Source: Pedosphaera sp. (GTDB taxonomy: Bacteria > Verrucomicrobiota > Verrucomicrobiia > Limisphaerales > SIBH01). Taken from it: a stretch of 55,123 nucleotides of DNA. A model generated the notes under the pieces. That model saw nothing but the letters and a program-made list of their open reading frames with translations, ran no database searches and was not told where the DNA came from. The DNA is taken from the NCBI GenBank assembly GCA_009695285.1, contig SIBH01000002.1, forward strand, positions 1 to 55,123. The letters are read 5' to 3'. Position numbers and translations under genes: made by a program. Positions 1 through 55,123 of the stretch are shown one piece after another. The first letter of the stretch is position 1. Each line of letters opens with the position of its first letter.

Positions 1-1
1 C

Positions 2-185
2 CGCCGGGAAGGTTGGCGCGTGGGTAAGCAGCCCATCCAACGCTTGCGTCGAGACGAAGGTCTGCGGTGCCGCCGAGTAAGCGCAAGCTGGTTAGAGTGG
101 AGTTTTCAGGGGATTGCCCGCCACGACGACAAACTGGAAGCATGTATGAACATGGGACTTCATTTTGGATGCGACGGTGCTTGAG
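2..185 (+). pseudogene. IS3-family transposase (OrfB, DDE) remnant, frameshifted and truncated
   Basis: Three successive frames give consecutive pieces of an IS3-type OrfB. Bases 2-67 read REGWRVGKQPIQRLRRDEGL, the helix-turn-helix-like region before the catalytic core. Bases 67-130 read VPPSKRKLVR and onward in the next frame. Bases 132-185 in the third frame read NWKHV, a TGA stop at 147-149 where Trp is expected, then TWDFILDATVLE, which matches the first DDE aspartate block (WDFxxD). One lost base near position 67 explains the first frame change. The 5' part lies outside the window and the catalytic core after the first Asp is missing. No terminal inverted repeat is visible. This is a dead element; the family is inferred from motif order. 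Confidence 0.72.
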
Positions 186-211
186 CAAAATCTTTTGCCT
201 TTGGGTAGGTT

Positions 212-228
212 CACGCACCACGCACCAC
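212..228. repeat. CACGCACC-unit short repeat
   Basis: Bases 212-228 are CACGCACCACGCACCAC. Near-identical strings occur at 28954-28969, 44853-44873 (opposite strand) and 44901-44910, always outside or at the very edge of genes. It belongs to the short-unit intergenic repeats scattered through this window. Confidence 0.8.
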
Positions 229-236
229 GTCTCCCA

Positions 237-578
237 TTACCGCGTCACCGACACGGCAATGTAGCGCGCCTGCGGGATGATAAATTTCTTCACCTCCACG
301 CTCACCGCTTTCGCCGAGAAATCCGTTCGAATCATCTGCGCGATGTCCACGGCCAGCGTCTCGATCAATTCCCAGTGGCAATCCTGCCCGAAGCCGAGCA
401 GTCGCTGGCAAACCGCGCTGTAGTCGATGGTCTGCGCAAGATCGTCCGCGGCCGCGGCGGTGGTGAAATCACTTTGCATTTCGACGCTCAACAACAGGCG
501 TTGAGCCTTGGACCTTTCGACCTCGGGCACGCCGACGTGATAAAACACTTCTAGATCGCAGATGGTGATTTTGTCCAT
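237..578 (-). CDS. folB: Dihydroneopterin aldolase
   Basis: The 113-residue protein has the size and sequence of FolB, which converts 7,8-dihydroneopterin to 6-hydroxymethyl-7,8-dihydropterin and glycolaldehyde in folate synthesis, in the cytoplasm. It begins MDKITICDLEVFYHVGVPE, the usual FolB opening with the short I-x-D-L-x-x-x-x-x-x-G-V motif. It also carries the IDYSAVCQ segment, the ELIETLA segment with the active-site Glu region, and a C-terminal VEVKKFIIPQAR strand. The start at 578 is chosen because homology begins exactly there; the reading frame stays open further upstream only as a shadow of the next gene. It starts 2 bases after the stop of the HAD-NUDIX gene, so the two are almost certainly co-transcribed and probably translationally coupled. 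Confidence 0.9.
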   Translation of the reverse strand: MDKITICDLEVFYHVGVPEVERSKAQRLLLSVEMQSDFTTAAAADDLAQTIDYSAVCQRLLGFGQDCHWELIETLAVDIAQMIRTDFSAKAVSVEVKKFIIPQARYIAVSVTR

Positions 579-580
579 GT

Positions 581-1645
581 TCAGACTTTGGTTTGTTTGA
601 TGACCGCCTCCAACAAAATGCGAGTCGGCTGATTGAGCGACAAGGCCAGCGCCTGAGCCGGTGAAACCCACCGGAATTCCTGCGCCTCCTCGTTCAACCG
701 CACCGCCGCCGACCCGGCGCAGCGGCAGGTGTAGTTCAAGAGCACAAAATGCGCGTCCTTGTAAAACTCCCGCGAATGAATGCAGTCTTGCACCAGCACG
801 AAGCGGATGGCCGTGATCTCCAGCCCTGTCTCCTCGCGAATCTCTCGCCGCAACGCCGCTTCCGAGGTCTCGCCGAACTTCGTCTTCCCACCGGGAATGC
901 CCCACAGCCCCGACCATTTGTGCGTGTGAATCATCAGCACATCGTCGTTGTCCGGATGAAAAATCAGCGCGCCCACGGTGGCGATGGGCCGCTCCTCGGC
1001 GCCGACGCCTTTCCATTCCAGTCCGTTTCGTTCCAAAATTCCCTGCAACTCCCCGAGATGCTCCACGATCAAATCTGGTCCGCTCGCGCGCAGTTGCTCC
1101 ACCCCGTTGTAACCGGTCAGCACCGCGCAGGAATGGATGCCGCCGTGCTTGGCCGTCTCGATGTCATGCTGCATGTCTCCGATGAACAGCGTCTCGTCCG
1201 GGCGCAGATTGTTCTCCGTGAGAAGCTCGTGAATCTTCGCGCGCTTGTCCCACACCTCCAGATACGGCCGCTCCAGGAATTCGTGAAACTGGTTCCTCGC
1301 CGTCTGCGCCGCGAAATGATCCCGATGCACCGTGCTCAGGAGAAAGGTCCGCAAGCCCTCGCGCCGGCAAAATTCCAGAAACCCCCGTGCGTGCGGGAGG
1401 TCGGCCACCGAATCCTGGCACTCCTTGAAATGTCCGTGGAACCAGGCCTCCAACTGGGCCAGCGTAATGTGCGGCGTGTAACGGTCGTAGAATTTCGTGA
1501 AGGGCAGGCAGAACTCCGCGCGAAACTGCGCCAGCGACAACTCCGCAATCCCGGCCTGGCGAAAAACAAAATTAGTCGCCCGCCACACCGCCGGCAGATC
1601 ATCCACCAGCGTGCCGGACCAGTCGAAAATGATGTTGCGAATCAC
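581..1645 (-). CDS. HAD phosphatase-NUDIX hydrolase fusion upstream of folB
   Basis: A 354-residue two-domain enzyme. Residues 1-210 are a HAD phosphatase of the phosphoglycolate-phosphatase type: motif I FDWSGTLVDD with nucleophile D8, motif II around S104/T105 (LLSTVHR), a motif III Lys in DKRAKIHELL (K134 or K137), and motif IV GDMQHD (D157, D161). Motif I has Ser where many HAD phosphatases have a second Asp; DWNGT/DWSGT variants exist. Residues 217-350 are a NUDIX domain with a perfect box, G253, E259, R267-E268, E271-E272 and G274. The gene ends 2 bases before folB. NUDIX and phosphatase activities are exactly the two needed to make FolB's substrate from dihydroneopterin triphosphate, so a bifunctional folate enzyme is the preferred inference. 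A general house-cleaning nucleotidase remains possible. Confidence 0.82.
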   Translation of the reverse strand: MIRNIIFDWSGTLVDDLPAVWRATNFVFRQAGIAELSLAQFRAEFCLPFTKFYDRYTPHITLAQLEAWFHGHFKECQDSVADLPHARGFLEFCRREGLRTFLLSTVHRDHFAAQTARNQFHEFLERPYLEVWDKRAKIHELLTENNLRPDETLFIGDMQHDIETAKHGGIHSCAVLTGYNGVEQLRASGPDLIVEHLGELQGILERNGLEWKGVGAEERPIATVGALIFHPDNDDVLMIHTHKWSGLWGIPGGKTKFGETSEAALRREIREETGLEITAIRFVLVQDCIHSREFYKDAHFVLLNYTCRCAGSAAVRLNEEAQEFRWVSPAQALALSLNQPTRILLEAVIKQTKV

Positions 1646-1692
1646 GCCGCGAAATTAGCAGGGCGCTCGGTGGTTGTCAGTGTAATCATCGC

Positions 1693-2061
1693 TCAAGGCC
1701 GGCACAGGGCGCGCAACGCCTCGTGAATCTGGCCGGCGGCGTCGGGGCCGACGGAGTTGATCTCGCCGTAGATTTTTTTCTTGGCACCGTAGAGATAAGG
1801 CGGCTGGCGGTCCCATTCGCTTTTCGGAATGAGGTAGCCGATCTCCTCGTTGGCCAGGTCGAAAATAAATTTGATCCGGCCCGGCATCAGTTCGCGCAGC
1901 GGCGGGACTTCGACCGGCTCGACTGAAAAATTCCCGCCGGGCACGCGCTCGATGCCGCCGTTGACGATCTCCGGATAAATTTCGCTGGTCACCCGCTTGG
2001 AAGTGCGTCGGCCCGATGTTGGCAAAACCACCTGGCCCGACCTGCTCGTATTCGTGTTCAT
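1693..2061 (-). pseudogene. C-terminal remnant of a neutral/alkaline ceramidase-like protein
   Basis: The 122-residue stretch has a well conserved core ending with FDLANEEIGYLIPKSEW, PPYLYGAKKKIYGEINS and LGPDTA-like VGPDAAGQIHEAL. As recalled, this resembles the end of the catalytic domain of secreted neutral/alkaline ceramidase-like proteins of planctomycetes and verrucomicrobia, which are several times longer. Everything upstream of about residue 10 is missing: beyond 2061 the frame runs into non-homologous sequence and then the end of the oxidoreductase gene at 2243. The ATG at 2061 falls in MNTNTS, which looks derived from a short repeat. It is best read as a 5'-truncated relic. Family assignment is from memory, hence moderate confidence. 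Confidence 0.5.
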
Positions 2062-2242
2062 TGGTGTTGATGCGCGGTTGAACCGAATCCTCACGGGGTG
2101 GATTGACCGGCGCGTCTGGTGGTGGAGGTTACGCTTTTTTCCAAAATCGACGAGAGGAAAACCGCCGCCTGGAAAGCAAAAGATGCAGGCTCGTCCCCGT
2201 GGACAAACCTGCAACTTTCAGCCGGAATAATTTCTGCGGAAC

Positions 2243-3655
2243 CTATGCCCGGATGTTCATTTCGTACTCGTGCTTGGTGGTCTTGCCCGGCATCGGCACG
2301 GGGTACTTGCCGTTGGCGTCGCCAATGATCGGCGGCGGTGAATCCATCGTCCATTTGTCGATGTCCGGAGCATACTCCATGTCGTCATTGAGCATGTCCT
2401 CGTAGCGGATTTCCATGCCGGTGTGCGCGGCCTTGCGGCCCATGGAGGTGACGACGCTGGCCTGCACGCCGAAAGGGACTTCGTTGTAGGGCTTGTCATT
2501 GCGGATGGCGTTGGTGAGGTCATCCCACTCGTAGTTGTAGGCGTTCAGGTTGGGTTCCGCGTCCGGCTTCGATTGCCAGAGCATGCTTTCCCGGGTGGGC
2601 AACTGGCCCTTGTGAATGCTGGAAGGGCCGCTGAAATCGTTGGATTTGGCGGCGACCGCGATGCCCTTGGTGCCGTGAACATGGCTGAAATAAAAGGACT
2701 GCGCGCCGCTGTTGCAACGTCCGTCCATGTAAAACTTCGCACCGTCCTCGAAGGTGTATTCCACCGCGTAGGAGTCGAAGTTCTGGTCCACCCACGGATC
2801 GCCCTCGGGGCTGACGCGAAAGTGCCGCCCGCCCAGCGCCTGCGCCTTGACCGGCCAGGCGTTTTTCATCCAGCAGCAATGGTCGATGTGGTGGATGTAG
2901 AAGTCGCTGAAGCAGCCGCCGCTCGCCCAGAGGAAGCTGTGGAAGCGAGAAATCTGCCAGAGCAGCTCGCTCGGGTTGCCGGGCCAGCGTTTCGAGAAGG
3001 CCGAGGCGACCGGGCCGTGCATGCGGTATCCTCGCATCAGCATCACATCGCCGATCTCGCCGTCCTGAACGCGCTTGTGCAAGTCCTGGAGATGCCGGGC
3101 GTGACGCGACATCAGGCCGACGCCCACCTTCAAACTCTTGGCCGACGCCTCGTCGGAAAGTTTGAGCATCCGGCGGGAAGTCGGGCCGTCCGCCGTGACC
3201 GGTTTTTCCATGAAGACGTTCAGCTTTTTCTCGATCGCGTATTTGAAATGCACCCAGCGAAAAGCCAGCGGCGTGGTGAAAATCGCAATGTCACCGGGCT
3301 TCAAACAGTCCATGGCATTCTTGTATCCGTCGAACCCGATGAACCGGCGTTCTTGCGGCACATCGACTTTTTCCTTGTGACGGGCGGCGAGCCCGTTGTA
3401 GGCGTTCTTCAGTTTGTCGGGAAAGACGTCGGCCATGGCGACGAGTTTCATGGGGCCGGTCTTGACGGAGAGGGCATTGTCGGCCGCGCCGCCGCCGCGT
3501 CCGCCGCAGCCGATGAGGGCGACCTGGAGGGTGTTGTTCTCCGCTGCGAACACATGTGGAATGGTCACGCCGGCCAGCGCCGAAACGGCGGCGATGCGGC
3601 CGGAGGTTTTGATGAAGTCACGACGGGTGGTGGGAGGTGTTGGAGTATTGTTCAT
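2243..3655 (-). CDS. Tat-exported Gfo/Idh/MocA family oxidoreductase
   Basis: A 470-residue protein. Residues 9-35 are a twin-arginine signal (TTRRDFIKTSG followed by a hydrophobic stretch ending near HVFAAEN). A Rossmann NAD(P)-binding motif follows (VALIGCGGRGGG), then the family's EKP motif in FMEKPVTADGP and the central DFYIHHIDHCCW segment typical of large verrucomicrobial and planctomycete members. These enzymes oxidise or reduce sugars and related polyols; the substrate cannot be read here. The ATG at 3655 directly precedes the Tat motif; an in-frame ATG at 3664 would add three residues. The gene stands alone between gatB and the ceramidase relic, on the same strand as both. Likely periplasmic, with cofactor loaded before export. 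Confidence 0.88.
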   Translation of the reverse strand: MNNTPTPPTTRRDFIKTSGRIAAVSALAGVTIPHVFAAENNTLQVALIGCGGRGGGAADNALSVKTGPMKLVAMADVFPDKLKNAYNGLAARHKEKVDVPQERRFIGFDGYKNAMDCLKPGDIAIFTTPLAFRWVHFKYAIEKKLNVFMEKPVTADGPTSRRMLKLSDEASAKSLKVGVGLMSRHARHLQDLHKRVQDGEIGDVMLMRGYRMHGPVASAFSKRWPGNPSELLWQISRFHSFLWASGGCFSDFYIHHIDHCCWMKNAWPVKAQALGGRHFRVSPEGDPWVDQNFDSYAVEYTFEDGAKFYMDGRCNSGAQSFYFSHVHGTKGIAVAAKSNDFSGPSSIHKGQLPTRESMLWQSKPDAEPNLNAYNYEWDDLTNAIRNDKPYNEVPFGVQASVVTSMGRKAAHTGMEIRYEDMLNDDMEYAPDIDKWTMDSPPPIIGDANGKYPVPMPGKTTKHEYEMNIRA

Positions 3656-3752
3656 GGGGGACATTTCAGGACGTTGGGGAGCAGGTGTCAATGCCTGATT
3701 CGGACGGCAGTCTGACTGATCGTAGCGCCGATCTCCGGTCCCGCGTTGCACG

Positions 3753-5192
3753 TCAGGCCCTCAACTTCTTCTCCAGCATCTCGCCGATCAAGGTCGGGTT
3801 CGCCTTGCCCTTGCTGTTCTTCATCACCTGGCCCTTGAGGAAATTGAGCGCAGCTACTTTGCCGGCCTTGAAGTCGGCGGCGGAGCCGGGATTCGCGGCG
3901 ATTACGTCATCGCAGAATTTCTCCAGCGCGCCGGTGTCGCTCACCTGCGCGAGACCGCGTTTCTCCACGATGACTGCGGGCGCGTCGCCGGTGGCGAACA
4001 TGTCGGCAAAAACACTTTGCGCGATGCTGCTGCTGATCTTGCCGCCGTCCACCAGACCCGCCAGCACCTGGATGTCCGTCGGCTTGATTTTCACCGTGTC
4101 GAGCGCCGTGCCGGCCTCGGTGATTTTTGCGCGCAGATTGTTGATGACCCAGTTGGCCACGGCTTTTGGATTCTTCGCGCCCGTTACGGCCTTCTCGAAA
4201 TACGCGCCCAGCGGCACGTCCCACACGAAGGTCTGCGCGTCGGTCGCGGGCAGTTGATAATCGCGGATGAACCGATGCTTGCGCGCCAGCGGCAGTTCCA
4301 CCATGCGCGCGCGCACCTCGCCGATCCACGCGTCGCTGGGCACGAACGGCATCAGGTCCGGCTCGGGGAAATAGCGGTAATCGTGCGCGTGCTCCTTGGT
4401 CCGCATTTCCTCGGTCATCTGGGTCACGTCATCCCAGCGGCGGGTTGATTGAATGAGCTTGCCGCCCTTGCGCAGGACTTCGATCTGGCGCGGGATCTCG
4501 TATTCCAACGCCCGCCGCGCGCCGCTGAAGCTGTTCATGTTTTTGATCTCGATCTTCGCGCCGAGTTCCTTCGTGCCCACCGGGCGCACGCTCACATTCA
4601 CATCGCAGCGCACCATGCCCTTCTCCATGTCGCAGTCGCTGATGCCGCCATAGACCAGGATGTCCTTGAGCGCATTGAGATATTCGTAGGCCATGTCCGC
4701 GCTGGTGAGGTCCGGCTCGGAAACAATTTCCAGCAGCGGCACGCCGGCGCGGTTGAAGTCCACGCCGCTCGTGCGGTCGAAATGGAAATTCTTCCCCACG
4801 TCCTCTTCCAGATGGGCGCGGGTGATGCGGACGCGCGCCGCGCCGTTCACCGAACCCGCGCCGGTAAACTCGAAATCGACAAAGCCGCCCAACGTCGAGG
4901 GTTTGTCGTACTGGGTGATCTGGTAGTTCTTCGGGGCGTCCGGGTAGAAATAATTTTTGCGGTCGAACTTGGCGTAGCGGGCGATGGTGCAGTTGAGGAG
5001 CAGGCCGGTGAGGGCGGTGAGGCGCAGCGCCTCCTCGTTGGCGACGGGCAGCACGCCGGGCAGGCCGAGGCAGACGGGGCAGACGTTGGAGTTGGGGTCG
5101 GCGCCGAATTCATTGGCGCAACCGCACCACATCTTGGATTTGGTTTTGAGCTGGACGTGTGTCTCCAGCCCGATGACAGCTTCGTATTCCAT
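3753..5192 (-). CDS. gatB: Aspartyl/glutamyl-tRNA(Asn/Gln) amidotransferase subunit B
   Basis: GatB is the kinase/tRNA-binding subunit of the GatCAB complex, which phosphorylates and then amidates misacylated Glu-tRNA(Gln) or Asp-tRNA(Asn) in the cytoplasm. The 479-residue length is standard. Seen are the N-terminal MEYEAVIGLETHVQL, the zinc-site cysteines in MWCGCANEF and NVCPVCLGLPG, the RxGVPLLEIV-type segment (FNRAGVPLLEIVSEPDL), GMVRCDVNVSVRP, KNMNSF, and the DYRYFPEPDL motif. The C-terminal helical GatB/YqeY domain runs to LEKKLRA. No gatA or gatC is in the window, so the subunits are not encoded in one operon here. The gene begins next to a degenerate GGATGAA-type repeat. Confidence 0.97.
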   Translation of the reverse strand: MEYEAVIGLETHVQLKTKSKMWCGCANEFGADPNSNVCPVCLGLPGVLPVANEEALRLTALTGLLLNCTIARYAKFDRKNYFYPDAPKNYQITQYDKPSTLGGFVDFEFTGAGSVNGAARVRITRAHLEEDVGKNFHFDRTSGVDFNRAGVPLLEIVSEPDLTSADMAYEYLNALKDILVYGGISDCDMEKGMVRCDVNVSVRPVGTKELGAKIEIKNMNSFSGARRALEYEIPRQIEVLRKGGKLIQSTRRWDDVTQMTEEMRTKEHAHDYRYFPEPDLMPFVPSDAWIGEVRARMVELPLARKHRFIRDYQLPATDAQTFVWDVPLGAYFEKAVTGAKNPKAVANWVINNLRAKITEAGTALDTVKIKPTDIQVLAGLVDGGKISSSIAQSVFADMFATGDAPAVIVEKRGLAQVSDTGALEKFCDDVIAANPGSAADFKAGKVAALNFLKGQVMKNSKGKANPTLIGEMLEKKLRA

Positions 5193-5209
5193 AAGGGCGA
5201 GGAGAGTTT

Positions 5210-5239
5210 AACCACGGATGAAGACGGATGAACACGAAT
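5210..5239. repeat. ACGGATGAA tandem intergenic repeat
   Basis: Between the gatB start and the next gene's stop there is AACCACGGATGAAGACGGATG followed by AACACGAAT, that is, two units of ACGGATGAA plus a degenerate third. The same kind of string occurs between genes in many bacteria. It sits 18 bases upstream of the gatB start codon and so lies in its leader. Confidence 0.75.
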
Positions 5240-5308
5240 TTTTGGCGTGGGCCTCTGCGGGAAGGCGCGCCAAAGCGGGCTGAAAACACGATCTCCCGAC
5301 AATCCAAC

Positions 5309-6490
5309 TCACATCCCGCGATAGATGATTTCGAGGGACATCACGGCGTAGGCGGTGACGAGGGCCGGGTCTTTCTCCCACCAGCGGCCGTTGTCGTTGG
5401 CCCAGGAGCCGTCGGCTTTTTGCAGGTTGATGAGGCGCATGGCGACGTCCTTGCGCCAGTTGATTTTCTTGCCGTCCTTCAACTCCAGGATTTCCGCGCC
5501 ATAGGCGTTGAGAGCCTTGGTCATCAAGTGGAGGTAATAATAGTAGCCCTGCGGTCCCATGCCGGGGTTTTCTTCGAGGGTGTAGTTGGCGCGCAACCAT
5601 TCGAGGACGGCGACCACGCGGGGATCAGTCTTCTTCACGTCGGCGTAGATGTAGCTCATTAGTCCAGCGTAGCTGATGCTGCCGTAGGTGCGGAGGGCGA
5701 CCTTGCCGGCGGCGTTGGTCTCGCTGCCGGCCATGCTGGTGCCGGGGTAATAAATGAAACCGCCCTTGTGTTTGGGATCTTCGGAAACCCAGTCCTGCTT
5801 GTTATGGCTCGGCAGATTCTGGCAGTTCTGGATGAAGCTGGCGACGGCCTGCCAGTTCAGGTCTTTGGCTCCGGGCAAATTCTTGTCCTCGGCCAGGTGG
5901 CGGCTGTAATACATCGCCTCGATGGCTACGAGGGTGTTGTTCATGTCCGAGTGGGCATATTTGCTGCCGTAGCCTACGCCGCCGTCGAACGGTGAATCCG
6001 TTTTGCCGAGTTCGTCCATGTCCACCTGGGTGCCGGCGAGGTAGGCGCGGGCTTTGCGGAGGACGGGATCGTGCTTGGGATTGTTGGCCGCGAGCAGGGC
6101 CATCATGGAGAGGGACGTGTTGTAGTTGATCAGATTTGTCTGGTAGATGCTGCCGTCGGGCTTGGCGCAACTGAGGAGGAAGTCGAGGCCCTTCTGGGTG
6201 CGGGGGGCGTTCTTGTAGCGCTTATCGGGATCGCCGAGGAGCGCGGAGAGGGCGAGTCCGCTGACGGAAGGATGATCGGGCGTGGACCACCAACCGTTGG
6301 AGTTTTGCGTGGCGGCGAGGGAGGCGAGGCCCTTGTCGATGGCGCGCTGGATTTCGTTGTGAAAGGAGACGTCCGCCGTGGGGTTCAGCCGCACCGTGCC
6401 TGGAAATGATTTGTCGGCGGCGGCGGCGGGGCTGATGAGAGAAGCGGTCAGGGCGGTCAGGAGCAAGGTGCGCTGCAAATTGGTTTTCAT
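5309..6490 (-). CDS. Secreted prenyltransferase/squalene-cyclase-like toroid repeat protein
   Basis: A 393-residue protein with an N-terminal signal peptide (hydrophobic LLLTALTASLISPAAAA). The rest is alpha-alpha toroid repeats of the prenyltransferase/squalene-oxidase-repeat kind: motifs such as LAATQNSNGWW, ALSALL, GLDFLLSCAKPDGSIY, and near the end LINLQKADGSWANDNG and VTAYAVMSLEIIY. The catalytic DxDD of squalene-hopene cyclase is not evident, and the signal peptide argues for an extracytoplasmic role, so hopanoid cyclisation is unlikely. It is encoded 36-48 bases downstream of the YdjY-like gene, on the same strand, suggesting a two-gene envelope unit. An in-frame ATG at 6502 is an alternative start adding four residues. 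Confidence 0.75.
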   Translation of the reverse strand: MKTNLQRTLLLTALTASLISPAAAADKSFPGTVRLNPTADVSFHNEIQRAIDKGLASLAATQNSNGWWSTPDHPSVSGLALSALLGDPDKRYKNAPRTQKGLDFLLSCAKPDGSIYQTNLINYNTSLSMMALLAANNPKHDPVLRKARAYLAGTQVDMDELGKTDSPFDGGVGYGSKYAHSDMNNTLVAIEAMYYSRHLAEDKNLPGAKDLNWQAVASFIQNCQNLPSHNKQDWVSEDPKHKGGFIYYPGTSMAGSETNAAGKVALRTYGSISYAGLMSYIYADVKKTDPRVVAVLEWLRANYTLEENPGMGPQGYYYYLHLMTKALNAYGAEILELKDGKKINWRKDVAMRLINLQKADGSWANDNGRWWEKDPALVTAYAVMSLEIIYRGM

Positions 6491-6538
6491 ACGATTTGAC
6501 ATGACTGGCCAGAATGACGCCTGCCAGGCGGGCGGTGT

Positions 6539-7252
6539 TCAAGAAGTTTTTTCGACGGCCCGGGCTGGTTCCAGCTGAATCGTAATCTGCACCACCGTGT
6601 CTTTGGGCGGCAGCGCGTCGGGGTTGACCGAGAAACGATCGTCCTTTTCCCGGCCCGGCCGCGGATTGTTGACGAGCGCGTCCGGGTCGATACGGATCGA
6701 GACGATGGATCCATCGCGCTGGGCGACGAAGGATTTCTCGAAAATGTGCGAGCCGTTGTAAACCCACGGGCCGGCGGTGAGGGGCTTCTTCGTTTCCCTA
6801 TCCAAGATCAGATCTTCGATGCGCCGGCGTGTCTCCTGTTCACCGGTCTTCCAACTGATCCCAATGGTGACGGTCTGGCCGGGCGGCGGGATGGAGACAT
6901 CGGCATGAAACAGGTTGGTATTCGCGGCTTTCACGCCGAGCAAGAGCAGGGCGACGTGAATTTGCTGCGGCTCGACCTCGGTACTCAGGACGCTTTCGTG
7001 GGTCTTGCCGGCCTTATGGACGATCACATACTCGACGGTGCCTTCGCGCAGGCAGACCTGCGCGGGAAAACTGACGGCGCGGCGTGCCTTATCGATGCGC
7101 ACTTGGCCGAGCGCGAACATGCCCGGCTCGATCTGGTGCAGTCCCGGCTCGGGGGCGTTGGTGGGGTTGGCTGCGCGCAACTCCAAGGCCGGCAGGGTGA
7201 GTAGGCAACAGAGCGCCGTTCGCTGGAGTGTGGAAACAAGCAGATTGATCAC
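6539..7252 (-). CDS. YdjY-like secreted protein
   Basis: A 237-residue protein of unknown function with a signal peptide (about residues 1-28, ending in LELRAA). The body resembles the YdjY domain: FPAQVCLREGTVEYVIVHKA, then HESVLSTEVEPQQIHVALLL, followed by a variable segment and PWVYNGSHI. YdjY-domain proteins are common in planctomycetes and verrucomicrobia, often next to other secreted proteins, and their biochemistry is unknown to me. The first gene of a likely pair with the toroid-repeat protein downstream. It is transcribed divergently from the small membrane gene at 7364; the 111 bases between them should hold both promoters. Confidence 0.7.
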   Translation of the reverse strand: MINLLVSTLQRTALCCLLTLPALELRAANPTNAPEPGLHQIEPGMFALGQVRIDKARRAVSFPAQVCLREGTVEYVIVHKAGKTHESVLSTEVEPQQIHVALLLLGVKAANTNLFHADVSIPPPGQTVTIGISWKTGEQETRRRIEDLILDRETKKPLTAGPWVYNGSHIFEKSFVAQRDGSIVSIRIDPDALVNNPRPGREKDDRFSVNPDALPPKDTVVQITIQLEPARAVEKTS

Positions 7253-7363
7253 GTCTCAAATTCTCATTCCCCGACGATGAAGCCAAATGAAATATGCGCC
7301 GCACCGGGCCGTCATCGGCAATTCAAGATTGCGCCGGTCCGGCGTATGTCGTAAAAATTTTTA

Positions 7364-7750
7364 ATGCGATTCCTTCGTGAGCACCGGTTCTCGGCAATCT
7401 TCATTGTGATGCTGATTTTTTGCAGCGTGATGGTGATCCGTCAACTGGGCACGAACCAGTCCCGGCGGGACGAGCAGCATTTCGAACTGCGCGAGGCGCT
7501 CATTCTCCTGCACTCGGTCGGCTCCACTAACGAGGCGAAACGCATTTACCAAAAACTCTGGCCCGAAGCTTCCAAACTGTCGAATAAAGTGCTGTTGGAT
7601 GATTTCCAGCGGACCCAGGTGCTCGTTGATTCGACCGCCCGCCAGCCGGAGAATCCGGTCTGGCAATACCATTGGATCGTCACCAAGGAGCTGGAGCTGC
7701 GCTCCGAAAGCACGCTGGTGCGCGCGCGGAAACTGGCGGCAGAAAAGTGA
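7364..7750 (+). CDS. Small single-pass membrane protein, unknown
   Basis: I do not recognise this 128-residue protein. It has a short basic N-terminus (MRFLREHR), one hydrophobic segment at about residues 9-25 (FSAIFIVMLIFCSVMVI), then a charged, mostly helical extracytoplasmic or periplasmic part without cysteines. LRE, LLHSVGSTNEAKRIYQKLW and similar segments suggest a TPR-like or helical hairpin character. It starts a run of three envelope genes on the plus strand with gaps of 85 and 15 bases. Codon use resembles its neighbours, and the ORF is not a shadow of a better gene, so it is probably real. Confidence 0.6.
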   Translation: MRFLREHRFSAIFIVMLIFCSVMVIRQLGTNQSRRDEQHFELREALILLHSVGSTNEAKRIYQKLWPEASKLSNKVLLDDFQRTQVLVDSTARQPENPVWQYHWIVTKELELRSESTLVRARKLAAEK

Positions 7751-7835
7751 GGCAAGATCGGGCGAAGGCGGGCGTTGACAGTCACCCGCGCACCGTCTAG
7801 TTTCGCTCCGCGCTTGAACATTAACTTGTAAAACA

Positions 7836-8594
7836 ATGTTGCTACGAATTTCTCTTATTTTTGCCATCCTCGCGGGGGCGGGCGTGATTGTCCTGACCCA
7901 GTTGAAGGTGCGCGAGCACGTCACCGGGATCATCGCCGTCCGCAACCAGAATATCGACTGGCTGCGCATGGAAAAAGCCGAGCATAAGAAAACAGGCGAA
8001 GACTTGACCGACACCAAGGACAAGCTTGCCAAGACCGCCACCGAACTCGCCAACACCCAGACCGAACTGGCTTCCACCACCACCAAACTCGCCGACGCTG
8101 AGGCCGCCAAGATTGCCCTCGGGAAAACGTTGGAGGATGCCCTCAAGGACAAAAAAGACGCGCAATTGGACCTGGCCAAATGGACGGTTTTGGAAGTGAC
8201 TCCCGAACAGGTCAAAAAGGCGATCGCCGATCTCAAAAAGGCCTATGATTCCATCGGAGTTATCGAGGAGGAAAAGAAAATTCTGGCGCGCAAAGTGAAG
8301 GCTTTGGACGCTCAAATAGCCTTCCTGATTGGCACCAATGAAGATTACGAAGTTATCCTGCCGATTGGCTTGAAAGGCGTCGTCAAGGTCGTCGATCCGA
8401 AATGGAACTTTGTCGTGCTCGACATCGGGGAAAAGCAGGGCGTGCTGCAACACGGCAAGATGATGGTTCACCGCGACAGCAAGCTGGTCGGGAAAGTAAA
8501 AATTCTCAACGTCATGCCGGACCGCTGCATTGCCAATGTTATGCCCGGCTGGAAATTGTCCGACATCCAGGAAGGCGACCAAGTATTGTACTGA
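7836..8594 (+). CDS. Membrane-anchored coiled-coil protein with C-terminal beta domain
   Basis: A 252-residue protein: an N-terminal transmembrane anchor (residues 2-20), then a long coiled coil (about 45-165) with heptad-like repeats of KLAKTATELANTQTEL and similar. A compact C-terminal domain (about 175-252) contains GLKGVVKVVDPKWNFVVLDI, a glycine-rich turn and a final GDQVLY. The topology (anchor, coiled coil, beta domain) is reminiscent of MreC, but there is no other mre gene nearby and I would not call it MreC. It is followed 15 bases later by the small lipoprotein gene, which suggests that the two act together at the cell envelope. The function is unknown. Confidence 0.7.
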   Translation: MLLRISLIFAILAGAGVIVLTQLKVREHVTGIIAVRNQNIDWLRMEKAEHKKTGEDLTDTKDKLAKTATELANTQTELASTTTKLADAEAAKIALGKTLEDALKDKKDAQLDLAKWTVLEVTPEQVKKAIADLKKAYDSIGVIEEEKKILARKVKALDAQIAFLIGTNEDYEVILPIGLKGVVKVVDPKWNFVVLDIGEKQGVLQHGKMMVHRDSKLVGKVKILNVMPDRCIANVMPGWKLSDIQEGDQVLY

Positions 8595-8609
8595 CGAATT
8601 TTTTTGGCC

Positions 8610-8786
8610 ATGAAAAATCATCCGCTCATCTCCCGGTTCGTCTGGCTGCTGCTGGTGCTGGCCGTGCTGGCCTTGGCAGGCACTGGTTGCACCATGACCG
8701 AGGCGGAAAACACCTCCTCCCGTCCTTGGAACGCACAGAAAGGCTGGGAGAACGGTTTTCCCAGCCGCATGAACGAGGGCCGCTGA
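8610..8786 (+). CDS. Small lipoprotein of 58 residues
   Basis: Starts at ATG 8610 (MKNHPLISR) with a basic n-region, a long hydrophobic stretch (FVWLLLVLAVLALAGT) and a lipobox-like GTGC placing the modified Cys at about residue 26. The mature part is only about 33 residues, with a distinctive SSRPWNAQKGWENGFPSR segment rich in Trp, Asn and Pro. The signal, the position 15 bases after the coiled-coil gene, and the sharp motif support a real gene. I have a vague memory of similar SxRPWN...W small lipoproteins in this phylum but cannot confirm it. No function known. Confidence 0.65.
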   Translation: MKNHPLISRFVWLLLVLAVLALAGTGCTMTEAENTSSRPWNAQKGWENGFPSRMNEGR

Positions 8787-9323
8787 TTTAGTCGGGCCGC
8801 CTCGTCACGGTTTCCCCCCTTCCTTCCCGGAATCGCCTGTTGAACCTCTGCAAAACTCCAGCCCATCGTCGCGGTTGGCCAGCAGACCGCCCGTTTCTCC
8901 ACCTAAACCGGAACCAAGCAGTAGGAATGGGGAGCGCGCCCGCCTCGGGCGCAGTGGGTCGCGCCCTCGCGACCCACGAGTTGCGCCTGGACTCCCCCCA
9001 CTGTTCGGTACGTTCCGGCGCGCTCGTGTTCGGCGCGCGGGCGCCCCGAATAGCAGCCGGGTCGGCTGCGCTCCCCTGCATTTCAACTGCCGGGAAGCGA
9101 CCACGCAGGATTAAGTATAAACCCGAACTCCGAAGTCGGAACCGGGCAGGCGCGCGTAGTTCAGGCCTTCGCGCCTGCTGTATCGCGGGTTTCCAAACCT
9201 GCGCCCGCTGGGACTTTTGGTGCGCCGCGTCGTCCGAGGCCCTGCCGACTTGGAAGTCGGCGACACAGCAGGTTTGGAAACCCGCGCTACGGGCGCCAGC
9301 CGAGGCCAAATTCGGAATTCGGA
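8787..9323. repeat. Gene-free repeat block of 537 bases with hairpins and inverted repeats
   Basis: No convincing gene is seen. The block contains a perfect 10-bp hairpin at 8954-8977 (GTGGGTCGCG, loop CCCT). A long inverted repeat has arms at 9180-9202 and 9268-9290 (core GCGGGTTTCCAAACCTGC, 22 of 23 matching). Between these arms, at 9245-9260, is an internal hairpin CCGACTTGGAAGTCGG. It separates the convergent lipoprotein and fdhD genes, so it may also end transcription from both sides. The make-up suggests a cluster of decayed palindromic repeat units. Confidence 0.7.
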
Positions 9324-10142
9324 TTAAAACCGCACTCGGCTTTTCCCCGAGTAAACATTCATCCGCTGGCCGCGCAAAAATCCCACCAGCGTCTGTCCGC
9401 TCCGGCGCGCGAATTCCACCGCCAGGCTTGACGGCGCGGACACCGCGCAGACCACCGCGACCCGCGCCGCCAGCGCCTTCTGCAATATCTCGAACGACGC
9501 CCGTCCGCTCACCATCAGGACGTGGCGGTCGAACGGCAGCCGTCCAATGAGCAGGCCGAAGCCGAGCACCTTGTCCACCGCGTTGTGCCGCCCCACGTCT
9601 TCCCGCAACACCACCAGTTCGCCGTCCGCCGTGAACAGCGCCGCCGCGTGCAGGCCGCCCGTGCGGTCGAAGGCCTCCTGGCCGAGCCGCATCCGCTCCG
9701 GCAGGGCGAGGAGCGTTCTCGCGGCCACGGAAAATTTTCCGCGCACCGCCGGGAAATGCTGATGCACGGCGGCGATGCTCGCCTTGCCGCACAGTCCGCA
9801 GCTCGACGACGCAAAGACGTGCCGGGTGAGCCGCGCGAAATCGACGGTCACCTCCGGCGCGAGAAAGACGTTCAGCGTATTGCCGCTCCGGTTGCGCGGA
9901 TGCGGTTTGATCTGGCGGAGGTCGGCCTGAGTTTTGATTAACCCTTCTGAAAGCAGAAAGCCGGCGGCCAGTTCCGCGTCATGGCCGGGCGTGCGCATCG
10001 TCACGCTCACCGGGCGCGTGTCCACCTGGATTTCTAGTGGTTCCTCGACGGCCAGTTCCTCCGGCCGCCGCCGCGGCCGGCCGCCGGAATCCCAGTGCCA
10101 GACTTGTTTGATTTCAGTCTTCAAATGCTTCAATTGTTCCAC
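9324..10142 (-). CDS. fdhD: Formate dehydrogenase accessory sulfurtransferase FdhD
   Basis: FdhD transfers sulfur to the molybdenum cofactor, which YdeP/FdhF-type enzymes need, in the cytoplasm. Visible are the opening EEPLEIQVDTRPVSVTMRTP, the GHDAELAAGFLLSEG motif, the catalytic CxxC in SSCGLCGKAS, the ALFTADGELVVLREDVGRHN block and the C-terminal SGRASFEILQKA. The frame opens with an ATG at 10217, but the first 25 residues translate a copy of an intergenic repeat (hairpin at 10150-10171). Homology to FdhD begins only after EQLKHLKTE. I therefore prefer the GTG at 10142 (272 residues); TTG codons a few residues later are also possible. It lies 81 bases downstream of its likely client oxidoreductase, same strand. 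Confidence 0.9.
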   Translation of the reverse strand: MEQLKHLKTEIKQVWHWDSGGRPRRRPEELAVEEPLEIQVDTRPVSVTMRTPGHDAELAAGFLLSEGLIKTQADLRQIKPHPRNRSGNTLNVFLAPEVTVDFARLTRHVFASSSCGLCGKASIAAVHQHFPAVRGKFSVAARTLLALPERMRLGQEAFDRTGGLHAAALFTADGELVVLREDVGRHNAVDKVLGFGLLIGRLPFDRHVLMVSGRASFEILQKALAARVAVVCAVSAPSSLAVEFARRSGQTLVGFLRGQRMNVYSGKSRVRF

Positions 10143-10217
10143 CGGGTAGGGCGGGCAGTCCTCTGCCCGCCGCTGGTTGCAATCGCCCGATGGCGCGCAC
10201 GGAGTGACGCGCCCCAC
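10143..10217. repeat. Intergenic repeat with GGGCAG-TCCT-CTGCCC hairpin
   Basis: Contains the hairpin GGCGGGCAG-TCCT-CTGCCCGCC at 10150-10171. The same core hairpin occurs at 47929-47944. It lies between the molybdopterin oxidoreductase stop and the likely fdhD start, and its in-frame translation creates a false N-terminal extension of FdhD. Confidence 0.75.
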
Positions 10218-10223
10218 CTTGCT

Positions 10224-12533
10224 TCACGGCGATTTCTCCACGCGCACCTGCGCGTTGTAATCCGGCACGCCGCCGAGCGTGTCGGTCAGGCCGCGACGGA
10301 TCAGATGGTTCGCCTCCGGCCAGTGGACCTGCAAGTTGCCGCGCGCAATTGGCGCGAGAAAGACCCGGCCCTCGTAGCGGCCCAGATCGTTCACCAGCGT
10401 GATGCGGTCGCTCTGCGCGAGGTGCAGCCGCGCGGCATCGTCCGGGTTGAAGAAAACCGCGTCGCGCGCCGCGCCGGTGAGCGGGTCAATCTCGGCGTAG
10501 ATGAGCGTGTTGAACTGTTTGCCGCGCCGCGTGCTGACTTCAAACGTGTCACCCGCTGAATGATCCGCGAGCTTCGGCAACTCCACGACGCGGAAATGTG
10601 CCTGGCCGTCGGCGGTGGCGAACTGGCCGTTGGCACAAAGATGCGCGCCGCCATATTGAAAAGCGTCGCCGGTTTTGTGGAGGTGCTGAAAGCCGTCGTA
10701 GAACGGGACGACGCGGGCGATCTCGTCGCGCATGGCCTGGCCCGTTTCGCAGCCGAGCAGGTGGGCGCGCTCCGGCCAGACGGCGGCGGCCAGCTCGCGC
10801 AAAATTTTCCACTCCGCCTTGCACTCGCCGACCTGACGCGGGATTTCCGGACTGAAAATGATGCGGCGTTCGGTGGTGGTTTCCGTGCCTCCGTCATCCT
10901 GTTCGTAGCGCGTTTTCGCCGGGAGCAGGATGACCTCCTCCTTCGCCTCGATGAACATCTGGTCGGTGAGGATGATGTCCTGGTGGACGCGCAGCGGGAC
11001 GTTGGCCATCGCGCGGGCCACGTAATCCGGCTCCGGCAAGGTGCGGAGAAAATTTCCGCCGAGACAATAAAGCACGTCGAGCTGGCCGCGCGCGCCCTGC
11101 TCGACCATGTCCACGGCGGTCAGTCCGGGCCAGTCGGGCACGGGGAAACCGTATTGTTCGGAAAGATTTTTGGCGTTCGCGGCGTTGACGGTCTTGCCGC
11201 CGGGGAAGGCCGTGGCATAGGCGCCCATCTCCGCGCCGCCCTGCACGCTGCTGTGGCCGCGGATCGGCATGAGGCCGTTTTTGTCGCGGCCCACGTAGCC
11301 GCGCGCGAGGCCGAGGTTGAGCACCATCGAGACGCCGTCGCCGCCGTAGGCGTGCTGCGTGATGCCCATGCTCCAGACGAGCACGGCGTTTTTCGCGTCG
11401 CGGATCAGCTCGGCAAACTCCCGCATGTCGGCGCGGGTCAGGCCGGACTGCGCCTCCAAGGTTTCCAGTTTCAGGCCTTCCGTTTTCAGTTTCAGCTCTT
11501 GAAAATCCGCCGTGTGCCCGCGGATGAAGGATTCATTCGTCCAGCCGTTCTCGAACAATATTTTTAACACGCCGTAGAGAAACGCGATGTCGCCGCCCTG
11601 GCTCACGGGAAACCAGTAGTCCATGAGATCGCTGCCGAAGAGCGCGCTGCTCGCCGTGCTCGGCACCCAGTAACGCTCCATGCCCGGTTCGCGATACGGG
11701 TTCACGCAGACGATTTTCGTGCCGAGCGCTTTGGCCTCGTGGAGATATTTGGTGGTGACCGGTTGGTCGTTGGCGGGGTTCGCGCCGAAGAAAATAATCA
11801 GGTCGGTGCCATACCAGTCCTGGTAGCTGCACGTCGAGGCGGCAACGCCGATGGCGTGCTTCATCGCGCCGGTGCTGGGCGAATGGCAGAGGCGCGCGGC
11901 GTTATCGACGTTGTTCGTGCCGAGGAAGCGCGCGACTTTCTGCGCCATGTAATAAATCTCGTTGGTCACGCCGCGCGAGGTGACGAAGAAGGCGAAGCGA
12001 TGCGGATCGGTATCGCGGATTTTTTTGGCGATGCGCGCGTAGGCGTCGTCCCAGGAGATGCGGCGGAAACCGCGCGCGCCGTGTTCGCGCAGCAAAGGGC
12101 AGGGGATGCGGCCGAGTTCGCGGAGTTGGGCGTTGTCGAATTCCGGAGCGCCGCTCTCCGAGCCGGCGCGTTTGGGGTTTGATTCGCGCCGGGTCGGAGA
12201 CCGGCGCTCCGCCGCGAGTTTCATCCGCAGCTCTTCCACGTTCTCAAGCAGCCTTTCATCTAGCGCCGGCATGGTGTTCAACCGAAGCAGATTCAACCGC
12301 GTCATGCACAGGTGCGTGCCCTTGATCGTCCAGTCATGCAGCCCGGCGACGCCGAGCGCGCAGCCGTCGCACACGCCCTTGGTGATGACCTTCCACGCGT
12401 AGCCGAGATTATCGCGGTTCTTCCAGACGATCTCGGCCATGTCGCGGAAATGTTTGGGCTTGGTCTGGCCGAGACCGAAGGGCACGACGGATTGCAGGCG
12501 GGCTTTCCAGTTTTTTGTGATGCGGCGCGACAT
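10224..12533 (-). CDS. FdhF/YdeP-type molybdopterin oxidoreductase alpha subunit
   Basis: A 769-residue bis-MGD enzyme of the family often labelled formate dehydrogenase alpha or YdeP; true substrate unknown. The N-terminus has a reduced Fe-S motif, C55-x2-C58 (VCDGCALG), and C76, rather than the classic four-Cys arrangement. The molybdenum-site block is NAARLCHSPSTGAMKHAIG (C217). Further family motifs are DLIIFFGANPANDQP, YGGDGVSMVLNLGLARG, PIRGHSSVQGGAEMG, LGGNFLRTLPEPD and the C-terminal cofactor domain (RRGKQFNTLIY). No Tat signal, so cytoplasmic. Residues 108-130 are encoded by an inserted palindrome, and a second short repeat sits at 11461-11495. fdhD follows 81 bases downstream, consistent with a maturation pair; no electron-transfer subunit is adjacent. 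Confidence 0.9.
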   Translation of the reverse strand: MSRRITKNWKARLQSVVPFGLGQTKPKHFRDMAEIVWKNRDNLGYAWKVITKGVCDGCALGVAGLHDWTIKGTHLCMTRLNLLRLNTMPALDERLLENVEELRMKLAAERRSPTRRESNPKRAGSESGAPEFDNAQLRELGRIPCPLLREHGARGFRRISWDDAYARIAKKIRDTDPHRFAFFVTSRGVTNEIYYMAQKVARFLGTNNVDNAARLCHSPSTGAMKHAIGVAASTCSYQDWYGTDLIIFFGANPANDQPVTTKYLHEAKALGTKIVCVNPYREPGMERYWVPSTASSALFGSDLMDYWFPVSQGGDIAFLYGVLKILFENGWTNESFIRGHTADFQELKLKTEGLKLETLEAQSGLTRADMREFAELIRDAKNAVLVWSMGITQHAYGGDGVSMVLNLGLARGYVGRDKNGLMPIRGHSSVQGGAEMGAYATAFPGGKTVNAANAKNLSEQYGFPVPDWPGLTAVDMVEQGARGQLDVLYCLGGNFLRTLPEPDYVARAMANVPLRVHQDIILTDQMFIEAKEEVILLPAKTRYEQDDGGTETTTERRIIFSPEIPRQVGECKAEWKILRELAAAVWPERAHLLGCETGQAMRDEIARVVPFYDGFQHLHKTGDAFQYGGAHLCANGQFATADGQAHFRVVELPKLADHSAGDTFEVSTRRGKQFNTLIYAEIDPLTGAARDAVFFNPDDAARLHLAQSDRITLVNDLGRYEGRVFLAPIARGNLQVHWPEANHLIRRGLTDTLGGVPDYNAQVRVEKSP
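11461..11495. repeat. CTGAAAC short-unit repeat inside the molybdopterin oxidoreductase gene
   Basis: On the coding (minus) strand this reads CTGAAACTGAAAACG, a spacer, then CTGAAACTGGAAAC, encoding a low-complexity LKLKTEGLKLET stretch between GHTADFQE and LEAQSGLTRAD. It resembles the simple repeats found between genes, but it keeps the frame open. Confidence 0.6.
12145..12210. repeat. 66-base palindromic element inside the molybdopterin oxidoreductase gene
   Basis: Arms 12145-12170 and 12185-12210 are 26 bases each and match at 24 positions when folded, with a 14-base spacer. Both ends carry GGAGCGCCG/CGGCGCTCC, shared with the intergenic palindrome at 54325-54397. It is translated in frame as a basic, low-complexity insert between the conserved LNLLRLNTMPALDE and LRELGRIPCPLLR segments, a region where family members, as recalled, are shorter. 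Confidence 0.88.
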
Positions 12534-12668
12534 GAATGTGAATTTGCGTTTGTTGCCGGAGAACTAAAGCAGCCGCCGCAACGCACTGTCAACGCCGCCC
12601 ATCGTCACGTCCGGTCCGTCCGGCTTTGCACTGGACGCTCGCCTGGCCGCTGTTAGATTTGCCCCGCT

Positions 12669-13898
12669 ATGTCAACCACCGCGCCTGTCGCGCCCCAAAA
12701 GATCAATCTCCGCCGGCCTGAGATCATGGAGGCCGTCCAGGCCCAGGTCATCTCGCATTACCGCAGCGAACTCGTCGAGCGCATCCGCGCCAAGGGCAGC
12801 GTGCTCTCCGCCGATGGTTTGCTGAGCATCAAGCTCGCGAAGGAGTTCGGTTTTTGTTACGGTGTCGAGCGCGCCATTGACCTCGCCTACGCGGCGCGCA
12901 AATCGTTTCCGCCGGAGAAGCCGATCTATCTGCTCGGCGAAATCATCCACAACCCGGAAGTCAACGACCAGATCAGCAACCTCGGCATCCTGACCATTTC
13001 GCCCAAGCCCGACGACGAGGAGCTGTCCCGGCTGCATCCCGGCGATGTCGTCATCATCCCCGCCTTCGGCACCGAGGTCGTCACGCGCCGGAAGCTCGAG
13101 GAGAAGCAGTGCGTGCTGGTGGACACCACCTGCGGCGACGTGATGAGCGTCTGGAAGCGCGTGCGGCAATACTCGAAGGAGAGTGTCACCAGCATCATCC
13201 ACGGCAAGGCCAGGCACGAGGAGACCAAGGCCACCACCTCCCAGGCCACGGCCTACGGGAGCGGCCATTACCTCGTCTGCTTCAGCCTCGGGGAGACGGA
13301 CTACGTTTGTAATTACATTCTCCACGGCGGGAGCAAGGAGGAGTTTCTGAAAAAATTCAAGGGCGCCCACTCGCCGGGCTTTGACCCGGACAAACACCTC
13401 GAGGCTGTGGGCGTGGCGAATCAGACCACCATGCTGCGCGGGGAAACCGAGGAGGTGCAGCGCCGTTTTCGGGCCGCGATGGAGAAAAAGCATGGCGTGG
13501 AAAACATCGCCCAGCACTTCCGGTTCTTCGACACCATCTGCGGCGCGACCCAGGACCGGCAGGACGCGCTGGAAAAACTGCTCAAGGAAAAACTGGACCT
13601 GCTCATCGTTATCGGCGGCTACAACTCGTCGAACACCTCGCATCTCGCCGAGATGGGCGAGGCGGTGCTGCCCACCTACTTCATCAAGAACGCCGCGAAA
13701 ATGGCGAACGACCAGGTCATCGTCCACTGGGATCAGCACCGGCACGAGGAGGTCGAGACGCGCGACTGGCTCCCGTCCGGCAAGATCACCGTCGGCATCA
13801 CCGCCGGCGCGTCCTGTCCGAACAACCTGATCGAGGACGCCATCAAGCGGCTGTTCGATCTGCGCGGCGTGAGCGTCCAGGAATTGCTGGCGAGCTGA
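12669..13898 (+). CDS. ispH: 4-hydroxy-3-methylbut-2-enyl diphosphate reductase (long form)
   Basis: IspH is the [4Fe-4S] reductase for the last step of the MEP pathway, giving IPP and DMAPP. The 409-residue protein has the three cluster cysteines C63 (FGFCYGVERA), C155 (TTCGDVM) and C383 (GASCPNNLIE), plus GGYNSSNTSHLAE. The length and the extended N-terminus and central region match the long cyanobacterial/plant-like type rather than the roughly 315-residue E. coli type. It is transcribed divergently from the molybdopterin oxidoreductase (135 bases between starts) and ends 2 bases before dgt, so ispH-dgt form an operon. Its presence shows that isoprenoid precursors are made by the MEP route here. 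Confidence 0.97.
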   Translation: MSTTAPVAPQKINLRRPEIMEAVQAQVISHYRSELVERIRAKGSVLSADGLLSIKLAKEFGFCYGVERAIDLAYAARKSFPPEKPIYLLGEIIHNPEVNDQISNLGILTISPKPDDEELSRLHPGDVVIIPAFGTEVVTRRKLEEKQCVLVDTTCGDVMSVWKRVRQYSKESVTSIIHGKARHEETKATTSQATAYGSGHYLVCFSLGETDYVCNYILHGGSKEEFLKKFKGAHSPGFDPDKHLEAVGVANQTTMLRGETEEVQRRFRAAMEKKHGVENIAQHFRFFDTICGATQDRQDALEKLLKEKLDLLIVIGGYNSSNTSHLAEMGEAVLPTYFIKNAAKMANDQVIVHWDQHRHEEVETRDWLPSGKITVGITAGASCPNNLIEDAIKRLFDLRGVSVQELLAS

Positions 13899-13900
13899 CC

Positions 13901-15052
13901 ATGCCCTGCACGCGCGCAGACCTCGAGGCCCGCGAACGGCAATTCCTCGCGCCCTACGCCCAGTTCAGCGCCGACACCCGCGGCCGCCAGCACGCCGAGG
14001 AACCGCCCGAATGGCGCACCCACTACCAGCGCGACCGCGACCGCGTGATCCACTCGCGCGCCTTCCGCCGGCTCGAATACAAGACCCAGGTTTTTCTCAA
14101 CGGCACCGGCGACCACCTCCGCACCCGGCTCACCCACACCATGGAAGTCGCGGGCATCTCGCGGAACATCGCCCGCGCGCTCCGGATCAACGAGGACCTC
14201 ACCGAGACCATTGCGCTCGCGCACGACCTCGGCCATCCGCCGTTCGGGCACAAGGGCGAGGCGTGCCTGAACCGCCTGATGAAAAAGCACGGCGGCTTCG
14301 AGCACAACTGCCAGAGCCTGCGGATCGTCGAAGAATTGGAGCAGAAGTATCCGGGCTTTCGTGGACTGAACCTGAGCTGGGAGGTGCGCGAGGGACTCGT
14401 GAAGCACTACACCGCCTGTGATCATCCCGCCAGGCGCAAGGGCTTCGACGCAAAATCCTCCTCCCTCGAGGCGCAGGTCGCCAACCTCGCCGACGAGATC
14501 ACCTACTACAGCCACGACCTGGACGACGGTCTCACCTCCGGCCTCCTCTCGGAAAAAAATTTGCGGCGCGACGTCCGCATCTGGGCGCAGGCCGACCGCA
14601 CCATCCAGCGCGAGCACGGCGCGCTGCCCGAGGAATGCCGGCACTACTTCATCATCCGCTGCCTGATCGACGGCCAGGTGAAGGACGTGGTGAACACCAC
14701 CGAAGAACGCCTGCGCGCCACCGGCGTGCCCAGCGCCGATGCCGTGCGGCTCCAGCCGAAACCGCTGGTGCAATACAGCCCGGAACGCCGCGCGCAAAAC
14801 CAGGAGCTGCGCAAATATCTCTACAAAAATCTTTACTACTCACCGGAGGTTCACGGCCCGAACCTGCGCGCGGTGCAGATGCTCGAGGACTTGTTTCACC
14901 ACTACACCGCCCATCACGGCGAGATCAGCGAGTTCACCCGCAAGCGCGCCCGGAAGGACGGCTGGCCCCTCGCCATCTGCGATTACCTCGCCGGCATGAC
15001 CGACCGCTTCGCAATGCTCGAACACGCGCGGCTGTTTGGTGTGAAATCTTAG
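13901..15052 (+). CDS. dgt: dGTP triphosphohydrolase (dGTPase), HD superfamily
   Basis: Hydrolyses dNTPs, classically dGTP, to deoxynucleoside and tripolyphosphate. The 383-residue size fits the shorter Dgt subfamily. Seen are DRDRVIHSRAFRRLEYKTQVF, the metal-binding His in RTRLTHTMEVA, the HD pair in ALAHDLGHPPFGHKGE, NCQSLRI, and later the DEITYYSHDLDDG motif with the last metal ligand. The start is 2 bases after the ispH stop. The 3' end is followed by 86 bases before the lactonase start, without an obvious terminator. No defence genes are adjacent, so a housekeeping role is more likely than an antiphage one. Confidence 0.95.
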   Translation: MPCTRADLEARERQFLAPYAQFSADTRGRQHAEEPPEWRTHYQRDRDRVIHSRAFRRLEYKTQVFLNGTGDHLRTRLTHTMEVAGISRNIARALRINEDLTETIALAHDLGHPPFGHKGEACLNRLMKKHGGFEHNCQSLRIVEELEQKYPGFRGLNLSWEVREGLVKHYTACDHPARRKGFDAKSSSLEAQVANLADEITYYSHDLDDGLTSGLLSEKNLRRDVRIWAQADRTIQREHGALPEECRHYFIIRCLIDGQVKDVVNTTEERLRATGVPSADAVRLQPKPLVQYSPERRAQNQELRKYLYKNLYYSPEVHGPNLRAVQMLEDLFHHYTAHHGEISEFTRKRARKDGWPLAICDYLAGMTDRFAMLEHARLFGVKS

Positions 15053-15138
15053 CGGCAGGCGAGGGCGTCCGCCGCTACGGGTGTCCTCCGTTGATTCCGT
15101 TCTTGAACCGGTCACCGCAAACGGTGTTTCATCGCGGG

Positions 15139-16299
15139 ATGGAAATCATCTCTCGGCGCTGTCTCCTCGCTTCCCTCCTCAGCCTGCTGGTCGTCACCGG
15201 CTGTCAGTCCGCCTCGAAGCCGGCCGCGCCCGGCTCGATGTTCGTCTATGTCGGCACCTACACCAGCAAACAGAGCAAGGGCATTTATCGCAGCCGGCTC
15301 GACCTCGCCACGGGCGGGTTGGCGCAGCCGGAACTGGTCGCCGAGTCGGCCAACCCCACGTATCTCGCGGTGCATCCCAGCCAGAAGTTTCTCTATGCGA
15401 TCAATGAAACCGGTTCCGGCGCGAAGGCCGGGGCGGTCAGCGCCTTTGCCATCGACGCCAAGACCGGCGGCCTCACGGCCTTAAACCAGCAGACCGCCGG
15501 CGGCGCGGGGCCGTGTCATCTCGTCGTGGACGGCGCGGGGAAAAACGTGCTGCTCGCCAACTACGGCGGCGGGAGCATCGAATCCGTGCCGATCAAGGCC
15601 GACGGTTCGCTGGCCGAGCCGGTCACTTTCATCCAGCAGACGGATGACAGCGGAAAGCCCGGACGTCCGCGGGAGCCGCGCGCCCATTGCATCGTGGTCG
15701 ATGGCGCGAACCGTTTCGCCTACGTCTGCTACGCCGGGCTCGACAAGGTGATGATTTACAAATTCGATTCCGCCAAGGGCACGCTGGTCCCGAATGATCC
15801 GCCGTGGGGCACGGTCAAACCCGGCGCCGGCCCGCGCCATCAGTCGATGCATCCTTCCGGCCGGTTCACCTACGTGATCAACGAAACGGATTCCACGCTC
15901 ACCGCGTTTGCCTGCGACTCCGCGAGCGGCGCGCTGAAGGAGATTGAAACGCATCCCACGCTGCCGGCGCCCGTCCCCGGCAACAGCACGGCGGAAATTG
16001 AAGTCCATCCGTCCGGCAAATTTGTTTATGGCTCGAACCGCGGCCACGACAGCATCGTGGTCTTCGCGATCGACCAGGCCACCGGCCGGCTCACGTTCGT
16101 CGAGCATCAAAAGACCCAGGGCAAGACGCCGCGCAATTTCGCCATTGATCCGAGCGGCACGTTCCTGCTGGCCGCCAACCAGAATTCCGACACGGTCGTC
16201 GTTTTCCGCATTGATCAGAAGACGGGCAAGCTCACCCCGACCGGCCACACCATCGAGGTAGGCGCGCCGGTCGCCCTGAAATTTGTCCCGGTCAAATAG
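15139..16299 (+). CDS. Lipoprotein lactonase, seven-bladed beta-propeller (6-phosphogluconolactonase-like)
   Basis: A 386-residue protein. MEIISRRCLLASLLSLLVVTGC is a lipoprotein signal with lipobox VTGC (Cys about residue 22). The rest is the Lactonase/YbhE-type propeller: FVYVGTYTSKQSKGIY, NPTYLAVHPSQKFLYAINE, GPCHLVVDGAGKNVLLANYGGGS, GPRHQSMHPSGRFTYVINE and TPRNFAIDPSGTFLLAANQ are successive blades. YbhE members hydrolyse 6-phosphogluconolactone in the cytoplasm; export as a lipoprotein suggests another lactone, perhaps sugar-derived, as is common in this phylum. The reading frame extends far upstream, but the ATG at 15139 sits right at the signal peptide. The next gene follows after 20 bases. 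Confidence 0.88.
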   Translation: MEIISRRCLLASLLSLLVVTGCQSASKPAAPGSMFVYVGTYTSKQSKGIYRSRLDLATGGLAQPELVAESANPTYLAVHPSQKFLYAINETGSGAKAGAVSAFAIDAKTGGLTALNQQTAGGAGPCHLVVDGAGKNVLLANYGGGSIESVPIKADGSLAEPVTFIQQTDDSGKPGRPREPRAHCIVVDGANRFAYVCYAGLDKVMIYKFDSAKGTLVPNDPPWGTVKPGAGPRHQSMHPSGRFTYVINETDSTLTAFACDSASGALKEIETHPTLPAPVPGNSTAEIEVHPSGKFVYGSNRGHDSIVVFAIDQATGRLTFVEHQKTQGKTPRNFAIDPSGTFLLAANQNSDTVVVFRIDQKTGKLTPTGHTIEVGAPVALKFVPVK

Positions 16300-16319
16300 T
16301 CCGTCGAACTCTCCTGCAA

Positions 16320-17798
16320 ATGAAAACCATTCTCTCCCGTCTTTTCTGTCTGCTGCTCTGGTCACTCGCGCCCGTGCTATCGTTCGCGGCCGATTACGAG
16401 GCGCGCATTTTCACCAACGCCGCCGGCCAGACGCTGCCGTATCGTCTGCTCCAGCCGAAGGATTACGACGCGAAACAAAAATATCCGCTGGTCACCTTCT
16501 TCCACGGCGCGGGCGAACGCGGCGTGAACAATTCCGCGCAACTGGTCCATGGCACCAGCCATTATGCCCAGGCCGCGAACCGTGAAAAATTTCCGTGCTT
16601 CGTCATCGCGCCGCAATGCCCGAACGGCCAGCAATGGGTGGACATGCCGTGGGGCGCGACTTCCGGCGTGCAGCCCAAGCCGCCCAGCGCCGCGATGGCG
16701 TTGGTCCTGGAACTCATGGCCGCGCTGCCCAAGGAATTCAGCATCGACGACGGTCGCCTCCACGTGACCGGGCTTTCCATGGGCGGCTACGCGACGTGGG
16801 ATTGCATCACGCGGTTCCCCGGACGGTTCGCGGCGGCCGTGCCGATCTGCGGCGGCGGTGATGAGAAGACCGTCAACGCTGCTGTCGCCAAGACACCGGT
16901 CTGGGCTTTTCACTCGGACGACGACACTGCGGTGAAAGTGAAGCGCACGCGGAACATGATCCAGGCGATGCGCGAGGCCGGCGGTGCGCCGCATTATTTC
17001 GAGTACTGGGGACTGGGCCACAACTCGTGGGGCCGGGCCTACGCCGAGCCGGAACTGCTCCCGTGGATGTTCGCGCAGCGCGCCGGCCAGCCAGACAAGT
17101 ACGAACTCAAAACGAAACCGCCGGAACTGCCGGCTGTCGCCAAGTTTCCCGCCGACGAGGCGTTCCCCGGTGAAGGCCCGATTCGCAAACAGGACTGGTT
17201 TCGCAATCTCTGGCGCGAGCGCCGGTTGGCGTGGTGGAACAGCCGCGAGAAGGACCAGGGCGCGGTGGTGTTCCTCGGCGACTCGATTACGCAGGGGTGG
17301 GGCAGTCTGGCGAAAGATTTTCCGGGGCTGAAAACCGCCAACCGCGGCATCAGCGGCGACCTCACGCGCGGCGTGCTCTTCCGGCTCAAGGAAGATGTCC
17401 TCGATCTGAACCCGAAGGCGGTAGTGCTGCTCATCGGCACGAACGATCTGGAGGATCAGGCCGAGCCGGCGGTCATCGCCGGCAATGTGAAAATCATTCT
17501 CGCTCGGCTCAAGGCGCACAACCCGAAGCTGCCGGTCATCGTCTGCAAGGTAATGCCGAGTTCCGCGACGAAGCGGCGGCCGGCGGGGAAAATCCAGCAG
17601 ATCAACGCGCTGGTCGGCGAGTTGGTGAAAGGCGACACCCAGTTCATCCGTTGCGACACCTGGTCGGTCTTCGCCAGCGAGCAGGGTGACGCGAAGCAGG
17701 AGGAGTTTCCCGATCTGCTGCATCCGAACGCCGCCGGCTACGCGAAGTGGAAGGCGGCTCTGGAGCCGATTTTTGGGAAGTTGAACCTAGGGAATTGA
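16320..17798 (+). CDS. Secreted two-domain esterase: alpha/beta hydrolase plus SGNH/GDSL hydrolase
   Basis: A 492-residue exported protein (signal peptide to about residue 23, ending SFAAD). Residues 30-260 are an alpha/beta-hydrolase esterase with HGAGERG oxyanion loop, nucleophile elbow GLSMGG, an acid in WAFHSDDDTAV and His in GLGHNSWGRAY. Residues 310-490 are an SGNH domain: GDSITQGW (block I), RGISGD (II), IGTNDL (III) and DLLHPNAAGY (V, with the catalytic Asp and His). Such a pair suggests removal of two ester types, for example feruloyl and acetyl groups, from plant or algal polysaccharide; this is inference. It is in a likely operon with the lactonase upstream (20 bases). Confidence 0.87.
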   Translation: MKTILSRLFCLLLWSLAPVLSFAADYEARIFTNAAGQTLPYRLLQPKDYDAKQKYPLVTFFHGAGERGVNNSAQLVHGTSHYAQAANREKFPCFVIAPQCPNGQQWVDMPWGATSGVQPKPPSAAMALVLELMAALPKEFSIDDGRLHVTGLSMGGYATWDCITRFPGRFAAAVPICGGGDEKTVNAAVAKTPVWAFHSDDDTAVKVKRTRNMIQAMREAGGAPHYFEYWGLGHNSWGRAYAEPELLPWMFAQRAGQPDKYELKTKPPELPAVAKFPADEAFPGEGPIRKQDWFRNLWRERRLAWWNSREKDQGAVVFLGDSITQGWGSLAKDFPGLKTANRGISGDLTRGVLFRLKEDVLDLNPKAVVLLIGTNDLEDQAEPAVIAGNVKIILARLKAHNPKLPVIVCKVMPSSATKRRPAGKIQQINALVGELVKGDTQFIRCDTWSVFASEQGDAKQEEFPDLLHPNAAGYAKWKAALEPIFGKLNLGN

Positions 17799-17903
17799 GT
17801 TTTCGGAACCGTCTCACCTCCCATTTGCAGAGTGAGCGTGATGAATGGGAAAAGTTCTTGCGATCACTAGGGGCGTCGGCTATTTTTTGCGCCCCTTGGA
17901 CAC

Positions 17904-17979
17904 GGGTTGGTAGCTCAGTTGGTAGAGCAGTGCCCTTTTAAGGCATTGGTCGAGGGTTCGAGTCCCTCCCAACCCACCA
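17904..17979 (+). tRNA. tRNA-Lys (anticodon TTT)
   Basis: A 76-base cloverleaf. Acceptor GGGTTGG/CCAACCC, D stem GCTC/GAGC, anticodon stem GTGCC/GGCAT with loop CTTTTAA (anticodon 17937-17939), T stem GAGGG/CCCTC with TTCGAGT, discriminator A and encoded CCA. Confidence 0.97.
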
Positions 17980-17984
17980 TTTTT

Positions 17985-18041
17985 TCCGGCAAATATTTGT
18001 TAGCGGAAAAAATCTTTTTGACAGGGAAAAAATTTGCCGGA
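17985..18041. repeat. Inverted repeat downstream of tRNA-Lys
   Basis: TCCGGCAAAT (17985-17994) and ATTTGCCGGA (18032-18041) are perfect 10-base arms with an AT-rich 37-base loop, just past the tRNA 3' end. It could be a processing or termination structure or an old insertion scar. Confidence 0.5.
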
Positions 18042-18090
18042 TTGTTTGCTTGTTCAGCCCTTCTGTGTGTGAGCTGAATTTTTGGATCGA

Positions 18091-18124
18091 CCCGTCCATG
18101 CGTGTGGACGGGCCGCTCCTTTTT
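18091..18124 (+). terminator. Possible rho-independent terminator after tRNA-Lys
   Basis: Hairpin CCCGTCCA (18091-18098), loop TGCGTG, TGGACGGG (18105-18112), followed within a few bases by a run of T (18120-18124). It lies about 110 bases after the tRNA, so it could end that transcript. Confidence 0.4.
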
Positions 18125-18179
18125 AACCCCGCAACAGCCCGCCGGCTGATGGATGTGCCCGACCGCGGCCGGGCGCCTG

Positions 18180-18963
18180 ATTTCATGGCGTTGCGTTCGT
18201 GTCCCATCGTTGTCAATGCGCGGGACGCCATGACGCGGGGTGGCAAGCTCACCCTTTCGACCTTTGCCGTCGAGATTAACGAGGCCTATGTGCAGCGGCA
18301 TCCGGAAGCCCGGGCCGAGGCATTTGTCTGTCCGAGCGTGACCGACACTGGATGCGGCATGGATGCGACGCTGCTCAAACATTTTTTTGAACCGTTCTTC
18401 ACCACCAAGGAAGTGGGCAAGGGCACCGGCCTCGGGCTGGCGACGGTTTATGGAATCGTCAAACAGCACACCGGCTGGCTGGAAGTTTCCAGCGAGGTGG
18501 GCAGGGGAAGACCTTTAGAATTTTTTTTGCCGGTCAGTTCCAAGTCGGTGCAGCCCGCGCCTGGCGACCTCGGCCACCACGACGTGCGCGGAGGCACGGA
18601 GACGATCCTGCTGGTCGAGGACGAGATGGCCCTGCGTGAGTTGGTCATCGAGGTGCTGCAACGCTACGGCTACAAAATCCTCGAAGCGGCCTCCGGCGTG
18701 CAGGCCCTGGCCGTCTGGAGCGAGCATAAGGGCCGGATCGACCTCGTGCTCACCGACATGATGATGCCGGAAGGCGTCTCGGGCGGCGAACTGGCCGCGC
18801 GCATCCTGGCCGAGATCCGGGCATGAAAATTCTCTACACCAGCGGCTACTCGGTGGAAGTTCTGAGCCGCGAAATCGAGTTCAAGGAAGGTGTTAATTTT
18901 TTACAGAAGCCCTACCTGCCGCAGGTTCTCGCCCAGACCGTCCGCACCTGTCTTGACGCCTGA
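18180..18963 (+). pseudogene. Decayed hybrid histidine kinase/response regulator (no N-terminus, frameshifted)
   Basis: The sequence begins abruptly in the kinase N-box (VVNARDAMTRGGKLTLSTF), continues through TDTGCGMD, FEPFFTTKEVGKGTGLGLAT and YGIVKQ, then a receiver domain (ILLVEDEMALRELVIEVL, phosphoacceptor in VLTDMMMPEG). The frame stops at 18826, but the remaining receiver (MKILYTSGYSVEVLSRE, then FLQKPYLPQVLAQTVRTCLD) is intact in another frame from 18823 to 18963. So a one-base change split the gene. Sensor, HisKA and the start of the ATPase domain are missing upstream, where the non-coding leader after tRNA-Lys begins. Frame and truncation make function very unlikely. Confidence 0.85.
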
Positions 18964-19052
18964 AACCGTGCTGGTGAAATTTTGTTTCGGTGCCGAAAAT
19001 TTTTTCCGCGTGACAAGCCCGTTTCGCTGCCTATATTCCACGCCTCTTTGAC

Positions 19053-19127
19053 GACCCTATGGTCTAGCGGTTAGGACACCTCCCTTTCACGGAGGTAGCC
19101 CGGGTTCGATTCCCGGTAGGGTCGCCA
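19053..19127 (+). tRNA. tRNA-Glu (anticodon TTC)
   Basis: A 75-base cloverleaf. Acceptor GACCCTA/TAGGGTC, anticodon stem CCTCC/GGAGG with loop CTTTCAC (anticodon TTC), T stem CCGGG/CCCGG with TTCGATT, discriminator G and encoded CCA. Confidence 0.97.
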
Positions 19128-19216
19128 CTGTCAAATTTGGTGGGGGGAAATTTGCCTGCAACATTTTCCAAAAAAGCTTTTTCTGAAGCCGGGATCGTGC
19201 TAGGCTTCGGTCAACC

Positions 19217-22200
19217 ATGATTATTCATTTTGTGGGTCGATTGTTTTTGGTCTCGGCCCTGATCACCTGCGCGACCGGCATCTCGCGGGTGGAAGCACAA
19301 ATCAACAGCGCGCCGATCATCACCGTTCAACCGACCAACGTCGTGCTCATCGAGGGGGGCACCGCCATATTTGGCATTCAGCTGGCGTGGTCAACCGGTG
19401 CGACCTATCAATGGCTTCGCAATGGCACGAACATCCCCGGCGCGACCAACCCGGACTTCTCTATCTCGCCGGTGGTCCTGGTCGAAAACACGAATCGCTT
19501 TCAATGTTTTGTGACTAATGCCTACGGGAACACGAACAGCAGTGAGGCCATTCTGAAGGTTCTGCCCGACACGACCCGGCCTGTGATTTCTTCGGTGCCC
19601 GGCGGATTCATTCCTGCCAGGACCAACAGCGACATGCGCTTCGTCTCCCTCACCGGAAAAGTTCGCACTCCTGCCCGCCTCCTGCTTTACCTTGGTGACA
19701 TCGGCGAGGTTTACATCGATGATCTCTTTCTCGCCAACGGCAGCCTCGCCGAGGCCGGCACCAACCTCATCGTCAATGGCGACTTCGAAACCCCGTTCTC
19801 CGGCGCACCCGCGTTGACCAACTTCTTTACCAGCGTCGGCTTTTATCACACCAACAGCGTCATCAGCCAGACCAATGCCCGCACCGGCAGCAACAGCCTC
19901 CGCATTATCAGCACCAACAACTCCAGCTTTGCGCTGAACAAGATCCTCTACAAGGACATCCCTGGTGTCACCAATGACCAGACCTGCACCCTCAGCTTCT
20001 GGTACCGGCCCACCTTCAACTGCACCAACCTCTACGCCCGCTTCCAGAGCAGCACCATTGGCAGTTCCTCCGTTCCCGCGGCCATCCTCACCCCAACCAT
20101 TACTCCTGCGACGAACCTTTCGCCCGTGTCGAATCTCGGCGACGGTCAGTCGATCACCATTTATTTCTCTGAACCTGTAGACAGCGCCACCGCCAGCGTG
20201 GCCGCAAACTATACCTTCAACAACGGCGTGACCGTCAGCGCGGTCACACTCGGGGATGACGGACGTTCGGTGATTCTTAACACCTCTCCGTTCCAGTTCC
20301 TCACAACCTATGTGCTGACGGTGAACAATGTCCGCGACCGCGCTATGGTGCCAAACGTCATCCTGCCGAACTCCCAGATGAGCTTTGTTCTCGATCACAC
20401 GCCGCTCGACATGGGCATTCTCACCGGCCCGGTCGAGCCGATCGGCGCATCGAGCCGGCGCGGCCCGCTGGTCCTTTCGGAAATCATGTATCACGCGGCG
20501 CCCCGGGCCGACGGGCGCAATCTCGAGTTCATCGAACTCTACAATTCGCAGGAATGGTTTGAAGACATCGGCGGCTACCGCATTTCCGGCGCGGTGGATT
20601 ACACCTTCCCGACCAACACTCTTCTGTCGGCGCACGGATACGTTCTGCTCGCGGCAGTGCCGGCGGACATTCAGGCCGTCTATGGCATCAGCGGCGCGCT
20701 TGCTTACACTGGATCGTTGCCGAACGACTCCGGAACCCTGCGCATTCGCAACCGCCAGGACGCCGTTCTTTGGGAGACCACCTATGACAGTAAGACGCCC
20801 TGGCCGGTGTCGCCCGATGGCGCCGGTCATTCGCTGGTGCTGGCGCGGCCTTCCTTCGGCGAGGGCGATCCCCGGGCCTGGGCCGCCAGCGATCTTGTCG
20901 GCGGTACGCCCCGCACGAACGAGACCGCGTCCGCTAATCCGTACCGCACCGTGGTCATTAACGAATTTCTCGCGCACACCGACGATCCCGAGTTGGATTT
21001 CATCGAGCTCTTCAACTACAGCACCCAAGCGGTGAACCTCGCGGGCTGTGTGCTGACCGACGACGCGGCGACGAACAAATTTACCCTTCCGCCCGGCACC
21101 ACGATTCCGGCGCGCGGCTTCGTGGTCTATAATCAAAACCAGCTCGGCTTCTCGCTCAGTTCGGCGGGCGAGACGATTTATTTAAAGAACACCAACGGCA
21201 CGCGGATCATCGACGCAGTCCGGTTCGAGGGGCAGGCCAACGGCATTTCCTCCGGTCGTTATCCCGCAGGCGCGCCTGGAATATGCGAGCTGCAAACCAA
21301 AACCCCCGGGTCGAACAACACCCGGCGGCTGCTGCGTGGCATCGTCATCAACGAAATCATGCACAGTCCCGTCAGCAGTGACAGTGCGGATGAGTTTGTG
21401 GAACTGTTCAACCGCGGCACCAATGCGGTGAATTTGTCCAAGTGGACCTTGCGTGGCGGTATCTCGTTCACCTTTCCGAGTAACGCGGTCATCGTCGCTA
21501 ACGGCTACGTGGTCGTTGCCAATTCGGCCGCGCGGCTCATGTCGAATTATCCGGGCCTGAATGCCGCCAACACCTTTGGTGATTATGGCGGCAAACTCGG
21601 CGGCAGCGAGAGCGTGGCGTTGACGATGCCCGACGATGCCGTTTCAACCAACCAGTCCGGCGGTTTTGTGACCAACAAAATTCACATCGTGGTGGACGAG
21701 GTTCTCTACCGCAGCGGGGGACGCTGGGGCCCGTATGCGGCCGGCGGGGGCAGTAGCCTAGAATTAATCGACCCGCGCAACGACCGCCGCCTCGCGCCCA
21801 ACTGGGCGGACAGCGATGAGACGGCGAAGAACGACTGGGTCACCGTGCAATTCACCGGCGCGATCGACAACGGCCAGGGAGCGGCGGACGCTCTCCACAT
21901 CATCGCCATTGGTGCGGGCGAATGGTTGGTCGATGACGTGGAGGTTTTTCGGACGAATGCTCCGGCCGTGAACTTGGTCTCCAATCCGAACTTTTCCTCC
22001 GGCATGACTGGCTGGGTTGGCCAGGGCGTCATGAATCTGACCAGCGCCGACGCCACTGGTGGCATCGGCAACAGCGGTTGCCTTCATGTCCGGGCCAGCC
22101 GGTCCGGCAACACGGGCAACCGCGTCCGCACCACGCTGACCAGCGGATTGAACGGCGGCGAAATCGTCACCATCCGCGCCAAGGTTCGGTGGCTGAAAGG

Positions 22201-25200
22201 CGATCCGGAAATTTTATTCCGCCTCAAGGGAAGCTGGCTGGAGGCGCCCGGCACGGTGCTGACCGCAAAAAATCTTGGCACCCCCGGCGCGTCGAACAGC
22301 GTCGCGCGCGTCAACGCCGGCCCCGTCATCACTGATGTCCGGCATCGCCCGGTGCTCCCCGCCGTCGGCCAGAACGTCACAGTCACAGCCAGGGTGCATG
22401 ACTATGATGGCCTGTCCTCGCTGGTTTTGAAATACCGGATCGACCCGGCGACGAATTACACCATCGCGGCGATGAACAATAACGGCGCGGGCTTCTATTC
22501 GGCCGTCATTTCTGGCCAACCCGCCAACACCATCGCCGCTTTTTTCATCGAGGCTCAGGATAACTTTTTCCCGCACGCCCTGACGCGGTTTCCAAACAAC
22601 GCGCCGCAGCGGGAATGTCTGGTGCGCTTTGGCGATCCCGAGCTGCCGGGAAACAATTTTGGCACCTACCGTTTCTGGATCACGCAGGCCACGATCAACA
22701 AATGGAGCGCCCGCGAGCAACTGAGCAACGACCCGCTCGACATCACCTTTATCTATGGGACCAACCGCGTCATCTACAACTCCGGCGGCGTTTACAGCGG
22801 CAGCCCCTACCACCAGGGATACAATTCTCCGGTCGGGGGCGAGTGCGATTACGTGCTGAGTTTTCCCAAGGACGACGCGCTGCTCGACGAGACGGAAGTG
22901 ACGCTCTCGCGGCCCGGCAATGGCGGCGGCGACGGCACGCTGGCCCGCGAGCAAACCGCCTACTGGATTGCCAATCAGCTCGGACTGCCGCTTTGCTATC
23001 GCCGCACCGTGAACGTGATTGCCAACGGAGTCCGGCGCGGCGCGGCCATGGAGGACGTGCAACAGCCCGGCTCCGACATGGCCAAAGAATGGTATCCGGA
23101 CGATTCGGACGGTGAAACCTACAAGATCCAGATCTGGTTTGAATTCGACGATGCGATGTCCGGCTTCAGCGGGGTGGGCTGCAACCTCGGCAATTACACG
23201 GCCACCGGCGGCGCCAAGAAACTGGCCCGCTACCGGTGGAACTGGGCCAAGCGCGGCTTCACCGGTTCCAGCACCAACTACACTAGTCTCTATGGTCTGG
23301 TGGACAGTGTGAACAACTCGCTCAACGGCGCGGCCTACACAGCCAGGGTTGAATCGTCCGTGGACGTGGATCAATGGTTTCGCACTTTCGTCGTCGAGCA
23401 CATCGTCGGCAATGGTGACAGCTACGCCTACGGCGGCGGGCAGAACATGTATTCCTACAAGCCGGTCAATGGCCTGTGGAAGCTGCTCATCTGGGACATC
23501 GACTTCGCGTTCGCCTCGAGTGGGCCGACCAGCGAAATGTTCAGTCCCGGTGGCCGCAGCTATTCGCCGGACATCGATCATCCGCCATTCCGCAGGCTCT
23601 ACTACCAGGCCATGATTGACGCGGTCAACGGACCCCTTCTCGCCGCCAACTCCACCCCGCTTCTGGATGCTCGCTATGCTGGCTTCGTGGCCAGCGGGAT
23701 CAATCCGGAAGGCCCGGCCGGAACCAAGGATTTTATTGCGCAGCGGCGTAATTACATCCTGACGCTCATCACCAACGTCGCCGCCCCGTTCTCGCTCAGC
23801 GGGGGCAGTTTCAGCACCAATAAGAATCTCGTCACCCTGAGCGGCTTGGCTCCCGTGGGCGTTCGCACCATCAGGATCAACAGCATCGAAGCGCTGGTCA
23901 CCTGGACCGCGCTCACCAGTTGGACGGCGAACGTGGTGCTGCCCGGTGGAACGAACTCGATCAACGTCCAGGGTTACAATCCGCACGACGTCCTCCTCGC
24001 CACGGCGACGAACGTCTTCACGGTCAATGTCACGCTGCCGCCCGCGCTGCCCCAAGATTTCATTGTCATCAACGAGATCATGTTCAATCCGGCGGTGGCC
24101 GGTGGCGAGTATGTCGAAATCTACAACACCTCGACCAACTCCTACTTTGATCTCTCCTTCTGGCAATTGAGCGGGGCGAACTACACCTTTCCCAACGGCA
24201 GCTTCATCGCGCCGCGCGGCTTCATCGTGCTGGTCAAAAATCGCGCCACCTTTGCCGCCGCGTATGGCGCCGGCATCTCCGTCTTTGATGAGTTCAGCGG
24301 CAGTTTGCAGTCGAACGGGGAAACCCTTTCGCTTATCAAGCCGGGCGCGACCCCGGCCCAGGACGTGGTCATCGACCGGGTGCGCTACGAAACCGTCGCC
24401 CCGTGGCCGGTCGGAGCCAACGGCACCGGTTCCTCCATTCAACTGATCGATCCGAAGCAGGATCATTCCCGGCCCGGCAACTGGAGCGGCAACTACATCG
24501 CCGGTGGATTCTTTCCGGCCTCGACCAACAGCAATCCTCGCTTCGTCAGCCTCACCGGCGTGATGAGCACCATTCCGCGACTGCTCTTGTACCTGGGCGA
24601 GGTTGGGGATGTTTACATCGACGACCTCTTCCTGGCCAACGGCTCCTTTGCTGAAGCCGGCACCAACTACATTGTCAATGGCAGCTTCGAAAACCTGTTG
24701 TCGGGCGCGCCTTCCTTGACGAACTTTTTCACCAGCGTCGGCACCTATCACGCGAACAGCGTCATCGCCGTGACCAACGCCCACTCCGGCAGCAGCAGCC
24801 TGCGCATCATCAGCACCAACAACTCCAGCTTCGCCCTCGCCCGCATCCTCTACAAAGACATCCCTGGCCCCACCAACGGCCAGACCTGCACCTTCAGCTT
24901 CTGGTACCGCCCCACCTACGGTGCCACCAATCTCTTCGCCCGCTTCCAGAGCAGCACCATCGGCAGTTCCGCCATTCCCGCCGCCGTCGTGAACCCGGTC
25001 ATCACCTTGGCCACGAACGTCCCCTCGATGGCCTTCCGCACTCCGGGCGCGACCAACTCCATGGTCGCCACCCTGCCGGCGTTTCCCCCGCTCTGGATCA
25101 ACGAGGTCCAGCCCGACAACATCACCGGCATCTTTGACAACGCCGACCAGCGTGATCCCTGGATCGAGCTCTACAACTCGGGGACGAACGTCATCATCTT

Positions 25201-26503
25201 GAACAACTATTTTCTTGCGAACAACTATGCCACCCTGAACCAATGGGCTTTCCCGAACGGAACAGAAATCAATCCCGGCGAGTTCAAAATCATTTTCGCC
25301 GATGCCCAGACCGGGCAGTCCACCCCCGCCGAGCTGCACACCAGCTTCCGGCTCACCAACACCACCGGCTCCGTCGCCCTCTCGCGGCTCGTCAATGGCC
25401 AGATGCAGGTCGTTGATTATCTCAACTATGGCGGCATCGGCTCGGGCCGCTCCTACGGCGATTCTCCCGACGGCCAGTCCACCAACCGCCAGGAATTTTA
25501 CGTGGTCACGCCCGGCGCGACCAACAACAGTATCTCCCCGCCGCTGGTCGTCTTCATCAACGAATGGATGGCCGACAACCTCACGACGCTGGCCGACCCG
25601 GCGGATGGCGATTACGAAGACTGGTTTGAAATTTACAATCCCGGCACCAACACCGTGAGCCTTTCCGGCTTCTACCTGACCGACACCCTGACCAACAAAT
25701 TACAATTCCTCATTCCCGCCGGCTTCACCATTCCGCCCGGCGGCCACCTGCTGGTCTGGGCCGACAATGAAACCACCCAGAACAGTCCAAGCCGGGTTGA
25801 CCTCCACGTCAACTTCAAGTTGAGCGCCTCCGGCGAGGCCATCGGACTGTTCGCCGCCGATGGCACGCAGATCGACGCCGTGACTTTCGGCGCGCAGACT
25901 GCCGATGTCAGCCAGGGCCGTTTCCCCGACGGCACCGGCCCGGTTTATGCCATGACCAACACCACGCCGCACGCCGCCAACCTCAGTCCGTTCCCCAACG
26001 CGCCGCCCGCGCTCGCTGTGATCAGCAACAAGTTCGTCCACGCCGGCCAGACGATCTTCTTCAACGCCGCCGCCACCGACAGTGATCTGCCGACGCAGGC
26101 ATTGACGTTCTCGCTCGACGCCGCGCCCTCGGGCGCGGGCATCGAGCCGGCGACCGGGCTGTATTTCTGGACCCCGACCGCCGCGCAGACGCCAGGCACC
26201 AACGCCGTCACCATTCGCGTGACGGACAACGGCCTGCCCGCCCTCTTTGCCACCCGCACGTTCAGCATCACCGTCATCGCCGCGCCAAGCGTGACCGGCG
26301 TGAACCGTTTCGGTGATGAGCTGGTGCTGACCTTGCAGACCTGTCCTGGGCGCACCTACCGCGTGGAATTCAAGGACGACCTCAGTGCCGGCTCGTGGAC
26401 GCCGCTCGGCGGAAACATCACCGCCGGGGGCGAAAGCCTCTCGATCACCAACGACCTCTCCGCCGCCCAGCAGCGCTTCTACCGCGCCGTGGTCGTGGAG
26501 TGA
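19217..26503 (+). CDS. Giant secreted lamin-tail-domain/CotH kinase-like protein
   Basis: A 2428-residue exported protein (signal peptide to about residue 28). An Ig-like domain follows (about 35-120, TYQWLRNGTNIPG). A 170-residue carbohydrate-binding-like module is at 131-300, then an SbsA/Ig-like segment (310-395). Six lamin-tail (LTD) domains start near residues 415, 576, 706, 1614, 1958 and 2111, each marked by (V)INE(I/F)M...(E)(F/Y)(I/V)E(L/I)(Y/F)N. A CotH-like domain lies at about 1145-1500 (ANGVRRGAAMEDVQQPG, IWDIDFAFA). A second copy of the 170-residue module is at 1765-1934. The end has a putative-Ig domain and a final YRVEFKDDLSAGSWTPLGG fold typical of verrucomicrobial secreted proteins. 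Likely a surface or extracellular protein; CotH members are atypical protein kinases, but kinase activity here is unproven. Confidence 0.9.
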   Translation: MIIHFVGRLFLVSALITCATGISRVEAQINSAPIITVQPTNVVLIEGGTAIFGIQLAWSTGATYQWLRNGTNIPGATNPDFSISPVVLVENTNRFQCFVTNAYGNTNSSEAILKVLPDTTRPVISSVPGGFIPARTNSDMRFVSLTGKVRTPARLLLYLGDIGEVYIDDLFLANGSLAEAGTNLIVNGDFETPFSGAPALTNFFTSVGFYHTNSVISQTNARTGSNSLRIISTNNSSFALNKILYKDIPGVTNDQTCTLSFWYRPTFNCTNLYARFQSSTIGSSSVPAAILTPTITPATNLSPVSNLGDGQSITIYFSEPVDSATASVAANYTFNNGVTVSAVTLGDDGRSVILNTSPFQFLTTYVLTVNNVRDRAMVPNVILPNSQMSFVLDHTPLDMGILTGPVEPIGASSRRGPLVLSEIMYHAAPRADGRNLEFIELYNSQEWFEDIGGYRISGAVDYTFPTNTLLSAHGYVLLAAVPADIQAVYGISGALAYTGSLPNDSGTLRIRNRQDAVLWETTYDSKTPWPVSPDGAGHSLVLARPSFGEGDPRAWAASDLVGGTPRTNETASANPYRTVVINEFLAHTDDPELDFIELFNYSTQAVNLAGCVLTDDAATNKFTLPPGTTIPARGFVVYNQNQLGFSLSSAGETIYLKNTNGTRIIDAVRFEGQANGISSGRYPAGAPGICELQTKTPGSNNTRRLLRGIVINEIMHSPVSSDSADEFVELFNRGTNAVNLSKWTLRGGISFTFPSNAVIVANGYVVVANSAARLMSNYPGLNAANTFGDYGGKLGGSESVALTMPDDAVSTNQSGGFVTNKIHIVVDEVLYRSGGRWGPYAAGGGSSLELIDPRNDRRLAPNWADSDETAKNDWVTVQFTGAIDNGQGAADALHIIAIGAGEWLVDDVEVFRTNAPAVNLVSNPNFSSGMTGWVGQGVMNLTSADATGGIGNSGCLHVRASRSGNTGNRVRTTLTSGLNGGEIVTIRAKVRWLKGDPEILFRLKGSWLEAPGTVLTAKNLGTPGASNSVARVNAGPVITDVRHRPVLPAVGQNVTVTARVHDYDGLSSLVLKYRIDPATNYTIAAMNNNGAGFYSAVISGQPANTIAAFFIEAQDNFFPHALTRFPNNAPQRECLVRFGDPELPGNNFGTYRFWITQATINKWSAREQLSNDPLDITFIYGTNRVIYNSGGVYSGSPYHQGYNSPVGGECDYVLSFPKDDALLDETEVTLSRPGNGGGDGTLAREQTAYWIANQLGLPLCYRRTVNVIANGVRRGAAMEDVQQPGSDMAKEWYPDDSDGETYKIQIWFEFDDAMSGFSGVGCNLGNYTATGGAKKLARYRWNWAKRGFTGSSTNYTSLYGLVDSVNNSLNGAAYTARVESSVDVDQWFRTFVVEHIVGNGDSYAYGGGQNMYSYKPVNGLWKLLIWDIDFAFASSGPTSEMFSPGGRSYSPDIDHPPFRRLYYQAMIDAVNGPLLAANSTPLLDARYAGFVASGINPEGPAGTKDFIAQRRNYILTLITNVAAPFSLSGGSFSTNKNLVTLSGLAPVGVRTIRINSIEALVTWTALTSWTANVVLPGGTNSINVQGYNPHDVLLATATNVFTVNVTLPPALPQDFIVINEIMFNPAVAGGEYVEIYNTSTNSYFDLSFWQLSGANYTFPNGSFIAPRGFIVLVKNRATFAAAYGAGISVFDEFSGSLQSNGETLSLIKPGATPAQDVVIDRVRYETVAPWPVGANGTGSSIQLIDPKQDHSRPGNWSGNYIAGGFFPASTNSNPRFVSLTGVMSTIPRLLLYLGEVGDVYIDDLFLANGSFAEAGTNYIVNGSFENLLSGAPSLTNFFTSVGTYHANSVIAVTNAHSGSSSLRIISTNNSSFALARILYKDIPGPTNGQTCTFSFWYRPTYGATNLFARFQSSTIGSSAIPAAVVNPVITLATNVPSMAFRTPGATNSMVATLPAFPPLWINEVQPDNITGIFDNADQRDPWIELYNSGTNVIILNNYFLANNYATLNQWAFPNGTEINPGEFKIIFADAQTGQSTPAELHTSFRLTNTTGSVALSRLVNGQMQVVDYLNYGGIGSGRSYGDSPDGQSTNRQEFYVVTPGATNNSISPPLVVFINEWMADNLTTLADPADGDYEDWFEIYNPGTNTVSLSGFYLTDTLTNKLQFLIPAGFTIPPGGHLLVWADNETTQNSPSRVDLHVNFKLSASGEAIGLFAADGTQIDAVTFGAQTADVSQGRFPDGTGPVYAMTNTTPHAANLSPFPNAPPALAVISNKFVHAGQTIFFNAAATDSDLPTQALTFSLDAAPSGAGIEPATGLYFWTPTAAQTPGTNAVTIRVTDNGLPALFATRTFSITVIAAPSVTGVNRFGDELVLTLQTCPGRTYRVEFKDDLSAGSWTPLGGNITAGGESLSITNDLSAAQQRFYRAVVVE
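19607..20116 (+). repeat. Intragenic duplication, copy 1 (170-residue module)
   Basis: Encodes residues 131-300 of the giant LTD/CotH protein. It aligns without gaps to residues 1765-1934 (bases 24509-25018), 128 of 170 residues identical by hand count. The shared core includes LLLYLG, VYIDDLFLANGS, ISTNNSSFAL, ILYKDIPG and ARFQSSTIGSS. Confidence 0.92.
24509..25018 (+). repeat. Intragenic duplication, copy 2 (170-residue module)
   Basis: Second copy of the module at 19607-20116, about 75 percent identical at protein level, placed after the fourth LTD domain. Short stretches are also near-identical in DNA, suggesting a fairly recent duplication or gene conversion. Confidence 0.92.
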
Positions 26504-27940
26504 TCAGCCGCGCAATAGCGTGGTGCACACAGTCCGCAGCTTCTTCAACTGCGCCGCCGTCTTCGCCTCGAGGTAGCAGCGGATGAGCGGCTCCGTGCCG
26601 CTGGCGCGGAAGGCAACCCACTCGCGGTTGGGCAGGAGAAATTTGTAGCCGTCGGTCGTGATGAACTTTTCCACCTTGAACGAACCGACCCGGTCCAGCC
26701 CGGCGGCGAGTTTTTTGAGCAGGGCTTCCTTCGCCTCCGGCGTGAGACGGACGTTGAGCCGGTCGCTGTGGAATTCACCGGTTTGTTTTTCGAGCGCCTT
26801 GAGAATATGGCCGAGTGATTTCTTTTCTGTCGCGACCAGTTCCGCCATCAGCAGGCAGGCGAGCACGCCGTCCTTCTCCGGCACATGGCCCTTCACGCTC
26901 AGGCCGCCGGACTCCTCGCCGCCGACGATGATCGACTCGCTCTCCATCAGCGCGCCGATGTATTTGAAACCGACGGGTGTCTCGTAAAGTTTCACCCCGA
27001 GCAGTTCCGCGACCGCATCGACCTGATGGCTCGTCGGCACCGTGCGCACGACCGCGCCGGTCCAGCCACGATTCTTTTTCAAATGATACAATGCGAGCGC
27101 GAGAATCTGGTTCGGCGTGAGCCAGGTTCCATCCTTATCGACGATGCCGAAGCGATCCGCGTCGCCGTCGAGGCCGAGGCCCATCTGCGCCCGGCCGCTG
27201 CGGACGAACTTGCTGACTTCGGCCATGCCCTCGGCGTTCGGTTCCGGGTGATGGCCGCCGAAGAGCGGGTTCAGTTCATTGTGAAACAGCGTGACCTTCG
27301 CGCCGGCCTCTTCGAGCAGCGTGTCGAGATAGCCGCTCCCGGTCCCATACATCAGCTCGACGGCGAGCTTCATCTTCGCCTTTTTGATGGCCGCGAAATC
27401 GACCAGCTTCCGGAGCTGTTTGAAATAGTCCGGCTGCGGATCAATCGTCTGGCACTGGAAAGTCCCGACGACGGCGGCCTTGAAACTCCAGTTCCCCGCG
27501 ATGAGTTTGGCGATGTTCGCCTCGATCTGCTTCGTGGCCTCCGGCGGGGCGGCCGCGCCGTTGCTTGTGGAAAATTTCAGCCCTTGGTACTCGGCGGGAT
27601 TGTGGCTGGCCGTCAGGTTGAAGCCGCCCACGGCCTTCCGCACCCGGATGGTGTGGGCGATGACCGGCGTGGGCGCGTCGCGCTGGCAGAGCAGGGGGCT
27701 GAAGCCGCTGGCCGCGAGCACCTCGGCCACGGCCAGGGAAAATTCGCGTCCGAGAAAGCGCGTGTCATGGCCGATGATGACGACGGGCCTGCGTCCGTAG
27801 ATTTCCGATTTCCGATTTCCGATTTCCGATTTCAGGTGGTCCGCGATGCCCTGCGTCGCGAGTCGGACGTTGTCGAAGGTGAAGTCGCGCGCGATCAGGC
27901 CGCGCCAGCCGCTGGTGCCGAATTTGATGGGGGAGTTCAT
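26504..27940 (-). CDS. Phosphoglucomutase/phosphomannomutase (alpha-D-phosphohexomutase)
   Basis: Interconverts hexose 1- and 6-phosphates in the cytoplasm; glucose, mannose or glucosamine specificity cannot be decided. From the ATG at 27940 it is 478 residues. Seen are FGTSGWRGLIARDFTFDNV, the phosphoserine loop TASHNPAEYQG, the metal loop GLDGDADRFG, the sugar-specificity loop GGEESGGLS and the phosphate-binding RASGTEPLIRCY. An upstream in-frame ATG at 27952 adds four residues. Residues near 40-50 (LKSEIGNRKSEIYG) are encoded by a 7-base tandem repeat, unusual in a core enzyme. It converges with the giant LTD/CotH gene, stop codons meeting at 26503/26504. nuoA lies 82 bases upstream on the same strand. 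Confidence 0.94.
   Translation of the reverse strand: MNSPIKFGTSGWRGLIARDFTFDNVRLATQGIADHLKSEIGNRKSEIYGRRPVVIIGHDTRFLGREFSLAVAEVLAASGFSPLLCQRDAPTPVIAHTIRVRKAVGGFNLTASHNPAEYQGLKFSTSNGAAAPPEATKQIEANIAKLIAGNWSFKAAVVGTFQCQTIDPQPDYFKQLRKLVDFAAIKKAKMKLAVELMYGTGSGYLDTLLEEAGAKVTLFHNELNPLFGGHHPEPNAEGMAEVSKFVRSGRAQMGLGLDGDADRFGIVDKDGTWLTPNQILALALYHLKKNRGWTGAVVRTVPTSHQVDAVAELLGVKLYETPVGFKYIGALMESESIIVGGEESGGLSVKGHVPEKDGVLACLLMAELVATEKKSLGHILKALEKQTGEFHSDRLNVRLTPEAKEALLKKLAAGLDRVGSFKVEKFITTDGYKFLLPNREWVAFRASGTEPLIRCYLEAKTAAQLKKLRTVCTTLLRG
27801..27833. repeat. Heptanucleotide tandem repeat (ATTTCCG)n in the phosphohexomutase gene
   Basis: Four full ATTTCCG units and a five-base partial unit. It lies inside the coding region and is translated as SEIGNRKSEI. 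Because the unit is 7 bases, gain or loss of one copy would shift the frame. Confidence 0.93.
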
Positions 27941-28022
27941 GTTGGAGTTCACGCTTCAACGTGTGAGTCTCTGTTCAGGGAGTTGGTGCGTCATGGGAAC
28001 AAGCTAAAGCTTGAACTCCAGC

Positions 28023-28400
28023 TCAGCTTTTCCAGTCAAACGCCTTTTTCTTCAGCGCGTAAATGTAGCCGACGAAGAGCACGCTGAGGAAGGTGAGCAT
28101 CGAGCCGAAGATCAGGCCGGAGTTTTTCGCGAGCTGTTCCTTGTAAACCACCGCCCACGGGTAGAGGAACACCACCTCGATGTCGAACAGGATGAAAAGC
28201 ATCGCCACCAGATAAAATTTCACGGAGAGCCGGGAGTTCCCTTCGCCGACCGGCAACATGCCGCATTCGTAGGCGATGTCCTTGACCTTGGTGGTGCGCG
28301 CCTTAATTTTTTTATTGGCCCAGCGCCCCAGCACCACGGATGCGACGAGCATCGCCGCCGTGAACCCGATGGCCACGACCGCCAAAATCAAGACCGGCAT
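28023..28400 (-). CDS. nuoA: NADH-quinone oxidoreductase subunit A, isolated from other nuo genes
   Basis: NuoA is a small membrane subunit of complex I. From ATG 28400 it is 125 residues with three transmembrane helices (about 2-24, 64-84 and 92-113), the conserved YECGMLPVGE loop around Cys, SVKFYLVAMLFILFDIEVVF and YPWAVV. A start at 28460 would add 20 residues (MHLPKAGG...), which look unlike NuoA; TTG codons just upstream are also possible. Unusually, no nuoB follows: the next gene on this strand is the phosphohexomutase. The gene is complete, so it may serve a complex encoded elsewhere or be an extra copy. Confidence 0.93.
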   Translation of the reverse strand: MPVLILAVVAIGFTAAMLVASVVLGRWANKKIKARTTKVKDIAYECGMLPVGEGNSRLSVKFYLVAMLFILFDIEVVFLYPWAVVYKEQLAKNSGLIFGSMLTFLSVLFVGYIYALKKKAFDWKS

Positions 28401-28541
28401 GTACTGTTTCAATTGCAATGCGGCAAAAGTAGAAATGCCTCCGGCCTTTGGCAAGTGCATTCAACAGCGAGCACGAGATTTCACGTCCGCGAAAACCATC
28501 GGTTGCCAGTGCCGGTCAACCCCTGTAATTTCGGCCCCGAC

Positions 28542-28952
28542 ATGACCACGCCGCCGCGCATTTTATATTGCCACTGCAACTACGCCCAAGTCGTGCCTAA
28601 AGAGGTGAAGGAGGCGGTGCTGAAAAAACTTTGCGAATCCGGCGTGGCCTTCGAGGCCGTGGCCGACCTCTGCGAAATGTCCGCGCGCCGCGATCCCGCG
28701 CTGCAACGGTTGGCCGAAGGTGGCACGGTGAAAATCGCCGCCTGCTTCCCGCGCGCCGTGAAATGGCTCTTCGCCGCTGCCCAGGCGCCGCTCCCCGCCG
28801 ACGGCGCGGAAGTGATCAACATGCGCGTGCAAACCGCCGAGGAAGTTTCAGCCGCATTGTTCAGTGAGGAACTCAAACCCAATTTGCCCAAAGGAAAAGC
28901 CGCCCCCGCCGACGCTCCCTCCGTTCAACCCGAAACCGCCGCCGCCACCTGA
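28542..28952 (+). CDS. Small cysteine protein resembling the HdrA N-terminal domain
   Basis: A 136-residue cytoplasmic protein of unknown function. It opens RILYCHCNYAQVVPKEV (C10, C12), then C31, C44 (ADLCEMS) and IAACFPRAVKWLF (C68), with a Pro/Ala-rich tail. The order CxC, a central Cys and a late A-A-C-x-P-R resembles the start of HdrA, the flavin/Fe-S subunit of heterodisulfide reductase, where the corresponding segments are ICxCG and VVAACxPR; here it stands alone without the flavin domain. This reading is by eye. It is the first gene of the Fe-S/isoprenoid cluster, 25 bases before the ferredoxin. A redox or Fe-S delivery role is inferred. Confidence 0.6.
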   Translation: MTTPPRILYCHCNYAQVVPKEVKEAVLKKLCESGVAFEAVADLCEMSARRDPALQRLAEGGTVKIAACFPRAVKWLFAAAQAPLPADGAEVINMRVQTAEEVSAALFSEELKPNLPKGKAAPADAPSVQPETAAAT

Positions 28953-28977
28953 TCACGCACCACGCACCATTTCCCCC

Positions 28978-29838
28978 ATGTCTCTCCAAGATCAAACCAC
29001 TCTCCGCATCGTCCTCTACGAAGGCGACGGCTCGCAGCCGTTAGAAGCCCCCGGCCGCTTTGCCGCGATGACCGCGCTGTTGGAAAAAGGTTTCGCCGTC
29101 ACCCGCGCCGCCGCCGCTGGGGCACCCGCGCGCGCCGACCGCAGTTCGCTCCTCGTGCTCGGCCAGTTCATCGGTGGGAAACCACCGCAGGCCGAGGACG
29201 CCGCCGGCGAAGTTTCTATCCGCTTTCAGGACATCACCGGCTTCGACGCCGCGCGCATTGCCGAGAGCGTCGAGTCCGCCCGCGCGTTGACCAGCGCCGT
29301 GAAGCAGGGCGACTGGAAGCCGTGGTTCCCGGTCATCGACTACGACCGCTGCACGAACTGCATGCAGTGCCTGAGCTTCTGCCTCTTCGGCGTCTATGGC
29401 GTCGATGACGGGCAAAAAATCCAGGTGCAGAACAACGACAACTGCAAGACCAACTGCCCCGCCTGCTCGCGTGTCTGTCCCGAAGCCGCGATCATGTTTC
29501 CGAAATACAAGGCCGGCCCGATTAACGGCGACGTGGTGAGCGACTCCGACCTGAACCGCGAGAAGATGAAGGTGGATATTAGCGCGCTGCTCGGCGGCGA
29601 TGTTTATTCGATGCTCCGCGAGCGCAGTGAAAAGGCGCAAAGCCGTTTCAGCAAGGAGCGCGACGCCGACAAGGCGCTCAAGGAACGGCAGAAATGCCTC
29701 GTGAAACTTGCCCAGGCCGGCGACATCCCGGCGGAAGTCCTGATGAGCCTGCCGTCGCCGGATGAAATCATGCGCCGCGCGGAAGAGGCGAAGGCGAAGG
29801 GGCAGGCGGCGCTCGCGATGCAAAAGCAAACGAGCTAA
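28978..29838 (+). CDS. Dicluster 4Fe-4S ferredoxin-like protein
   Basis: A 286-residue protein. Residues 8-115 form a domain I do not recognise (LRIVLYEGDGSQPLEAPGRF...SLLVLGQFIGG). Residues 118-172 carry two [4Fe-4S] sites: C125-x2-C128-x2-C131-x3-C135 and C156-x3-C160-x2-C163-x3-C167 followed by Pro, the second with an extra residue in its first spacing. The C-terminal 100 residues are charged and helical (RERSEKAQSRFSKERDADK). No signal or membrane segment, so cytoplasmic. It sits between the HdrA-like gene and, after the nuclease, the radical SAM gene. The likely role is electron supply to the radical SAM enzyme; this is inferred from context. Confidence 0.8.
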   Translation: MSLQDQTTLRIVLYEGDGSQPLEAPGRFAAMTALLEKGFAVTRAAAAGAPARADRSSLLVLGQFIGGKPPQAEDAAGEVSIRFQDITGFDAARIAESVESARALTSAVKQGDWKPWFPVIDYDRCTNCMQCLSFCLFGVYGVDDGQKIQVQNNDNCKTNCPACSRVCPEAAIMFPKYKAGPINGDVVSDSDLNREKMKVDISALLGGDVYSMLRERSEKAQSRFSKERDADKALKERQKCLVKLAQAGDIPAEVLMSLPSPDEIMRRAEEAKAKGQAALAMQKQTS

Positions 29839-29862
29839 AAATCTCCTGCCGGTGGAGCAAAT

Positions 29863-30711
29863 ATGACATCCGCGACTATTAAACTGTTCTTGCCGCGTGG
29901 TGACGCCAAAAGCCTACGCACGGCCGAAATCTCCAACTGGACAGGCAAGGCCATTGCAGCGCCTCGCACCGAACTCGATGAACTGCTTGCACGCGAGGAA
30001 CTCGACAAAGCAGGCATTTATATCCTTACGGGCAATGATCCGATTACCAATGCGCCCCGGGCTTACATCGGGGAGGCTGAGGTCATTCGCGAACGCCTCA
30101 AGCAACACAGGACGAAGGAATTCTGGGTGTCAACCATCGTCTTTGTGAGCAAGGACGAGAACCTTACTAAAGCGCACGTCCGTTACCTTGAGAGCCGACT
30201 CCTCGCAGAAGCGGGAGAGATTGGAAGGTTCACGCTCGAACAGAATCAAGCCGGCGGATCCAAGCTTCCCGAATCGGACCGTGAGGACATGGAGGTGTTT
30301 TTCTCTCGCATCCGTCAGCTACTGCCGGTTCTCGGCTCAGATATTCTTGCTCCTGTTTTTCAACCCGCTACTAAATCTCAGCCGGGAGGCGTGCTTTTCT
30401 GCCGAATCAAAGGCGCTGAAGCTCGCGGCCAGCGGACAGCGAATGGCTTTGTTGTCTTCGGGGGCTCCACTGCGGTCTTGGAGGAGCGGCCATCCGCAGA
30501 GAGCTACCCGGGAGTCACTGTCCAACGAAAATACTTTATTACTGACAAGACGCTGGTCGAAAAAAATGGGATGTTAGTCTTCACAAAAGATTGCGAGTTC
30601 ACGAGTCCGTCAGCAGCAGCTGTAGTGATTCACGGCGGAAGTGCCAATGGACTGTCAGCTTGGAAGACGAAAGATGGAACGTCCCTTAAAAAACTAGACG
30701 AAAGCGCCTGA
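29863..30711 (+). CDS. GIY-YIG nuclease family protein with DUF4357-like C-terminus
   Basis: A 282-residue protein. Residues 50-115 hold a GIY-YIG fold: AGIYILTGNDPITNAPRAYIG gives the two signature strands, with the catalytic Arg likely in VIRERLKQH and an acid in YLESRLLAEA. The C-terminal part (about 175-275), with ARGQRTANGFVVFGGSTAVLEE and YFITDKTLVEKNGMLVFTKD, matches the DUF4357 domain often fused to it. It probably acts on DNA, but its role is unknown. Visibly AT-richer than its neighbours and unrelated to them in function, it sits 24 bases after the ferredoxin stop and 4 bases before the radical SAM start. It is likely an acquired gene dropped into the cluster. Confidence 0.82.
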   Translation: MTSATIKLFLPRGDAKSLRTAEISNWTGKAIAAPRTELDELLAREELDKAGIYILTGNDPITNAPRAYIGEAEVIRERLKQHRTKEFWVSTIVFVSKDENLTKAHVRYLESRLLAEAGEIGRFTLEQNQAGGSKLPESDREDMEVFFSRIRQLLPVLGSDILAPVFQPATKSQPGGVLFCRIKGAEARGQRTANGFVVFGGSTAVLEERPSAESYPGVTVQRKYFITDKTLVEKNGMLVFTKDCEFTSPSAAAVVIHGGSANGLSAWKTKDGTSLKKLDESA

Positions 30712-30715
30712 TCAC

Positions 30716-32014
30716 ATGCTGCCTCAACTCATCTTCCGTACCCTGCGCTCCGCAAACAAGCGGTGCATCGCGAAGTTCTGCTGGAACTTCGGTGTGAAGG
30801 GCATGCTGTCGGTCGAGAAGTTCAAGCGACGCATCCAGCGCGGCGAGTTTTTCCCCCCGTTCCTCTACGTCTCGATCCTCAACTCCTGCAACCTCCGCTG
30901 CCAAGGCTGCTGGGTGGATGTGGAGGAGAAGGACGCCATTGACCTCGACACGCTCAACCGCACCATCACCGACGCCAAGCGGCACGGGAACGCGTTCTTC
31001 GGCATCCTCGGCGGCGAGCCGTTCATGCACCCACAGTTGCTCGACCTGCTCGCGGCGCATCCGGATTGTTATTTTCAAGTCTTCACCAACGGCCAGCTCA
31101 TCACGGAGAAAATCGCCAGGCGCCTGCGCGAGATCGGCAACGTCACGCCGCTCATCAGCATCGAAGGCCGCGAGATCACCAGTGACACGCGGCGCGGCAA
31201 AAAGGAAGTCTTCACCCGCACCTTGCGCGGTCTCGACAACTGCCTGCGCGAGGGCTTGCTCACCGGCGTCGCCACCAGCGTCTGCCAGTCGAACATTGAC
31301 GAACTGCTCACCGAATCGTGGTTGCAGGAGCTTATTGACCGGGGCGTTCACTACGTCTGGTATCACACCTACCGCCCGGTCGGTCCGAAGCCGAACTTCG
31401 ATCTCGCGTTGCGCCCTGACCAACTCGTGCGCGTGCGGAAGTTCATCGTCGAGATGCGCGCCAAGATGCCCATCGCGATGATTGACGCCTACTACGACGG
31501 CGAGGGCAAGGCGCTCTGCCCAATGTCCACGGGCGTGAGTCATCACATCGGCCCCAAGGGCGACATCGAGCCGTGCCCGATCATCCAGTTCGCGACCGAG
31601 AACATCCGCGACCCGCGCGGCATCTACGCGACGATGCGCGACAGCACGTTCTTGAAAGACTTCCGCGAACTCAGCGCGCACCACACGCGCGGCTGCGTAG
31701 TGCTGGAACGCCCCGACCTCGTGAAGGAACTCGTCGTGAAGCACGGCGCGCGCGACACGACCGTGCGCGGCACCGCGATGGCCGAACTGGAAGCGATGAC
31801 CCCGCGTTTCAGCCAATGGCTCCCCGGCGAGGAAATTCCCGAGAAGCACTGGATGTATCGGCTCTCGAAGAAGTATTGGTTCTACGACTTCAACGCTTAC
31901 AAAAATGTCGCTCACGACGCCGAGGCCAAGGCGCGGGAATTGAAATCAAAGCTCGACCCGCTTCCCGCCGCTGCGAATACTTCGGGCGCGAGCCCTGAAC
32001 TCGTGAATAAATGA
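30716..32014 (+). CDS. Radical SAM enzyme with C-terminal cysteine region
   Basis: A 432-residue cytoplasmic enzyme. The [4Fe-4S]-SAM motif is C58-x3-C62-x2-C65 (SCNLRCQGCW). Family features follow: FGILGGEPFMHPQLLDLL (the SAM-binding GGE motif), FTNGQLIT, and PLISIEG. Downstream cysteines in ALCPMSTG, EPCPIIQ and TRGCVVLE suggest an auxiliary SPASM-like cluster. It is not HpnH-like in its motif surroundings. Start at ATG 30716, 4 bases after the nuclease stop; the DUF116-prenyl synthetase gene follows after 19 bases. The substrate is unknown; the tight link to a prenyl synthase suggests work on an isoprenoid or a cofactor carrying one. Confidence 0.88.
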   Translation: MLPQLIFRTLRSANKRCIAKFCWNFGVKGMLSVEKFKRRIQRGEFFPPFLYVSILNSCNLRCQGCWVDVEEKDAIDLDTLNRTITDAKRHGNAFFGILGGEPFMHPQLLDLLAAHPDCYFQVFTNGQLITEKIARRLREIGNVTPLISIEGREITSDTRRGKKEVFTRTLRGLDNCLREGLLTGVATSVCQSNIDELLTESWLQELIDRGVHYVWYHTYRPVGPKPNFDLALRPDQLVRVRKFIVEMRAKMPIAMIDAYYDGEGKALCPMSTGVSHHIGPKGDIEPCPIIQFATENIRDPRGIYATMRDSTFLKDFRELSAHHTRGCVVLERPDLVKELVVKHGARDTTVRGTAMAELEAMTPRFSQWLPGEEIPEKHWMYRLSKKYWFYDFNAYKNVAHDAEAKARELKSKLDPLPAAANTSGASPELVNK

Positions 32015-32033
32015 CCAGTCGCGCCATCTGAAC

Positions 32034-33818
32034 ATGAGTATGCAGCCCATCACCTTGAACGCCGTCGGCAGTTTCACTCCCGGGAGCGTCAGCATCCCCA
32101 AGCACGCCGTTCAGCAGCGCGTGCGCCCGCCCAAGAAAAACGTCCCGCAGACCGGCATGGAGCGGACGCACATTCTCAACACCGTCCGCCGCTACGTCGC
32201 CGAGTTTAATCCCATCCCGCCGATGCCGTCCGACGAACTCAAGGTCCATGCCGACCGGCTCGTCGAGATGCTCAAGTGCGACGCCATCTACCGCGACTAC
32301 ATCGGCGTGCTCCTGAACAACGAAATGTGGCGCGAGAGCGTGGCCGCCATTCCGTTCGAGCGCCGTCTGCTCCTGCTTCCGAAATGCCTGCGCGTCGAGA
32401 GCAAATGCCCTGCGCCCTTCGATGAATTCGGTCTGCTGTGCAAACAATGCGGCCTCTGTTCCATCCAGGACTTGCAGGCCGAGGCGGAGAAACTGGGTTA
32501 TGCCGTGCTCGTGGCCGAAGGTTCCGCCATCGTCATGTCGCTCATTCAGACCGGGAAGATTGAAGCCATCGTCGGCGTGAGCTGCCTGAGCGTTTTGGAA
32601 CGCGCGTTTCCCTACATGGAAGCCGCCGCGATTCCCGGCGTCGCGGTGCCGCTGCTCCAGGACGACTGCATCGACACCACGGTCGATCTCGACTGGGTCT
32701 GGGATTACATCCATCTGACCAGCGACGACAAAACGCGCCGCCTTGACCTCGGCGCGCTCCGTGAAGAAGTGGACTTCTGGTTCTCACCCGCGTCGCTTGA
32801 CCTCATCATGGGCAACGCCGACGGCGAGACCGAGCGCATCGCCCGCGAATGGCTGGGCCGTGCCGGCAAACGCTGGCGGCCGTTTCTCGCCGTCTCCACG
32901 TTCCAGGCGTTGCGCGCCGACACCGGCCAACCGCTGCCCGATGACATTAAAAAAATCGCCGTCGCGGTCGAATGTTTCCACAAGGCCTCGCTCATCCACG
33001 ACGACATCGAAGACAACGACGCGACGCGCTACGGTGAGAAAACGCTCCACGAAGAATACGGCGTGGCTGTCGCGCTGAACGTCGGTGATCTCCTCATCGG
33101 CGAAGGCTACCGGCTGATCGGGGCCAGCAAAATTTCCGCCGAACAGAAGGCCGAGATGCTGCTCGTCGCCAGTCAGGGCCAGCGTCAACTTTGCCGTGGT
33201 CAGGGCGCAGAACTCTGCTGGGCGCGCCAGCCCGAACCGCTCACTTCCCTGCAAGTGCTCGATATTTTTCGCAGCAAAACCGCGCCGGCCTTCGAGGTTG
33301 CGCTGCAATTCGGCGCGCTTTATGCCGGACTGGAACAGCACGGGGAAGTCTGCGACACGCTCCAGGTTTACAGCGAGGCCCTCGGCATCGCCTACCAGAT
33401 CCGCGACGACCTCAGCGACCTCGGCGCGGGCGGCGAGACGAACGACATCGCCGGACTTCGCCCTAGCCTGCTGCTGGCCGTCGCCTACGAACGCGCGCAG
33501 GCCGAGAAGAAAATCTTGCTCGAATTCCTCTGGCGTCGCGCGCCGCAGGCGGGCGTGAATCCCGAGCAGATCGAGGCGCTCTACGTGGAACTGAAGGCCG
33601 ACGAACGTGCCCGCACCCTGCTGGAAACTTACAAGGAAGAGGCCATCCGCTGCCTGCGCGATCTGGAGAATCCGAATTTGAAGGGCCTGCTCCGCCGCGT
33701 CCTCGGCAAGATTTTCAACGACACGGAAATCAAAGGCTGGTGCAAGGAATTCGAGCAGCAGAACACTGCCGGACGGCTGCTGGTGGTGGAACCGGCCGCG
33801 CCGGCCCCGGTGGCGTGA
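32034..33818 (+). CDS. DUF116-polyprenyl synthetase fusion
   Basis: A 594-residue two-domain protein. Residues 85-245 match DUF116: ERRLLLLPKCLRVESKCPAP, a cysteine set C118, C125, C136, C139, C142 (LLCKQCGLCS), then EKLGYAVLVAEGSAIV and EAIVGVSCLSVL. This is probably an Fe-S domain of unknown chemistry. Residues 270-570 are a trans-isoprenyl diphosphate synthase with first Asp-rich motif DDIED (323-327), second DDLSD (458-462), and AKRWRPFL-like GKRWRPFL near the start. The domain makes linear prenyl diphosphates; chain length cannot be told. The fusion ties an Fe-S domain directly to prenyl chain synthesis and closes the 28542-33818 cluster. No membrane segment. Confidence 0.9.
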   Translation: MSMQPITLNAVGSFTPGSVSIPKHAVQQRVRPPKKNVPQTGMERTHILNTVRRYVAEFNPIPPMPSDELKVHADRLVEMLKCDAIYRDYIGVLLNNEMWRESVAAIPFERRLLLLPKCLRVESKCPAPFDEFGLLCKQCGLCSIQDLQAEAEKLGYAVLVAEGSAIVMSLIQTGKIEAIVGVSCLSVLERAFPYMEAAAIPGVAVPLLQDDCIDTTVDLDWVWDYIHLTSDDKTRRLDLGALREEVDFWFSPASLDLIMGNADGETERIAREWLGRAGKRWRPFLAVSTFQALRADTGQPLPDDIKKIAVAVECFHKASLIHDDIEDNDATRYGEKTLHEEYGVAVALNVGDLLIGEGYRLIGASKISAEQKAEMLLVASQGQRQLCRGQGAELCWARQPEPLTSLQVLDIFRSKTAPAFEVALQFGALYAGLEQHGEVCDTLQVYSEALGIAYQIRDDLSDLGAGGETNDIAGLRPSLLLAVAYERAQAEKKILLEFLWRRAPQAGVNPEQIEALYVELKADERARTLLETYKEEAIRCLRDLENPNLKGLLRRVLGKIFNDTEIKGWCKEFEQQNTAGRLLVVEPAAPAPVA

Positions 33819-33928
33819 CCTGGCCAAGGCGTGCCGAAATCCACCGCCGTGGCCGGACAGAAATTCCCCCATCCACGTCCGCCCTAAATCCCCGGGAAAA
33901 ATTCGCCGTGGCTTTTCCGTAATCCGCA

Positions 33929-34834
33929 TCAACTCCCCGCCGGATGACTGGCCGACCACGCCAACCCCACCACCCCGGCCACGGCGATCACTCCGCCGAG
34001 CAACGACCGCTTCGTGGGCCGCTCACCCTCCACCCACTGCGCCAGCGGCACGATCACGAGCGGCGTCAAGGCCACCACCGGCAGCACCTCGCCCGCGCTG
34101 TGGTGCATCAAGGCGAGTTGATAACAGCCCACGCCCAGCACCGGCCCCGCGAGCGTGCCCGCCAGCAGCCACGGCCAGGCCTCGCCCTTCAGCGGACTGT
34201 TTTTTTCCCTGGAACCTCGCAACGAAAAAAAATACCAGACCACCATCGCGATTAGGAGTCCGCCGAGAATCCGTTGATAGCTCGCGGTCAGCGGGCTGAT
34301 CGAATGGCCCGCCATCTCCACCACCGCGTAGCCTTTGCGCGACAGCACCACGCCCAGTCCCTGGCCCACGCCCGCGATGACTCCGCAGACCGTCCCGATC
34401 CAGAACGTGCGCCGGGAAATCTCCAGATGCCCGCTCGGCGCCAGCGCCACCACCACGCCCGCCAGTGTCACCAGCGCGAACAGAATTTTTAGCGACGTCA
34501 GCGGCGTGCCCAGCCAGAACCATTCCACGGTGGCGGCGAACGGCGCGGCTAGACAATGCACCAGCAGCACCGACAACCTCGAACCGATCCGCGGCAACGC
34601 CTCGTAAAACGCCACGTCCCCCAGGCCGAAGCCCGCGATGCCACTCAGAAAAAACCAGCCGAACGCCCCGCCACTCCAGCCCTCCCCGAAGAGATGCGCG
34701 TAGGCCGCGAGCAGGATGGTCGCCAGCAGGATGCGAAAAAAGTTCGCGCGCACGCCGCCGAGCACTTTGGCAATGCGATGCGCGCACACCCCGGAGAGTG
34801 CGAAGCAAATGGTCGTGGCAAAAGCGGCCCACAT
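33929..34834 (-). CDS. EamA/DMT family membrane transporter
   Basis: A 301-residue polytopic membrane protein with about ten hydrophobic helices arranged as two EamA repeats: the first from MWAAFATTICFALSGVCAHRI to LVTLAGVVVALAPSG, the second from FWIGTVCGVIAGVGQGLGVV to GGVIAVAGVVGLAW. Family members move metabolites such as amino acids, nucleotides or sugars; the substrate is not predictable. It converges with the DUF116-prenyl synthetase gene (110 bases between stops) and diverges from the helicase gene at 35061, separated by 226 bases in which I see no gene. Confidence 0.9.
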   Translation of the reverse strand: MWAAFATTICFALSGVCAHRIAKVLGGVRANFFRILLATILLAAYAHLFGEGWSGGAFGWFFLSGIAGFGLGDVAFYEALPRIGSRLSVLLVHCLAAPFAATVEWFWLGTPLTSLKILFALVTLAGVVVALAPSGHLEISRRTFWIGTVCGVIAGVGQGLGVVLSRKGYAVVEMAGHSISPLTASYQRILGGLLIAMVVWYFFSLRGSREKNSPLKGEAWPWLLAGTLAGPVLGVGCYQLALMHHSAGEVLPVVALTPLVIVPLAQWVEGERPTKRSLLGGVIAVAGVVGLAWSASHPAGS

Positions 34835-35060
34835 GAAACGCTATGATGGCCGCGCCCAGGCCGGGCCGACAAACCAAATCATGCGATGGCGGCGCGGGAC
34901 GGTCCGAATCGGGAAACGCCTGAAGGCAGATTCCCGAACTTTCAAGCTGGTAGCCGTCAGAACAGAACCGGTGTTCGCCTGGGTGGTAATTTTGACCGCG
35001 CGGTTTTCGCATTTTTTTATTTTGGCGGCGCGCTCTGTCCGGCACTGTCGGCGGGCATAG

Positions 35061-38000
35061 ATGAGTTTCACCGATTTAACAGAAGCCTTTTTGGCGAAGA
35101 TCGCGGGCTGGGACGCGGTCAAAAACGCGCGCGCCCTACTGGCCGCCGACAAGGTTCTCAGCTCGAACTGGACGCCGCCCATCCTCAAGGGCGTCGTGCA
35201 GGAAGGCTCGGCGTCGTATCGCGCCGGGTTGGTCATCAAGGACACAATCAACATCGAGAACATGTGCTCGTGCCGCGCCTCGCGCGACGCGGGGATGATC
35301 TGCGCGCACTCGGTCGCGGTCGGCCTGCATCATTTGCAGCGGGGTAAGGCTCCGGCGCTGGGAGCCGCGAGCACCACGGCCACGCTGGTGCCGATGCGCG
35401 CCGGGGCGTCGAGAACCGCGCGCGAACCGGAGCCGGAAGCCGGGCCGCGTTTGCGCCGCGCCTCGCTGGGTGAAGCGGGTGAGGCCTTGGAAATTTCCGT
35501 GATTCTCCCGCCGACCTTCGCCGCCGGCCTCGAGCGCGGCAAAGTCATGGCGACGTTCGAGGGCAAATGGAGCGGTGGCCGCGCGCCGCTGAGCGCGCTG
35601 CCGATGGCGAAGGCGTTCCGGCTTTCCGCCGAGGACACGCGGTTGCTCGACATGGCCGAGCATCTTGCCGGCGGCGAAACGCCCGGCGGACTGATGTTGA
35701 ATCTCGTCGAGTTGACGCAATTGCTCGGCGCGCTGGCCGGCCATCCGCGCGTGGCGCTGGGACGCGGCCAACCGCTGGCCGTTTCGGCGACGGCCTGGCG
35801 CGTGCCGATTCAGGCGACGCTCGAAACATCCGGCGAGATTCGCCTGAACCTGCCGCCGGAGGCGGCGCGTCCGCTGCTCATTGCGGGCGAAACGCTCTGG
35901 GCCTTCCACGGCGCGGCGCTGGAGCCGGTCGCATTGCCGAAGCAATGGCGCGAGCTGTTTCGCGGCCCGATAAAACTTTCCCGGCAGCGCGTGCCGCTCT
36001 TCCTCAGCCAAGAACTCGCCGTGCTCGAGGCTGAGTGCGACGTGGACGCGAATTTTGTTCTCGAAGAATTCACGCTCGAACCACAGCCGCCGCGCTTCGT
36101 GCTCGCGCTCAACGGCGGGCTGGCGCAGGTGCAGGCGCAGTTGCAGTGCGCCTACGGGGCGCGCGTCATGACCGTGGGCGTGACCGCGAAGGACGAGACG
36201 CTTTGGCTGCCCGATCCGAAAAGCACCACGCGCTATTCGACGCGCGATTTCGGGACGGAGATGGCCGCGACGGAGCGGATGAGGCGCGCGGGTTTCATCG
36301 GGCCGGACACGCAGGGCCGCTGGAATCTGCACGGGGAAAACGCGGTGGTGAATTTTTTCGCGCGCGAGTTTCCGCGCCTGCAAAAGGAGTGGGACGTGAC
36401 GCTGGAGGAACGGCTGGAGCGGAGCACGGCGAAAAATTTCGAGCGCATCGAGCCGCACCTGCAAATCACGCCGTCGGGCGAGCGGTGGTTTGATGTCGAG
36501 ATGTCGCTGGCCTCGGAAGATGGTGAAAAGTTTTCGGCGGCGGACATTCAGCGTTTGATTTTGTCTGGCTCCAGTCACACGCGCTTGAAGAACGGGCGCA
36601 TCGCGCTGATCGACACGGGCGCGCTGGAGGAGTTCAACGAGGTGCTGCGGGATTGTGCGCCGCAGCAGCACGAGAAGGGCTACCGGTTGAGCGGCGTGCA
36701 GGCGGGTTTTCTCGACGCGACACTGCGGCAGCAGCCGGGCTGGCAGGTGCAGGCGTCCGCCGCGTGGCGCGAGCGCGCGGCGCAGCAGAGCGGCCAGACG
36801 AAGCTGGAATGTCCGCCGCTGGGCGTGCTCGAAGATGTGCTGCGCCCATATCAAAAGCAGGGCGTGGCGTGGCTGCGTTTTTTGCGCGAGAACCATTTCG
36901 GCGGAATCCTGGCGGACGAGATGGGGCTGGGGAAAACGCTGCAAACATTGGCCTTCGTGGCGGTAACGCGGAACGAGGAACGCGGAATGCGGAACAGGGA
37001 AACTGCGAGCCGCAAACCGTATTTGATCGTTTGTCCGACTTCGCTGGTTTTCAACTGGGTGGCGGAGGCGAAGAAATTCACGCCGGAGTTGAAGGTTCTG
37101 GCGCTGCACGGCGCGGGGCGGCACGAGCTGTTTGATAAAATTCCGGAGAGCGATCTCGTCATCACCAGTTACGCGCTGATCCGACGCGACGCGGAGCGGT
37201 ATCGTGAAATGGAGTTCGACACGCTGGTGCTCGACGAGGCGCAGCACATCAAGAACCGGCAGACGCAAAACGCGGTCGCGGTGAAGGCGGTGCGGGCGCA
37301 GCACCGGCTCGTGCTCACCGGCACGCCGATGGAAAACTCGGTGCTCGATCTCTGGAGCATTTTTGACTTTTTGATGCCGGGCTATCTCGGCGCGGCGCAG
37401 GATTTCCGCGAGCGTTACGAGCAGCCGATCACGCGGGACAAGGATCTCGCTGCGCAGTCGCGGCTGGGACGGCGGCTGCGTCCGTTCATTCTGCGCCGGC
37501 TGAAGCGCGACGTGGCGAAAGACCTGCCGGCGAAGCTGGAACAGGTTTCGTACTGCGAACTCACCGAGGACCAGCAGCAGGTGTATCAGCAAATTCTCGC
37601 GGTCAGCCGCCGGGAAGTGATGGCGGCGGTCGGCGCGCAGGGTCTGGCGAAAAGCCGCATGGTGGTGCTGAACGCGCTGCTGCGGTTGCGGCAGATTTGC
37701 TGCGACTTGCGCCTGCTGAAACTCGATGAGGACAAGTTCACCGACGAGAATTCCGGCAAACTGGAGATGTTTGGCGAACTGCTCGAAGAGGCGATGGACG
37801 GTGGACATCGCGTGCTGGTGTTCAGCCAGTTTGTTTCGATGCTCACGCTGCTCCGGGAAAAACTCGCGGCGGACAAGGTTGAGTATTGCTACCTCGACGG
37901 CTCGACGATGAATCGCGGCGCGGTGGTGGAAAAATTTCAGGCGAACGAAAAAATTCCGGTATTCCTCATCAGCCTCAAGGCGGGCGGCGTCGGCCTCAAC

Positions 38001-38258
38001 CTGACCGGCGCGGACACGGTAATTCATTTCGATCCGTGGTGGAATCCGGCGGTGGAGGACCAGGCCACCGACCGGGCGCATCGCATCGGGCAGACGCGCG
38101 TGGTGACGAGCTACAAGCTGATCACGCGCGGCACGGTGGAGGAAAAAATTCTGGCGTTGCAGCAGCGCAAGCGCGCGGTGATCAAGGCCACGCTCGGCGG
38201 CGAGGAATCACTCACGGAGAACCTGACGTGGGAGGAGATTCAGGGGTTGTTTGAGTGA
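35061..38258 (+). CDS. SWI2/SNF2 helicase with N-terminal SWIM zinc finger
   Basis: A 1065-residue DNA-dependent ATPase/translocase. A SWIM zinc finger is at residues 69-83 (C69, C71, C81, H83 in MCSCRASRDAGMICAHS). A bacterial SNF2-associated middle region follows. The ATPase starts near 600: Walker A LADEMGLGKTLQT (about 617), motif Ia VCPTSLVFNW, DEAQH (about 724), TGTPMENSVLDLWSI, then the second RecA half with VFSQFVSMLTLL, SLKAGGVGLNL and DPWWNPAVEDQATDRAHRIGQ. A short GCGGAA-type repeat encodes a loop between Walker A and motif Ia. No phage-defence partner genes are near. smc follows after a 487-base repeat region. Confidence 0.95.
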   Translation: MSFTDLTEAFLAKIAGWDAVKNARALLAADKVLSSNWTPPILKGVVQEGSASYRAGLVIKDTINIENMCSCRASRDAGMICAHSVAVGLHHLQRGKAPALGAASTTATLVPMRAGASRTAREPEPEAGPRLRRASLGEAGEALEISVILPPTFAAGLERGKVMATFEGKWSGGRAPLSALPMAKAFRLSAEDTRLLDMAEHLAGGETPGGLMLNLVELTQLLGALAGHPRVALGRGQPLAVSATAWRVPIQATLETSGEIRLNLPPEAARPLLIAGETLWAFHGAALEPVALPKQWRELFRGPIKLSRQRVPLFLSQELAVLEAECDVDANFVLEEFTLEPQPPRFVLALNGGLAQVQAQLQCAYGARVMTVGVTAKDETLWLPDPKSTTRYSTRDFGTEMAATERMRRAGFIGPDTQGRWNLHGENAVVNFFAREFPRLQKEWDVTLEERLERSTAKNFERIEPHLQITPSGERWFDVEMSLASEDGEKFSAADIQRLILSGSSHTRLKNGRIALIDTGALEEFNEVLRDCAPQQHEKGYRLSGVQAGFLDATLRQQPGWQVQASAAWRERAAQQSGQTKLECPPLGVLEDVLRPYQKQGVAWLRFLRENHFGGILADEMGLGKTLQTLAFVAVTRNEERGMRNRETASRKPYLIVCPTSLVFNWVAEAKKFTPELKVLALHGAGRHELFDKIPESDLVITSYALIRRDAERYREMEFDTLVLDEAQHIKNRQTQNAVAVKAVRAQHRLVLTGTPMENSVLDLWSIFDFLMPGYLGAAQDFRERYEQPITRDKDLAAQSRLGRRLRPFILRRLKRDVAKDLPAKLEQVSYCELTEDQQQVYQQILAVSRREVMAAVGAQGLAKSRMVVLNALLRLRQICCDLRLLKLDEDKFTDENSGKLEMFGELLEEAMDGGHRVLVFSQFVSMLTLLREKLAADKVEYCYLDGSTMNRGAVVEKFQANEKIPVFLISLKAGGVGLNLTGADTVIHFDPWWNPAVEDQATDRAHRIGQTRVVTSYKLITRGTVEEKILALQQRKRAVIKATLGGEESLTENLTWEEIQGLFE
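36967..36999. repeat. CGGAAC/CGGAATG short-unit repeat inside the SNF2 helicase gene
   Basis: Degenerate CGGAACGAGGAA and CGCGGAATGCGGAAC units, translated as TRNEERGMRNRE between conserved helicase motifs I and Ia. Of the same style as intergenic simple repeats, and kept in frame. Confidence 0.7.
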
Positions 38259-38297
38259 GGGTTTTTTGGTTGAGAGAAGAGGGGACAGGGCTTCTCT

Positions 38298-38487
38298 CCG
38301 GTCCCGCAGGGACGCGCGAAAACAGCCCAGTGCTTTAGCACTGGGTTTGCGGCACCGCCGAACGAGTTCCGCAGGGACGGCAGAACCGGGCGTGGAATTC
38401 TGCCGTCCCTGCGGGACTTGGCCCGCAACATTCCTCCAACCCAGCGATGAATCGCTGGGCTATTTTCGGGCGTCCCTGAGGGACGGG
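38298..38487. repeat. About 190-base nested palindromic (MITE-like) element
   Basis: The gene-free stretch 38259-38745 contains one large dyad. Outer arms begin GTCCCGCAGGGACG at the left and, inverted, GTCCCTCAGGGACG at the right, each running into (C/G)CGAAAA(C/T)AGCCCAG. Each half holds a hairpin: CCCAGTGCT-TT-AGCACTGGG (38326-38345) and CCCAGCGAT-GA-ATCGCTGGG (38440-38459). The centre is a perfect 17-base inverted repeat (38369-38385 with 38398-38414). It could fold into a cruciform. No transposase gene is inside. Confidence 0.88.
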
Positions 38488-38664
38488 GAGATTTGCTTTC
38501 GTGCGAGAAGCGGCCCGCGCTCCGGGCCGGGGTTGGGCCTTTCCTTGAACCTCGGCTTCGGAACGCCGACTTCACTGCTGATTTCAGTGGTTGTCTTGAT
38601 ATTGAGCGAATTTGCCCCAACCCGGTCAAAGACTGCGCGATACATCGGTTCCTCAATTAGTTGT

Positions 38665-38717
38665 GCCCGTGTGAACAACTTTCCACCATATGTGGTGGAT
38701 TTCGACTTTACACGGGC
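38665..38717. promoter_or_regulatory. Concentric dyads upstream of smc
   Basis: A perfect 18-base palindrome TCCACCATATGTGGTGGA (38682-38699) is centred, within half a base, on a second dyad with arms GCCCGTGT (38665-38672) and ACACGGGC (38710-38717). The smc start codon is 28 bases further. The placement fits an operator or an RNA leader structure, though a repeat remnant is possible. Confidence 0.5.
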
Positions 38718-38745
38718 GGGTTAATCCTTTTTTATTTGAAATGTC

Positions 38746-41700
38746 ATGTATCTCAAAAACCTTACCGTTCTTGGTTTCAAGTCCTTTGCGGACAAGACAT
38801 CCCTCAACTTCCAGCCCGGTGTGACCGCCATTGTCGGTCCCAACGGGTGCGGCAAATCCAATGTGTCCGACGCCATCCGTTGGGTCTTGGGCGAGCAATC
38901 AGCAAAGGCGCTGCGCGGCGGCGAAATGGCCGACGTGATTTTCAACGGCACCGATGGGCGCAAACCGCTCGGCATGGCCGAGGTGTCGCTGACCATCGGC
39001 GGGGTGGATCAGGAGCAGTTGATCATTTCCGGGGTGGAGGTGGCCTACGATGAAGTCACGCTCACGCGCCGCGTTTTCCGCGATGGCGGGAGCGAGTATT
39101 TCATCAACAAGACCCCGTGCCGACTGAAGGACATCCAGCAAATTTTCATGGGCACCGGCATGGGCAAGACGAGCTACTCGATCATGGCCCAGGGAAACAT
39201 CACGCAGATTCTTTCGAGCAAGCCCGATGACCGCCGCATGGTTTTCGAAGAGGCCGCCGGCATCACCAAATACAAGGCGCAGAAACGGGAGGCGCTCCGC
39301 AAGCTGGAATACACGGACCAAAATCTCCTGCGCGTGGCCGATCTCATCCGCGAGGTGAAGCGGCAGATCGGCTCGCTTCAGCGCCAGGCCGGCAAGGCGC
39401 GCCGCTACAAGCAGCTTTCGCTGGAACTCCAGCACCTTGACACGCAGCTCGCACGTCATCAGTTCGATGTCCTCCAGGCGGAGATCACCGAGCGCGCGGC
39501 CTCGGCGGAAAAGTTGCGCGCGGAAATGGAAGCCTGCTCGGAGAGCCTGCTGCGCGCGGAGGATGAAATTCTGCAACTGCGCTCGCGCCTTTCCGAACTG
39601 GAGCAGGCGATCAATGCCTCGCAGCAGCGCGGCCTGGAGTTGAAGGGCCAGATCGACCGGCACGAGAGCCGCATCCATTTCAACGACGAGCGGCTCCAGG
39701 AACTTGAAAATCAGAACGCCCGCGCGCTTCACGAAATCAACGAGTCGGAGGAACGCAAGCTGGCCGCCGAGGCGGAAATGAAAGTGGTCAGTGAACGGCT
39801 CGCCGGCTCGACCGCCGCGCTGGAACAGCATCGCGTCGCGCTCAACGAAAAGCGCGACGCTCTCTCGCAGGTCGAGGCCGGCCTGTCGCGCCAGCAGGAG
39901 ACGCTCCGCCAGGCGCAGTCCGACGCGTTTGACGCCGCGCAGCAGTTGGGCCGCGTCCGCAACGAAATCAACGCGCTCGATTTGCAGAAGCAGGGCAACG
40001 TCGTCCGGCTTGAAAAATTGTCGTCGGAGAAAATCCAGTTGGAAGAGGAGCGCACCCGCCTCGAAACTCGCCTCACGGAATTTGCGGCGAACGTGGAGTC
40101 CGAGAAGCTGGGCGTCCAGACTTCGCGCGGCACGGTCGAGCAGCGCCAGCAGCGGCTGCGCGACATCCAGGTGGAGATGAACCAGGTGGTGCAGGAGCTG
40201 GACGGCGTGGTGCGGCAGCAGGCGGAGAATCGTTCGCGCCTGAACGTGCTCGAACAGTTGCAGGAATCACATGAGGGCTTCAGCGGCGGCACGCTGGCCG
40301 CGCTCCAGCAGACGCAGTCGGTGCTGGGTTCGCTGGCCGACAAGATTCGCGTGCCGGACAAATACATCCCGGCCATCGAAGCCGCGCTCGGCCATCATTT
40401 GCAGCTCGTGCTCACGGAGCAGCCCGAGGCCGCGCAGCAAATCCTCGCCGACCTCAGCGCCGGCAAGAAAGGCCGCGCCAGCATCGCGGCGTTGCAATTC
40501 ACCGAGGCGGATGGCGCGGTGCAAGAGGGCGGCCGCGCGCCGGAATCGGACACGGACTTTCTCGAAGCCAGCCAGCTTCTCTCGAAGAAAGATCCGGCGG
40601 AGCTTTACGCCGCGAAGGTCGTCGAAGCGGACGAAGCTGTGCGCCCGCTGGTTGCGCGGTTGCTCGGCATGACGCGGATCGTTCCCGACCTCGCGGCCGC
40701 CACGGCGGCGTGGCGCGAGAGCCTGGGCGCGTTTCATTATGTGACGCTAGCGGGCGAACAGTTGAGCCGCCACGGCGTTTACACCGGCGGTTCCGCGAAC
40801 GGCTCCGGCAAGGCGCCGGCTTCCATTCTTGGCCGCAAGAATCAAATCGTCGAACTCAAGGCTGCGCTGTCCGGGCTGCAGGAAAAAGTAGCTGAAGCCA
40901 GCCGCCGCAAGGGCGCGCTGCAAAGCGAGCAGACGGCGTTGCAGGCTAGCCTGCAGCAGGCGCAGACGGAACTGCGCGCGCAGGAAGTTGCCATCGCCAC
41001 GCGCCAGGGCGAGTTGAACGCGCTGCAAAATTCGCAGCGCACCCTCGGCCAGAAGATCGAGACGGTCGTTTATGAAGTGCAGAGCCTGGCCGCTCACGAG
41101 CAGGAAGGCATGCAGAAGCGCAACGCCCTCGCCGGGCAGATCGTCGCTCTCGAGCAGCGCGAGCAGGCCGCCACCGCGCAAGTCACCGAACTGACCGCCG
41201 GACTCGAGACCCTCCGCGAGCAGCGCGACGCCGCGAACACCGCGCTCACGGAGACGAAAGTCGCGCTCGCCACCGAGGAGCAGCTCGTCGCGTCCTTTGC
41301 CAAGCAGAAATTCCCGCTGGAGCAGCGCCTCCGCGAACTGGCCCAGTTGATCCAGCAGCGCCGCAACGAGTGCGGTTCGTTCCTCACGAAGAAGCAGCAG
41401 TTCGAGGCCGAGATCGCGGAATCGCGCCGGCAGATCGAACGGCTGGATCACGACCGCGAGCAGGTCGGCGCGCAGACGGCGGAGTTGTCGAACCAAAAGG
41501 AGGCGCAGGACACTGACATTTCGGCGCGCGAGGAAAATCTGCGCGGCCAGCGCGGGCGGTTGACCTCGGTGCAAACCCAGCGCGGCGCGCTCGAGGTGGA
41601 ACTGGCGCAGAAAAACATGGCCGTGCAAAACCTGCGCGAGCGTGTGCAGCAGAAGTGGCAGGTCAATCTCGACGACGTGCGCAGCGAGTGCATCACCATC

Positions 41701-42552
41701 ACCGTGGCCGACGAAGGCGCGGCGCGCGTCCAGACGCTCACGCCCGAGGAAATGGCGGCGGCAGGCGCCTCGACGGACTGGGTCGCCGTGGGCGAGCAGG
41801 TCGGCGCGCTGCAGAAGCGCATCGAGGAAATCGGGCCGGTGAACCTGGTGGCCATCGAGGAATACGAGGAGACCGAGCAGCGCCACACCTTCCTAACCAC
41901 GCAGCATGATGATCTGGTCCAGGCCAAGGGGCAGTTGGTCGAGGTCATCAACCGGATCAACGTCCAGACGAAGGAAATGTTCACCACCACCTTCAACCAG
42001 ATTCGCGACAACTTCCGCGCGCTCTTCGTGGAAATTTTCGGCGGCGGCAAAGCCGACCTCATCCTGACCGACGAAAACGACGTGCTGGAAAGCGGCATCG
42101 ACATCGTGGCGCGTCCGCCCGGCAAGCAGTTGCAGACCATCTCGCTGCTCTCGGGCGGCGAGCAGACCATGACCGCCGTGGCGCTTCTTTTCTCGATCTA
42201 CCAGGTGAAACCCTCCCCGTTCTGCGTGCTCGACGAACTCGACGCGCCGCTCGACGAATCGAACATCAACCGCTTCATCCGCGTGCTGCAACGCTTCCTC
42301 GTCCACTCGCAGTTCGTCATCATCACGCACAACAAGCGCACCATCGGCATGGCGGATGTGCTCTACGGCGTGACCATGCAGGAGCACGGCATCAGCCGCA
42401 TCGTAAGCGTGAAGTTCCACAAGACCGGCGAACCAGCGACCGGCCACGCCGCCGCGCCGCTGGTTCCGCCCCCGTCGATCCCGACCGTGGACGCGGAAGA
42501 AGATCAGGAGCGCCCGCGCGAGGATGCCATGGACGTGGTGATGGCGAAGTAG
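38746..42552 (+). CDS. smc: Chromosome segregation ATPase SMC
   Basis: A 1268-residue SMC that, with ScpA/ScpB, forms the bacterial condensin. N-terminal ATPase head with Walker A GPNGCGKSN (about 31-39) and FKSFADKT. The first coiled coil spans about 170-500, with the hinge at about 510-680 (LADKIRVPDKYIPAIEAALG). The returning coiled coil (690-1010) is rich in Glu, Gln and Arg. The C-terminal head has signature LLSGGEQTMTAVAL (about 1134) and Walker B-like VLDELDAPLDESN, where VDAALDE is more usual. The tail after VSVKFHK is a short Pro/Ala/acidic extension. The start at 38746 gives the canonical MYLKNLTVLGFKSF opening. ScpA/B are not in the window. Confidence 0.97.
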   Translation: MYLKNLTVLGFKSFADKTSLNFQPGVTAIVGPNGCGKSNVSDAIRWVLGEQSAKALRGGEMADVIFNGTDGRKPLGMAEVSLTIGGVDQEQLIISGVEVAYDEVTLTRRVFRDGGSEYFINKTPCRLKDIQQIFMGTGMGKTSYSIMAQGNITQILSSKPDDRRMVFEEAAGITKYKAQKREALRKLEYTDQNLLRVADLIREVKRQIGSLQRQAGKARRYKQLSLELQHLDTQLARHQFDVLQAEITERAASAEKLRAEMEACSESLLRAEDEILQLRSRLSELEQAINASQQRGLELKGQIDRHESRIHFNDERLQELENQNARALHEINESEERKLAAEAEMKVVSERLAGSTAALEQHRVALNEKRDALSQVEAGLSRQQETLRQAQSDAFDAAQQLGRVRNEINALDLQKQGNVVRLEKLSSEKIQLEEERTRLETRLTEFAANVESEKLGVQTSRGTVEQRQQRLRDIQVEMNQVVQELDGVVRQQAENRSRLNVLEQLQESHEGFSGGTLAALQQTQSVLGSLADKIRVPDKYIPAIEAALGHHLQLVLTEQPEAAQQILADLSAGKKGRASIAALQFTEADGAVQEGGRAPESDTDFLEASQLLSKKDPAELYAAKVVEADEAVRPLVARLLGMTRIVPDLAAATAAWRESLGAFHYVTLAGEQLSRHGVYTGGSANGSGKAPASILGRKNQIVELKAALSGLQEKVAEASRRKGALQSEQTALQASLQQAQTELRAQEVAIATRQGELNALQNSQRTLGQKIETVVYEVQSLAAHEQEGMQKRNALAGQIVALEQREQAATAQVTELTAGLETLREQRDAANTALTETKVALATEEQLVASFAKQKFPLEQRLRELAQLIQQRRNECGSFLTKKQQFEAEIAESRRQIERLDHDREQVGAQTAELSNQKEAQDTDISAREENLRGQRGRLTSVQTQRGALEVELAQKNMAVQNLRERVQQKWQVNLDDVRSECITITVADEGAARVQTLTPEEMAAAGASTDWVAVGEQVGALQKRIEEIGPVNLVAIEEYEETEQRHTFLTTQHDDLVQAKGQLVEVINRINVQTKEMFTTTFNQIRDNFRALFVEIFGGGKADLILTDENDVLESGIDIVARPPGKQLQTISLLSGGEQTMTAVALLFSIYQVKPSPFCVLDELDAPLDESNINRFIRVLQRFLVHSQFVIITHNKRTIGMADVLYGVTMQEHGISRIVSVKFHKTGEPATGHAAAPLVPPPSIPTVDAEEDQERPREDAMDVVMAK

Positions 42553-42680
42553 ATTTCAAGGCGCACTCCGGGAAAAGCGTTCATCATCCACGCCGTGCTC
42601 ATGCATTCATTGCCGCGGTATTTATTTGCGACAAACCGGGCGGCTGACTAGCGTTTCCGCCCAATGACTGCATTCATCTT

Positions 42681-44840
42681 ATGAGCCAGACGCCACTGAC
42701 TGCGGCGGAAGTGAAGCACCTGATCGCCGGATTGCACCGGCTAGCCCGCAACCTGTGGTGGAGCTGGGACCAGGACGCGCAGGAGATTTTCCAGGAGCTT
42801 TCGCCGCGCGGCTGGCAGAATCTTTACCACAATGCCGTCGCCATTTTGCACGAGGTCTCGGAATACGAGTTGGGCGTGCGCCTGCAGGAACCGGCCTTTG
42901 CTGGGCGCGTGCGCCAGGTGCTGAAAAATTTCGACGCCTACCTGAACGAGTCGGCCACCTGGGGCGCGCAGCACGCCCCAGCGCTGGCGAAAACCCCCGT
43001 CGCCTACTTTTCCGCCGAGTTTGCCTTTCACGAAACGCTGCCCATCGCGGCAGGTGGCCTCGGCGTGCTGGCCGGGGATCACGCGAAATCAGCGAGCGAT
43101 CTGGGCCTCGGTTTCGTCGGTGTCAGCCTGTTTTATCGCGAAGGATATTTTCAACAGACCTTCAACCAGGAGAACTGGCAGACCGAGCACTACACCCTGC
43201 TCAATCCGAGAAACCTCCCGCTCGAACCGGTGCTCGACGCCAGCGGCCAGCAGGTGGTCTGCTCTGTGCGCATCGTCACCGGCACGATATTTTTCCATGC
43301 TTGGCGCGTGAACGTTGGCCGGGTGCCGGTCTATCTGCTCGACACCAACCGGCCGGAAAACGAGCCGCACTACCGCGATCTCACGCTGCGCGTCTATGGC
43401 GGGGACAGTTCCACGCGCATCATGCAGGAGATTGTGCTCGGCGTCGGCGGCGTGCGGTTGCTGCGCGCGCTCGGCCTCCAGCCCTCGACCTTCCACATGA
43501 ACGAAGGACACGCGGCGTTCCTCACACTGGAGTTGATCCGCGAAAAAATGGCCGCCGGCCAGACGTTCGAGCAGGCGCTGCCGCTCACCAAGGCCGAATG
43601 TATTTTCACCACCCACACCCCGGTCGAGGCGGGGCACGACCGTTTCAGCAGCGATCTCCTGGCCTACGCCGGGCAAAAATTCGCCAAGCAGCTCAAGCTG
43701 TCGCACGACGGTCTGATGGCGCTGGGCCGCGTCCACCCCGGCGACTCGTCCGAGCCGTTCTGCATGACGGTGCTGGCGCTCAAGTGCAGCCGCGCTGCCA
43801 ACGGGGTGAGTGAGCTGCACGGCCAGGTCAGCCGTGAAATGTGGATGGAACTTTTCAGCGTGAAAACTCCGGCGGAAGTGCCCATCAGCCATGTCACCAA
43901 CGGCGTGCATCTGGCCGGCTGGATGAAGGGCACCGTGCGCCGTTTCTGGAAGCGGAAGTTCGACGAGGCGGCGGCGGCCGGCGGGCCGGCCGGCGACTGG
44001 ATCAGCTGTCTGAATTCGCCGGAATTTTGGAAACTGGCGTCCGATCCGAACTTTGTTTCCGACGAGGAACTCTGGGCGCTGCGTTACCGACTGCGCCGCG
44101 AGATGCTTGAGTTCGCGCGCCGCCGCCTGCTCTTGCAGGGCGGGCGCCTGGCCCACGGCGACTTCATCGCGTTCGACGGCTTCCTCAATCCCGACGCGCT
44201 GACCATCGGGTTCGCGCGCCGCTTCGCCACCTACAAGCGCGCGCCGTTGATCTTCGACCGTTTCGACGAAGTGGTGAAATTGGTCAAGGACGCGGGGCGT
44301 CCCGTGCAGTTCATCTTTGCCGGCAAGGCCCATCCGCGCGACGACGCCGGCAAGGCCTTCATCCAAAAAGTGATTCACTTGAGCCAGTTCAGCGAACTGA
44401 AGGGGCATCTGGTTTTCATTGAGAACTACGACATCCACGTCGCGCGGCAGATGGTCAGCGGCTGCGACGTCTGGCTGAACAATCCGCGCCGCCCGCTCGA
44501 GGCCAGCGGCACCAGCGGCATGAAAACCATCGCGCACGGCTGCCTCAACCTGAGCATCATGGACGGCTGGTGGCGCGAAGGCTACGACGGCACGAACGGC
44601 TTTGCCATCGGGCCCGATTCGCATCCGGACGATCTCGAAGCACAGGACCGCGTGGACAGCGAGAACCTCTACAACGTGCTGACCAAGGAAGTGATTCCGA
44701 CCTACTTCAACCGCGACGCCAACGGTGTTCCGCGCGAGTGGATCAAGAAAATCCGCAGCGCCATGACCACGCTCGCGCCGCAATTCAGCACCTGGCGGAT
44801 GGTGCAGGAATACGCGACGAAGTATTACACGAAGAAGTAG
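42681..44840 (+). CDS. glgP: Alpha-glucan phosphorylase (DUF3417/more_P_ylases type)
   Basis: A 719-residue PLP-dependent phosphorylase that releases glucose 1-phosphate from glycogen or maltodextrin in the cytoplasm. It has the DUF3417-like N-terminal region (LHRLARNLWWSWDQDAQEIF), then VAYFSAEFAFHETLPIAAGG and GVLAGDHAKSASDLG, HMNEGHAAFL and THTPVEAGHDRF. Later come the phosphate/PLP-binding blocks FARRFATYKRAPLIF and EASGTSGMKTIAHG, with the PLP lysine at about K615. The shorter length and motif style match the Thermotoga/actinobacterial-like branch rather than E. coli MalP. It stands alone, 128 bases after smc. Confidence 0.95.
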   Translation: MSQTPLTAAEVKHLIAGLHRLARNLWWSWDQDAQEIFQELSPRGWQNLYHNAVAILHEVSEYELGVRLQEPAFAGRVRQVLKNFDAYLNESATWGAQHAPALAKTPVAYFSAEFAFHETLPIAAGGLGVLAGDHAKSASDLGLGFVGVSLFYREGYFQQTFNQENWQTEHYTLLNPRNLPLEPVLDASGQQVVCSVRIVTGTIFFHAWRVNVGRVPVYLLDTNRPENEPHYRDLTLRVYGGDSSTRIMQEIVLGVGGVRLLRALGLQPSTFHMNEGHAAFLTLELIREKMAAGQTFEQALPLTKAECIFTTHTPVEAGHDRFSSDLLAYAGQKFAKQLKLSHDGLMALGRVHPGDSSEPFCMTVLALKCSRAANGVSELHGQVSREMWMELFSVKTPAEVPISHVTNGVHLAGWMKGTVRRFWKRKFDEAAAAGGPAGDWISCLNSPEFWKLASDPNFVSDEELWALRYRLRREMLEFARRRLLLQGGRLAHGDFIAFDGFLNPDALTIGFARRFATYKRAPLIFDRFDEVVKLVKDAGRPVQFIFAGKAHPRDDAGKAFIQKVIHLSQFSELKGHLVFIENYDIHVARQMVSGCDVWLNNPRRPLEASGTSGMKTIAHGCLNLSIMDGWWREGYDGTNGFAIGPDSHPDDLEAQDRVDSENLYNVLTKEVIPTYFNRDANGVPREWIKKIRSAMTTLAPQFSTWRMVQEYATKYYTKK

Positions 44841-44967
44841 GGGGGAGGGGAGTGCGTGGTGCGTGGTGCGTGAGATTGACCAGGCGCCCCCGCTCCTTTT
44901 CACGCACCACGCCCCGCCGCCCCAACCCGCGCTTGGTTTCCTCCCGTTTCTCCCTTAACCTCCCCCC
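44841..44967. repeat. GTGCGTG/CACGCAC repeats between glgP and rlmN
   Basis: TGCGTGGTGCGTGGTGCGTGA (44853-44873) and CACGCACCAC (44901-44910) form an inverted pair with a 10-base stem (44863-44872 with 44901-44910) and 28-base loop. They are copies of the repeat at 212-228. No T-run follows, so it is not a typical terminator. Confidence 0.7.
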
Positions 44968-46113
44968 GTGACACACGACATCAAATCACTCACGCGCGAA
45001 GAACTGGAAGCCCGCTTCAAGGAATGGGGCGCGCCCGCCTACCGCGTCGGGCAGTTGCTCGACTGGCTTTACACGCGCCGCGTGACCGGCTGGGACGCCA
45101 TGACGAACCTGCCCAAGGCGCTGCGCGAAAAACTCACCGCCGAGTTCGCCCTGCACACCCTCGAACTCGTCCGCAAACAGGGCGCGCGCGACGCCACGCA
45201 AAAATTTTTGTGGAAACTCAACGACGGCCAGTTGATCGAGAGCGTGTTGATCCCTGCGAATCCCGCGCTCTACGGCGACGCCAGCGACCGCCACACCCTC
45301 TGCGTCAGCACGCAGGTTGGCTGCGCCTACGGCTGTAAGTTTTGCGCGAGCGGCCTGGACGGCTGGAAACGCAACCTGCGCGTGGAGGAAATTGTGGAGC
45401 AGATACTCGCGGTCGAACGATGGAATGAGAGGGAGAGTGGTCAGTCCTCAGTCGTCAGTCCTCAGTCGGAACAGGACGCGGCGGCGGCCAAGCAAAAAAC
45501 CGAGCCGCTGCGGCTGATCAATAATCTCGTCATCATGGGCATGGGTGAGCCGCTGGCCAACTACGACAATTTGCTGAAAGCCCTCCGCATCCTCAACGCG
45601 CCGTGGGGCGGGGGCATTGGCGCGCGCAAGATCACCGTTTCCACCAGCGGCCTCGCGCCGGAAATCCGCAAGCTGGCCGACGAGCCGCTCCAGTTCCGCC
45701 TCGCCATTTCGCTGCACGGCGCGACCGACGAGGTCCGCCAGCGGATCATGCCGGTGAACCGCAAGTATCCGCTCGCCGAACTGACCTCCGCGCTCGACTA
45801 CTACCAATGGAAGAAGGAGCGGATGATCACCTTCGAATACATCTTGATCGCCGGCGTGAATGACCACCTTGATCAAACCCGGCCGCTGGCCGCGCTCGCC
45901 CGCCGGCTCCACGCCAAGGTGAACCTCATTCCCTACAACACCGTCGAGGGCCTTAAATGGACACGCCCCACCGAGGAAGTGCAGGAGGCGTTTCTCGCCG
46001 CGCTGGAAAAACTGAACGTCACCGCCACGCTCCGCCGGGAAAAGGGCGGGGACATCGACGCGGCGTGCGGCCAGTTGCGGTTGAAAACAGAGCGCGAGCT
46101 GGCGGCCAAATGA
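44968..46113 (+). CDS. rlmN: 23S rRNA (adenine-2503-C2)/tRNA methyltransferase RlmN
   Basis: A 381-residue radical SAM methylase acting on A2503 of 23S rRNA and some tRNAs. Seen are the N-terminal EELEARFKEWGAPAYRVGQ region, the SAM cluster motif C-x3-C-x2-C in GCAYGCKFCASG, IMGMGEPLANYDN, ISLHGATDEVRQRIMP, and the catalytic Cys in DIDAACGQLR near the end. Translation begins at a GTG (44968); no ATG lies near. Residues about 156-175, between ILAVERWNE and LRLINNLVIMG, are an insert encoded by an exact 14-base tandem duplication (45440-45467) plus flanking low-complexity sequence, absent from standard RlmN as recalled. Confidence 0.95.
   Translation: MTHDIKSLTREELEARFKEWGAPAYRVGQLLDWLYTRRVTGWDAMTNLPKALREKLTAEFALHTLELVRKQGARDATQKFLWKLNDGQLIESVLIPANPALYGDASDRHTLCVSTQVGCAYGCKFCASGLDGWKRNLRVEEIVEQILAVERWNERESGQSSVVSPQSEQDAAAAKQKTEPLRLINNLVIMGMGEPLANYDNLLKALRILNAPWGGGIGARKITVSTSGLAPEIRKLADEPLQFRLAISLHGATDEVRQRIMPVNRKYPLAELTSALDYYQWKKERMITFEYILIAGVNDHLDQTRPLAALARRLHAKVNLIPYNTVEGLKWTRPTEEVQEAFLAALEKLNVTATLRREKGGDIDAACGQLRLKTERELAAK
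45440..45467. repeat. Perfect 14-base tandem duplication inside rlmN
   Basis: GTCAGTCCTCAGTC occurs twice head to tail (45440-45453 and 45454-45467). It is translated in frame as part of GQSSVVSPQSE, within a loop of the radical SAM domain. Confidence 0.93.
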
Positions 46114-46169
46114 CGAATGACGAACCAACGTGCGCCGACAACACGGAGCGCATCCTGACCCTGCCCCCA

Positions 46170-46272
46170 GAGCGCGGATCTGTGACCCGCAGCGACTGGC
46201 GAAAACAGGGAACAATCGAGTTGTTGAGCACGCCTCCCATGGCCATGCGCTGCGGGGCTCAGACCCGCGCTC
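46170..46272. repeat. Palindromic element between rlmN and the DUF5722 gene
   Basis: Arms 46170-46194 and 46248-46272 (25 bases, 22 matching when folded), beginning GAGCGCGG and ending CCGCGCTC, with a 53-base interior. Similar end sequences to the elements at 12145-12210 and 54325-54397. It ends 47 bases before the start codon of the next gene. Confidence 0.85.
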
Positions 46273-46318
46273 CGTTCAAATTCAGACGCCACGTATTTTT
46301 CGTCACACTCGAACCCAG

Positions 46319-47887
46319 ATGAACCTTCCCCGTATCCTGCTGCTGGCCGGCCTGCTGTTGGCGCGGGGAATGTTTGCCGCGGGGGGCGTCACCCACGTGC
46401 TGGCCACGGCGGATGAAATCATTCTCACCGTCCAGGGATCGGGCGCGGTGCAGATCGTCGAACTCGCGCCTTACGAAACGATCTCCCACGCCGGCCAGGC
46501 ACCGTGCGTCGCCTCGGCGATGCTGGCCGCGGAAACGCGCGTGGCGTTCCCGCGATTCGCGGCGGGTCGCGACCGGATTTATTCCGGGTTTCTCGCGCAG
46601 CCAGCCGGGCCGGGCCGGGAACCGGCCGCGCTCGGCGGGATTTTTTTCGTGGACGAGATGCGCGGCGTCTCAAAAAGCGACGAGCCGTTTCCCGTCGTGG
46701 CCAGCAAGAAGGGCTTGCAGGTGCAGATGGTCGATGACGCCATCGCGCTCGGCGTGAAACACGCGGCGTTGAATTTCAACGTGGCCGCGATGTTCGACCT
46801 CGCGCGCGGCACGAACAATTACGTCTGGCGCATGGACGGGCAGGATTATTATTTCAACCGCCGGATGATCGACTCGGTGCCGGTGAAAAAACTGACCGAC
46901 GCCGGGGCGACGGTGACGCTGATCCTGCTGGCCTATCAGTCACGCAATCCGCTAATCGACCGCTTGGTGTTGCATCCACGCGCGGTCACGAACGCGCCGA
47001 ACCACATCGCGGCGTTCAACACCTCCACGCCGGACGGACTGCGGTATTTCAAGGCGGGCATGGAGTTTCTCGCCGATCACTATTTGCGGCCTGACCGGAA
47101 ATATGGGCGGGCGGTGAACTTCATCGTTGGCAACGAGGTGAACGCGCACTGGTTCTGGTACAATCTGGGCCCGGCGGCGATGGAGACGGTGGCGGAGGAT
47201 TATCTCCGCACCGTGCGCGTCGTCCACACCGCCGTGCGCAAGAGCAGTTCCACGGCGCGCGTTTATCTGTCACTCGATCATCATTGGAACATTGTCTATA
47301 CCGGCAATCCGCAGCGCGCCTGCACGGGCCAAGCGCTGGTGGACGAGATGAACCGCCGCTCGAAGCTCGGCGGCGATTTCGACTGGCACATCGCGTTTCA
47401 TCCGTACCCGGAAAACTTGTTCAAGCCGCGCGTCTGGCTCGACCGGACGGCGACGAACAGCGTGAACTCGCCGCGCATCACGTTCAAAAACCTGGAGCAG
47501 CTCACCCGTTACCTGCGCCAGCCTGAACTACTTTGTCAGGGCGTGCCGCGCCGGGTGATCTTGTCGGAGCAGGGTTTTCATTCGGACGCCACGCCGCAGG
47601 GTGAAGAACTGCAGGCGGCGGCTTATTGCTACGCCTCTTGGAAGACGGATCACCTCGACGGCATCGACTCGTTCATCTTGCACCGCCACGTCGATCACAA
47701 AATGGAGGGCGGACTGAACCTCGGCCTGTGGACGCGCCAGACCAATTCCATCGCCACGCCGCTCGCAAAGAAAAAGATTTACGAGGTCTTCAAGGCTGCC
47801 GACACGCCGGGCCGGAACCGGGCGTTCGCCTTCGCGCTGCCGTTGATCGGCATCACGAATTGGAGCCAGGTTCTGCCGGGGAAGTGA
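46319..47887 (+). CDS. Secreted DUF5722 (glycoside-hydrolase-like) protein
   Basis: A 522-residue exported protein (signal peptide about 1-21, LLLAGLLLARGMFAAGG). The body from about residue 120 is a TIM-barrel-like domain of the DUF5722 type: VDDAIALGVKHAALNFNV, YYFNRRMIDSV, VNFIVGNEVNAHWFWYN with an Asn-Glu pair suited to an acid/base, IAFHPYPENLF, and VILSEQGFHSD with a candidate nucleophile Glu. The arrangement resembles clan GH-A glycosidases; the substrate is unknown. The frame is open far upstream, but those codons run through a palindromic repeat, so the ATG at 46319 with the signal peptide is preferred. Confidence 0.8.
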   Translation: MNLPRILLLAGLLLARGMFAAGGVTHVLATADEIILTVQGSGAVQIVELAPYETISHAGQAPCVASAMLAAETRVAFPRFAAGRDRIYSGFLAQPAGPGREPAALGGIFFVDEMRGVSKSDEPFPVVASKKGLQVQMVDDAIALGVKHAALNFNVAAMFDLARGTNNYVWRMDGQDYYFNRRMIDSVPVKKLTDAGATVTLILLAYQSRNPLIDRLVLHPRAVTNAPNHIAAFNTSTPDGLRYFKAGMEFLADHYLRPDRKYGRAVNFIVGNEVNAHWFWYNLGPAAMETVAEDYLRTVRVVHTAVRKSSSTARVYLSLDHHWNIVYTGNPQRACTGQALVDEMNRRSKLGGDFDWHIAFHPYPENLFKPRVWLDRTATNSVNSPRITFKNLEQLTRYLRQPELLCQGVPRRVILSEQGFHSDATPQGEELQAAAYCYASWKTDHLDGIDSFILHRHVDHKMEGGLNLGLWTRQTNSIATPLAKKKIYEVFKAADTPGRNRAFAFALPLIGITNWSQVLPGK

Positions 47888-47893
47888 GCGGGA

Positions 47894-48025
47894 TTTAACG
47901 CAAAGGCGCAGAGGCGCAAAGGTAGGGAGGGCAGTCCTCTGCCCACCGTGGCGGTTGGCTGGTCGGGCGCCTCGTCGGTGAGTGGTTTAGGGGCGAGACA
48001 CTCCACGACACAGGCGAGACGCCTG
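47894..48025. repeat. Cluster of intergenic repeats
   Basis: Contains TTAACGCAAAGGCGCAGAGG followed by CGCAAAGG (from 47894), the hairpin GGGCAGTCCTCTGCCC (47929-47944, same core as 10150-10171), and a hairpin CAGGCG-AGA-CGCCTG (48011-48025). No gene is seen between the DUF5722 and regulator stops, which converge here. Confidence 0.75.
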
Positions 48026-48048
48026 CGCCACTACTGCACGGGAACCAG

Positions 48049-48510
48049 CTAGATCACGTAGTCCAGCAGGCTGGCCGGCTCGCTTTGCAGTTTGCGGGCG
48101 CGGTCGCACAGTTCCGCGAGGGTCACGCGCTCGACGATTTTCACCGTGGCGTCGCGCACTTCTTTCATCACGCTGCGGATGGCGCAGCGCGCTTCGTCGG
48201 GGCAGGAGCATTTTTCGTAGAAGCGTTCGCTCACGCAACTGACCGGGGCGAGCGCGCCTTCGAGATGGCGGATGATGACGGCGAGAGTGATTTCCTCCGG
48301 CGGCCGCGAGAGCCGGTAGCCGCCCGCGACTCCGCGCTTGCTCTCGACAACCTGCGCGGATTTGAGGTCGTTGAGAATCTGTTCGAGGAAGCGCTTGGGA
48401 ATTTTTTGCTGCTCGGAGATGGTCTGAATTCTCACGACGGCTTCGCTGTAATTCGTGCCGAGCACCAGCAGGGCGCGCAGCGCATATTCGCCTCGAAGCG
48501 AGAGTTTCAT
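48049..48510 (-). CDS. Rrf2-family transcriptional regulator (IscR/CymR-like)
   Basis: A 153-residue DNA-binding protein: winged helix at the N-terminus (MKLSLRGEYALRALLVLG, IPKRFLEQILNDLKSAQVVESKRG, GGYRLSRPPEEITLAVIIRHLEG) and a cysteine cluster C-x-SERFYEK-C-x-C-x6-C (in SCVSERF, EKCSCP, EARC). In Rrf2 proteins such cysteines can bind an Fe-S cluster; CymR-type members without clusters control sulfur genes. It is divergent from the sulfate transport operon with 165 bases between start codons, so it very likely controls that operon and itself in response to sulfur or cysteine state. The start at 48510 is fixed by the canonical opening. Confidence 0.9.
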   Translation of the reverse strand: MKLSLRGEYALRALLVLGTNYSEAVVRIQTISEQQKIPKRFLEQILNDLKSAQVVESKRGVAGGYRLSRPPEEITLAVIIRHLEGALAPVSCVSERFYEKCSCPDEARCAIRSVMKEVRDATVKIVERVTLAELCDRARKLQSEPASLLDYVI

Positions 48511-48517
48511 CGTTGCC

Positions 48518-48545
48518 AAAGTAGAATCTTTACAGAAACTATCAA
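48518..48545 (-). promoter_or_regulatory. Candidate sigma-70 promoter of the Rrf2-type gene
   Basis: On the minus strand: TTGATA (48540-48545), 16-base spacer, TACTTT (48518-48523). The predicted transcript would begin almost at the start codon (48510), giving a nearly leaderless mRNA. The surrounding intergenic region is AT-rich compared with the window. Confidence 0.4.
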
Positions 48546-48675
48546 GTATTACTTTTGTCATGTCGAACACATCATAAAAACGCTTCAACCGTTGGTGATA
48601 ATAGACAATTAAAACTCTATTGACATGGTTGAGATTAAACCTAAGCTGCGCCAGCAAATCCGAAGTCAATTCCTG

Positions 48676-49731
48676 ATGAACACCGTGATTAACATTGCGG
48701 CCCTCGCGCAAAAAGCGAGGGCGATGCTTCTCGCGCTGGCCGCGTTGCTGGCCGGGTCGGGCGTGGTCGCACCTGCGCGCGCGGCGGACAAACCCGTCAC
48801 GCTTCTCAACGTCTCCTATGATCCGACGCGCGAGCTGTATCGCGACTTGAACACCGCCTTCGCGGAGGATTGGAAACAGAAAAATAATCAGACAGTCATC
48901 ATCAAGCAGTCGCACGGCGGCTCCGGCAAACAGGCCCGCGCGGTGATCGACGGGCTGGAGGCGGACGTGGTCACGCTCGCGCTGGCTTACGACATTGATG
49001 CGATGGCCGCAAAAGGCAAACTGCTGCCTGCCGACTGGCAGACCCGCCTGCCGAGCAACAGCGCGCCCCACACCTCGACCATTGTGTTCGTGGTGCGGAA
49101 GGGAAATCCGAAAGGCATCAAGGATTGGGACGACCTGGTGAAGCCCGGCGTCGGTCTCGTGCCGGCGAATCCAAAAACTTCCGGCGGCGCACGCTGGACC
49201 TATCTGGCCGCGTACGGCGCGGCCCTCAAGCGAAACAACGGCGACGAAGCCAAGGCTAAGGAATACATCACCCAGTTTTACCGGAACGCGCCCATCCTCG
49301 ACACCGGGGCGCGCGGCGCGACCACCACCTTCATCCAGCGCCGCATTGGCGACGTGCTCGTCGGCTGGGAGAGCGAGGCGCTGATCGCCTTGCATGAGCT
49401 GGGCAAAGGCCAGTTCGAGATCGTGGTTCCGCCGGTCAGCATCCTCGCGGAACCGCCCGTGGCGCTGGTGGACAAAGTGGTGAAGAAGCGCGGCACCGAG
49501 GCGATCGCCCGGGCTTACCTCGACTTTCTCTACACCGAGGCCGGCCAGGAAATCGCCGCCAAACATTACTTTCGTCCGCGCCTCGAATCTGTCGCCCGTC
49601 AGCACGCCCGCCGCTTCGCGAAGGTGAACCTGTTCACCATCGACGAAGTTTTCGGCGGTTGGGCGAAGGCGCAGAAAATCCATTTTGCCGAAGGCGGCAT
49701 CTTCGACGGAATCTACAAGGACATCCGATGA
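48676..49731 (+). CDS. sbp: Sulfate-binding periplasmic protein
   Basis: Substrate-binding component of a sulfate/thiosulfate ABC importer. From ATG 48676 it is 351 residues with a signal peptide ([19 protein letters not shown], cut before ADKPV). Mature motifs match Sbp/Cys[65 protein letters not shown] and [10 protein letters not shown]. An earlier ATG at 48625 would add 17 residues and overlaps a TTGACA box at 48620, so the later start giving a normal signal peptide is preferred. First gene of sbp-cysT-cysW-cysA, divergent from the Rrf2 regulator. Confidence 0.95.
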
Positions 49732-49807
49732 CCGCTTGGAACGCCACCGTTGCGGTCGCGAAAAACTTTGTGCGGCCCCGTCTGGCTGGGATACGCTCGT
49801 GAAAATC

Positions 49808-50635
49808 ATGGCTGACAAGAAATTTAATCCGCTGCCTGGATTCGGCCTGACGCTGGGGTTCACCCTGTTTTACCTGAGCGTCATCGTCCTCATTCCCATC
49901 GCGGCGTTGTTTCTCAAATCGTTCAGCCTTTCCTGGCGGGAATTTTTGGATCTGGCCACCAACGCCCGTGCGCTCGCCGCCTACAAGCTCACCTTTGGCG
50001 CCTCCGCCATTGCGGCCCTGGCCAACGCCGTCTTCGGCACCCTCCTCGCGTGGGTGCTGGTGCGCTATGATTTTCCCGGACGCCGCTTCATCGACGCGCT
50101 GGTGGATTTTCCGTTTGCGCTACCCACCGCCGTGGCCGGCCTGACCCTCGCCAGCCTCTTCGCGGAGAACGGCTGGCTCGGACAATTTCTCGTGCCCTAC
50201 GGCATCAAGGGGGCGTTCACGCCGCTGGGCGTGGTGCTCGCGCTCACCTTTGTCGGCATGCCGTTCGTCGTGCGCACGCTCCAACCGGTGCTGGAAAATT
50301 TCGACCGCGGCGTCGAGGAGGCGGCGGCCACGCTGGGCGCGGGGCGCTGGCGGACGTTTCTCCGCATCATCGCGCCGACTCTGTTGCCGACCATCATCAC
50401 CGGGTTTGCGCTGGCCTTTGCGCGGGCCATCGGCGAGTACGGCTCGATTGTTTTCATCTCCGGCAACATGCCGTTCCAGACGGAGATCGCCCCAACGTTG
50501 ATCGTCATGCGGTTGGAGTCGTACGATTACACCGGGGCGATGGCGCTGGCGATTGTGCTCATGCTTTTCTCGTTCGTTCTGCTGGCGGCGATCAACTGGC
50601 TGGAAAATTGGGCCGGCAAATTCACCAAGCAATGA
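49808..50635 (+). CDS. cysT: Sulfate ABC transporter permease CysT (CysU)
   Basis: A 275-residue inner-membrane permease with six predicted helices. It shows the family opening PLPGFGLTLGFTLFYLSVIVLIP, the central DFPFALPTAVAGLTL, and the EAA loop that contacts CysA (EEAAATLGAGRWRTFLRIIAPTLLP), followed by GFALAFARAIGEYGSIVFISGN. The ATG at 49808 is 76 bases after sbp; a GTG nine bases earlier is an alternative. Its stop overlaps the cysW start in ATGA (50632-50635), implying coupled translation. Confidence 0.95.
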   Translation: MADKKFNPLPGFGLTLGFTLFYLSVIVLIPIAALFLKSFSLSWREFLDLATNARALAAYKLTFGASAIAALANAVFGTLLAWVLVRYDFPGRRFIDALVDFPFALPTAVAGLTLASLFAENGWLGQFLVPYGIKGAFTPLGVVLALTFVGMPFVVRTLQPVLENFDRGVEEAAATLGAGRWRTFLRIIAPTLLPTIITGFALAFARAIGEYGSIVFISGNMPFQTEIAPTLIVMRLESYDYTGAMALAIVLMLFSFVLLAAINWLENWAGKFTKQ

Positions 50636-51531
50636 CTGCTTCCACCCAACGACGCGAACGCACGGCGGCCTCCACCCGGAGCACGCAGGAATCGCCTTTC
50701 GTAAAATGGACGCTCATCGGCGTGGCCATGCTCTTCGCCGGCGTGTTCCTCCTGCTGCCGCTGCTCAACGTCTTCGTGCAAGCCTTTTCCGCCGGTTGGG
50801 CCGGCTACTGGGGCGCGCTGACCGATGAGGACACTTTCTCCGCGATCAAGCTCACGCTCATCATCGCGGCCATCAGCGTGCCGTTGAACGTCGTCTTCGG
50901 ACTGGCCGCGTCCTGGTGCATCGCCAAGTTCGACTTTCGCGGCAAGGCGATGCTGCTCACCTTCATTGACCTGCCGTTTGCCATCTCGCCGGTCGTGTCC
51001 GGGCTGATGATCGTGCTGTTGTTCGGGGCGCAGGGCTACGCCGGCGAATGGCTCCAGGCGCACGACATCAAGATCATCTTCGCGCTGCCCGGCATGGTCA
51101 TCGCCACCATCTTCGTGACCTTTCCCTTCGTCGCGCGCGAACTGATCCCGGTGATGCAGGCCACCGGCTCAGATCAGGAACAGGCCGCGCTCACCCTCGG
51201 CGCGAGCGGTTGGCAGACCTTCTGGCACGTCACGCTACCCTCGGTGAAAACGGGCCTGCTCTACGGCATCATTCTTTGCAACGCCCGCGCGATGGGCGAA
51301 TTCGGCGCCGTCTCCGTCGTCAGCGGCCACATCACTGGGTTGACCGACACCATTCCGTTGCGCGTGGAGAAGCTCTACCATGAGTTCAACCCCGCCGCCC
51401 CGTTCGCCGTGGCCAGCCTGCTGGCCGTGCTCGCGCTGGTCACGCTGGCCTTGAAAACATTTTTGGAATGGCGCGAGCACCGGCGGCTCGAACTCGCGCC
51501 ACCACCGGAAAATCTCCCCCCGCCCGCATGA
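50632..51531 (+). CDS. cysW: Sulfate ABC transporter permease CysW
   Basis: A 299-residue permease pairing with CysT. It begins at the ATGA overlap with cysT, has a roughly 30-residue polar N-terminal tail, six hydrophobic helices (first WTLIGVAMLFAGVFLLLPLL), the DLPFAISPVVSGLM segment, the EAA loop EQAALTLGASGWQTFWHVTLP and NARAMGEFGAVSVVSGHI. The C-terminal TFLEWREHRRLE is typical. Its stop overlaps the cysA start, again by ATGA (51528-51531). Confidence 0.96.
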   Translation: MTASTQRRERTAASTRSTQESPFVKWTLIGVAMLFAGVFLLLPLLNVFVQAFSAGWAGYWGALTDEDTFSAIKLTLIIAAISVPLNVVFGLAASWCIAKFDFRGKAMLLTFIDLPFAISPVVSGLMIVLLFGAQGYAGEWLQAHDIKIIFALPGMVIATIFVTFPFVARELIPVMQATGSDQEQAALTLGASGWQTFWHVTLPSVKTGLLYGIILCNARAMGEFGAVSVVSGHITGLTDTIPLRVEKLYHEFNPAAPFAVASLLAVLALVTLALKTFLEWREHRRLELAPPPENLPPPA

Positions 51532-52631
51532 GCATCGAACTAAAGAACGTCTCGAAAAAATTCGGCGGAGTTTCCGCCGTCCACGAGGTCAGCTTCTCGG
51601 TCAACGACGGCGAGTTGGTCGCGCTCCTCGGCCCCAGCGGCTGCGGCAAGACCACCGTGCTCCGTATGATCTCCGGCCTCGAACTGCCCACCGGCGGCGA
51701 CCTCTTCGTGCGCGGCGTGCGCGTGAACGACATTCCCGTCCAGCAGCGCAACATCGGCTTCGTCTTCCAGAGCTACGCGCTCTTCAAGAATATGACCGTG
51801 TTCAAGAACATCGCCTTCGGCCTCAAGATCAAAAAGTGGAAGCAGGCCGACATCGCAGCGCGGGTCGCCGAGCTGCTCACCCTGCTCGGCCTTGAAGGAT
51901 TTGAAAATCGCTACCCGCATCAGCTCTCCGGCGGTCAGCGCCAGCGCGTGGCCATCGCCCGCGCCCTGGCCCCCAAGCCCAGCGTGCTCCTGCTCGACGA
52001 GCCGTTCGGCGCGGTCGATGCCAAGATCCGCCAAGAGCTGCGCGAATGGCTCGTGCATCTCCATCACGATCTCAAAGTCACCACGCTCTTCGTCACGCAC
52101 GATCAGGAGGAGGCGATGGAGGTCTCCAACCGCATCGTCATCTTTTCGCGCGGCCACCTCGAACAGGTCGGCACGCCCCGCGAAGTATACGAGCAGCCCG
52201 TCAACGAGTTTGTCGCCCGTTTCATCGGCGTGATGAACGTCCTCGAACTCGAGGTGCGGGGTGGGATCGCCCGCGCCCACGAGCTGGAATTCCCCAACCA
52301 CGGCCTGCCGGACGGCCAGCGGCTCCGCATCGGCTTTCGTCCCTACGCCGTGCAAATTTCCACCAACCTCAAGACCTTTCGCTACCAAGCTGTCCTTCGG
52401 CACACCTATTTCCTCGGCGTCCTCCTGCGCCTCGAGCTGGAACTCCCCAGCGGCCTGACCGTCCGCGCCCGCATGACCAAGGAGGAATTTGCCCACCTCG
52501 GCCTGTCCGACGGCCAGTCCGTCTCCATGCAAATCCGCCAGTATCGCGTCCTCGCCCACGAAGGCGAGGTGCTCCGTCCTGAAGTCGCCACCACCTACGA
52601 CATCCCGGTGAATCTCGGTGAAGGCATCTAA
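51528..52631 (+). CDS. cysA: Sulfate ABC transporter ATP-binding protein CysA
   Basis: The 367-residue ATPase of the importer. Nucleotide-binding domain (1-235): Walker A GPSGCGKTT, Q-loop FVFQSYALF, signature LSGGQRQR, Walker B VLLLDEPFGAVD, and switch His in FVTHDQEEAM. After about residue 240 there is a TOBE-like regulatory domain (RIGFRPYAVQI). The start MSIELKNVSKKFGG at the ATGA overlap with cysW is unambiguous. The next small gene follows after 12 bases and may be part of the operon. Confidence 0.96.
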   Translation: MSIELKNVSKKFGGVSAVHEVSFSVNDGELVALLGPSGCGKTTVLRMISGLELPTGGDLFVRGVRVNDIPVQQRNIGFVFQSYALFKNMTVFKNIAFGLKIKKWKQADIAARVAELLTLLGLEGFENRYPHQLSGGQRQRVAIARALAPKPSVLLLDEPFGAVDAKIRQELREWLVHLHHDLKVTTLFVTHDQEEAMEVSNRIVIFSRGHLEQVGTPREVYEQPVNEFVARFIGVMNVLELEVRGGIARAHELEFPNHGLPDGQRLRIGFRPYAVQISTNLKTFRYQAVLRHTYFLGVLLRLELELPSGLTVRARMTKEEFAHLGLSDGQSVSMQIRQYRVLAHEGEVLRPEVATTYDIPVNLGEGI

Positions 52632-52643
52632 GTCCAACTCGCC

Positions 52644-52985
52644 ATGAAAAATAAATTCATTCTCCCGTTGCTCTCCATCATCCTCGCTTTTTCCGCCATC
52701 CACGCCAGCGGTGCCGGGGAAAAAGCCCCGCTCACGCCCGCCGCCGACGGCTCCGTGCTCCTGCACTCGCGCGACGTGACCATTCACGGCAAGAACGTCC
52801 GCTACGAGCCGCAGACCAACAAAAACACCATCGGCTACGGGACCAAAGTGGAGGACTGGGTGAGATGGGACTTTGAGATCACCAAGCCGGACCGCTACAC
52901 GCTGGCGGTGAAGCCCAAGGTCAAGTCCGGCATGGCCGTGATGGATCTGCGGCAGGTGCTGCTCCGGCCCGTTCCGAAGAATTGA
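52644..52985 (+). CDS. Small secreted protein resembling a shortened sulfatase-associated domain
   Basis: A 113-residue protein with a signal peptide (FILPLLSIILAFSAIHASGA). The mature part reads LLHSRDVTIHGKNVRYEP, NKNTIGYGTKVEDWVRWDFE and KPDRYTLAVKPKVKSGMAVMD-LRQVLLRP. From memory this resembles a module attached to sulfatases and related proteins of planctomycetes and verrucomicrobia. There the W-x-F-x-(I/V)-x-x-P strand and the TLxVKPKxKxGxAVMDLR strand are separated by some 40 residues, so this copy would carry an internal deletion. It lies 12 bases after cysA. Function unknown; association with sulfate uptake is suggested by position only. Confidence 0.6.
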   Translation: MKNKFILPLLSIILAFSAIHASGAGEKAPLTPAADGSVLLHSRDVTIHGKNVRYEPQTNKNTIGYGTKVEDWVRWDFEITKPDRYTLAVKPKVKSGMAVMDLRQVLLRPVPKN

Positions 52986-52999
52986 GTCAGCCGCCTGGG

Positions 53000-53059
53000 G
53001 TTTGGAGTTCCGCCTTCTGGCGGTTCCGCAGCTTGCCGCCTAAAGGCGGAACTCCAAAC
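53000..53059. repeat. Palindromic repeat before glycerate kinase
   Basis: Arms 53000-53023 and 53036-53059 (24 bases, 22 matching when folded), starting GTTTGGAGTTCCGCC, with a 12-base spacer. It begins 15 bases after the previous stop and ends 39 bases before the glycerate kinase start. Confidence 0.88.
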
Positions 53060-53098
53060 GAGAATTTCCAAACAGGCACTCAGACATTTTTCACGCCC

Positions 53099-54232
53099 AT
53101 GAAAGCCATCATCGCGCCGGACAAGTTCAAGGGAACCCTCACCGCCCCGGCGGCTGCCGAGGCCATCCGGCGCGGCTGGGCCGGCGTGCGTCCGCAGGAT
53201 GAACTGGAACTGCTGCCCATGAGCGACGGCGGTGACGGTTTCGGGGAAATCATTGGCGCGCTGCTCGGCGCGTCCACCCAGACGACCAGGACGGTCGATG
53301 CCGCGCACCGGCCCATCGAGGCCCAATGGTGGTGGAGTCCCGAATCGCAGACCGCGATCATCGAGGCGGCCCGCGTGAACGGCCTCGCGCAACTGCGGCC
53401 CGGGAATTTTCATCCATTCGAGCTGGACACGTTCGGTCTAGGCGCGTTGCTCCGGGCGGCGGTGGGGCAGGGGGCGCGCCGCTGCCTCCTCGGCATCGGC
53501 GGCAGCGCGACGAACGACGGCGGCCTCGGCCTGGCGCGGGCGCTCGGTTGGAATTTCTTCAACACGCACGGCCAGCGCATCGAACGCTGGACCGAACTGC
53601 ACACGCTCTCGGAAGTGCACCCGCCAGAGCGGATCGAGTGGTTCGAGGAAATGATCGTCGCCGTGGATGTGCAGAACCTGCTGCTCGGCGCGGGCGGCTG
53701 CACCCGCGTCTATGGGCCACAAAAAGGTTTGCGCGCGGAAGATTTTGAATTTGCCGAGCGCTGTCTCGGACGGCTGGCGGAGGTGTTCGCCAGGGAATTT
53801 CATCGCGACCCCGCCGCGCGGCCGGGCGCGGGCGCGGCCGGCGGACTGGGCTTTGGTCTGGTGGCTTTCTGCGGCGGAAGAATTGAACCGGGCTTCAGTC
53901 TCTTCGCCCGTTTCTCGCAACTGGCCGAACGCCTGCAGGGCGCGCAGCTCGTCATCACCGGCGAAGGAGCCATCGACGCGCAGACGCTCATGGGCAAGGG
54001 CGTCGGTGAACTGGCGCTGCTCTGCAAAAATTCCGGCGTGCCGTGCCTCGGCCTCGGCGGCGTGGTGTCCGACCCGGAAAGCGCCCGCGAACTTTTTCAC
54101 CAGACCTGCGCGCTCACCCCCGACCTCACCGATTCCGCACAAGCTTTGGCCAGCGCCGCCCATTGGCTGGAGCAGGCCGCCGCCAAGGCCGCGCGCGACT
54201 GGTGTGGCGGTGGGCGTCCTAGCCTGCCGTAG
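53099..54232 (+). CDS. Glycerate kinase (GlxK/GarK type)
   Basis: A 377-residue kinase phosphorylating D-glycerate, usually to 2-phosphoglycerate, in glyoxylate and sugar-acid use. The family pattern is clear: MKAIIAPDKFKGTLTAPAAA, LPMSDGGDGFGEII, GIGGSATNDGGLGLARALG, and later VITGEGAIDAQTLMGKGVGE with GLGGVVSDPESARELF. The frame is open upstream to 52982, but that part is a palindromic repeat; the ATG at 53099 begins exactly at the conserved opening. It is on the same strand as the sulfate operon but separated by the repeat, so it is probably independent. Confidence 0.95.
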   Translation: MKAIIAPDKFKGTLTAPAAAEAIRRGWAGVRPQDELELLPMSDGGDGFGEIIGALLGASTQTTRTVDAAHRPIEAQWWWSPESQTAIIEAARVNGLAQLRPGNFHPFELDTFGLGALLRAAVGQGARRCLLGIGGSATNDGGLGLARALGWNFFNTHGQRIERWTELHTLSEVHPPERIEWFEEMIVAVDVQNLLLGAGGCTRVYGPQKGLRAEDFEFAERCLGRLAEVFAREFHRDPAARPGAGAAGGLGFGLVAFCGGRIEPGFSLFARFSQLAERLQGAQLVITGEGAIDAQTLMGKGVGELALLCKNSGVPCLGLGGVVSDPESARELFHQTCALTPDLTDSAQALASAAHWLEQAAAKAARDWCGGGRPSLP

Positions 54233-54324
54233 AGGGCGCGCGTCCCGCCGCCCGGAAATATCCGGCCGAACTAATTGAGGTTCGTGCCAGTGAGTGGCAC
54301 TACCAGCCGGATGAGTTGCCGCCC

Positions 54325-54397
54325 GACGGAGCGCCGAGCATTGATCGGCTTGGGCGGGAAGATGTCCCTCCTGCCGGGCAATGCCCGGCGCTCCGTC
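54325..54397. repeat. GGAGCGCCG palindromic element before the GbsR-type gene
   Basis: Arms 54325-54349 and 54373-54397 (25 bases, 22 matching when folded), beginning GACGGAGCGCCG and ending CGGCGCTCCGTC, with a 23-base loop. It shares its terminal motif with the element inside the molybdopterin oxidoreductase gene. It occupies much of the 298-base gene-free stretch 54233-54530. Confidence 0.88.
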
Positions 54398-54478
54398 ACA
54401 CGATGGCCCGAGCCTCAATCACAGCCCGCCTCCGTCCGCTTCAATGCTTGGTGCCGGAAAAAATATTATTCCACCCGC

Positions 54479-54506
54479 TTGACACCGGTTTGATTTCTGG
54501 TATTTC
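54479..54506 (+). promoter_or_regulatory. Candidate sigma-70 promoter of the GbsR/MarR gene
   Basis: TTGACA (54479-54484), 16-base spacer, TATTTC (54501-54506). It lies 24 bases before the ATG at 54531, in an AT-rich patch. Confidence 0.5.
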
Positions 54507-54530
54507 AGTTTTAACAGAAACTACGAACAA

Positions 54531-55061
54531 ATGAGCAAGCTCACTCCAGTCCAGCAGAAGTTCATCCTCCATTGGGGCGAGATGGGCCTCAAGTGGGGCA
54601 TCAACCGCACCGTGGCCCAGATCCACGCGCTCCTTTTCATCTCGCCCAAGCCCCTCAACGCCGAGCAAATCTGCGACCTGCTGGACGTGGCCCGGTCCAA
54701 CGTCAGCACCAGCCTGCGCGAGTTGCAAAACTGGAAGATCGTCAAGGTGGTCCATACCATGGGCGACCGCCGCGACCATTTCGAGAGCATGAAGGACGCC
54801 TGGGAAATGTTCCGCGTGGTGCTGGACGAGCGGAAAATGCGCGAGATCGACCCGACCGTGGCGATGCTGCGCGACTGCGTGGCCGAGACCGAGAAGCCCG
54901 GCGCGAAGGACGAATACACCCGCGAGCGACTCGCCTCCCTGCGCGATTTCTTTGTGACGATGAGCGGTTGGTATGACCAGGTGGACCAACTTCCCACCAG
55001 CGGCATCATCAAGTTCGTGAAGATGGGGGACAAGCTCCGGAAGCTGTTCGGCGGCGGCTGA
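54531..55061 (+). CDS. GbsR/MarR family transcriptional regulator
   Basis: A 176-residue winged-helix regulator. MSKLTPVQQKFILHWGEMGLKWGINRTVAQIHALLF is the typical GbsR-type opening. LNAEQICDLLDVARSNVSTSLRELQNWKIV is the recognition helix-turn-helix, and MGDRRDHFESMKDAWEMFRVV the wing and following helix. The C-terminal helices likely dimerise. Members often sense osmolytes or envelope-related signals; the target here is unknown because the next gene is outside the window. It has its own candidate promoter and follows a palindromic repeat. Confidence 0.9.
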   Translation: MSKLTPVQQKFILHWGEMGLKWGINRTVAQIHALLFISPKPLNAEQICDLLDVARSNVSTSLRELQNWKIVKVVHTMGDRRDHFESMKDAWEMFRVVLDERKMREIDPTVAMLRDCVAETEKPGAKDEYTRERLASLRDFFVTMSGWYDQVDQLPTSGIIKFVKMGDKLRKLFGGG

Positions 55062-55123
55062 ATTTTTCTAACCTTGGCTTTCTGTGAATACGGAAATGAC
55101 GAAAACGAACGACGCCACTGGCG

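Follow-up and report, generated by a model that had tools for sequence, protein, structure and literature searches.

A GGAG-tagged REPIN-like element in frame within a FdhF/YdeP-type oxidoreductase gene of the Limisphaerales

Introduction

REPs are usually regarded as extragenic. REPINs, in which two short imperfect palindromes form an inverted doublet around a spacer, have been described as dispersed extragenic elements that occur together with a HuH tyrosine transposase gene (Bertels and Rainey 2011, PMC3116915). The unit recognised by the E. coli enzyme TnpA-REP is a tetranucleotide followed by a bulged hairpin, and its GTAG tolerates no substitution (PMC8266576). REPs tagged with GTAG or CGTC lie in frame in several bacteria, including Opitutus terrae (Verrucomicrobia), and their targets include genes for tRNA synthetases and for DNA repair (Di Nocera et al. 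2013, PMC3733652). The classic in-frame mobile palindromes are the Rickettsia palindromic elements (RPE), which, according to the passages on them in PMC6649704 and PMC10969869, are tolerated in unrelated protein genes (Ogata et al. 2000, 2002, cited therein).

Here we describe a palindrome at positions 12145-12210 of a 55,123-nt stretch of Pedosphaera sp. DNA (contig SIBH01000002.1), hereafter called the window. Its family shares with REPINs and their REP-associated tyrosine transposases (RAYTs; PMC3116915) the inverted doublet, the spacer, the dispersal and an associated HuH tyrosine transposase gene, but has a GGAG tag and in-frame copies both in conserved genes and within the coding sequence of the RAYT. 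With the E. coli system (PMC8266576) it has in common a unit made of a tetranucleotide and a bulged hairpin, and a HuH tyrosine transposase, whereas the tag here is GGAG in nearly all copies. As in Opitutus terrae (PMC3733652), REPs or their dimers encode 20-30 aa in genes, and the dimers have outward-facing tags (HH there); here, however, the tag is GGAG, the host belongs to another order of Verrucomicrobiota, the cognate RAYT holds an internal in-frame copy, the frame bias is measured, and one site is common to several families, with subfamily exchange. The likeness to RPE (in frame, in unrelated genes, tolerated) is one of behaviour only. Rickettsia belongs to another phylum and its elements have another sequence; the relevant passage of PMC10969869 gives RPE-1 as longer, about 150 bp, and the RAYT link found here is not claimed for RPE in the passages of PMC6649704 and PMC10969869 that deal with them.

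Results

The palindrome lies within an intact gene of the reverse strand. The reading frame is open over 769 aa with 0 internal stops, and the protein matches TIGR01701 (FdhF/YdeP family oxidoreductase, NCBIfam) with 641.4 bits, above the curated cut-off of 582.15, which places it in the FdhF/YdeP family. A first, sequence-only reading of the window had put the palindrome in frame at residues 108-130 of such a gene, and 108-130 are indeed the codons that it touches according to the coordinates. Pfam locates a Molybdopterin domain at 142-583 and a Molydop_binding domain at 667-760, and the alignment with the nearest solved relatives begins only at about residue 140; the insert therefore occupies a linker that joins the N-terminal region to the catalytic domain. 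The features of the locus are as follows.

10224-12533, reverse strand: FdhF/YdeP family molybdopterin oxidoreductase gene, 769 aa, intact
12145-12210, reverse strand: REPIN-like element, 66 nt from tag to tag, in frame; recognised by inverted repeat, alignment insert and in-frame census
12187-12210, reverse strand: first REP arm in the sense of the gene, GGAGCGCCGGTCTCCGACCCGGCG; exact family consensus with 0 mismatches, own pair G10-C18
12145-12168, forward strand: second REP arm, GGAGCGCCGCTCTCCGAGCCGGCG; 2 mismatches to the consensus, which jointly form a compensatory pair C10-G18 of its own hairpin
12169-12186, no strand: spacer (loop) that separates the arms and differs among copies in sequence and length
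12207-12210, reverse strand: GGAG tag of the first arm, facing outward and preceded by C, as in most copies
12145-12148, forward strand: GGAG tag of the second arm, facing outward and preceded by C
54328-54394, no strand: intergenic GGAG-tagged doublet with a different core (sister subfamily); recognised by inverted repeat and core comparison

About 60 homologues were compared, and most of them lack the insert. Most same-order homologues read ...LK-KM-DNAQLRELGR..., whereas in the window protein these conserved blocks are separated by 29 residues, and the flanks of the insert are conserved in homologues without it. As most homologues lack residues 108-130, the element is an insert relative to them, which is the outcome that the proposed alignment was expected to give. 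Homologues elsewhere with the same residues, taken beforehand as an argument against insertion, do exist, since three genomes of two other families carry them at the same site; these residues are nevertheless those of a mobile element, and most homologues do without them.

The inverted-repeat search returned arms of 27 nt at 12144-12170 and 12185-12211, complementary at 25/27 positions (93%) and separated by 14 nt; the 26-base arms with 24/26 complementary positions described initially are contained in them. Folded as single-stranded DNA, the palindrome reaches -36.3 kcal/mol (z = -8.7), a value equalled by 0/200 dinucleotide shuffles. The element contributes to the peptide ERRSPTRRESNPKRAGSESGAPE and lengthens the protein by about 24 amino acids, which are apparently tolerated. 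As for the intergenic element at 54325-54397, thought to have matching ends, it is real and has the terminal GGAGCGCCG/CGGCGCTCC in common; because the cores differ, it represents a related subfamily and not the same element.

Copies of the arms are dispersed through both the genome and the order, as a search for them proposed from the sequence had anticipated. The arm pattern with up to 3 mismatches matched 36 times in the window's own genome (G000; 2.15 Mb, 57% complete), compared with 0 for the reversed control. Exact arms were present in 46/320 genomes of the order, with up to 45 copies (reversed control 0), and the named records that contain them are mostly MAGs labelled Verrucomicrobia, Limisphaerales or Pedosphaera. 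In a GC-rich genome with many ORFs in all frames, a chance palindrome or an assembly artefact might be suspected. However, exact arms recur in many genomes while reversed controls give 0, independent assemblies contain the same insert, and the fold has a z-score of -8.7; this explanation can be practically dismissed.

The repeated unit is a 24-nt REP, consisting of the GGAG tag and then a bulged mini-hairpin; two units are paired in inverted orientation with their tags outward and with variable spacers. Among 100 distinct arms, positions 10 and 18 covary as G-C, A-T or C-G (85/100, shuffle maximum 75) and positions 11 and 17 as T-A or C-G (82/100, shuffle maximum 74); all 300 shuffles, which ignore the relatedness of copies, were exceeded. 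Position 19 is unpaired, between the two stem parts of the single arm. Over 125 elements, the own 10-18 pair was kept in 231/250 arms, whereas the two arms of one element agreed at positions 10 and 18 in only 127/250 comparisons. The two apparent mismatches of the present palindrome are these same positions, C10-G18 in one arm and G10-C18 in the other. They are not a private mark of the YdeP locus, the same variant being dispersed in other genomes. The long hairpin was rejected as the selected unit, since the two arms of an element frequently differ although the pairing within each is maintained. Covariation within arms is consistent with recognition of the single REP by a transposase, as reported for the E. 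coli enzyme (PMC8266576), and not with selection on a long stem. The palindrome is thus present, but what had been seen as a simple 26-bp palindrome is a REP doublet (REPIN-like).

The strong predicted fold could instead suggest a palindrome kept as an mRNA structure, an attenuator or a stability element unrelated to mobility. This is very improbable: covariation is found within each arm and not between arms, these arms also occur scattered over spacers and unrelated genes, and no known RNA family of Rfam matches at 12145-12210.

The arm has the properties expected of a REP, a short (20-40 nt) dispersed imperfect palindrome: it is 24 nt long, forms its own hairpin and is dispersed (36 matches against 0), and the hairpin is selected within the single unit (10-18 and 11-17 covariation, unpaired 19). 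The tetranucleotide at its end is GGAG in place of GTAG or CGTC. The arm works like a REP, yet it is neither a GTAG nor a CGTC REP. Each position of the GGAG tag is conserved in at least 95% of arms, and the preceding base is C or T in 92% of cases; beyond this pyrimidine, arm and flank composition revealed no target motif. The REPIN arrangement, two inverted REPs with a spacer able to form one hairpin, was found in 128 distinct inverted pairs in the fetched loci.

Other repeats were noticed in the window and its genome. An inverted doublet at 9180-9290 has a right arm, GTAGCGCGGGTTTCCAAACCTGC on the reverse strand, whose tag resembles the classic GTAG and is followed by a hairpin; two tag types may therefore coexist in the genome. 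The inverted doublets at 53000-53059, 27943-28020 and 46170-46272 have GGAG-like ends and other cores (GGAGTTCCGCC..., GGAGTTCACGC... and GAGCGCGG...) and are probably further REPIN subfamilies; the last of them overlaps a coding-like ORF (46121-47884) near the ORF start. Elsewhere in the genome, inward-facing arms are 231 and 139 bp apart (G000:C100:7608-7839 and G000:C82:3563-3701), so that longer spacers or nested elements exist. Finally, the region 38300-38485 holds two Acido-Lenti-1 RNAs (RF01687) in opposite orientation, at 38300-38345 (reverse) and 38440-38485 (forward), which flank a strong palindrome at 38365-38418.

A distinct RAYT clade of about 260-320 aa has arms at its loci. The RAYT genes of G187, G094 and G148 have both adjoining arms and an arm pair in frame within their own coding sequence; RAYT genes flanked by repeats, as in REPIN/RAYT systems, thus occur in relatives. 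Three RAYT proteins were compared with NF047646 (REP-associated tyrosine transposase, NCBIfam), one scoring above the cut-off and two just below. Arms were found at 10/13 loci with at least 64% identity to the G094 RAYT, compared with 1/17 below 64%. Similarly, an exact arm was present in 9/11 genomes with a full-length RAYT of at least 65% identity and in 37/309 others (Fisher 5.6e-7, kinship ignored). The cognate clade corresponds to weaker Pfam Y1_Tnp hits; the 30 best-scoring Y1_Tnp hits of the relatives were rejected as cognate transposases, having no arms within about 1.5 kb. The transposase that the sequence-only reading had suggested looking for is therefore represented in relatives by a clade with arms, but the window's own genome, at only 57% completeness, showed no RAYT of this clade.

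At the protein level, the in-frame REPIN occupies a homologous site in four RAYT genes (L376, L378, L379 and L380, from G094, G187, G148 and G268), where the REPIN-less relatives L389 and L391 have a short LLGRxGxFWQ stretch (e.g. ...LLGRTGRFWQ...). We tentatively consider that the RAYT gene's in-frame REPIN may act as a coding master copy, in a GGAG-tag system suited to coding DNA. Protein-level selection there might have produced the compensatory C10-G18 variant (PGRRPAL to PARRAAL), copies of which would then have seeded in-frame inserts elsewhere, including that of the YdeP-type enzyme.

In-frame copies are found in other genes as well. Among distinct pairs with enough context, 26/125 lie in frame within an ORF whose codon use is coding-like on both sides, as against 53% of random windows from the same loci, although 26/125 is not an unbiased rate, the loci having been fetched by arm pattern and partly by arm variant. 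Coding copies are therefore depleted, yet far from absent. All sense frames of the arms are free of stop codons. The right arm is read as AGSE(S/T)GAP in 21/26 in-frame copies; counting the YdeP A-form cases (see below) once and leaving out G196, this frame is used in 18/22 independent cases (p = 4e-6 against one third).

Pfam locates copies inside domains, between them or next to them in proteins that include RecQ, UvrD, KsgA, prolyl-tRNA synthetase, a class I tRNA synthetase, AcrB-type transporters, DUF1015, a solute-binding protein, an SDR and an AMP-binding enzyme; some copies are supported on one side only, and some fail a stricter coding filter. Alignments to PDB structures leave clean gaps at the element, at 392/396 in E. 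coli RecQ, 366/373 in valyl-tRNA synthetase (1gax), 347/362 in prolyl-tRNA synthetase and near residue 98 in KsgA. In-frame insertion in unrelated conserved protein genes, the behaviour known from RPE, is thus found here. Two flavodoxin/FAD reductase-type proteins (L321 and L148) carry in-frame copies at different points of the protein.

The insert of the YdeP-type gene recurs at the same nucleotide, in the same frame and with the same arm asymmetry (the A-form) in four genomes of three families, G000, G220, G154 and G094. In G196, and in eroded form in G044, the insert at the YdeP site has a right arm that matches a second subfamily, GGAGCGCCGAACTCCGRTTCGGC; this subfamily is present in high copy in G176 and G002, where it also lies at the RAYT genes. 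When the gene tree is computed with the linker left out, a single clade of the four A-form carriers is rejected (AU p ~1e-41, quick model), and the A-form requires at least 3 changes. Two subfamilies at one site, together with a tree incompatible with a single vertical clade, make it likely that this tolerant linker has undergone turnover or was hit repeatedly.

The shared rare arm variant, found at one site in four genomes, could alternatively reflect common descent. A single old insertion in a common ancestor, lost or eroded in most lineages, would have had to keep its arms near-identical through a host function of the hairpin or peptide, that is, by true domestication. It would account for an insert that, in four genomes from three families, agrees in nucleotide position, in frame and in arm asymmetry; in addition, G000, G220 and G154 showed no further copy with at most 1 mismatch to the variant right arm, and palindrome-less long linkers in related lineages could be eroded inserts. 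However, all 4 arm differences between G000 and G220 alter the amino acid, unlike what protein constraint would give. Sister lineages have the other subfamily or none, the arms equal the consensus of mobile copies elsewhere, the A-form needs at least 3 changes on the gene tree, and one clade is rejected. A single old insert under constraint therefore fits worse than turnover, and we regard it as rather unlikely; it is the shared rare arm variant that keeps it alive.

Carriers scattered on the gene tree and arms identical across families could also result from horizontal transfer, in which homologous recombination, and not transposition at the site, would have carried the insert-bearing gene or segment between families. 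The third positions of the arms are identical between G000 and G220 in 19/19 codons, compared with ~0.52 elsewhere in the gene, and this elevated identity does not extend past the ends of the element. Third-position identity being at background (~0.5-0.6) on both sides and raised only within the element, a recombination tract would have to end exactly there; moreover, the loops differ. A local tract carrying the insert between families thus finds no support, and such a transfer appears distinctly improbable.

Discussion

We consider it highly probable that the feature at 12145-12210 is a REPIN-like non-autonomous mobile element, lodged in a tolerant linker, mobilised by a RAYT clade, at a site of turnover or repeated insertion. 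Several points speak against this reading. The tag is GGAG and not GTAG, and no cognate RAYT was seen in the 57%-complete own genome. No allele pair with identical flanks was found among the sequences, and no insertion event was observed directly.

Most likely, the RAYT clade that has arms around and inside its own gene would mobilise the REPIN-like doublet as single-stranded DNA. Because an arm can be read through in every sense frame, an insertion of compatible length would extend the protein, by about 22-25 residues that are mostly small or polar. Selection would then keep those copies that preserve the frame, in a tolerated frame and at a tolerant site. The YdeP site, where at least two REPIN subfamilies occur across several families, would have undergone turnover or repeated insertion in this way.

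The sequence-only reading of a mobile repeat inserted in a tolerant loop without breaking the enzyme is supported by the alignment insert, the dispersed arms and the RAYT clade that goes with them. It had also called the repeat domesticated, in the sense of having been given a host function; this goes too far, as a tolerated insert suffices, and the insert is apparently neutral for the enzyme.

The GGAG REPIN-like system is real. It is of a known kind, because in-frame REPs have already been described in Rickettsia and Opitutus, and the variant is new; in the open-licence literature we found no paper on a GGAG-tagged REP family or on a REPIN within the coding sequence of its own RAYT. In an order of mostly uncultured Verrucomicrobiota, a REPIN-like family regularly joins conserved proteins, among them helicases, tRNA synthetases, an rRNA methyltransferase and a molybdoenzyme; the preference for one reading frame can be measured, and the cognate transposase itself contains the element. 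In-frame REPINs amount to an insertion scan performed by nature, which marks where important proteins are tolerant. They also open two questions to testing, namely the way in which RAYTs move REPs and the possibility of a tag other than GTAG.
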